Below are positions 1-43,687 of a stretch of 43,687 bases of DNA, piece by piece; within the stretch, counting starts at the first letter, position 1; each line of letters opens with the position of its first letter. The stretch is from NCBI GenBank assembly GCA_027596945.1, contig JADGJH010000017.1, positions 1-43,687 on the forward strand. The letters run 5' to 3'. The stretch comes from Physocladia obscura. Lineage: Eukaryota; Chytridiomycota; Chytridiomycetes; Chytridiales; Chytriomycetaceae. The translations under genes were made by a program, and so were the position numbers. The notes below the pieces were generated by a model. It worked only from the letters and a program-made list of their open reading frames with translations, had not been told where the DNA came from and did not search any database.

Positions 1-3000
1 AAATAATAGTAAAATAAAACAACAAAAAACCTTGATTGGAAATTTCAATTGCTCAAAAAGTTCAGCAATCAGCATTGTGTGCGTCAGCTTCTTTCTTGTC
101 TTCATTATTCTCACTATGGCGGCGTCGACTTGATATTGACGATCCGAAAACACTTTCTCTGTTGTGTCTTTGTTTTCTTCCACAGTCTCTTTTAACTGAA
201 TACTGTTGATTTTTATCCGATAAAGCGGATTTTCAAAGCTTTCATTAAAATCAAATGAATCTGTCGGGTTAACATCGCGGCCTTTCGGGTTTTTGTTTAG
301 AACTCGAATCTTGCCACAAGCTAGCGACTGCAAAGTACGATCAAGTTCTTTAGACTCCATTGATGTTGATATTGCAATCTCTTTGTATGTCAATGTGGCA
401 CGGTCATTAAAAAGCAAAAGAATTACGGCTTGGAAGAGAGACACTGATAACTCTTTTGTGGCCTAAATCATGAAGCTTTTTAATTTTTTTAACTATTTAA
501 ATATTTTTTAAACCTTTTTGAAATACCCTTTTAAAACACAGTGTCCAAGTTGATTTTGCCAAGTCAATCGACGTCCGTTATGTTTGCTCATGTAGAAATC
601 TTTGTAAACTTCTTGACACCTTTCCAGCTGGTTTTAGAGTTTGAGAAGATGAAAAATAGTTGAGTAAACATGAAGCACTCAACGTCCGCAGGAATAGTTA
701 GTGGTGCCACAGGGTATGATGGCCACATTCCCGAAGTCAAAAAATTAACATAAACATCAATAGGTCCAAGTTTTTCCATCAAACGAGCAGACTGAAACAA
801 AAAGGATGGACAGAAAGTTTAGCAAATAAGAGTAATAAAATTGAACCATACCTGTCTGAATGAGGTGACGATATCTTTTGAAGTCTCAATATCTTTGAAC
901 ATATTTTCCAGTTTTGAAGTGAACCCCGCTCCACATTCTGTCTTGAGTTTTGATAACATACTCTTTTCAGAGTCAACACTCGAACTTTTACCCAATAGCA
1001 ATCGTTTTGCAAGATCCTTTTTATAAAATGCTTCGAAAACGTCTTTTCCTGATGAAAGGAAAAAGCTAAATTAAATATGACCCTTGTTTAAATTTGATTT
1101 TTTTTCAAACCATGAATAAATCGAAATAAAGCCAAGCATTGATCCAAAATGTCCTCGGTTTCTGAATCACTGCTCGCTCCTTTTCCCGTCTTCATCAAAG
1201 CATCCACATGCTTCGCAATCAATTCGGCAGGTTTATTATGTCGCTTGTTAATAAACTTTTCAAAGGCGTCACGAATGGCTTGGCTAAATTCTTTGTTGGC
1301 CATAAAAGCGCCTGTTGCAAGACCCTCCATTTTAACTTTAAATACGAGGAGGTCGGTAACCATTGTAGGATCACGCGCAACGTCATTGACAATTGACAAG
1401 CCAATTTTCTGTGAAGTGGTTGAATAAAGAAAACAAGGAACGATATTAAATACCCCAATATAATCACCGAAGTATTTTCGCATTTCTGTAAGCCCATTCG
1501 AAGTTTTTGAGAACAAAGAGTACATTCGCCCCAAATCAGTTGCTTTATCATCTTGAATCAGGTTATCAAAGCCTGTTCAGATAATTTTTTGTTGTCAGTA
1601 TTTGTAAATATAAAACCAAAACCAACCTCTCTGCAAAAGTAAACTGATGTGTTTTTCAATCAGAATTTTCTCGACAATTTTAACAAGTCCTTTTCGCGTT
1701 GCGGCATTCAAATATCCAGTGGCAGCTCCACAACGTAATCGTTCTTCCCCAATTCTTCGCTCTACATGCTCAAGGTATGAAGCTACAGCACTTCCATTCA
1801 TACTTCCTTCACCGATTTCGTTTAGCATTAGCGTTGCTTCAGAAACGTAGAATGATTCGGTAACAGCAAGAACACGCGCCTCCAATGCCGTTAAGTAGAT
1901 ACTAAGGTCCAAAAACATTTGCAAGACTGATTTCAACAAATTTGTTGAAACGTGATGGCCAGTTCTATTATGATTTTATACAAGTTTGCAAAACAGAACT
2001 TCATTTTCTTACCTTTCTAACTCCATTATAGCTAGTATGGCGTTAACAGTTCGAGTTTTAAAAGAATCCGAGCCATCTTTATTGTCTGTTTCGCGTGAAG
2101 ACTCAAGAAAACGGGATCGAAACAGATCGAGACCCATATCCCAAATAGATTTGCGTCCTTGTGTTTGAATAACGTATGTGCGATCGAGATATAGAAAGAT
2201 ACTTCGAATCATAAGCTACAAAACGAGCAAAATAAAAACAAAAGTTGTTAGGAGCGCATCTGAAAAATTCCATTGTGCCTATTATACCTGACTGCGGCAA
2301 TGTGACTGCCATGCAGCATCCAACGCTTTTAAAAGTTCAACGTTTTCGAAGCTTTGTTTCCTGATAGCACATAATCGCCTTTCAACAGAAATAAATGGAT
2401 AAAAAAATTCAAACTCTTACAGTTTCAGAGCTTTAAAAATAGTATCGAGTCGCACACTGCAAACTTTCAACAGCATCTCATATACCACAGATCCCTGATT
2501 ATGAATGCACAAATGTTCACAGGCTTTGTAAAGCTCCTCCAAACTGTCCGTTACAGATTCAATTGAATGAATTGAGGTGACCGCTCGTTCTAATTGCGCG
2601 AGACTATCTTGAACAAAGGTATCCGATACTTTCGGTTTCACTGTATAGTAATCAAATTTGAAATTATTTCAACAGAGTTTTTTTTTTTCGGGCGTCGATC
2701 ACAGTTCGATTCTAGATATTTCTTTATCAATACCTTTGAAGCCTTTGATAACCAGTTTTTTTGGCGCGGGAGATGCCCGCGCAAAGCTTTGGGGTGATGA
2801 CATTGATCCTTGCATGTTTGTCGCGATAGTGGAAACAGGAACAGATGACGCGAATGCGGCTATGCTTAATTCTTTGTGAGATGTCGAGTTTATTCGCTTG
2901 CAGGTATTGTTGTTGTTGGGGTTGTTGTTGCTGCTGTTGCTGCTGCTGCTATTGGAGTTGTTATTATTATTTGTTCCAACAACAGCAAAATCAGTTATTT

Positions 3001-3043
3001 GCGATTGGATCTTGCGTTTGGTTGCTTTAGAGTCTGTTTGCAT
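1..3043 (-). CDS. CUL4: Cullin-4-like E3 ubiquitin ligase scaffold, 3' end off window
   Basis: Scaffold of a cullin-RING ubiquitin ligase, which holds an adaptor/substrate at its N-terminus and RBX1-E2 at its C-terminus. The start at 3043 gives a Ser/Asn-rich leader, then the CUL4 hallmark KKLVIKGFK, continuing across an intron (2641-2733) into KPKVSDTF. Later exons (2640-2421, 2378-2288, 2216 onwards) give [14 protein letters not shown] and SIWDMGL. The exons near 1.6-1.95 kb give [12 protein letters not shown] and the exons near 1.1-1.5 kb give RMYSLFS and [20 protein letters not shown]. Segments near 0.5-0.8 kb give the cullin-homology strand ending RRLTWQ. The last part visible has [10 protein letters not shown], whose Lys is the expected NEDD8 site, then EQLKFPIK at an intron donor near position 32; the final exon is outside. 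CUL4 fits better than CUL3 because of the N-terminal motif. At least nine exons. Confidence 0.9.
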
Positions 3044-3139
3044 TCAAAGATGGACTCGTCAGTTCTTTTTTTTTTCTTGGGCTTTTCTCAACTTGTTTTC
3101 TCAAACTATTTGTTGTTTTTTTTTTCAGTTATTCTCTTT

Positions 3140-4260
3140 TTATGAACTTCCGTTTGCCGTCTCTTCTACATCGCTGCCACCTTCGATTTGCAGTAATTCT
3201 CGCAGTGGAATCCATGGAATCAGCATTGATACCCTTTGTTGATAAACAGAGTAAAGTGGATACTTTTGAGCCGTGATATACTCGGTAAACGGAGCAGATC
3301 CACAGAATAGAAGCGTAAGCAGAAATGTCCCAAGAATACTTTCTGGTATCCACCATGTACCCTTCGCACCAACCGCAAACAAGTAGAACGCCCACCATTG
3401 ACTGAATATAAATATGGTATTTCAATCTTTAGATCATCAAGCAAATTTAAAAGATATATAGAAGTGAAGAAAAAACAAACCAGAATTCGCCAAAAAAGTT
3501 TGGGTGTCGAGAAAATGCAAACAAACCGGATGTCAAAAAGCCGACGTTATAAGGTTCAGGTAGTTCTTCAAGTTTCTTGCCAGTGCTATTAATCATTCCC
3601 CATTTTGCTTTTTGGAACGCCCATTGCTGCTCATCAGCAAAAGTTTCAACAGTAAGAAAACAAAGAAAAAAAACAATTGCTGCAGTATCAACTGGTTGCC
3701 TGCATTAACTAGTTAGGCACAAAATATTTCAGCGGAAGTATATTATCCACAAACCAGTCTATATTTGTTTTATGAAACGCGATTGCATCAAATGCAGTTT
3801 TCGCTGGTAATGTAATCAGGAAAAGCAGTACATTCTGATATCCGGATATGAAAAAGAAAGAAAACAGATGCCAGAGTATCGGATTTGTAATAAGCATATT
3901 GCGCAAGTAAGGCCAGCGATAATCTTCGTCTTTCCATTTATATCCGCCCTTACGAGCAAAGTTAAAAGTCAAACGAACACCCCAGCAAAAAGTCAAGATT
4001 GCCATGACAGTCAGTCTGGAGTTGAAAGTATATCCACGTAGACTAGAAATGATGGCGTAGTTAATAGTAAACACGAAGGGAGTGATTGACCACAAGCGAT
4101 CAGTTTGAGAATAGTTGTTGGCAGCAGTCGCAACAACAAACGTTGCCAAGATTATACCAATCAGGATCCAGAAACTTGACACAGCCGGATGCATATCTAC
4201 GTAGGAAGATGCTGTAATTTCATTGCCTAAGAGCCATAGTATCGAGGGAGGGGAATCCAT
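3140..4260 (-). CDS. DUF1295 / steroid 5-alpha-reductase-like membrane protein
   Basis: Polytopic membrane protein of the DUF1295 family (related to 5-alpha reductases and isoprenylcysteine methyltransferases); the substrate is not known from sequence. Three exons, 4260-3755, 3699-3481 and 3401-3140, splice in frame to 328 aa; the introns are 55 and 79 bp. Several hydrophobic helices alternate with family signatures: DRLWSITP near residue 53, DYRWPYLR near 115, DEQQW near 195, and the C-terminal SRHPNFFGE followed by WWAFYLFAV, the usual cofactor-binding corner of this fold. Length is normal for fungal members. The start ATG at 4260 faces the MCTS1 gene across about 350 bp, so the two probably share a bidirectional promoter. 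Confidence 0.82.
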
Positions 4261-4609
4261 TTAATGATTCAAGCTGGATTCAAGCCACCTAATTTCTTAG
4301 TTTTCAATGGCCTGATTTGTCAAATTCGGATGCAAAGCCGCAGCTGAGACACGTGATAGTCAGTGGATTTGTGATGGAAGAAATCTAGAGAATTATTGAA
4401 GAGTCAACTCCAATTAGAATCAAATTAAACCGATAAAATGCAATAAAATACTTGATCTTCAGAAATGAATATTGCAAAATTAACCACACAGTCTTAAGCG
4501 AAAATACTTGAATTTTTGTAACTTGTTGCATTCTGATATCGATTCTCTGTTTGGTGAAAATCAAGTGAAGACAGTTTGATTTCGACGAGCATCTCATTTT
4601 TCTCAAAAC
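4261..4609. promoter_or_regulatory. Divergent intergenic region between DUF1295 and MCTS1 genes
   Basis: This 349-bp gap separates two divergently transcribed starts and must contain both promoters. I see no long ORF, no RNA gene and no convincing TATA element; the sequence is moderately AT-rich. Confidence 0.5.
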
Positions 4610-5320
4610 ATGTTCAAGAAGTTTGGAAAGGACAGCATCAGCGGCCAGTCGCTTGTCAAGTCGTCGCAACAGCGAGCGATCAGGCAAAAAATTGCAGATC
4701 AATACCCGGGTCTTATAGATGTGCTGGACGAGCTAATTCCCAAGAAAGCGCCAATTGTCGTTATCAAATGGTAAAAATAAAAAGTTCAACCTGCTCATTC
4801 TTATTTATTCCACTCGTTTTATTACTCTATTGCAACGTGTCTTCGCGTCATGATTCAGCCAGGATGCTCTGTCGATTGTGTCTGTCAACAACATGATGCT
4901 CTTTTTCAATCATTTTGATGGGCCATTCTTTCCAACCTTGCGTTTGTTACATCAATGTAAGATCCTAAAATTACAAACACATCGCATTTATTCATTTTTT
5001 CTAACTTTCAGGGAACTAACGTATACCCATAAAAAAAAGATCCTGACATTTTGCCTCGGTACCAAGTCGATAAGGGAGCAATTAAATTCGTGATTGCGGG
5101 TGCGAGTATAATGTGTCCTGGTTTGACTTCAAAAGGAGCTAGTATGGCAGAGGGTGTTGCAGCTGAGACGCCCGTGGCCATTTACGCAGAGGGAAAGCAG
5201 CATGCGTTGGGAGTGGGGTTGACAAAGATGAGCACTGAAGATATTCGGAGAATTAATAAGGATGTGGGTGTGGAAAATATGCACTGTTTGTATGATGGGC
5301 TTTGGGCGGAAACAAAGTGA
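4610..5320 (+). CDS. TMA20: MCTS1/Tma20 translation re-initiation factor (PUA domain)
   Basis: Ribosome-associated factor that with DENR/Tma22 recycles 40S subunits and promotes re-initiation. Exons 4610-4770, 4859-4956 and 5040-5320 join to 179 aa plus stop, the usual family length (about 180). The N-terminus MFKKFGKD and IADQYPGL match the MCT-1 N-terminal domain. [13 protein letters not shown] bridges into the PUA domain (from about residue 92: [22 protein letters not shown], split here as VDKGAIKF then IMCPGLTS). The C-terminal part has [11 protein letters not shown] and the family ending near YDGLW. The splice joins restore K-C-Q-D and H-Q-Y-P at the intron sites, which supports the model. 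A short purine-rich 3' flank follows the stop. Confidence 0.93.
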
Positions 5321-6634
5321 AAGCAATGGAAAAAAGAAGAAAAAAGAGGGGAGGCGATTTTTTTGAAAATTTCAAGTTCAGTGTAATTTTTTATATTGAG
5401 TTACCTGTGAAAATCGCCCACTACAATGAAAACTTTTTAATAAAAAACTCACAACCATCAACTAAACGTCTCTGAGATCTTTACCCTGCGGAATGAAGCA
5501 ATTAATCTTTCAAATATGCAACCTTGAGCCGCAAGTAACACAAAGAAAGTGGATTTTCAGTGGTCTCACAAATCTCACCAATGGAGTTCATTAAGTTTAA
5601 GAAGCAGTTGAAATTGTTGCCAACAAGAATGGCATATTACCAGAAGCTGCCAGATCATCATATAGATGTGTTGAAAGCCAGAGAAGATTTTGTCTTTGCA
5701 AACAAGAGCCTAAAGTAGTACACCTAATCATTTCTTCCAAAAAGATAACCATTTCAACCCCATTCTCTTGACTCTTACAGAAGTTAAAGCATAGAATGAA
5801 AGATTTGAGTACTTAATGAACAAAAAAGGCTACAGTTGGAAGAATATAATGGACGTTTAATAAGTTCAGTACATTTTGAAACCATCTACTTTCCGACCAT
5901 TCAATATACTAATACTTCAATTCTATATTATTATTATTTTGCTTGAAATGCTGCCGTAGGCAAGATATGCCCAACATAAAACAAAATACTTATTCCACAA
6001 CAAACAACTATAAGCTACATTGAATGTTCCCATGAGAACTACCAATCTTGATGAACTCATTGAAGATTGCAGTTACACAAAAAGGAAGTGTTTTTTATGT
6101 AGAAAGTATATGGAGGCTGATTTTGAGAACAAATACAGATTCACATTTGATAATGGTTTTAATGAAATCAAAAAAGAAATGCTGACAACACTTTTTCTCG
6201 AACAGTTTGATTCGGAAATCTTCCAAACATTTTGTCATCAAACGTCCGCCTTCTACCTATTATCAAATTATAGCCCATGGTCAACATCAAGATTTTATTG
6301 CATTCCTACTTTTGAATTTTTTCACATCAATGGCTTCTCCAAACGTCGAAATTTGTAAACTGATGTAGTAAATAAACTCTGCTTTTAAAGTTGCTTTTTT
6401 TTTTAAAAAAAAAATTCTGAAAACGAGCTTTTCTGGCCAAATTGTCGCCAGTCGAAAAAATTCAAAATCCAGCGCCCCAATTCTTTTTTTAGAGAATTAT
6501 TTTTGGAACATGCGACAATTGAAAAGCAAAAAGGAAAAAACGATTGTACAAAAAATCAAATTAAATCAAAATAGCAATAAGGTAAATAGAAAAATGAAGA
6601 AATTCAACGTCTAAACTTCATTGCTCAAACCAGA
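5321..6634. other. AT-rich region with only short orphan ORFs
   Basis: About 1.3 kb between MCTS1 and the TPPP gene. The first part is the MCTS1 3' flank. It then holds an isolated 45-codon ORF (5581-5718, plus, beginning MEFIKFKKQ) and a 112-codon ORF (6020-6358, plus), neither with a recognisable domain, followed by A/T homopolymer runs near 6390-6412. Composition and ORF look differ from the flanking genes and resemble the decayed DNA at the right end, so it may be an old insertion. No tRNA or rRNA was recognised. Confidence 0.45.
6020..6358 (+). CDS. Orphan 112-aa ORF, doubtful
   Basis: An open frame from ATG to stop that encodes 112 residues, rich in Phe, Tyr and Cys (for example KRKCFLCRK near residues 22-30). 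I recognise no family. It has no clear introns, sits in AT-rich DNA between two normal genes, and could be the remnant of a transposable element or a chance ORF. Confidence 0.2.
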   Translation: MNVPMRTTNLDELIEDCSYTKRKCFLCRKYMEADFENKYRFTFDNGFNEIKKEMLTTLFLEQFDSEIFQTFCHQTSAFYLLSNYSPWSTSRFYCIPTFEFFHINGFSKRRNL

Positions 6635-7724
6635 ATGGCAACAATTCAAGACCTGCACGACCAATTTGAGAAGTTTTGCGCCTTTGGACGTGGATCAATT
6701 TCAAGTAGTTTGGACAGCATTGCTGGTGGATCAACGATGGACGGCGGAAAATGGGCAAAATTTGCACGAGATTCCAACTTGATTGACAACAAAAAAATCA
6801 CTAGTACTGAGATTGATATTATTTTCAACAAAGTCAAAGCTAAGAATTCAAGACGCATCAACTGGGACGAGTTTTTAAATGGCGTCAAGCTGATAAGCGC
6901 CAAGAAGTATCCGGAACGTCATGTGCACGATGCTTTCACACAAGTCATGTATGATGTCTGTGTCAAGGCACATGGTCCTGTTGCCTCAAATGCAACGGTA
7001 AAACCTTTTTTTTTTCTCTGGTTTTTTATAAATGGCATTGTTTCCAGGCAGTCAAGAACGATGCTGTTCTGGACAGACTTACTAATGTCAGTGGATACGT
7101 AAGTAAATCACAGCTCTTTTCACAATTAAAACTTATCTGTTTTTACACAATAGACCGGAACGCATAAAGCTCGCTTCGACTCTGCTGGGCATGGTCTTGG
7201 TCTTCAAGGACGTGACACTAGCACGAAAACTGACCAATTAAGTAAAATTGTTAACAGAGGTACTGGAAAGTCAGTTGCTTCAATGGCTCCACCCCCTGTC
7301 AGACAGCCTTCAGCAACAGTGACAAAAAGACCAAGTGTCTTAACTAAATCTGAAGAACAGCTGGGTAATTTTTTTCTTTATATTTTCTTTTCTGACCGTA
7401 ATTGCCACAGAAAATATTACCAATTCACCAAAGAAAACGCCAGTCGCAGGCCGTCGTGCAACTCAGGTGTCTGTTAAGTCGAAAAACTATACTACTGCGT
7501 CAACATCGTCGCTCAACAAAAACGCGGCCACGTCAAGTTCAAAAGCAAGCGTCTTTGACAGATTGACAGACAGCAGTGGATACACTGGGGCTCACAAACA
7601 CAGATTCAATGTTGATGGAACCGGGAGGGGAATTGCTGGGAGAGATTTACCGTCTCTTGGATCCGGCCCTGGAACGTACAGAGGTGGCGATGTCAAAAGT
7701 TTAAGTCAAATTTTGAGAAATTAA
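6635..7724 (+). CDS. TPPP: p25-alpha/TPPP-like tubulin-associated protein with duplicated C-terminal module
   Basis: Member of the tubulin polymerisation-promoting protein family, linked to microtubules and, by phylogenetic distribution, to flagella. Exons 6635-6997, 7048-7098, 7154-7364 and 7411-7724 splice to 312 aa. The N-terminal alpha-helical core contains GGSTMDGGKWAKFARD and RRINWDEFL. It is followed by the conserved RLTNVSGYTGTHKARF (about residues 130-146) and the Gly-rich GHGLGLQGR. After a Ser/Thr/Lys linker a second copy appears at the C-terminus: RLTDSSGYTGAHKHRF (about 258-274) and GTGRGIAGR. Two copies of the p25-alpha C-terminal module in one chain are unusual. The gene converges on the first homeobox gene, with stops 127 bp apart. 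Confidence 0.88.
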
Positions 7725-7851
7725 TAGCATTTTTGATATTTAAATAATAATTCAGTATTTCTTTAATTTTAAAAATTCAATCAAAAAGAAAAAGGGTAAA
7801 TTTGTCAAATCCGCTTGGCCATTTTTTCTCGAGTTTCCCTTCTGCTTTAAT

Positions 7852-9973
7852 TTATTCTTGAGCTCCAATAACTCCATTCATTCCATTTTTCCCACTGCCT
7901 GCAACACAAAGCAGTAATGACGCGGCGTCCAATATTTCCTGTTCCGCATCTTTTTCATGAATTTTCTTGTTGCTTGAAAATGAAGAAATTGACATCGCCA
8001 ATGTTGACGAAAGCGACGAGGATGACAACGACGATATTCCCAGCTCCTCCCAATCATCTTGAACCATCAATCTGCTTTCCATTCCAAACACTGATTCACT
8101 TTCATCACTTAATTTTACAACAACAGTATGGGTAGCATTTGTTTCCACAGTGGTTCTGGATTCATTATTTGTCATCAACTGATTGATGTTTATTGGTCCT
8201 TCACGCGTAGCTTTGCTTCTACGATTCTGGAACCTGATAAAAAATGGATGTACCAAAATAATTACCGCTTTGTAACTAATATAACAAAAAACAATAATAT
8301 AAAAATAATACCAAAGAGTCACAAAATTCACCGGTAGTCCAATTATAAACGCAATCTCGCTTCTTTCAATTTTGCTTGGTCTAACATTTTGCTCAAATTT
8401 CGCCACAAGATAGTCAGTCTGTTCTTTGCGAGGCTTAATTCGCGGACGGACTTCCCCACCGATTTTTGCCATCACTGTCGTCGTCGCCGTTGATGTCAAT
8501 GAATTTTTATTCGCCAAAAAACCAGCTGTGCTGAATGCTTTCGTGATTTTCGCTTCTTTTGTCGGAAGATACGCCGGAAGAATCTGCCGCGGTTGTAGGT
8601 ATTTTTGTGATGGAACAACCATTGGCGGCATAATCACAAGATTTTTATGTTGCTGCACAGACAATGAATTCGGATATTCTTGAATTAAGCCAGGCATTGA
8701 AATATTCATATAATTTTTCGCAGCTTTTCCTATTTGAGGCGGATATATAGGTGGAGAGTGGGCCGATTCCGCGAACATGACAAGCGCATCTTGATTAGTG
8801 TTTGTATGCTGGTGCATCATGTTTGAGCTTTCAGCATTTGCTGCCGCGGCAATTTCAAATGGCTGGCTGTTTACTCTTTCCAAGAAAGGCGTCGTTGCTG
8901 GCGATGAAGCCACTGGAAACTTATGTCGCAAATATCCACCCAATTTCTTTCGTTCACGCGTACCACCACTGAAACCAGCAGCATTGGCCAGAATTTGCGC
9001 TTCCTCTTCTTTTTTAAGCTGCATCCTCTTATTTTGAAACCTATCGTACCGATTCATAAACACATGAAAGTGTTTAATAACAACAATATTAATAAAAATA
9101 TTTCTTCAGTCACCAAATTTGGACATTTCGATACGGAATTCGAATCAATTCGCTCAATGCCTTTTTTTCAGTTCGTGTCGGTTTCTGGCACTTTCGGAAC
9201 GCATTTTCAAGTTCGGCGATTGCCGAACTGCTGATTCTTATCTGCCCCTTTCTACCAGAATACTTATCGCCAAGACCAATAGAAGCAGTAGCAGTAATAA
9301 AAGTAGTCTGGCCAACCATTGGCGTCGATTTAAAGTTTTGGCGTTGCTGGGCGCCACTGGATAGCCATTCTGGTTGCAAAGCAGCAACGTCATTTATATT
9401 TTCGGGTGCTTGAAATTGCTGAAACTGTTGAAATTGCTGACGCTCAAATTGCTGTTGTTGTAGTTGCAGTTGTTGTTGTGGCAGTGCTTGAGGAGGATTA
9501 TGATGCAGTTGTTGATAATAATTTTGGCCATTATGTTGATGATGTGGATTAAAATACTGCGGCGTCTGATTATGGCTGATTTCGCCACCGATGTTGACAC
9601 CACAGCTGCTGTCGTTGTTGTTGCCGCGTGATTTTCTGGTTAATTTTTCTTGAAGAGTTGCAAAAGATATCGAGAAAACTGCTGTTGGCTGAGATGCAGA
9701 CGCGTTTGCGGTAGGCACGATATTATTATTTGATGATGACGAAACAACTGGAGCCACAGCTTGTTGCTGCCGCTGGCGATGCTGGTGGAAAAGCGGCGAA
9801 GGTGAAAAAAAAGGAAAACTTTCGCGTGTGAGTGATGTGAGCGATGCGCAGAGCGCGGATTCTGGCTGACTTGAAATTATACTGTTATCAAAGGGGGTTG
9901 AAGTTTTGCAAAGCATCACTGGCAACACACCCTTGGGAATTTCTGACCTGGCATCTTCGATTTTAGTTGACAT
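7852..9973 (-). CDS. Homeobox gene 1: protein with two homeodomains
   Basis: Predicted DNA-binding transcription factor of 656 aa. Exons are 9973-9114, 9040-8312 and 8233-7852. The N-terminal 235 residues are rich in Gln, Asn and Ser. Homeodomain A (about 240-299) has LIRIPYRNVQIW then FQNKRMQLKK. Homeodomain B (about 483-542) has FIIGLPVNFVTLW then FQNRRSK. Both keep W48, F49, Q50, N51 and R53. Each homeodomain is cut by an intron at the same point, inside the W48 codon (TG|G), so all three exons meet within recognition helices. The C-terminal tail is acidic and Ser-rich (SSLSSSSLSSTL). Neither homeodomain has a TALE-type insertion. Function beyond DNA binding is unknown. Confidence 0.85.
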
Positions 9974-10928
9974 TTCATTCTAACAAAACAAAAAAACAAA
10001 TTAAAGATCGATTGTGATCGAGAAATGAAAAACAAAGACCAATTAAAATAACATAAAAAACCAAAACAGGGTACAATTTTAATTTTTACGACAAATTTGC
10101 AAGAGTACTCTTTTCTGAAACCCAACGCAACTCCAACTTCAAATTTTCAGCAATTTTCAGCAATTTTCAGTCTATCAAGTACACTCTTTTTGCCATATTT
10201 ACTGACCGCTAGGTGATATATTCAAACGGCGGGCTCTGGTAGATTATCACCGTCAGCTATCGACGCGTTTAGTGCCCAGTTTCATCACTTGAACTTTCAA
10301 TTATGCCAATGTTAGCCAAGTAGAATCACATTGAATACACCTTTCTTCCTCCATTATAATAGGCTTACGTTCTGTTACTCGTGTCACTGCTGTCGGTTTT
10401 GTGCCCGTTATTATTAACTTGGTCTGTTTACCATCGAAATTCTTCTTTTGCTTGCTTAGAAGTCATTTAACTCTCCCAACAATTGTAAATTCACACTTTT
10501 AACAAATAATTAGGAACAGAATCACACTGACTTCCAAGCCTGAGAGGTTTCCTTAATTTTTTCATTTTATTAGTCAATAAAACGAGGTCAATTCGGAAAC
10601 ACACAGATCAACTGCAATTAAAAAAAAAAGTGCATGCAAGTCAATTGCGCACTCGAAAATGATAAATTCACCCGCATAAATATCCAATGGTAAATATCCA
10701 ATGGACAAATAACCAGATTTCTCCAATCGACCTCCAACCGAACACTAAAAAAGAAAAAGAAAAGTTCTAAAAGAGAGCATTCAGAAACTAAATGAAGCAT
10801 ACAAGAGTGAGAGAAATAGAGAGAGAGAGCCAGAGAGGTTGAGTTGGAGACGGTAAAAAGGATTTCAAATAAAAATAAAGGACCAGATAAAGAAACCCCG
10901 TTTTTTTTTTCACTTGTTCTCCACCTTT
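9974..10928. promoter_or_regulatory. Largest intergenic gap in the homeobox array (upstream of gene 1)
   Basis: This 955-bp non-coding stretch lies upstream of homeobox gene 1 and downstream of gene 2, so it probably holds the promoter of gene 1 and the 3' end of gene 2. It contains a short direct repeat of ATTTTCAGCA units near 10145-10170 and a GA-rich run near 10808-10840. No RNA gene was recognised. Confidence 0.4.
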
Positions 10929-12388
10929 TCACTGTTCGCTTATCATCACGGTGATTTCAGACACCTCATAGCCAGACAGTGAAACATCAGATATTCCCTT
11001 CTTTGGCTTTGACAGCGGATTTCCTTGAACCTTTGACAGCGCGCGTCGGTTCTGAGAAAAATACCTTGTTTTAGTACTTCCGTTTCTTTTTTATTTTTCA
11101 ACTCCCCCTTCTTTCTTCACCTCGCTAACGCTAATCGCTAGATTACAACTTCTGTTCGTCGCTTGTTTTCTTTTTCTTTCATTTTTTTATATACCTGAAA
11201 CCAAAACTGAATCTGTTTTATTTCCAGACCCATTTTTTCAGCAAGCTTCTTTCGAATAGTAGAGCTAGGATATGGATTCTTGGTAAATACGGCTGTAAGA
11301 AGTGTCAGCTCGTTCTCATTTGGCTTGAATCTCGGGGGCTTGGCAATACCTCCGCCATGCGAACCTGGCAGCATAAAATGATGTAGATATTGCTGCTGAG
11401 GCTGCTGAGGCTGCTGTGGCGTTGTAGAAGCAATATGCTCATTGAATGGCGAGCGAGGAGGAGACGTTGGGCTTGGAAGGGAAGGCTCAATGCTATGGTG
11501 GCTATGGTTGTGAGTAACAACCGGCGAGCGCGGGCCAAAGTGCAAGAAAATAGGACTACGAGCCTCGGGATACGCAGATGAGTATGAGTCGAGCGGCCGT
11601 TGCTGTTGGTGCTCGAGTTGATGTTGCTGATTTAATTGGGGAAAGTAGGATATTCGCTGAGAATTATATAGGTCGGGGATTGGCAATTGCATTGAACCGG
11701 CCAATGCTTGCGGGTGAAAAGATTCTAAGGAAGCGTTGAAGAAAGCATTATGAGGCTGCAAAGTCGCGGCAGTCGTGTTCGGACACAGGAAAGTGTTGTC
11801 TATGAGGGGCTGCATATTTTCTCTGCTAATATTGTAGTTGCTGCTGTTGTTGCTGTCTTTGACGGAGTTATACATGGCGTTATTGCTGATATTGTTATCG
11901 TTCCTTTGCAGCAAATTTGTGTTGGAGTAATTGCGGCTATCGTCTGAATAAGAACTGAAGGTGCGATAGGAATCAAAAGCCGAAAAGACTGGCCGCACAG
12001 GGCTAGCAAAGCCGAGACCAGTCAGCGCCGGCGATGGACTGAAGCCGCGAATTGATGCCGTTGCGTGCATTGTTGCTGTTGCTACTTGCGGCTGTGTGAG
12101 TGTAGTGTGTGTGGGCAAATTTGGCGAAAACATAAACGGCATTATTCCATGGCACAGACTATTGTTCTCCAAACTGTTGATACGTGATATACGTCTGCCG
12201 AAACGGCTTTGACTGATGTCATTGTTGCTGCTGCTGTGGTCGTTGTTGTTATAGCTCGAGTTGTTGGTGTCATTATAATTGCCGGGGATTGAATTCTGGC
12301 GACGGTGATGGCGGCTGGCCGGCAGCACTTCCATTACAACGTACGGAGGTACGGTGTTCGCCATTACTGTTGTTGATGAGGATCTCAT
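10929..12388 (-). CDS. Homeobox gene 2 (subfamily with genes 3 and 4)
   Basis: Predicted homeodomain transcription factor of 438 aa, from exons 12388-11195 and 11051-10929. A long disordered N-terminal region is rich in Asn, Ser, Gln and Pro. The homeodomain (about 349-408) starts PPRFKPNENELTLL, continues KNPYPSSTIRKKLAEKMGL and ends in KQIQFWFQ then NRRALSK. The single intron is phase 0 between Q50 and N51. Right after the homeodomain the chain reads VQGNPLSKPKKGISD, matching the tails of genes 3 and 4. The position-50 residue is Gln. The ATG at 12388 gives the longest plausible chain; the exon-2 reading frame ends 40 codons after the junction. Confidence 0.84.
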
Positions 12389-12757
12389 GGTGTGGGGGGA
12401 GTGGCTTTAGAACGATTCAGCAACAACAAAATTTCACAATCCAAAAAAGTTGTAGAATTACCAGCGTAAAAAAAAAACAGTCTTTATTTGCCTGCAAAAG
12501 ACTTCTTATCAGCGTATGTCCAAAAGTTGCCGTGGAGCCCAGCCCCATTCCACAACATGCAAAGAAACAATCAAAAAAAAAAAGGAAAGGGAGAAAAAAA
12601 CACAGAATAGAAAACGAAAAACGTTATAAATGCTATGGAAAAAGACTTGGTTGCCCTGGACATAGAGGAGATCCCGCTCCTAAAATACTTCGGTAGTATT
12701 GCAAAAGTATATGAACAAAAAAAGTAATCAAAAAAAGTGGAAAAGGAGGCCCGTGAT
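12389..12757. promoter_or_regulatory. Intergenic region upstream of homeobox gene 2
   Basis: A 369-bp gap between the start of gene 2 and the stop of gene 3. It contains several A-rich runs (near 12466-12478 and 12574-12602) and no ORF that looks real on either strand. The promoter of gene 2 and the 3' end of gene 3 are expected here. Confidence 0.35.
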
Positions 12758-14075
12758 TTAGAAAGAAGCCTCTTCAGTAGGTTGATTAGAGCTTTCGACA
12801 AAGAAATACATGCTAGCAGTTGAAAGTGGAGAAAGGGATGGACGCTTCTTGAGAGTGGCTGAAGATCCGGACAGCCGTCTTTTTGTCGGCTTGAGAACGT
12901 ACACCCCGTTAACTTTTAGCGTTTGCCGCTTGTTTTGAAACCAAAACTGAACCTGAGATGAAGAAAATAATATAAATATTTCATCCCAAAGCACGAAAGG
13001 AGTTGAAGAGGGGAAAGCTTATCACCTGCTTCACATCAACAGACATCTTTTCGGCCAACTTATTTCTCAATGCAACACTTGGAAACGGGTTCTTTTGAAA
13101 AATCTCACTCATCAAGGCGAATTCCTTTTCAGTAGGTTTGAATCGCAAGGGCTTACTCGAACTGTCAATAAATGTTCGCCGAGCCACAACATTTGCTGGA
13201 GAGAGAGTTTCACAATTGAGCACAAGCTCCATACCAGGCTCCATCGATTCATTAAATCCCACTGCACTATCTTGTTCTTCTTTTGCTTTATCGGTGGCGG
13301 CTGCAACACGGAATTTTTCGGCTTCAAAATTTTTTTTTGTGTCTACTGTGGCTGATAATGCTGAAGGGAGAGGAGACGAAACGGTGGCTGATGTTTGAAA
13401 TGGCATTACTGATGGCATTTCCAATGAAGCTGAACGACTTCTATTGGACAAGTTACTGGAAACCGGTGACGGAAAAGAGTACCCAGAATCATTTTGTGGC
13501 AAAACTGTCGGGAAAGCAAAAGACTGTTGGTTCTTCAGAAATTGGTGGCTGAGCGCGTTGCCATTAATACAGTAGTAATTTTGCTGTTGTTGCTGCTGTT
13601 GGATTGCAACATCCCATTGGATTTGGGAATATGTTTCATGGGGAGACTGTGAAACAAACATACTTTGCGAATTTTTTTGTCCACCAGCCAAAGACCCTGG
13701 GATAGGAACAGAGTAATTGACGGAAGCAGGCATCGAGACACGACGCATAAACGTGGACAAGTTGGCTTGTGTTGCTGATGAAAGCTGAGCTCTTGATACA
13801 GACAATCTCGCTGATATTGGCAACTCGTTTGGCGATAATGAGGCGAGCAGCGGATACGCTGGAACTGCAACTGGCACTTGTACTTGACCAGTCTGCAGCT
13901 CGTTACCGTTTAATCCAATGTGGTTGTTTCGCATCCCGTCACTGTAGATCTGTTGTAGCTGATGATTCCAATCCATACTTGGTTGTTGCATCTGCATATT
14001 CATGCTCATATTAATTGCCGGATGGGAGAATCTCCGGTCCAGCATATACAACAGCGTCGCGTCATTAGAATTCAT
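12758..14075 (-). CDS. Homeobox gene 3 (subfamily with genes 2 and 4)
   Basis: Predicted homeodomain transcription factor of 414 aa from exons 14075-13026 and 12952-12758. The N-terminal 300 residues are rich in Gln, Ser and Met, with a poly-Gln run. The homeodomain (about 307-366) has LRFKPTEKEFALM, KNPFPSVALRNKLAEKM and VQFWFQNKRQTLK. The intron is phase 0 between positions 44 and 45 (VKQ|VQF), a site different from every other gene of the array. The tail starts VNGVYVLKPTKRRLSG, equivalent to the tails of genes 2 and 4. The close match in homeodomain and tail, with a different intron site, makes this a key gene for reconstructing the duplications. Confidence 0.84.
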
Positions 14076-14559
14076 GTTGCTCGCAGTAAAGTGTCTTTCC
14101 CTCTTTTTTCCTACTTTTTTTTCTTTCTATCCGGTCCCAAATTGAAATTGAAATTTCCATCATATAACCCTAAGTTCCAGAAACCTCCAACAAAATCTGT
14201 TTAGCAATTACCGAAAAATGAAGTCAAAATAAATTTAAAAGATGAATTTACGATAATATAGCCAGAAGAAATTAAAAGGAATGAAAAAGTCACTTTTGAC
14301 TTTTGAACTTGCATCACTTGACCAAGCTCAAAAAACAAAATTAACTTTCTTTATTAAATTTCACTGAGGTACTGAGCAAAATACAAGAATATTTGAATAT
14401 TAGAAAATGTGACCTGATACTTTAAGGTATGCCATTCGTTTGTTCCATAGAATGTTTGTCATCGGTTCACTGTCAGTCGACAAAAAATTTCATTAAGAAA
14501 TTTCCTTCTGCCCACCAACAATAGTGGATAAATTATGTCAAAGCCAAATTATTAAATCG

Positions 14560-14575
14560 ATATATATATATATAT
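14560..14575. repeat. (TA)n microsatellite
   Basis: Eight uninterrupted TA units upstream of homeobox gene 3. Confidence 0.9.
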
Positions 14576-14806
14576 GTGAATGGCAAACGCTATATTAACC
14601 ATGATCTTATCATTTCTTACTGAATATCCGAAGCCACGTCGAAAATCACTTTTGAAAAATTGACAGATGTATTTGGGTGGCGGACGGCATTACTTTGCAG
14701 CACGATTTCAATGTATAATTGTTTTTATTTTGCAAGATAGCGCTGAAAAAAAAAGTTCGGAGTAAATATGCTCTAAATCGAAACCACAAAAAAAAAAAAA
14801 AAAAAG

Positions 14807-14842
14807 TGCATGTATGATTGTGCGCGTATGTATGATTGTGCG
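14807..14842. repeat. 18-bp tandem direct repeat, two copies
   Basis: TGTATGATTGTGCG occurs at 14811-14824 and again at 14829-14842, an 18-bp period, directly after a poly-A run. Confidence 0.85.
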
Positions 14843-14850
14843 TGCATATG

Positions 14851-14948
14851 TGAGACACAGAGAGACAGAGACAGAAACAGAGAAAGAGAGATAGAGAAGA
14901 AAAATAGAAGGAAAGCATGACAGAGAAGGGGAAAGAAAGTGAAAGCAT
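14851..14948. repeat. GA-rich purine tract
   Basis: About 100 bp dominated by GAGA and GAAA units on the plus strand with very few pyrimidines. It lies just downstream of homeobox gene 4; on the gene strand it is a CT-rich tract. Confidence 0.8.
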
Positions 14949-15017
14949 TGCAAAACAAAACAAAAAACACAAACACACACAGGAGAAAAACAATAACACA
15001 AACAAATATAAAAAAGG

Positions 15018-16377
15018 TCATTTCTTTTTATGTGTGCAAACGCTGATCGCCTGTTGAGTTTGTTCCAATTCCACGTTGTCAGGAACACGTGCTGCATCGG
15101 CAACATAAAAGAATGGGTTTTCTGTGGATAATGGCGCCATTTTCTCAAGATGTTTTCCTTTGTATATTGTTGATGTAAGGCCATTCTTCTTCGGCTTGAC
15201 TGCAAGAATTCCGTTGGATTTTAACGTCGCACGACGATTCTTTTCATTATGATTTTTATTGTAAGTATATATAGACATATATATATTACTCCTTTATATT
15301 TACCTGAAACCAAAAGAGAATCTGCTTGGGGTCCAAATTCAACTCGTTCGCAAGCTCAAAACGCTGCTTCGTTGTCGGGAACGGATTGGTTTCAAAATAT
15401 TTAAGCAGATATGTCAACTCGGCTTCTGTTGATCTGAATCGCATCTTTTTTGGCTTTCGCGTCTTTTTTGACATCTGCACTGTGACTTTTACTGCTACCG
15501 CTGGTGTTGCTGTAATTACTGCTGGTGTTACTGCTGATATTTTATGCACTTCACTAATACCATCATCACCGCCGCCGCTAACACCGCTTTCTTCAGCTTT
15601 CACATGGTTGGAATCCACAGATGCCAGGATTGCTTGCGCAAACACTTGCTTTGGAGAAAAAGAAGATACCGCCGGGGGTGTTAACGATTCTTGAGCGGGG
15701 GTCATCGGGTGCTGATACTGCTGCTGCTGTTGATTTTGATAGAAGTGATTCTCTTGAAGATGTTGAATAAATGGACTACTGTAGATATGCTGGTGGTGCT
15801 GGTTGTTATTGCTGCTACTGTACATGTGCTGCTGCTGCTGCTGTTGCTGTTGCTGCTGTTCGGATAATGATAGAGGATAGATATTTGAGGCTTGGGCCAG
15901 TGCAGAAGATGAGTCGGACGAGAAATCTGGAGTAGAATCAAACGGGCTTTGGCTCATGATGTATTCGAGTGAGGAAGAAAGAGACGGAAACGGCTGCGCT
16001 TCGAGTAGCGAGCAGCAGTTTTCCATGGGTGACAGAGTGCCGTTCGAGTAGACAACAGTGGACGAAAAGAGAACAGACGGGTCGATACCACTGTTACTGT
16101 TGCTGTTACTACTGTTGTTGTTTTCGCTGTTGTTGTCATTGTTGTTGTTGTTGGTAACGTTGGTGGTGTAGTATGGGCTGCATTCCATTTGAGCGGCGAA
16201 GGATTGGTTCAGATCGCCGAGAATTGGCACGGTTGAAACTCCGACGCCGACGCCGTGAAACGCGGCGAATGCAGGAGAAACACACATATGGCTGATGTGG
16301 TTGTGCAACTCGCTGATCTGCGATTCTGCGCTGTCGTTTTGCTGCTGTTGCTGCTGTTGCCGTTGCTGATGATGCAT
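15018..16377 (-). CDS. Homeobox gene 4 (subfamily with genes 2 and 3)
   Basis: Predicted homeodomain transcription factor of 431 aa from exons 16377-15304 and 15239-15018. The protein opens with a poly-Gln run right after MHHQQR and has further Gln, Asn and Ser tracts. The homeodomain (about 309-368) contains MRFRSTEAELTYLLKYFE, NPFPTTKQRFELANELNL and KQILFWFQ then NRRATLK. The intron is phase 0 between Q50 and N51, as in gene 2. The tail begins SNGILAVKPKKNGLTS, aligning with genes 2 and 3. The 3' exon adds about 65 further residues, ending in a Lys-rich terminus. Confidence 0.84.
15828..15860. repeat. CTG/TTG repeat coding for poly-Gln in homeobox gene 4
   Basis: Eleven consecutive Gln codons (CAG and CAA mixed) on the minus strand. 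Mixed codon use suggests selection on the protein tract rather than fresh CAG expansion. Confidence 0.85.
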
Positions 16378-16698
16378 CTTGTTCTGAAAGGAAAAAAGTG
16401 GCCGCTAACAAAATAGATTTTTTTTTCAAAGTCCTTGCGCCGAACCGGAACGACCAAAAGGCTAGACATTTACTCATTAGCAGGTGATTTTCTGAAAATA
16501 TGCATTTTGATAATAATAAACCTGAATCAAATCAAATCACTGGCCATCTAATCTGACGAAATGCTCTCTCCTGTTCATTTGTGTATAAATTGCTGGAAGA
16601 CACCTCCAGACAAAAAAATTTTTAATTTTTCGTTGGGTTTTATAAACTGCTAAGAGTAAAAATTCCAAATAGTCATTGTTTAATCCATGTATTCTTTT
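16378..16698. promoter_or_regulatory. Intergenic region upstream of homeobox gene 4
   Basis: A 321-bp AT-rich gap between the start of gene 4 and the stop of gene 5, with no ORF or RNA gene that I can support. Confidence 0.35.
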
Positions 16699-17800
16699 TT
16701 ATTTCCTCTTTGATGCATTTTTCGAGTCAGATCTTCTTTTTTTAATCAGTGCCCCTTGAGTCCGCATCCGTTGCCGTTGATTTTGAAACCTTCACAGAAA
16801 AAAAAAATTTTTTTTTCAGGTAACAAGAAAAAATAAATTAATCAAAAAATCAAAATCAAAAAAAAGTAAATAAATAAATGCTAATAAGAACTAACCAGAC
16901 TTTAGCATGCTTATATCCCATGCCACCACCAACAGCTGCCGCAATATTCTCTAGCTGAACCTTCTTCGGAAACTGATTCTCCGTAAAAGCTTCAGTCAAA
17001 TATTTCAACGATTTCTCATCACACTTAAATCTTTTGTTCTTGTGTTTCCACCCTTTTCTGCGTTTTTTATTCGGCAAATTTTGCTCACTCATGCTGCAGA
17101 TACTCCCGGAATCATAGACGATTTGTGGTGAATTGGTCGGGGTGCAAACTACCGACGACAATACTGCTGATATTGGTACTGTAGTAATTTTTGTTGCTGT
17201 TGGTTGCGGTGACGGCTGCTGCTGCTGTAGTGGCACAGCGGCATAAAAACGGTCATCGAGAAAAAGTCTACTCGGCACGTCTTGCACAGGAAACAGAGAA
17301 AACGTGGAATACATGAGTGGCGAAACTGGAGCAGAATGGAGTGGGATACCAATGTTTTCAAATCCCTTTAGAATTTTTTCAAAGGAGAATATTGATGAAG
17401 AAGATTTGGGTTGCTGTTCGTCCTTGTACGGTGGAGCTTGTGTTATGAAGATTTCGTTGGGTATGCCAGTTTCACTATTATTGTTGCTGTTGTTGTTGGT
17501 AGTGGATGTGGCAGTTCTAAATTTGGACCACTCTTGTATATCATCAACCTTCATATCCTTTGCAATGATTGTTGCGTCATTGTATCTTGCGTGTTGGAGC
17601 TGATGATGATCTTCTTCATCTTCTTCCTGATTTTGCTGCTCGAGCGTGTAGAGGAGTTTGTCAAGCGCATCCCAGTGGGGTCCAGGTTGCTCCACAGGTA
17701 CCTTTTCGAATGCTTCAAAGAAACTTGCCAGCATTGCGTTTGAGATAGGTGAAGGGAGCTTATAGCTACTTTGGAGTTGCTGAAGTGGTCGGCTCTGCAT
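16699..17800 (-). CDS. Homeobox gene 5, homeodomain with two extra residues before helix 3
   Basis: Predicted homeodomain transcription factor of 331 aa, the shortest of the array. Exons 17800-16896 and 16789-16699 splice inside the W48 codon (TG|G), restoring KVWFQNQRQRMR. A basic stretch KKRRKGWKHKNKRFK precedes the homeodomain and could serve as a nuclear localisation signal. The homeodomain (about 253-314) contains FTENQFPKKVQLENIAAAV followed by GGGMGYKHAKVW. From the conserved F20 to W48 I count two more residues than in the other genes, so the turn between helices 2 and 3 is longer. The chain ends in a Lys/Arg-rich tail. The intron contains an A9T10-type palindromic run near its 3' end. 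Confidence 0.82.
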
Positions 17801-17984
17801 TGCTTCTCCAGATGCTTTTTTTCTCTTTGCTTTTTTCTACTCTTTTCTCTTTTTTTTTCAAGGGAAATTCTCATTTTTCTCAGGTTGAGCTCACTAAATA
17901 GACTGAGATTGTTTGAGTCAGCCAAACACTTAGCAAAGAACCAACTTGTTATTGAACACAAAAAACAAAAGCAAAAAAAATCAA

Positions 17985-19271
17985 TCAAATCAAAGCATCG
18001 ATTCTCATCACAGACGACCGAGGTACTGAATTGGTGTTGCAAGTATAGCTAGTTACATCATTTGCGTTGCTCTTATTTTCCTCGTTCGCATTCACCACAA
18101 CAGAATTATGCTGAAACTCTGAAGTATCGCGACTGTGTCGTGTGGAATCCGCGTATGATTGATGTATTGGCAGTAACAGTGGTGTGCACTGTAGTTGTTG
18201 ATAATTACAACGGTGATTCTGAATCGGAAAAAACGGCGGTTCCATTTGCCCATATGGCGGAGGTGGTGGTCTAGAGTAGTGTCGGTGCTGTTGAGGCTGT
18301 ACTGAATGAGTGGGATGTAGTTGAGAAGCGGGCATTTGATAATTGTGATGACGGTGATTATAATAGTGATGGTTTTGAGCCGGCAGAGGAGTTTGATGCC
18401 GATGAATTTGGTACTGTTGAGAAGAAAACTGAAGGTTGAATGGAATCGGTTGTGCTGCGTAATTGTTAACATTTGAGGCAACATGGGAAGGCGGGTATCT
18501 TGAATCAAAAGAACTCAAGTTAGAACCGAGATTCGAGCCAACATCCGAAAACGAGTCAGCACGTGGAGGATAGTTGTACAGGCGGCTGTTGTTATTATTT
18601 TTTGGCGCGGCTTGAATATGGGCTTGCTGGACTTGGGCTTGTTGCGAATGGGCTTGTGCTTCCATTTGCAGTCTGCGGGTTTTGGCGCGCTGGTTCTGGA
18701 ACCAATTGCGGACGGTGCTCCTGGTCATGCCGATACTGTCGGCGATTGCACTGTGCATTTGACCCGAAGGCATCTGGTTCTCGGCAAAGATCTTCTGCAG
18801 GACTTTAAGCTGGGCCTTTGTGGCTCTGATTGTGCCGCTTGTGGGCGGAGCCAAGAAGCGTTGCGATGTGGAAGAAGAGGCTGAAGAAGCTGTAGTTTGA
18901 TTGAGCATACACGGAACACTGGTAGTACCAGTAACAATAGTAGTAGCAGTAGTAGATGTGGTATTCGAAGTGGCAAGCAAACCCAACGCGCTTGGCGGAG
19001 GAGAGAGCAGGTGCTGGGTTCGAGCCCGGCCTTCGTCAATGCTGTGTGCGTCTTTGCCATTGTTCGCGGTACCCCTGACTGTGCCGCTGTCACTGAAACT
19101 GCCTTCGTCTTTCCAAGAATCAGCCGCCCACCGATTGTTGGGGTTCGATTTTCCCATGCCCATCTCCCTCTGCCTCTCCCCGTCTTCCTCTCCATCTTTC
19201 TTTGCCACATGTTCGTCTTTAATTACCAACGTCTCTGTCGAGTTACGTCGCCGTCTCTCAACGTCGACCAT
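17985..19271 (-). CDS. Homeobox gene 6, intronless
   Basis: Predicted homeodomain transcription factor of 428 aa from one exon. I start at the ATG at 19271 (MVDVERRRRNSTE). The frame stays open further upstream to 19445, but that adds a hydrophobic stretch that does not suit a nuclear factor. The homeodomain (about 143-202) contains IRATKAQLKVLQKIF, NQMPSGQMHSAIADSIGM and VRNWFQNQRAKTRRLQ. Unlike most neighbours it is near the N-terminus and has no intron in helix 3. A long C-terminal region is rich in Gln, His, Asn, Pro and Tyr. Loss of the intron by reverse transcription or independent origin are both possible. Confidence 0.84.
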   Translation of the reverse strand: MVDVERRRRNSTETLVIKDEHVAKKDGEEDGERQREMGMGKSNPNNRWAADSWKDEGSFSDSGTVRGTANNGKDAHSIDEGRARTQHLLSPPPSALGLLATSNTTSTTATTIVTGTTSVPCMLNQTTASSASSSTSQRFLAPPTSGTIRATKAQLKVLQKIFAENQMPSGQMHSAIADSIGMTRSTVRNWFQNQRAKTRRLQMEAQAHSQQAQVQQAHIQAAPKNNNNSRLYNYPPRADSFSDVGSNLGSNLSSFDSRYPPSHVASNVNNYAAQPIPFNLQFSSQQYQIHRHQTPLPAQNHHYYNHRHHNYQMPASQLHPTHSVQPQQHRHYSRPPPPPYGQMEPPFFPIQNHRCNYQQLQCTPLLLPIHQSYADSTRHSRDTSEFQHNSVVVNANEENKSNANDVTSYTCNTNSVPRSSVMRIDALI

Positions 19272-19550
19272 GACAAAAAATGTTTTAATTTCAAATGTCT
19301 CAGCGTCAATCAACCATCGTTTGGCTTGGGCTTGAAGCGAAAAAAAAATAACACAAGCCTGCCAATGAATCTTCTGTTTGCCAAGAAACCCAAGAAACAG
19401 AAAGGCAAAATCAAATGAAACGAACAGTGATGGAGATAAGCTCATGAATCCCTTTTTCTTTTCCCACTCAGAAAAGAAAACAATGTTCCATCATTTAACA
19501 GCCTCCCTTGTTTTCTTTTAATTTTTTTTTAATTTATAAAAAATATTTCA

Positions 19551-21470
19551 TCAAATTGCTGTCACTTTCCGCTTCTCCACTGCCCTCCGATTCTGAAACC
19601 ACACCCGCACTTGTCTTTTATCCATCCCAACAACTGCACTAATCTGCTCCATTTGCTCACTCGATGGGAACGGCGTCTCTTCAAACACTTTCTTCAACCA
19701 CTTCAGGTGCTCTCGCGACATTATGAACCGCTTGCTTTTTTTATAGTCTGCTCCTGCATTGTTGTTGTTGCCGCTGCCATGATTATTGTTGTTGCCATTA
19801 TTCCTGTTATCGCTGCTGTCGTTGCTGACAAGACTATTTGAACCCCCCGCCGTTAACGATCGTTTAAAACGGTTCTTTCCATTATTATTGTTCCCGTTGT
19901 TGCTGTTGTTGTTACTGCCGCTGACTCCTACCACACTCGCAAAGTTTGTTGACAGTTTTGTGTCCATACTGAACCCACTAACATAGCTGTTGTCAGATCC
20001 CGGGCTGTTTGGACCTGATATTCTCGCATAGTCAGTTAATTTTCCACTTCCATTTAGCGGTGTTGCTGATGATGATGACTGCTGGTGATTATGATAATGC
20101 TGCTGTTGCTGCTGCTGTTGCTGATAATGATATTGAAGCGATGCAGGCGTGGCAGGCAAGTGGCTGTTATATTGTGCAAATGAATCTGTGCCATGCTCTA
20201 CTTTGGAAGCGAAGGATGATGGCGGCGGTTGTTGTTGAAATCCTTGGACTTGCGATGGGACAATTGGCTGGTGGTTGTTGTGCCTTTGTTCGCAATGAAG
20301 ACTCGACATTGGTGGGTACTGGTGGTGATTTGGAAAACTGCTAATTGGTGGTAGCACTGGCCGTGACGACGACATCAGCATTGAAGAAGACGTAGGTGGC
20401 GATGTCGAAATTTTTCTCAAATGATCCGGAAAATTTCGGCTTCTGGCAGGCTCTGACCACTCCAAGTAATGTGAATCTTGGCGATAGTACCGAGTGGCAG
20501 CATATGTTTCTGGCTCGTTCGAGTTATTGCCGGTGTTGTAGTAGTGGTGTTGATGTTGGCCTTGTTGAGAAACAGCACTAGTCGCGTCATGCAAGGGGGG
20601 AAGAGTAGATTCATTGTCACCGTCATCATTCACTGAACTTGAATATTGGCCATTCATCATTATAGAAAGGGGAGGCGGAAGTCTTGTTGACACTTGAATT
20701 TGATCCGCCGAGTAAGAGTTGACTGGCGTCAAAGAAACATCATGCGTGGTTGAGGTTTTGTCATTCAACTGTGTGGGTGGCGGAAGACGGATTCCAGAAA
20801 TCGGCGGACTACTTGGACCAAGCTGAGGAAAGTGCAACCCGTTTTCAGAACGCATTCTTTGAAACCTGTCCAAGAATTTGAGGTTTATTTTATTTTTTAA
20901 GACAGTTTTGCTGAAGATTAATTGGGAGAGGGTTTCAGAATTTTCGATTTTTTTTGAAGCCAAGACTTTTTGATAGCACTTTGTCTTTTGGAAATCATAT
21001 TGGTTGATCATTGGAGGGGCAATAGGCAAGAAAATAAACACGTACCACATGGTCAATGAATATTCCGAGAGATCTAGTTTAGCAGCAACGCTCTTTAACG
21101 CATCATGAGATGGAAATGGAGTTTCTTCAAAAACCCGAGCTAGCCAGCTCCAATCATTATCCTTCCTCTTACTGATAGCCGGGCTTGCGAGCGAAGTAAA
21201 GTCCAGTCGAAGATGATTATACTGCTTTTGCATTTTATGAGCATCGTAGAAAATATTTGCTGGTGCGGATGTTTCGAAATTGCGTGTGTCTCTGCTGTCG
21301 CTGTTGTGACTGTTGCTGTTGTTGATGCTGAAACCATCAGTATTAATACTGCTGCTGATGTTTTCTGGATCCGCCCTGACATCGTGCGCAGTGATTCTTG
21401 TTGTTGGGCTCTGGTGCGAAGTGATGAGCAGCTCCTGAGAAGCTGCTGCTAGTAACGCAAGTGCATCCAT
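19551..21470 (-). CDS. Homeobox gene 7: two homeodomains, first one degenerate
   Basis: Predicted transcription factor of 579 aa from exons 21470-21046 and 20865-19551. Homeodomain A (about 95-154) has WLARVFEETPFPSHDALKSV and SLTMW then FQRMRSENG after splicing in the W48 codon (TG|G). Here position 51, normally an invariant Asn that contacts adenine, is Arg. Homeodomain B (about 517-576) lies at the very C-terminus, is uninterrupted, and has WLKKVFEETPFPSSEQMEQI and VRVWFQNRRAVEKRK. The shared VFEETPFPS suggests internal duplication. Between them lie about 360 residues rich in Ser, Pro, Gln, His and Asn. The intron is 180 bp, a multiple of three, and has no in-frame stop, so unspliced RNA would also be translatable. 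Confidence 0.82.
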   Translation of the reverse strand: MDALALLAAASQELLITSHQSPTTRITAHDVRADPENISSSINTDGFSINNSNSHNSDSRDTRNFETSAPANIFYDAHKMQKQYNHLRLDFTSLASPAISKRKDNDWSWLARVFEETPFPSHDALKSVAAKLDLSEYSLTMWYVFIFLPIAPPMINQYDFQKTKCYQKVLASKKIENSETLSQLIFSKTVLKNKINLKFLDRFQRMRSENGLHFPQLGPSSPPISGIRLPPPTQLNDKTSTTHDVSLTPVNSYSADQIQVSTRLPPPLSIMMNGQYSSSVNDDGDNESTLPPLHDATSAVSQQGQHQHHYYNTGNNSNEPETYAATRYYRQDSHYLEWSEPARSRNFPDHLRKISTSPPTSSSMLMSSSRPVLPPISSFPNHHQYPPMSSLHCEQRHNNHQPIVPSQVQGFQQQPPPSSFASKVEHGTDSFAQYNSHLPATPASLQYHYQQQQQQQQHYHNHQQSSSSATPLNGSGKLTDYARISGPNSPGSDNSYVSGFSMDTKLSTNFASVVGVSGSNNNSNNGNNNNGKNRFKRSLTAGGSNSLVSNDSSDNRNNGNNNNHGSGNNNNAGADYKKSKRFIMSREHLKWLKKVFEETPFPSSEQMEQISAVVGMDKRQVRVWFQNRRAVEKRKVTAI

Positions 21471-21668
21471 CGAAAACTCGGTTTTTTTCTTTGTTTTGTT
21501 GTTTGCAATCAAATTTTTTGAGTGCAATGCAGTATTCAATGAAGCTAACAGGGCCTTAAGTAGGGAGCAATAGTTTATTACTACTTTTATTGTTTTATCG
21601 TGAAAGTACCAAGGAAAATGAAAGTAATAGGAAAAAGAGAAAAAAAAATATTGATACAATCGTTCAAA

Positions 21669-22851
21669 CTATTGACTGGCTTGACGTCGTTTCATTTGGG
21701 CACGTTGGTTTTGGAACCTAACACAAAAACAAAAAAGAATCAGACAATACGCGTGAAATATATACACACCCATACACACCAAATTCTGACTTTTCGCTGA
21801 TCCAATCCAATTCTTCGTGCAACATCAGTAAGTTTCTCCAACGACGGATATTGAGTCTGTTCTAAAACTTTCTTTAAGATAGTCTTCTGGTCTTTTGCCA
21901 GTGACAAGCGTGAGCAATTTTTTGATGATTTTTTGGGTTTTCCGCCAGCAACAAAAGAATACAATGTATCGTTGCTGTTGGTGTATTCTGCATTGTCGGC
22001 GCGATTGGCAATCTTCGCACCACCATCATCGCCATCGTCACAAATATTCGTGCAAAAACTATCACCCATGATCGAGTCAGAAACAAAATCCGCATCATTG
22101 GCATTTTTCGCAATTCGCATTCCAAAAAAACTTCCACACCCACCGCCATCATTAATCCGATCTCGCCATCTCTTTTCACTATTTTCGCCGTCATCATCGT
22201 CCCCTTTCATCGAATCCGCAAAATCAGGTAAAAATAATTCAACCTGGTCATTTTCGTCGTTTCTGGCCTTCTGGGATGGGGATCTTATCACTGCGGATGT
22301 TTTTTGAAGGGATGTATTTGGTGGTGGTGGCGGTGGTGATTCGCGCGGAAGCACATCAGAAGATATTGTTGTCGTTGGAATCGATTGAATGGTAAAATAT
22401 TCTGGCTGCGGTGCTATTGGCAGTGTATTATATTGCGGAAACGTGTCGACAGTGTTGATATTATTTCTGCTACTGCTTTCGCTTGGACTTAATAACGGTG
22501 CAGAATTAACACAAAAATTTTGTTGTTTTTGCTCTTTTTGATAGAGTTGGCGTTGGCATTGAAGCGGTTGTTGGTGCAAATAGTTGAATCCAGCTCCAAA
22601 TATTGTACTATTTATAGGATTGACGCTTCTGCCGCTTGAGGGGTTTGAGAGGTTTTTGTGCAGTGAATTTCGAGTGTGCGATTGGGAAAATGGTTGCTGT
22701 TGTTGGATCAAACGGGGATGATTTTGGAAGTTTAAAATTTGTTTACGTAATGAAAACTGATTAAAATTGTAGAGTTGCTGCTGCTGCTCTAGTTGATGCT
22801 GATGTTGATGCTGGGGTTCTAAAAAATGAAGGTTGTTAAACTTAGTCGAAT

Positions 22852-22882
<31 letters not shown>

Positions 22883-23272
22883 CTGTTGGAATAAAGTGGT
22901 GAAGTTGGGTGCAGCAAATATGTCAGTAGCAGTGTTTGTGGCGGCGGAGAATCCTGCTGTGGGTATGGGACGTCGGATTGCGTACGCGTCCAAATACAGC
23001 TCGTCGAATAATAAGTCGAATGGATCATGACTATTCGGTACCGACATTGGCATATATGTATCACCGCTGGCCGTTATCGGAAATTGAACAGTGCTAGTTT
23101 CAGAAGTGGCGAAGAAGGAATCGTCGGAAAATGCTGGTGATTTTGGCAGCATTGGCTGTTGATGTGTTGGTGCTCTTCTAGCCATGCCGTATTCGACTGG
23201 CATGCATATCGTCAAATTCTGGGCTATTGCCAACGTTGCTTTTTGATCGCGTTTATGTTGAGACTTTTGCAT
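21669..23272 (-). CDS. Homeobox gene 8, homeodomain at the C-terminus
   Basis: Predicted homeodomain transcription factor of 513 aa from exons 23272-21780 and 21717-21669. The second exon is only 49 bp and supplies FQNQRAQMKRRQASQ and the stop. The intron again splits the W48 codon (TG|G). The homeodomain (about 451-510) has LSLAKDQKTILKKVLEQ, TQYPSLEKLTDVARRIGL and KVRIWFQNQRAQMKRR. The N-terminal 400 residues are rich in Gln, Asn and Ser, with a 12-codon poly-Gln run and an acidic stretch before the homeodomain. I chose the ATG at 23272; an upstream frame extension has only a TTG. It is the 5'-most gene of the array. Confidence 0.83.
22853..22889. repeat. TTG repeat coding for poly-Gln in homeobox gene 8
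   Basis: About twelve Gln codons on the minus strand, nearly all CAA with one CAG, in the disordered N-terminal region of gene 8. It is the purest trinucleotide run in the window. Confidence 0.88.
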
Positions 23273-23612
23273 ATCAACGGGCTTGCTTGGGCTGATGCAA
23301 ATGTCAAAATTTTGTTGAAATTGCGGAATGATACTGCCCAATCAAAAAACAAACTCCGCCTGTAGTGTCACTGAGAACTATTTTGGTTTTGACTCTGTGA
23401 AACTTATTTATTTCATTATAATACGACTTTTTCCTTTAATAGCTTAGTGAGGCTTTTCTGCAATTGAAGAACTGCAATGGTGATACAATTTTTAGATCTT
23501 GGGCAATCAGATCTCCAAATAAAACCTTTGTCATAAATATTTTAAGAAAAAAAGTAAGAAGAGCGATAAAAAAAAAGGACGAACACTTTATTTGTTATTT
23601 TTGGAGTTGACT
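23273..23612. promoter_or_regulatory. Intergenic region upstream of homeobox gene 8
   Basis: A 340-bp gap carrying the putative promoter of homeobox gene 8 and the 3' flank of the dehydrogenase gene. No ORF or RNA gene is supported. Confidence 0.35.
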
Positions 23613-24686
23613 TTATAAACAGAAAGCCCAGTTTGGATTGTACTGCTGTTTCAAAATTTTTTCTGTCCATTCCCATGTTTTCACAGCTTGTGTTTTGTCC
23701 TGCCCATCTGCACTCGGTTGTGCAAGCTTACAATAAGGAACAAAATACTTGCCCTTCAAATTCTTCTGTTCAATGTCTTCTGACCCTGCGGCGTATGTTT
23801 GAGTCAAAGCTCCTTTTTCAGAATTGATCAGAATCGGCTCGAGCTTTGAGGCTGCTTTTGGGTCCATTGTACGTTGTAGTTCGGTGCGAACGACGCCTGG
23901 ATGAACGGCGTTGACCTAAATTGTGGATTTTAGCCCTCTCTGTTTTTTCAACCACAATCTACTTGCGAAAATTTTTGCATTGACACCAAGCTTGGCGTCC
24001 AGTCTCACTTGAAGTTCTCGGGCAAAATGCAAGGTTGCGAGTTTTGTCTCGCCATATCTGGTGTAAGTATCAAAATTATCCTCTTGCCATGTCGTCACGT
24101 ACTTAATGCCACCTTTCTGCTTAGACATGTTGAGATAATGAGAGATGCTGGACAAAACGACAATCCTGGATGGCTGAGACTTTTCCAACACTGGCAGCAG
24201 CTTTGATGTAAGTACAACATGAGCGAAGTGGTTAGTAGCAAATTGCGACTCGATGCCTTGCTTGGAGACGGACCAAGGTGATTCCATAATTCCAGCATTA
24301 TTGGCAAGGATATGGAGCGGAAGATTTTTGGACAGGAATGTCTCGGCGGCTGCTTCAACGGAATTGAGATCCATAAAGTCAGCTTGAAGGAACTCGACCT
24401 TGGTGTTGCCAGATTTGCTGATAATTTCAACAATTGCAGCCTCAGTCTTTTCTTTAGATCTACCGACGCAAAAGACGTGAGCTCCCTTTTTGATTCGTTT
24501 GATAAATGTTATAGTCATTTGTATTTCGAAGCAAACCTTTGAAGCCAAATTAACGGCCATTTGCTTGCCAAGGCCAGAAGACGCACCAGTAATTAATGCA
24601 ACTTTGCCAACCAAACTCGGAAGGCCTGTCGAAGGAGACCAACTCGGAAATGTGAAAGTTTGGGTGAGAATGGAACCAAAAGTCAT
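23613..24686 (-). CDS. Short-chain dehydrogenase/reductase (retinol dehydrogenase-like)
   Basis: NAD(P)-dependent oxidoreductase of the classical SDR fold; the substrate is unknown. Three exons, 24686-24537, 24485-23967 and 23915-23613, give 323 aa. The Rossmann motif TGASSGLG is near residue 34, NNAG near 125, the catalytic Ser is in VVLSSISH and the YxxxK pair in YGETK near 202. After the second junction the chain continues VNAVHPGVVRTEL, the usual cofactor-side loop. Both introns are 51 bp. The second begins GCAAGT, a GC-AG intron, needed to reach VNAVHPG. The closest families by pattern are RDH11-14/WWOX-like SDRs. It is divergent from the Atg11 gene with 288 bp between starts. Confidence 0.87.
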
Positions 24687-24974
24687 GTTTTTACTTTTTT
24701 ATTTTTTAATTCCTTCCGTCTACTCATTGGATCGTTTTATTGTGTCATTTCAAATAGCGTCGTTTTGTTTTGCAATTTATTTCAAATAATTTATTTCAAA
24801 ATTTCAATAATGTCAAATTTGTCTTGCTCTGGGTTACTTTAAGATAGTATAAAATCATTTGGAAAATTCCTACAAAAGATATAAACTGGTTTTAGAAAAA
24901 AATTCAGGCGACGGGTGATATTGGTGTAGTAGAGAAACGAAAAACAGATATATCGCGGCAATGGGATTTGTTAA

Positions 24975-27900
24975 ATGCCAAAAGAGATTCCGCCAGCGCC
25001 GGCAACACTGGTGACGGCAGCGGCAACAACACCGACAACAATGCCAACAACAACGGCAACAACAATAACCGCAACAAAAATACCAGCGGTAAATACGGCC
25101 GTAACAGTTCTGGTGGCAGACAGTGGGCGGCGCGTGACAGTGCGGACAGCAGCAAACGGTGTAGACTCAGAGGTGGCGCAGCAGAGAATAATCAGAATCG
25201 AAGGGGAACAAGCAAGCATAGGCGGAGCAGGGATTAATGCCGGAGTTCGAGAGGATGTTTATGTTGATGCTGGTGTCAATGTTGGCGCTGAACTTGAGGC
25301 TGAAGAAGCAGGGTCAAATGCGAATGTGGGCGACTGGCGTGTGCGCATTGCTCGCGCGGCCGGCATTGTTGACGAAGCCCTAATTGCTCTCGATGCGCAA
25401 ACTGGCGCATCCGTAGTTAATCCTGGTGTGTCGGCTCCTGCGGCGTCGCCTCCTGTTGTGGTTGCATTTGACCAACGATTGCTTGACGATGATGACGACA
25501 ACAGCAACAGCAACAACAACAACACCACCACCAACACCAACAGCGCTAACACCAATATTATTACTCTCTTCAGCATCGCTATGCCACCTCAAGTGCCGCT
25601 CGAAATAATTCGTACTGCGCCTCTTAACGATATTCTCTCGGCGTGCTACGTCGCATTCAAGTCAAACATCGACCACGCGGAAAGCCTGGTTAATGCATGT
25701 GAGGCAGCTTTTATTTCAATGGTGGAACGCGTGAATGGTTCGTGTTTGTTTGCCTGTCGCTGCATCAATTTCATCCATAAATTAGAACAAAAGGTTCAAG
25801 CGCAGGCCCTGCGCACCGCTCTGCTCAGCTTACGGACCCATTCAAAGTAATTTTATTAATGCGATGTGACACTGTTTGATTTCCCTTATTTCTTTTTACC
25901 ATAAAGATCAGTCTGTGACACATTCGATGCATTTGCAACTCATGCGCAAAAAGAAATATCAATCAACTCGCGACTTATTCAAAGGTTTTTATTTTATTTT
26001 TACTATTCAAAATTTTCACTATTTTTCCTTGAAGTTTTCCGTCAGACCTTCAAGCGTTACATCGAATACCCATTCATCCATCTATTGCAAATTCTGAAGA
26101 TTCGAAGTTTTTGTCCGACTATATTCCTGAAGATCGGCTTCTCGCTTGGGCAGATAAATGCCGTGCAGCACATGGTTCAAATATTTAAATATTATTGTAA
26201 AAGTTTTACTGACAGGAATCAACCCTATTTCCAGACGAATTTGTACGCAAAAATATTTTTCTTTCTGAGTCTGTTAAAGAACTTCGAACGAGTACAGAAA
26301 TGGAAATAAATCACGGCCTTGACGTAGAGTAAGTTTGATTCTACTCTTTCTAGCTGAAAATTATTTATTACCAGCTTTGAAGCCCTTGAGCATCAAGTTT
26401 CAATATCAAAATCACATATCTCAAATATTCAACAACCTCTCAAACTTTTGCATCGTGATTTTACTCGTGTACAGTCAATTCTGCAGGATCTTCAGAATCG
26501 GAACAACAGTCATTTATCCTTCCCCAGCCAGTCACAGCAAACGTCAAACTTTTTAATTCCATTATCTCAAACTCTGTCGGCTCTCGAAAACTTGCAAGAA
26601 ATCCATGTACATGAATATATCCCGGCAATCAGACAACTTACATCGCAAGTTGAATCGATTTATAGTACTATTGAAACAAGCAAAATTCACAGCACGAGCG
26701 TATTACGATCACGCCTTCGCGCGATCTCACACCTACAAAGCATAATTACAAGCATAGTCGATCCTGATATCAAGCGTTTGTCTCAGATGCTTGCGACTTC
26801 ACTTACCTCAGCTTTCGGTCAACTATTACATGTGCATCGAATGCCCGTCGCATGGGGTGCCGTTCTTGTCGAAATTGTTCGTCGGCGCGAGTTTTTTCGA
26901 ATCTTCGTATCCCGAGCAGAGGTATTTGCATCAAGTTGTGTGAAGTTTGGAGAAATAGAACGCAAGTTGCGTGAGAGATTTGACGGCGAAATTGGAAGGT
27001 ATCTTCCACGCGATAATAAAGGGAGAGCTGTTGTTTCTGGTTTGGAGGATGATGTTCCGAAACTAGAGGTGAAAATTATTGGCAAAAGTGACGACTCGCT
27101 ACCACAAATCAGCAAGAGCGATATACAAGGTTGTTTTTATTTTTATTGTGAATAAATATTCAAAATTTATTTCAGATTTCGAACACTTCATTGCACAAGT
27201 TCGTGCTGCAATGACAGATGTGGATGTTTCTTCATCAACTGCGGCTCGATCTACAAATCAAACGCTTGTATCTTCGTATACTTCATCAACAACAAATTCT
27301 GCCGATTCGATTTCAAAACTGCAAGCGACGATAACGAAAATGATGCCTCAGATTGATAGTATTGGTCCAGAATTTGATAGGATTGTTTCTAAATCTGGGA
27401 TTTGCGGAGATCGAATTTCGAAGCTGGAAGAAGAAAATTCAAGTCTAAAAGCAGAGTTGGCATTATTGAAGAGTGGTGGAAATCCAGTTAACTCAATCAG
27501 AAACGCAACCAGTGTAGAAGCTGCCAGACGTTCATTTTCGACAATGAAAACAAAAAGTGCTGGAAATCTTGAAAGCGATTACGTTCGTGCTCAAGAGACT
27601 TTGAAAGTATGTTTTTTATTTTTTTATTTTTTATGATTTTGTTTATCAAAATAAATAAATAACTGCGCAAGTGCAGAGCTACGAAAATCGAATTCGGGAA
27701 CTTGAAGATCTTTTACAGACAAGTTTTTATGACAATAGATTGGCAAAATCTTCCAGCAATCATTCGAACCCTTCGACAGATCCAAATCTCCAGCTTTTGC
27801 AAACTGAAAATACGACTCTTAAAACCCGTTTAACACTATTGGAATCGCAGTTTTCAACGACAAATGGCTCACTCCAATCTCGGGAGGAACAGTTAAAAGA

Positions 27901-30248
27901 AGTTGAAAAAACACGACAAAATTACGAGCATGAAAATTCAAAGCTGATTAATCGTGTAACGGAATTGGAAAAAGATATAGTTGAACTTCGAAATCAGCTG
28001 CAAGAAAAAGACCGCGAGGGAAGAACAGTAGTTAGCGAAATTGAACGGTGCGCTCTGTTTGTAAAAGAAGTTTCTGAGCTTGTTCAGGAATGCACAGAAG
28101 CATTTAAGGTTCAAAGTGTTCATGATGGAGTGCCTGTTGAAACAAGATCGTCTTCATATCCAGATAACACATTTGGGGCTAGTGTTACAGGATTTGGACC
28201 AAACTCAGTTGTACAACCTGTGAAAACACAAACTTCTTCGGCAGCTTCTTCGGCAGGCAAATATCAGTCTCCAACATCACCATCGGTTGGATTATTGGCA
28301 TTGGTGAATGCTGCTCACGCCTTTAACCTAGCTAGTAGTATAAGGACGGCATCTGGCTTTGGTAATCTGGTGCAGCCACTCGGATTACTGACAACCCTTT
28401 CGCAGCTGCGCGCCGACGAACAAACAATCCGCAAACGTTTGCGAGAATTGCAAGACGATGTTCGATGTCAGGCTCTTGAGTTGATAGGCCTTCATAACGA
28501 GATTGCACAATTAAATGCCGTCATTGCTTCTGAATCTCGTAATTATGATGAAAGTGATACAGCAACATCTCATCAATATGACGGTTCATATGATCAGCAG
28601 CTTATTTTTGGCGACGGCCGTCGGAGTGAAGAAATTGGCGCTTTGGCAACTTCACCAAGTCGCTCTGGACTGAGTGCAAAAGGCAGCGGTATGGGTCAAC
28701 AGCAACAGCAAAACAAATCTTTTTCAATCACTGCACCGCTTATCGACGAGCTTCAGACTTCAAAACGCGAAATTATACGCCTGAATGGTGTTTCTGACGA
28801 ATTATCTTCTGCTCTTGATGTTGCCAAAACGGAAACCGCGGAGCTACTCTTAAAATTCACTGGCTTAGAAGAAACTTTGGCAGAACGCGATGCGGTAATT
28901 TCTTTGCTTACGGATACAATATCCAAGCTTAATGCTGAAAAAACTGGGCTGGTTAAGTCAGAAAACAAGCTTTCAGAAAAACTTGGGGCAGAGCTTGTGT
29001 CGATACAAGAAGCCAAGGAAAGCTCTGATCAAAAACTTGCTGAAGCTTCCAAAAAAGTTGAATTTCTGCATTTAGAGCAAGAAAAAATCAACAAAGAATG
29101 GAAAAATCAGAGTCTTCAATCATCAGAACGTATTAAAGGCTTGGAATCGCAAATTTTGACATTGAACTCGAAACTTGTTGCCGACGAATCATCAAAAGTG
29201 AAAATTCTTGCCAGAGCTGAGTCAACTGAAATGAAACTGGAGGAAATAATTGCAAATCTAACAAACTCCGTTGAAGAGCAAAGGAGAAAAATCGATTTAC
29301 TTGAGGCAAATATTTCTGCAAATGAGATTTCGATGAAGCAAAAAGATGTAGAATTTACTCGTCTGGAAGATCTATGTGAGCGGTGGAAGCTTTCTGTTAG
29401 TCGTGAAAAGGGAAAAGTTTCTAAATTAAAAGAGAAGGTGGAAGATTGGGCGATTGTTTGCAAAATGTCAATGGAATGCTTGCTAGTTCGTTTTGAAACT
29501 CTTGGGAGTGTTGGATCTGCACTTGCAGAAATGGATATGTTTCTTCGCAAATATATTGAAGATCCAACTGCTGTTCAAATTATCGCTGATTCTGCCGATC
29601 AAACTCATCCATTACTATTAAACCAGGAGGAACTGCTAAAAGTCCAAACAACAATGAACATTTCTTCATCTTCAAGTAATAGCGCTGGAGATGAAAATGA
29701 TTTAGAAACCTCTATTGAATCAAAAATGGCAATTTTGGAACTTCGGGACACGTATTTCAAAATAATCGGAGTAATTGATTCTATTGATGTTGTTGGCTGG
29801 TCAGAAAATGTCATAAATTTTGCTCGCAGATGGAAAGAAAGTATAATAACTCAAAATCTGAGGAAATCCACTGTTCAAGGGAAAAAGATTTCTTATTTTG
29901 GGTGAGATTTCATTTTTTACATTTATTTTTAATAAATAAAAAACTAGATTCAAAGAGGGTGACTTGGCTCTTTTCCTTCCAACAAGACATCCCAAAGCTT
30001 GGGCTGCTTTTAATGTTAACGCACCTCACTATTTTCTGTCTATAAATTCTGCAGAAACGTCGTTCTCTGTTCAGATCGGGAACAGAGACTGGATTTTGGG
30101 AATTATAAAAGAGATCGAATCACGAAAAGTTGTAGAACAGCCTTCTACGGAAAATTCTGTGCCGTTGTCAAGCGAAAATAATCCGTTCGGTTTGGCTGTT
30201 GGGACAAAGTATTTTTGGTGTAATGTGGTGCCTTGTAAACTTGGCTAA
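24975..30248 (+). CDS. ATG11: Atg11/FIP200-like autophagy scaffold
   Basis: Scaffold that tethers cargo receptors to the Atg1 kinase machinery in selective autophagy. Eight exons (24975-25846, 25907-25984, 26035-26174, 26235-26328, 26375-27129, 27176-27606, 27677-29901, 29948-30248) join in frame to 1631 aa. The N-terminal part, after a Thr/Ala-rich leader, has a ubiquitin-like pattern (VTVLVADSGRRV; VAFDQRLL near residue 155) and an Asn-rich linker. An Atg17-like helical region follows, with DLQALHRIPIHPSI, RLLAWADKCRAAH and DEFVRKNIF. A long coiled coil spans about 640-1520. The last exon encodes the Atg11 C-terminal (claw) domain: FKEGDLALFLPTRHP then AWAAFNVNAPHYF, ending near VGTKYFW. 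The start codon is less certain than the rest. Confidence 0.88.
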
Positions 30249-30279
30249 TGCATGCCTATTTTTCAAATAAATTCAACTT

Positions 30280-33200
30280 TTATTTTGCTTTAAGCTGCAA
30301 TTCCTCTTCTTCTTGTTCTTCTTCACCATTTGCTTCTTCTTCCTTTGGTTCAATATTCATACTCTCCATGTACAACTGATCCTCTGTGCTTACGCCCAAA
30401 CCTGCTAAATTATAATTTGAATATTCGCTTGAACTATTTACTTTTTGTTCTCCTATTCGTCTAAAAAATTGCTGAAGACTTTCAATTGCAGTAAAATCGA
30501 ATGGCTTTGTTTGAAATTTTTGGATCTCTTGAATTATTTGAAAAAGCTTATAACATTTACCAAAGTTTATAATTCTTGAAAGTGTGTTTGTGGAATTTGG
30601 CAAAATTTCAGGATTTCCATGCTCGATGAATGTTATATCTGTTAAATATACTCCTTTTATTTTGATGATATCAGCGACAGGGTGTTTGTGCGATACCACG
30701 TCAAGAAGATGGGCAAAAAAATTATTGATAAATATTGTTTTTAATTCAAACGATTTACCCAGAAATGGAACTGCTGGGAGCTTCACATCTTTCAGTTCTT
30801 TTCGATAATTCGAATACTGCCCTCGGGGGCTGACTATATCGGCAGTTTCTTCATATTCATTGTAAATGGTGCTATATCTTTTGCTGAATTTTTTCCAGGT
30901 GCGATGCAATCGAGCTATAGGTGCCATAGATAATCCTGATACAATACCAGTGACGCCATTATAGTTTTTTAACTCACGGCATTTCTATTTTCATTTCAGA
31001 CGGATAAATGATGTTTCAATTTTCTTACATTTGCACATTGGGCAAAATACTTCATCATCAACACCCGCGTTTTAATGTGGCTGCATGAGATAATATTGGT
31101 TGCAATCCAAAGAGTGAGCTAGCTACCGATTGGTTAAAAATAGTAAGAAAAAATTCTGGAAGCTCACATTATTGGTGTGAGATATCATTTTCGAGATTGC
31201 GGAGTCGGCTGCTGAAACGAATTCTTTCGAAATTTTTCTAGAATTAGGCATCTTTCTTGTAAGCGCTTCTAAACGTGCACTTGACCTCTCTTTTTCAAGT
31301 TTTGATGACCATATTTGATCGAGGCATTCGGATGGACGCATAAGTAGAAATATTTCGAACTCGAGAAGAGTTATTTGCTTTGCAAATTCCAAAGGATCTA
31401 ATTCCAGAATTCGAGTGGAATCGAAAAATAAAACGTTCGGATCTATTTCAGAAAACAAACTGAAGGCTTTCGGCATAGTTTTAATAACAGAGGTTTTCGC
31501 AACCGCTATGCCATATTTTGCAATCTGTTTATCAGTTAGATAATAGTATTGTGTTTTTGTCATTTGAGACTCACTCTCGTTTCCATTTCACTCAGTATCA
31601 GTCTTCCATCTACCTCCCAGTCAGTGAGAACAACTTTTTCAATAAAATCACGAAATCCTCCGAGCAAAAGCTCATTCTGAATAAAATCGTCATCAAAAGA
31701 TATTTTCATCCACAATGTGAAAAATTTCAAAACACTAAAAACTGTTAATAGCCGAATTTATAAAATCTAGTTGCTTACTTTTGCTGTACTTGATTAACTT
31801 TAATTTTAATCCAGGCATTAAATTCTCTTTCGCTTAAGTTACTAGGCGGAATAATATTTTCGTATTGATGAATCAACTGTTTTAGTAGATCAACGGATGT
31901 CATAAATGAATGGTGGCAGAGAATTAAAATATGGGCCGTTTCAATATCTGATAAAGAAATCTTTGGTTTTATTGAAAACTAAAATTAATATGAAACAAAT
32001 AAACCATAATTATTGTGTGAAGTGATAAAAGCCACAATCTCTGAAATTTGACCACCTTTGAGAAATTTTAATTTTGTATCGAAAATTAAACTGTGGAAAG
32101 GTTCATCCAGCTTAAGATTGGCAATATTGTATTGTTCCGATTGATCCTGCGATGAAAAAAAAATAGTTTCGCATTATTTTTTTGGAATCGTTCTTACTGA
32201 AATGTTTCCACGCCAAGCTTCAAACAAGGCTTGGATATTTTCGTTTTGAGTTGTTTTTCGATTCCATTCCTGTCGCCGTTTAAAATCCCCTTCCCAGCAT
32301 TCTCTTATATTAATTGCCACAGCTTTCGCTACAGCAAACAATTTTTTTACTGCTTTCACGCAAGGTATACATGATTGAAGCATATTAAATTCCGATTCCC
32401 GAGTTGCCCAGACAAATGATGCCTCTGTTCCAGCTTTTTGAACCCTATCCGAACACTCAATAACTTCTTCTTGCGTCAATTCAAGAAGATATAGAGCAGA
32501 AACAGGAAAATCAGTAACTCCCAAATTTATATTCAATTTTTCAATATTTTCAACGTCTTCTTTGGCCAAAAGAACGGAATCAAAGCTATCAGCAAAATCA
32601 ACAAATAATTCGAAGCCTTGGATTTCCTGAATTATCTCATAGGCACGGGCGCATATGATTCGCGTTCCTAGAATATATCGATCTTGCCTTTTCTGAGTTT
32701 GAAGCTTTTTTAGTTCATTGACGGAGATCACGAATTCCTTTAGTTTCTGCTCAAGTGCGTTGAAATACTCCAAGTCCGATGCTCTTGTTTTGGGTTCCAC
32801 CTCCACCACCTCATTCAACTCGTTTATTTTTTTAGACAGACGCTCCATATTGAGAAAATCATTGATACTCTTATACTTTTCGTAATTCAGCAAATTCGGC
32901 CGTGGCCATTTCTTGAATGTATCTTCTTCTGTCTTTCCGATTTTAGCAGTATGGCTTTCTTCTATTTCTTTTGAAAATCTTTTTTCTTGCATTTGATCCA
33001 TCTACACAATTGTTTTTTTTGAAAAGGTGAGAAAAACAAAAAAAACAAAATAACATTCTAACTTGAAAAATTAAAGGTTTTTCCAAGAGTGGGAAATACC
33101 CAAAACAATTTGCCAAGTCGACCAAAGATTTGGCCGCTTTTGACAAATTTGATGCAGCTTGGATCATATCTGTCACTGCAGAAGACGGCGGCCATATCCC

Positions 33201-35269
33201 GCAAGCAAGTTTTGTTGTTAAAACAAGCGACTCTTGATATTCTGCTTTTAAAGTTTTTGCTTGATGGCTCAAAACCTCTGAAGCAAAGGAATTTGCAAAC
33301 AATGAAGTCTCAAATAGTTTTTGACTGGCGCCTGCCGAAAAGTGAGGTGAAATAGGAACTTGTGTATCTTTTGAAGGCCAAACTGAAGAATTCATTTCTT
33401 CAATATGTCTCAATATAGTGTTACTATGCTGAATAGACTTTGCGGAAATTACAACATATGTTGTCTTTTCATGCTTATTTGCTGCTATTGCGAGTTGAAT
33501 AATACACTTGTACAAATTCATATAGGCTTGATCCAACTCAGTCCCAACTACAGGAAGATTTTCAGTCAGGTCGAGTCTTTCTTGACCAATTTCGATCTGA
33601 ATTCAAATTTAGAATAAAAGTTACATAAAATAGTTAAAGAAATAAATACTTCTGATGGTAAAAAAATATTTCTATGGCCATTAATTTCACATTCGGCCAT
33701 GGTAGGGCTTGTGGTACCCAGAGAATTCGATTTTGACTGTAAAGTTCGCAAAATTTTAGCTACTTCTTCCATATCATCTGCAGATAACAAAAAAATTTGA
33801 TCTCTTCTAGTCACTTGCTTCTTGATATTATAACAACTTTTGTATTTGATTTGCCATCCATCAATCTCCCAATCAGTCTGATAAAGTTGTGAGCTTATTT
33901 TCTTCAATTTTTGAACTCCAATTTTCACCCAACTTTCTGTCTCTGAATCCAATTCTGCTCCAAAAGAAAGAAGTAGTTTTACCATATCAAGTTTGCGTAA
34001 CCAACACGCAATCATTAGAGCAGTATATCCTTTTGCAGGTCCAATTCGCATGTTGATGATTGCGCCTCTTTCAATAAGATATTTCACAATGTCTCTATGC
34101 CCATTGATTACTGCCAAAATGAGAGGAGTTGGTGTAAACTTTTGAGTAAATGGTTTTTCTTCGTTTTCAGAACCCGCCAAACTACAGTTAATTTTGGCTT
34201 TAACAGTTTCAACAAAATAACGAACAACATCAAAATTCCCTGAATAGCATGCGTAGGAAAGTGCCGAAAGACCACGAGCGTCAACAAGGTCAATATCTGA
34301 ATTTTTATCTACAAATCTTTCAATCAGACTTAAATGGCCCTTAAAAGCGGCTTTCATCAACGGAGTTATGCCTCGTTGATTTTTTAGATTTATGAATTGA
34401 TATTGAGTTAATTTACTTGGTAAATTTGAATTCAAATATGCCGCTGAATGTGGATTTAACTTGTTTTTTGGAATTGCAGTTAATACGCGATTTTGAATGC
34501 GACTCCAACAGCTGTTTGAAGCCATGGACTTTGCTGATTTCATAAAATCGCATTTTTCATTCGAAACTAATAGTGCTTGTGTTTGCATTTGATTCAGATG
34601 CGGTGCAAATAAAGAATTTTTCTGGACCGATATATTTACGTTAAAAAAGTGTAACCTTTTCGCACTTTTTGCGAACTCGTCTTGACTCAATTTCCCTCCT
34701 TGAGAACTTAAATGTTGTGTCAATTTGTGTTCATGGCCGAAAAGGCGCAAAGCTAAGCAAGTTGGTGAGACACCGGATCTGTTTTCCTTGTTAGGATCTG
34801 CTCCCTTGATGAGAAATATTGCTGCCAAAGTGAGATCTCGATACGCGACAGCAACGTGAAGAACGGTATTTCCATAATTGTCAATTGCATTGTTCAAGCA
34901 ATGAATAATTTTGTTCGATATTGAGTGGGATAACATGTATCGTCGAAGCTGCTCGGCATCATCTTCCTAATCAAGGAAGTTATAAATCTCAACAAAAAAA
35001 CTTGACCTTACATTGCATAAATCAAGAGTTTCTTTGAACATGTTGGAATTATGTTGCTCATGGACGACATTAAATGTCGCTGGTAACACATCACTGATGA
35101 TTTTTAAAATAAAACAAAAAAAATGTAAACAACAAAAAACAGTATAAAACCTCGTTTCGTAACTTGAGATAGATTTGTTCCGTGTATTTCGAAAGTTTCT
35201 GTTTGTACCGATTGCTGCCAAGAAGGAGACACGTATGTCGTGATTGTTTGAATGAACAAAATTTTGCAT
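30280..35269 (-). CDS. Ankyrin-repeat RasGEF (Ras guanine nucleotide exchange factor)
   Basis: Exchange factor for a Ras-type GTPase. About 11 exons, roughly 1450-1500 aa. Exons with firm ends: 35269-35151, 35093-35012, 34966-33650, 33596-33063 and 33001-32198. The 34966-33650 exon holds ankyrin repeats (GNTVLHVAVAYRD; RGITPLMKAAFKGHLSLIERF; ALSYACYSGNFDVVRYF; TPLILAVINGHRDIVKYLI; YTALMIACWLRKLDMVKLLL). Then come a helical middle region and the RasGEF N-terminal module near 31.6-32.1 kb (TSVDLLKQLIHQYENI). The catalytic CDC25 domain follows: ILELDPLEFAKQITLLEF, HTNN, NYNGVTGIVSGLSMAPIARL and VPFLGK to VYLTDITFIEHGNP. The tail is Glu-rich. The start ATG at 35269 follows a stop-limited frame. 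The gene ends 31 bp from the Atg11 stop. Confidence 0.85.
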
Positions 35270-35336
35270 TGAAAACTTCAAATCACACAAAAAGAAGAAA
35301 TCAATTAAAAGTGAATTTTATTAAGCTAACTGCTAC

Positions 35337-37732
35337 TTAATGAGAAGGAACTGACTGTCCATCAATACTATCCTTCTTCGAAAACCAAATAACCGTAGCG
35401 ACACCAACAAATGATGAAATAGCACAACCAACCATAGCACCCCAGCCTCTCGCAGTAATATAATCAGGAAGCACCGATGGACTCAAATTCTGTCCAGACA
35501 TATCCAAGGCCAAGTTTCCAGCGGCATTTCCTGAACTTCGAATTCCTTGAGCATCGCAAAAACCTTTCATGGTGCTGTCAATCGTATTGGTTACGAGACT
35601 TGGCGCTTCAATCAATAAAGCAGCAAGTCCAGCCTCCAAGTGCCATTCTATATGGCAGTGGAAAAGCCAAACTCCGGGATTCGTAGACGTGAATCGAAAA
35701 ATAGCGTAACCGCCACCAGGAACATTGACGACATCGCGTCTAACTGGATTTGCCGCAATTTTTTCTGGATATGGATTTGATGGATCGAATGTATTATTCG
35801 AAAGGTATATAAGTTGAAAAGAATGGCCATGAAGGTGGACTGTTGTTTGTTGTTAAATTTTAAAAATTTTGGCCAAAAACTAACATGGATGCTTTCCAGA
35901 ATCCGTATTGGAAATAATAATTTCGGCCGAATCTCCGAAATCGCTAACAACCATAGCACTTGCACCATACACTGCTGGATTGTCAACGTATTGGCTCCCA
36001 ATCGTTTCCATAGTATAAAGTGGTGCAACGACCGGCATAACATATGGAGTATTATTAAAAGCGCCGTGATTGGTTCCATCACTGTAAACTTGAAAGCCGG
36101 CTTCCAGAAGAAAAGAGTTTTTTGGATCAGGTGTAGGAAGGGCTTCTAACACGGCAAGTGGGACCAAGTCAAGTTCATTCATGATGTCGTTAAAATCAGG
36201 AGCTGTCGCGCTATACATTTGAGCTGATGCAGAAGTGTTGTAAATAAATGGCATCGTGACATCGTATACAAGGTTTGCTGGCGCATTTTCGAACATTGAG
36301 CTTTCCATAACAGCATGCAAGAGGTAGTTGACTTCTGTGCCATTTCCCGCCTCTCTAGCTTTAAAAATAACAGCGGTTCGCTGAGCAGGACCAATGGAGA
36401 AAGAAGATTGCAAACTTGGCTCGACATCAACCTACCAAAATTAAGTCAACTTACGTTATTTTCTAAAAAGTGAAACTTACCCCGTCAATCTCAACAACAT
36501 ACATGTCATGCCCCTCGATATAAATATCATAAGTCACAAGAGTGGCCATGGAAACGAATCGAACTTTGTATGTTTTTCCGGGAACAATAATTTGGTCAGG
36601 GTTGTCCAACTCGTTAAGGAGTCCGGCGTCTGAAAAATTCAGTTAAGTTATATAACAATGCATATTGTAGAAAAAACGTACTGGGAACAGGCTCAGCTCC
36701 AGAAGGATTGTATATTCCCAAGAATTGAGCAAGTGCAACAGGCTGCTCTACATTATAAAAATCGCTAATTGAAACAACAAATTCGTCATCAAACGGAGCC
36801 AATTGAATGCTTGGAGGCGGGTTGATAACGAGGGGAGCACGCAATCCATCAACATACTCACCCTGAATGATTATTGTGAGAATAAATAAAAAAGATCCAG
36901 TTAATAAACGCTACAAACCAGCCAATGTGCATGAATCCAGTAAGTTCCCCATTGTAAAAGTGGAAACGTGTAGGTGTAAGTTCCACCTGGCGGAATAGGA
37001 CTAAAAGGAGACTTAGGTTTTACAAAACAGATGCTAAATATGTGTGCCATACAAACCATTGAGTGACCATTCCTGGTCCATCCATTTGAACTGTTCCGTA
37101 TTGGAAAATCCCATGATGATGTATTGAGACAGCCTTGTCAAGATTGTTGACCTAATTTACGGTATATATATGAATGAAACTGTATTCCTAAATATATTAT
37201 ATATTACACATATGAGAAAATAGACATACCACAGTCAAGGAAAATGTATCGTTGAAGTTGAGAACAACAATTGGAATGCTATTTTATTGTTATTTTCAAC
37301 GTAAAATTTTCAGCAATGATGACTTACGGCCAAGTGCCGTTGACACCAATCATGCGGCGCGAGTAGTTTGCACGAACGACATTCTCAACATAATCAATAT
37401 TCCAAGTCAATGCTTTGAAACCGCCAGCGGAGTAAATACCAACGGAGGCATCACCACCGGTATTACCAACACCCCCAGATGTTGAGTTTGAGTTTGTGGA
37501 TGTATTTGGATTTATGTTAACTATTGGCGTAGTTTGTGAGATTGCGGATGCTACTGTTGTTGCTGAAGCAGATGTCGACACTGATTGAGCAGATACAGTT
37601 GCTGCGAACAGCACTAGTCCATAGAATGTTCTTCCGAACGCTGCGATTATAATGCGATATGTTTCGTTGGTTCAGTCAATGCTCCCGGAACTTAGACTAT
37701 TCTCTCACACGTGACGACTCACTTGATTGCAT
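35337..37732 (-). CDS. Fet3-like membrane-anchored multicopper oxidase
   Basis: Cell-surface oxidase that couples one-electron oxidation (in Fet3, of ferrous iron) to reduction of oxygen to water. A 10-bp first exon (37732-37723) joins exon 2 at 37640 to give MQSTFGRTFYGLVLFAATVSA, a signal peptide. Copper ligands are visible: IHHHGIFQ, WIHAHW, HPFHLHGHSF and WLFHCHIEWHLEAGL, the axial position being Leu. Other Fet3-like parts are MVTQCPIPPGG and YNPSGAEPVP. A C-terminal hydrophobic helix (WGAMVGCAISSFVGVATVIW) precedes a basic tail, giving a type I membrane anchor. Of the residues tied to iron oxidation in Fet3, the Asp before HPFHLHGH is kept (TDSGKHP), while the Glu of SEWYH appears as Asp (SDFYN). 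At least eight exons. No Ftr1 permease is nearby. Confidence 0.86.
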
Positions 37733-38245
37733 TTTCCTTTATCTCGTTGATCAAGCTCCGCTCTTTTAACCTGTATTTGTTGGCGGGAGTTTCCACCAAT
37801 GGAACCGTTTCTTTTTTCTTTTTTCGGATTCTGCCAACCAATAGCATCGAGATCACGTGAGACAATGTGATGTGAAATCTTCTGAAAACATCAAATCTGA
37901 TGTTCAAAAAACGGTTGAATAATTAGTGTGAACATTTAGCTCACTTGCGATCGGTCGCAACTAGAGAAGAGTTGACTCAAAAAAACCACATTTTTCATTT
38001 TCTGAGTTTTTTAATATGTTCTTCCTCCAGAAAGAAAGTGAAAATATAATATTTATCTAGGAAGTACGTGAAAATGTAGAAGTGAGACACTGAAAATTGT
38101 GTAGGAAAATAAATGTAAAAAAAAAACCAAGAAACGATGTTTGGAGAACTCAAAATGTTTTGGTCGAGTGGATGTGACTCATTCTTCGGCTTCGGAGGTC
38201 TTTTTGGTTTGACAATAATTGACTCACGAAAAAGTTTTGAATAAA
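37733..38245. promoter_or_regulatory. Divergent intergenic region, oxidase and DUF2408 genes
   Basis: About 510 bp between the start of the multicopper oxidase and the start of the DUF2408-like gene on the other strand. Both promoters should lie here. An ORF of 62 codons on the minus strand (37719-37907) overlaps the oxidase start and looks fortuitous. A GATA-containing or metal-responsive site could not be asserted. Confidence 0.4.
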
Positions 38246-39921
38246 ATGGTTGGAATTCCAGTCACAAAAACCAAAAGAAAACAACAAAACATGTCTGCAA
38301 CTGCAAAAGTCACTGCAATCAGCGAAACAATCAACATTGTCCGCAAAGAAGGTGCCCACGAAATCAACATGCATTTACCAACAAAAGAGCAACCGATTCA
38401 AAAAGCACTTTTTGCGTTTCGCCACTCGTTGAATGCAATGCGCAAAGATTCACACGACGCGTTGACTCTCGCGGACATTAACGCAAAAGCTACAGAGCTT
38501 TCGGCAATTATGTTGCAACTACGGGATGCGCGAGCTAATGAAGTTGATGTTGACATTCCAAGAAATCGCGTTGACGACCTATTAGACAGTGTTTGGATGA
38601 CGATGTAAGTTTTTTTTCCCTAATATATTTATTTCCTTGTGTCATGCTTCTTTCCGCAACATCAGGTTTTTCGTTTGGGGAAAAATTGCTGCGATTCACG
38701 AGTCAATTTATCCCACATATGTTTCTTTGGTGACACTTTCAAGAACAATTGATGCTCTTCGTGCGTCTGAGGCTTGGACTCCTGCTGATATCGAGCCGCT
38801 ACAAGAACGTCTTCGTGTTCTTGACGAAACTGTTTCGGTGACAGAAGGAAAATTTGTTGCTCCTAATGCAGCATTTTCTGGAGACCAAATCCCCTTCGGC
38901 CAGGCCGTGCTAACGTCCTTGTTGAACCGCATTCATCGTACGGTCGCGTATTTAAATGCTGAAAATGAATCTGGTAATTTCGAGGAGTTGAAGATTGAAT
39001 TGAATGGAATTTTGGCGCAATTGACTGCGTTTGAATCGGAGACCTATACGATCGACTCCCTGATTCCATTATCGAAAAGACTGCATGCGATTGACTCTGG
39101 AAGAAAGTAAGGAATTCTTTGCCTAAAAAACAGACTAATATATTTATTTTTTCAGTCAAAGCGGAATTGAACCTGGGCAAGCAACGATTGGAGGAATTTT
39201 GAACATATGCTTTGAAAAACTCACTTCCTTGGTTGCTGATTTGGATCCTGTTACTGAAAGTTCGCCACTGTTCCTCGCGTTCTCTTCTTTAACTGCAATC
39301 AACACCGAGTTATCTCGCATTGAGTTGAACGTTAGTCTCCGCAGCAATCCTTCTGAACTGGGCAATGTAATTGCGGCAGTGTACATTCGCCTCCAAGAAA
39401 TCGAGTCTCACCGCGTAAACGGCACATTTGTTCCGGACACATCATCTTTTGACGCTGCAATTAAACTTCCTGGTCAGGCAACAATGCACAAACTGTTGCA
39501 CGATTCGCATGCAAAAATTTCACGTTTAGTCGATCCACTCTCGGGGCCAATCGTTGGAGAGTCACTGATATCAGAATACGAGCTTCTTATTAAGCAGAGA
39601 ACAACTTTACGCAAACTTCGCGCGTATGCCAGCGCGGGATGGAATGTTAGTGCTGATCTTGAGAAAGTGGAGCAAATTTTGAAGACTGTCGAAGGAAGGA
39701 AGGTTAAGGGTCTTTTCGTTGGAGAGCAACAAGGAGAGTCGGCGAAAGATGCAGAAGATGATTTGATTCTTCGTGGCGCAACAGAGCACAGCAGTTTTAA
39801 GCATTTATTTGCCTCCGCAACTGGTTTTCCTGACGGTCAAGCTGTTATCTCTGCTATCGTAGACGAATGTGATTCGTTGGTTTGGCAAATTACTTGTATT
39901 CTTTTTCATATTTATAAATAA
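38246..39921 (+). CDS. DUF2408/UPF0662-like fungal protein with tandem repeats
   Basis: Conserved fungal protein of uncertain function; the pattern recalls DUF2408 (UPF0662). Two introns are clear: the donor after GATGACGAT near 38606, joining to FFVWGKIAAIHESI at about 38666, and the donor near 39108, joining to NQSGIEPGQA at about 39155. A unit is repeated at least four times: a helix ending in L.xID or similar, a basic/glycine turn with F-V (EGKFV, VNGTFV, VKGLFV), then P.GQA and a helix with L (IPFGQAVLTSLL; IEPGQATIGGIL; KLPGQATMHKLL; FPDGQAVISAIV). The start may be 38246 or the next ATG at 38291. The 3' end is unsure: the frame stops at 39921, but a donor at about 39898 could splice to an exon near 39949-40142. 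Confidence 0.7.
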
Positions 39922-40413
39922 AAAATACTATGATAAATATGAGGTATAACTTCGAAGACTTGTCCAGGCCGGCTGCATTAGTGCTTGTCATACAGAAATC
40001 ATTTGCATTTGTATACCACCAGCTCATACTGCTTATGCAGCTTGTATTAATGCGACTGATCCGTCGCTTGGATGTGAATCTGTGTGACAGCTGTTTTTTT
40101 GTTTTGTTTTCTTTCCAAAAGCATGAAAGATCCAAACTATAAACAGAAAAAAGAGGAAGAAAATATAATAAAAAGAATTATTGTGAAAAATAAGAAGCTC
40201 TGTCCAATTGCTCTTTATTCATGATTTTTGTGACAATTTAAAAAAATAAAAAATAAAAATAAAACACAGAAAGAAAAAATAAGCAAAAAAAAAGAAAAGA
40301 AAAAAGGAGGAAAGAAAAAAGAAGAAAAAAGAAACAAAAACAAACAAAAAAAAAAAAAAGAAACAGGGAAATTCGAATGTCAGCAGAACTGCCACAGCCT
40401 GTACACAGCATCT
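39922..40413. other. Gene-poor transition into AT-rich DNA
   Basis: A possible last exon of the DUF2408-like gene (about 39949-40142) is followed by non-coding DNA dominated by A-rich sequence. No RNA gene was seen. Confidence 0.4.
40236..40366. repeat. A-rich polypurine tract
   Basis: About 130 bp made almost only of A with scattered G and a few C or T. It separates the compact gene-rich part from the decayed right end. Confidence 0.8.
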
Positions 40414-41300
40414 TCAGATACTTTTGGGTTTTTCAGTTGAGCTTGGAATTGAATTGAATATTGCTGGAGTTGATAGAGTTGATGAAAATCCAATAGCTCC
40501 AATATTAGGGACTTGTGAAGTTCTAGTTACAACTGGATTTTTGAAAGTAAAATTTGGAACTTGAAATGGATCTTTTGACAGCAAAACATTTGCAGCAACA
40601 TTTTGGTACTGAGAAACCATTGTCATTGAGGCATCATTGTCACTCTGATCAAATTCAAAAAATGGTTCATTATATCCAAGAGGATTTGCAACAACAGTGG
40701 CAATAAAAGATGTAGAAATTGGAGGATTTTGCTGTATATTAGGGCTCATAACTGCCAGAGGATTTTTATTTGCTTCTTGAAGTAGTTTTCATGTTCAACC
40801 CTTGTCATAAGTTATGAAAAATCTGGCCAATACCTCAGAAAACTTTTTCCATATATTTGTTTGAACTCCAGGAAGTGGTGAGAAATACCATTGATATCCA
40901 GCAATTGACCTGAATTCCAGTGCATTGCAATCAATACATAATTAGCATCTTCTGTAACTGTAATTCCCCTGTTTGGATTCCCAAAATATTGTGGAATGTG
41001 TTTTTTGAAAAGTGTCATTTCAGTAATAGCACAATTATATGGCACAAAGCATTTTGACAAGAGCCAAAAATTTTTGAAAACAAGGATAATACTTCACCAT
41101 TGAGTCTGTCACAAAATCTTGTTGGTTTTCAGGGATTAATGGAGCAATGTTAAATGTCTCAGGAGTTATTTTTTGGACTGCAGAAATAAGCCACCAACTA
41201 AAGACAGATTCACTGTAGAGACAGTAAGTAACATTATTGATATAGTCAAATAAGAAATAGTCAAAGCTTCAAAAAGTTCTGGAGAACTATTCCATGCCTG
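40414..41300 (-). pseudogene. Broken gene fragments, possibly of a fungal transcription factor
   Basis: Open segments on the minus strand lie in different frames: 41060-40812 (contains YFGNPNRGITVTEDANYVLI), 40749-40414 (Ser/Pro/Asn-rich, starts MSPNIQQNPP), and a third frame from about 41240 to 41037 (contains FSWWLISAVQKITPETFNI and PLIPENQQDFV). The last piece faintly resembles the middle region of fungal-specific Zn(II)2Cys6 transcription factors, but the match is weak and no zinc cluster is visible. No splice set joins the pieces cleanly, so decay is more likely than an intact gene. It may instead be a fast-evolving orphan gene. Confidence 0.3.
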
Positions 41301-42960
41301 TAATGCATGATTCCTGGTTTGATGAGCAGATTCAAGTGCTGAAAATCTGTTGTTTTTTGGAAGGCTTTAGAGATGTTGAACCTTAAGCTTGATAGTAGTT
41401 TTGGGTAGAGAGCTCTTTATTTTTAGGATGTTTTCAAAAGTCAAAATCCAACAGCCTTCTTATAGCTTTTTTTAATGCTTATTCAGCCCATTTCAAATTC
41501 CCCATGATTTCAGTTGATTGTTTGATTTCAAACTTTGGAGTCCTTTCTTTAGAAAATGTTAAAATTCCATGACCAGTGGCAACAGTCTGGAATAATTCCC
41601 TACCAAATATAAATAATTCATTTATTCTGTGTATAATATATAAGAATTAAAATACAAAGCTTCATTAAAAATTTTGAATTCAAGTTCTAATCATAACTGA
41701 GAGGCTCTAACAATTGACAGAGGCCATCTACAGTGGTCACCATACTGAAATAACGTGTAAAGATAGTAAAGTACACAAGAAGTTTTATATACAATATTTC
41801 TGAATGTTTTTCAGCTGCCTTATTAAACAGCTACTGTTTATCATTGAGTCATGTAACATATATACATGTATTTAGAGACTCTTTCTGAACTTGTTATACA
41901 TATATGAGCCCTCAGCTTGTGTTAATAACAAGAGTAACATTGTAATGATAAAAGGGATGAATAAAACTGTAGTTTTGGCCAAAGGCACTATTGGTACATC
42001 AGCTCACACTGCTGTCATGGTACTCTGTGCAATGTGCCACAATGGGCTATAAAAATAGAAATATTTTTATTATTCATTCACAATTAATGCTAGCAGATGC
42101 TAAATAGCCAGAAATGACTCTGTATAAATTGTATGCACTTGCAATGCCATCTTGAATGTCCCACAAGTGATGGATTGATAAGCAAGTTGGAAAATTTGCA
42201 TGAAAAAATAGAAAAATTGGTGCCACCTGTGTGCCTCTTACATAGTCTTGATAGGGGCCACAGCTGGTATCACCAAAAATGCAAAATAGAGCATTTGCCT
42301 CTTAGCTAAGATGCCAGGTGACCAATCAAGCCAAGACCACCAAGATACTGAAAAATGTATAAAAATTGTTGGTTTCTTTTCTGAAATAGTCATAAAAAAA
42401 AATATATTATTCATCTCTAAAACCCATTGTTACATACAGCAAATCAACAAAAAACATCCAAAAAACAGCACAAGTTCCGAAAATTAGGTGCCAGGCTTGT
42501 ATTGCTACTTCTGCTGCCACAACTTGGCTGTGTTAGCATGTAATGCAGCCATCAGTGAACATGTGTGGGTAGTTTGTTCAGCACCTTGTTGTCATTGTCA
42601 GTGTTTCACAAATGTAGCTGCTTAAGGTCTATATCAAAAAACAACTTTATTTTACACAATGTTTGCAATCTATGTTACAATTGTATGTAGTCAGGATTTT
42701 TGGTAAAAATTATTTTTCTTTATTCAAGATTTTCATTTTCCAAAATCCCCTGACTTCAATTATAAAACCAATCAATATTTTTCACTGTTCCTGACCGCAT
42801 AAAGCATCTATTTCATTATATATAATTACATTCCAGCTTAAGCTTAATGACAGAATGGCGCAAGGTTGATTTCCACTGTTGAAGTTGATTTTGAATACCT
42901 TTTCTTAAATAAAGATTCAAGTTCATCTAAATTACAGCTTTAATTCATTCTACCTTCAAC
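41301..42960. other. AT-rich non-coding region with no supported gene
   Basis: Over 1.6 kb without an ORF of note on either strand, with many short A/T runs. It lies downstream of the copia fragment in that element's orientation and may hold its 3' LTR and older insertions. I found no RNA gene. Confidence 0.5.
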
Positions 42961-42961
42961 A

Positions 42962-42972
42962 ACTCCCCTCAA
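42962..42972 (-). other. Putative polypurine tract of the copia element
   Basis: On the minus strand TTGAGGGGAGT is followed at once by TGTTGAAGG. A purine-rich tract next to a TG-starting sequence is the classic junction between the internal region and the 3' LTR of Ty1/copia elements. The LTR would extend from 42961 leftward; a CTTCAACA-type end at 42877 would make it only 85 bp, so its true end is unresolved. Confidence 0.5.
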
Positions 42973-43245
42973 GGTGTATTGCAGATGATTTTTCATATAT
43001 AAATTCATACATTATATATACATTCTACCATAAACTTGAATCAAGTTTTCAAAGGCTATACATGTACATATGAGTCCAACTACTGGATTCAAAATCAAAT
43101 AAGAATTGCACTTATTTTCTACATACATACATATCAAAAAACCAGAAGTTTGGAAAAAAGATATATAGCAGGTTTCTCAACTTGAGAAAGCTGTAATTGA
43201 ACTTTTCAACTGCACATCAGCCAATGATTTTCCAATTGCATGAAC

Positions 43246-43687
43246 TCAATTTTCATGATTTTTAACTGCCAAAGCTTTTGTCATTCCATCTGCCCACATA
43301 TCTTCTGTTCCTACTGCAACCAATTCTATGTGTTTCTTCTTTAGATGATCTCTAATAAAGATTTCCTTAACCTCAACATGCTTCATCATGATTTCTTTAA
43401 CCTCAACATGCTTCATCATCTTGTGATGTATTGGGTTTATTGCCACTGCAATAGTTGACAAGTTATCTTGTGCTATTTTAGTTGCATCTTCTATAAGATA
43501 ACCAACTACTTCTAACACTTGTCTAAACCATAATGCCTCCTTAATTGCTTCAACTAATGCATAATAATCAGCTTCTGTAGATGATTGTGCCATCACAGAT
43601 TGTTTTCTATTATACCATGATACTATTGCATTTGCAAGGAAAAATACATATCCACTTCAGGATTTTCTTTCTTTTTCCATTGCATAA
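43246..43687 (-). mobile_element. Degenerate Ty1/copia retrotransposon, RNase H end of pol
   Basis: The open part 43596-43246 encodes the copia-type RNase H: QSSTEADYYALVEAIKEALWF, then a DNLSTIAVAINP segment, and WADGMTKAL near the end. Upstream the frame continues through SGYVFFLANAIVSWYNRKQS, but a TGA at 43659-43657 interrupts it where these elements usually have KSTSGY. A 30-bp in-frame tandem duplication repeats MMKHVEVKEI. The rest of pol lies beyond the right edge. The element is therefore old and, as seen here, not able to make an intact polyprotein. Confidence 0.85.
43361..43420. repeat. 30-bp tandem duplication inside the copia RNase H
   Basis: Units 43361-43390 and 43391-43420 differ at two bases. 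The duplication keeps the frame and adds ten residues next to the conserved H-K-H segment. Confidence 0.9.

What the first reader, a model, noticed from the sequence alone, without database searches (positions are those of the whole stretch)
7852..23272. Eight tandem homeobox genes (ten homeodomains) on one strand: a Hox-like array in a fungus
Eight consecutive minus-strand genes, with nothing else between them, each encode a non-TALE homeodomain with the W48-F49-Q50 core. Fungal homeobox genes are, to my knowledge, usually dispersed, apart from paired HD genes at mating loci of basidiomycetes, which are divergent pairs rather than a same-strand array. A long tandem array with strong sequence divergence looks like an old local expansion. 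Its biological role (cell-type or life-cycle programme, mating identity, or simple gene birth) is open.
Basis: partly seen in the sequence, partly recalled or inferred. Interest (0 to 1): 0.9.

Follow-up and report, generated by a model that had tools for sequence, protein, structure and literature searches.

The report
Hox-like homeobox cluster in a chytrid
The chytrid fungus Physocladia obscura carries eight homeobox genes side by side on one strand, and the gene catalogues of related chytrids list similar genes in consecutive runs, so this is likely an old fungal cluster of predicted gene switches that grew independently of the animal Hox genes.

Summary
Window 7852-23272 encodes eight consecutive minus-strand genes (G1-G8) with ten homeodomains. 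All ten keep W48-F49-Q50; nine keep Asn51 and G2's first domain does not.

The organism is Physocladia obscura (Chytriomycetaceae). The array is not unique: the assembly has a second six-gene array (C989), and relatives list the family in consecutive locus tags (33 of 65 members outside Physocladia lie within two tags of another). One Obelidium contig holds G2-, G8- and G6/G7-type genes.

New here is the architecture outside the homeodomain in G5/G6-type proteins: RRxSxP sites (76 in 48 of 90 proteins; shuffles at most 3) and a C-terminal LSPLS...YFFV motif, predicted in two models as part of three strands after helix 3.

It is Hox-like by analogy only: no hexapeptide was found, and class and expression order were not tested. 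Most likely tandem duplication made a family of transcription factors, some likely phospho-switched, that would set life-cycle stages (inferred). Caveats: linkage in relatives rests on tags and contig lengths, and the assembly holds diverged duplicates of some housekeeping genes.

The parts
21669..23272 (-). G1, 513 aa, one homeodomain at the C-terminus (exon 1 part 21779-21913); 62-base intron at W48
   Evidence: relative near one end of contig C872
19551..21470 (-). G2, 579 aa, two homeodomains: the first (Arg in place of Asn51) split by a 180-base intron at W48, the second at the C-terminus (19569-19739)
   Evidence: two-domain relatives in Rhizoclosmatium, Siphonaria, Chytriomyces and Obelidium, second domain 78-89% identical
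17985..19271 (-). G3, 428 aa, no intron, one homeodomain (18672-18824), C-terminal tail SVMRIDALI
   Evidence: relatives D4 on C989 and HDU79_010777
16699..17800 (-). G4, 331 aa, one homeodomain with two extra residues between helices 2 and 3; 106-base intron at W48
   Evidence: it was no row's best match among the chytrid domains
15018..16377 (-). G5, 431 aa, one homeodomain (15304-15450 plus exon 2) and C-terminal APLSTENPFFYV motif; 64-base intron after Q50
12758..14075 (-). G6, 414 aa, RRxSxP sites at residues 14 and 111, one homeodomain, C-terminal LSPLSTASMYFFV motif; 73-base intron between residues 44 and 45
10929..12388 (-). G7, 438 aa, one homeodomain (11171-11338 in the Pfam scan); 143-base intron after Q50; no RRxSxP and no LSPLS/YFFV motif
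7852..9973 (-). G8, 656 aa, two homeodomains (9113-9253 and 8308-8448, each continued in the next exon); introns of 73 and 78 bases, both at W48
   Evidence: Obelidium 850711 has both domains at 60% and 72% identity

Best explanation
This is a tandem array of eight homeobox genes in the chytrid Physocladia obscura, belonging to a homeobox family that the gene catalogues of related chytrids also list in consecutive runs; it likely grew by repeated local duplication, and its proteins are predicted to be DNA-binding transcription factors that would set successive life-cycle stages. Shown: the genes, their strand and order, the ten homeodomains, a second array on C989 with a close relative of G3, the runs of locus tags in relatives, purifying selection on two homeodomain pairs, and conserved motifs outside the homeodomain. 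Predicted: a homeodomain fold for a G6-type and a G5-type relative, followed by three short strands. Inferred: G6-type proteins are likely phosphorylated at RRxSxP by a PKA-like kinase and bound by 14-3-3, which would gate their action; the M-x-I-D-A-L-I tail of G3 likely docks a Groucho/Tup1-like co-repressor; domains without Asn51 likely no longer bind DNA in the usual way and may act as competitors. The stage role is inference from the usual work of the family and has no expression evidence here.
For: Gene models and domains. Organism and whole contig. Relatives: 88 of 117 hits and 13 of 26 hits are chytrid proteins, Physocladia included; the six species that I looked up are all Chytriomycetaceae. 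Runs: 40 of 72 members in 11 sequentially tagged genomes lie within two tags of another, 33 of 65 without Physocladia; random placement among 10,000 genes per genome gave mean 0.29 and maximum 6 in 1,000 trials for all 72. Obelidium contig of 726,426 bases: a G2-type, a G8-type and eight genes whose best match is G6 or G7. G7-type next to G6-type: window, a 7,272-base Physocladia contig, HDU81_002311/002312, HDU77_010862/010861, and HDU98_009653, one gene model holding both. Tree: G7 group 100/92, G8a pair 100/95, G8b pair 100/100, G3 group 99/89. Selection: G3/D4 dN 0.09-0.10 with dS saturated by NG86 and 1.96 by LWL85 (70 codons); G1/C872 dN 0.11-0.13, dS 0.76-1.38 (65 codons); YN00 failed for both. 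Motifs: RRxSxP 76 times in 48 of 90 proteins, shuffle mean 0.34, maximum 3 of 200 shuffles. Models. Tail: the coding pattern occurs three times in 21.76 Mb, in G3, D4 and a C602 homeobox gene; control 0.
Against: No expression, binding or phosphorylation data. RRxSxP is absent from window G5 and G7 and from 42 of 90 proteins; the 90 are related, so the shuffles overstate significance. The kinase, 14-3-3 and EH1 readings rest on recalled consensus motifs; G3's tail misses even the loosened EH1 pattern that I ran. No upstream word exceeded shuffles, so no common control was found. G4 was no row's best match. Runs in relatives rest on locus tags and contig lengths, not on DNA; 32 of 65 members outside Physocladia are not within two tags of another.
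Confidence: 0.55

Rival explanations
1. A birth-and-death array: duplicates arise and decay, and most members have little selected function; only a few (such as G2, G3, G5-G7) matter.
For: Asn51 is lost in G2's first domain, D3, D5 and the three C602 domains; G4, D1 and G2's first domain are very long branches; whole proteins are only 38% (G1/C872) and 48% (G3/D4) identical although their homeodomains are 83% and 88-89%.
Against: dN well below dS in the two pairs tested; two-domain G2 and G8 types are found in other genera; open frames with clean introns in all eight genes.
Confidence: 0.2
2. A mating-type locus in which homeodomain proteins set sexual identity.
For: Homeodomain genes set mating type in basidiomycetes (PMC2866331, passages); one search listed four papers and I saw no chytrid mating locus there (listing; passages of one).
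Against: The strong TALE hits (68-70 bits) lie on C222 and C131, not in the window; the array is on one strand, with no divergent HD1/HD2 pair. No second isolate was available, so idiomorphs were not tested.
Confidence: 0.08
3. Not exclusive with the first: part of the multiplicity is an assembly effect. A hybrid, polyploid or mixed culture has two diverged genomes, so that the second copies of G1, G6 and G7, and perhaps C989, come from a second genome.
For: Chaperonin contigs C115/C276 are collinear in four blocks at 75-85% DNA identity and C686/C384 at 85% over 2.5 kb; the G6 and G7 copies sit on a separate 7,272-base contig.
Against: It does not touch the window array, which is on one contig. 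MCM shows 5-6 loci and RPB2 two, without doubling; the coiled-coil flank ORF is single in held contigs. Base composition is alike, which is weak, since a relative would look alike too. Other chytrids have runs as well.
Confidence: 0.4
4. True relatives of the animal Hox cluster, kept from an opisthokont ancestor.
For: Same-strand tandem array of non-TALE homeodomains; nearly all of the 60 PDB rows shown for the homeodomain profile are animal homeodomains, as expected of what has been solved.
Against: No hexapeptide by pattern in the eight proteins or in 103 chytrid proteins. The G4-G7 query found plant and basidiomycete proteins outside chytrids, no animal ones; the second query found some animal ones. 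No tree with animal classes was built.
Confidence: 0.02

Closest known systems
Animal Hox and other homeobox clusters
   Same: Tandem, same-strand run of related non-TALE homeobox genes, with linked relatives in other genera.
   Different: No hexapeptide found; class, regulation and order of expression untested; likely independent origin.
Basidiomycete HD1/HD2 mating loci (PMC2866331, passages)
   Same: Fungal homeodomain genes side by side.
   Different: Those are divergently transcribed pairs of two classes; this array is on one strand and has no strong TALE hit.
Encephalitozoon cuniculi homeodomain gene clusters (PMC2866331, passages)
   Same: Clustered homeodomain genes in an early fungal lineage.
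   Different: Six genes in three clusters there; eight in one array here, and six in another.
Podospora anserina homeobox genes (PMC3360767, abstract start and passages)
   Same: Fungal homeodomain transcription factors with developmental roles.
   Different: No tandem array is described in what I saw; the word 'cluster' does not occur in the main text.
Plant HD-ZIP IV and basidiomycete HOCHOB proteins
   Same: Sequence hits of the G4-G7 query: 26 plant and three basidiomycete rows of 117.
   Different: Pfam on 44 G5-G7-type relatives gave only the Homeodomain and KN models, plus DUF4679 in two; no START or HOCHOB domain.

Membership tests
Homeodomain, non-TALE | Three-helix homeodomain with W48, F49, Asn51, Arg53 | tested here: met
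TALE homeodomain | Three-residue extension of loop 1 | tested here: not met
   No insert there in the ten window domains; G4 has two extra residues between helices 2 and 3. Against: PF05920 also passes its cut-off of 24 bits for G7, G2 second and G5 (32.1, 28.6, 26.3 bits), but PF00046 scores them higher (49.8, 63.4, 44.9).
Basidiomycete HD mating locus | Divergent TALE/non-TALE pair | tested here: not met
   All eight genes on the minus strand; the strong TALE hits are on C222 and C131.
Basidiomycete HD mating locus | Allelic idiomorphs between isolates | not testable with these tools
   One assembly of this species at hand.
Animal Hox cluster | Tandem same-strand homeobox array | tested here: met
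Animal Hox cluster | Hexapeptide N-terminal to the homeodomain | tested here: not met
   None in G1-G8, none in 103 chytrid proteins by pattern.
Animal Hox cluster | ANTP-class placement in a tree | not tested
   The tree held chytrid rows only.
Animal Hox cluster | Expression order follows gene order | not testable with these tools
   No expression data at hand.
EH1 (Groucho-binding) motif proteins | FxIxxIL-type motif | tested here: inconclusive
   With a loosened pattern, D3 (MSIAFLL) matched; G1-G8, D1, D2 and D4 did not, so MRIDALI of G3 and D4 missed it. The Rhizoclosmatium tail MSIDALI was not run. Consensus recalled.

The most novel reading that the evidence does not exclude
A second, independently evolved Hox-type system: a family-wide chytrid homeobox cluster whose members carry a new composite DNA-binding module, a homeodomain with a C-terminal beta extension, plus RRxSxP phospho-switches, and whose ordered use runs the zoospore-germling-thallus-sporangium programme.
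Probability: 0.25. Interest if true: 0.93.

Novelty: new variant of a known kind. Interest (0 to 1): 0.72.

Why it matters
Clustered homeobox genes are usually discussed in animals. A fungal family with repeated homeobox clusters gives an independent case for asking why such genes stay together: shared control, recent duplication or chance. The cluster also brings a protein architecture outside the homeodomain that Pfam does not describe. It is directly testable: Rhizoclosmatium globosum, which has two relatives on one contig (BCR33DRAFT_711640 and 711645), already has a published stage-by-stage transcriptome (PMC8887899; passages read; 'transcription factor' does not occur in its main text).

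Tried and rejected
The held genome gave no near-identical match to HK100_003989, so at least that 7,272-base contig is missing from it. Duplication of the whole window region: the flanks of C872 (poly(A) polymerase-like, M48 peptidase) do not match the window's flanks. Shared promoter words: none above dinucleotide shuffles. Literature, where I saw no array of this kind, by listings unless said: homeobox + chytrid, 35 of 35 listed; 20 of 25 listed; Physocladia obscura, 1 paper; 10; 0; 0; 4; 20 of 26 listed; 6; passages of PMC5415576, PMC10406608, PMC3360767, PMC2866331 and PMC8887899. The library holds open-licence papers only. No row reaches past the homeodomain by more than two residues; the C-terminal strands were not folded or searched alone, so nothing is claimed about a new fold. 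The tree has 119 rows on 68 columns and few resolved forks; C163, G2's first domain, D1 and G4 are long branches whose place is unsure. Of 113 chytrid domain rows, seven rows of five Physocladia proteins were left out of the tree because my own models stood for them, three rows without W48 were left out (HK100_003990, the first domain of HDU98_009653, HDU80_011019), and eleven identical rows were merged (130 to 119). The second model's alignment shares rows with the first, so it is not an independent repeat.
Full report
What was checked. The window is contig C17, bases 1-43,687, of a 21.76 Mb, 1,222-contig set. Its proteins are in the databases as Physocladia obscura HK100_002930, 002931 and 002933 on a contig of 43,687 bases, so the window is that whole contig. 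P. obscura is a chytrid of the Chytriomycetaceae. I built eight gene models on the minus strand; each is open from ATG to stop, and all eight introns (62-180 bases) have GT-AG ends. The genes occupy 15,421 bases with gaps of 184-955 bases. They hold ten homeodomains. All ten have W48-F49-Q50; nine have Asn51 and one (G2, first) has Arg.

Not alone in this genome. Pfam's homeodomain model gives 27 exon hits in the held contigs: seven in the window array, six on the 11.9 kb contig C989 (all plus strand), three on C602, two on C99, one near an end of C872, and eight singles. The scan did not list G4, G6 or G2's first domain, so totals are lower bounds. C989 carries six genes, D1-D6. D4 is a close relative of G3: it shares a SPPPSALGLLA stretch, 88-89% of the homeodomain and the tail SSVMRIDALI. 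C872 has a relative of G1 with 83% homeodomain identity. A 7,272-base contig, not in the held set, has neighbours HK100_003989 and 003990, relatives of G6 and G7. Selection on the G3/D4 and G1/C872 homeodomains is purifying (dN 0.09-0.13; dS 0.76 to saturated; YN00 failed).

Caution on copy number. Two chaperonin genes of the CCT kind sit on contig pairs that are collinear at 75-85% DNA identity, while MCM and RPB2 show no such doubling. The assembly may hold two diverged genomes in part: hybrid, polyploid, or mixed culture. The second copies of G1, G6 and G7 may belong to that second genome. The window array itself is on one contig and is not affected.

Relatives. One search with the homeodomains of G4-G7 joined gave 117 hits: 88 chytrid (three of them Physocladia), three basidiomycete, 26 plant. 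A second with G1, G2 second, D2 and both G8 domains gave 26, of which 13 chytrid; the rest were metagenome and animal rows. No DNA of these relatives was available, so linkage was read from locus tags and contig lengths. In 11 genomes with sequential tags, 40 of 72 members lie within two tags of another (33 of 65 without Physocladia); random placement among 10,000 genes per genome gave a mean of 0.29 and a maximum of 6 in 1,000 trials, run for all 72. The other 31 of the 103 chytrid proteins are from genomes whose tags I did not treat as sequential. Examples: Podochytrium 007488-007492, C. confervae g07806-g07809 and g08384-g08386, Siphonaria 007334-007337, C. hyalinus HDU81 002311-002313 with 002306, 002315 and 002316 on the same contig. 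On one Obelidium contig (726,426 bases) lie a G2-type two-domain gene, a G8-type two-domain gene and eight genes whose best match is G6 or G7; how close together they lie there is unknown. A G7-type next to a G6-type recurs in the window, the 7,272-base contig, two C. hyalinus isolates and Podochytrium, where one gene model holds both. The tree groups G7, G8a, G8b and G3 with their relatives with good support; G5 (81/80) and G2 (89/94) are weaker.

Protein architecture. In 44 aligned G5-G7-type relatives the part before the homeodomain is poorly conserved (mean majority 0.29, homeodomain 0.71) but holds LLDRRFSLP and RRMSLP stretches; after the homeodomain comes NGIHVLKPKK and then LSPLSxxSPYFFV. 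RRxSxP occurs 76 times in 48 of 90 proteins against a shuffle mean of 0.34 and maximum of 3. G6 has two; G5 and G7 have none. By recalled consensus this fits PKA (RRxS) and 14-3-3 (RxxSxP) sites; that reading is inference. AlphaFold2 models of the G6-type P0005 and the G5-type P0009 give a confident homeodomain (blocks of the three helices 87-97) followed by three short strands, the last two in the LSPLS/YFFV motif (block pLDDT 72-91 and 79-88), with a weak linker between the first and second strand (54 and 58-69). Pfam finds in the 44 nothing beyond the Homeodomain and KN models, apart from DUF4679 in two.

G3 type and domains without Asn51. The codons for M-x-I-D-A-L-I-stop occur at three places in the held genome, G3, D4 and a C602 gene, with none for the reversed pattern; the Rhizoclosmatium relative ends IMSIDALI. 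It recalls the EH1 co-repressor motif, but MRIDALI misses the loosened pattern that I ran, and the Rhizoclosmatium tail was not run. Six of the 27 Physocladia domains in my set lack Asn51: G2 first, D3, D5 and three on C602. In G2 relatives the first domain has Asn51 in Rhizoclosmatium, Siphonaria and Chytriomyces, and Asp in Obelidium, so the loss in G2 looks secondary.

Mechanism. Shown: genes, order, motifs, selection on two pairs, recurrence by tags. Predicted: fold of two relatives. Inferred: local duplication as the source, DNA binding by the Asn51-bearing proteins, gating of G6-type proteins by phosphorylation, co-repressor docking by G3, and a role in life-cycle stages. No shared upstream word was found, so common control is not supported by this test.

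Comparison. It shares with Hox clusters the tandem same-strand arrangement; it lacks the hexapeptide, and class and expression order were not tested. It fails the defining pair of the basidiomycete mating locus. Microsporidia have small homeodomain clusters (PMC2866331, passages). I saw no report of this array in the searches listed under Tried and rejected.

Verdict. A real homeobox array, one of a recurrent chytrid kind, with a protein architecture that Pfam does not hold. New variant of a known kind; interest 0.72.

Noticed in passing
C989 (L009, L021): Second homeobox array of six plus-strand genes, beside a frame that reads like a CDP-alcohol phosphatidyltransferase (my reading, not scanned).
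   Followed up: partly
C602 (L011 4612-7421): Three homeodomain reading frames that lack Asn51 (WFRKRR, WFRKRR, WFRQKR); one ends RPFIMSIDALI and one RPFIMSVAALL (my reading of the DNA).
   Followed up: partly
window 7852-12388 and 17985-19271: Public gene models fuse G7 with the first half of G8 (HK100_002931) and shorten G3 (HK100_002933, 295 aa against 428), which hides the array in gene lists.
   Followed up: yes
C115/C276 and C686/C384 (L041-L044): Diverged collinear duplicates of chaperonin genes at 75-85% DNA identity; hybrid, polyploid or mixed genome.
   Followed up: partly
L015 and L016: C51 and C383 carry near-copies of one homeobox gene, 79.6% DNA identity over 1,410 bases.
   Followed up: no
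window 41553-42748 and 43249-43656: Stretches matched at 78% on C131, and 42663-42748 also at 81% on C163; the second range has a reading frame that looks like the end of a copia-type retroelement (my reading).
   Followed up: no
P0127, P0131, P0134: Metagenome proteins hit by the homeodomain query that also carry PF15943 (P0127 also PF13384) labels; source organism unknown.
   Followed up: no
window 18672-18824 and the G5-G7 homeodomains: G3-type domains read NWFQN with Asn at position 47, G5-G7 types FWFQN with Phe at 47; both unusual by recall, so DNA preference may differ.
   Followed up: no
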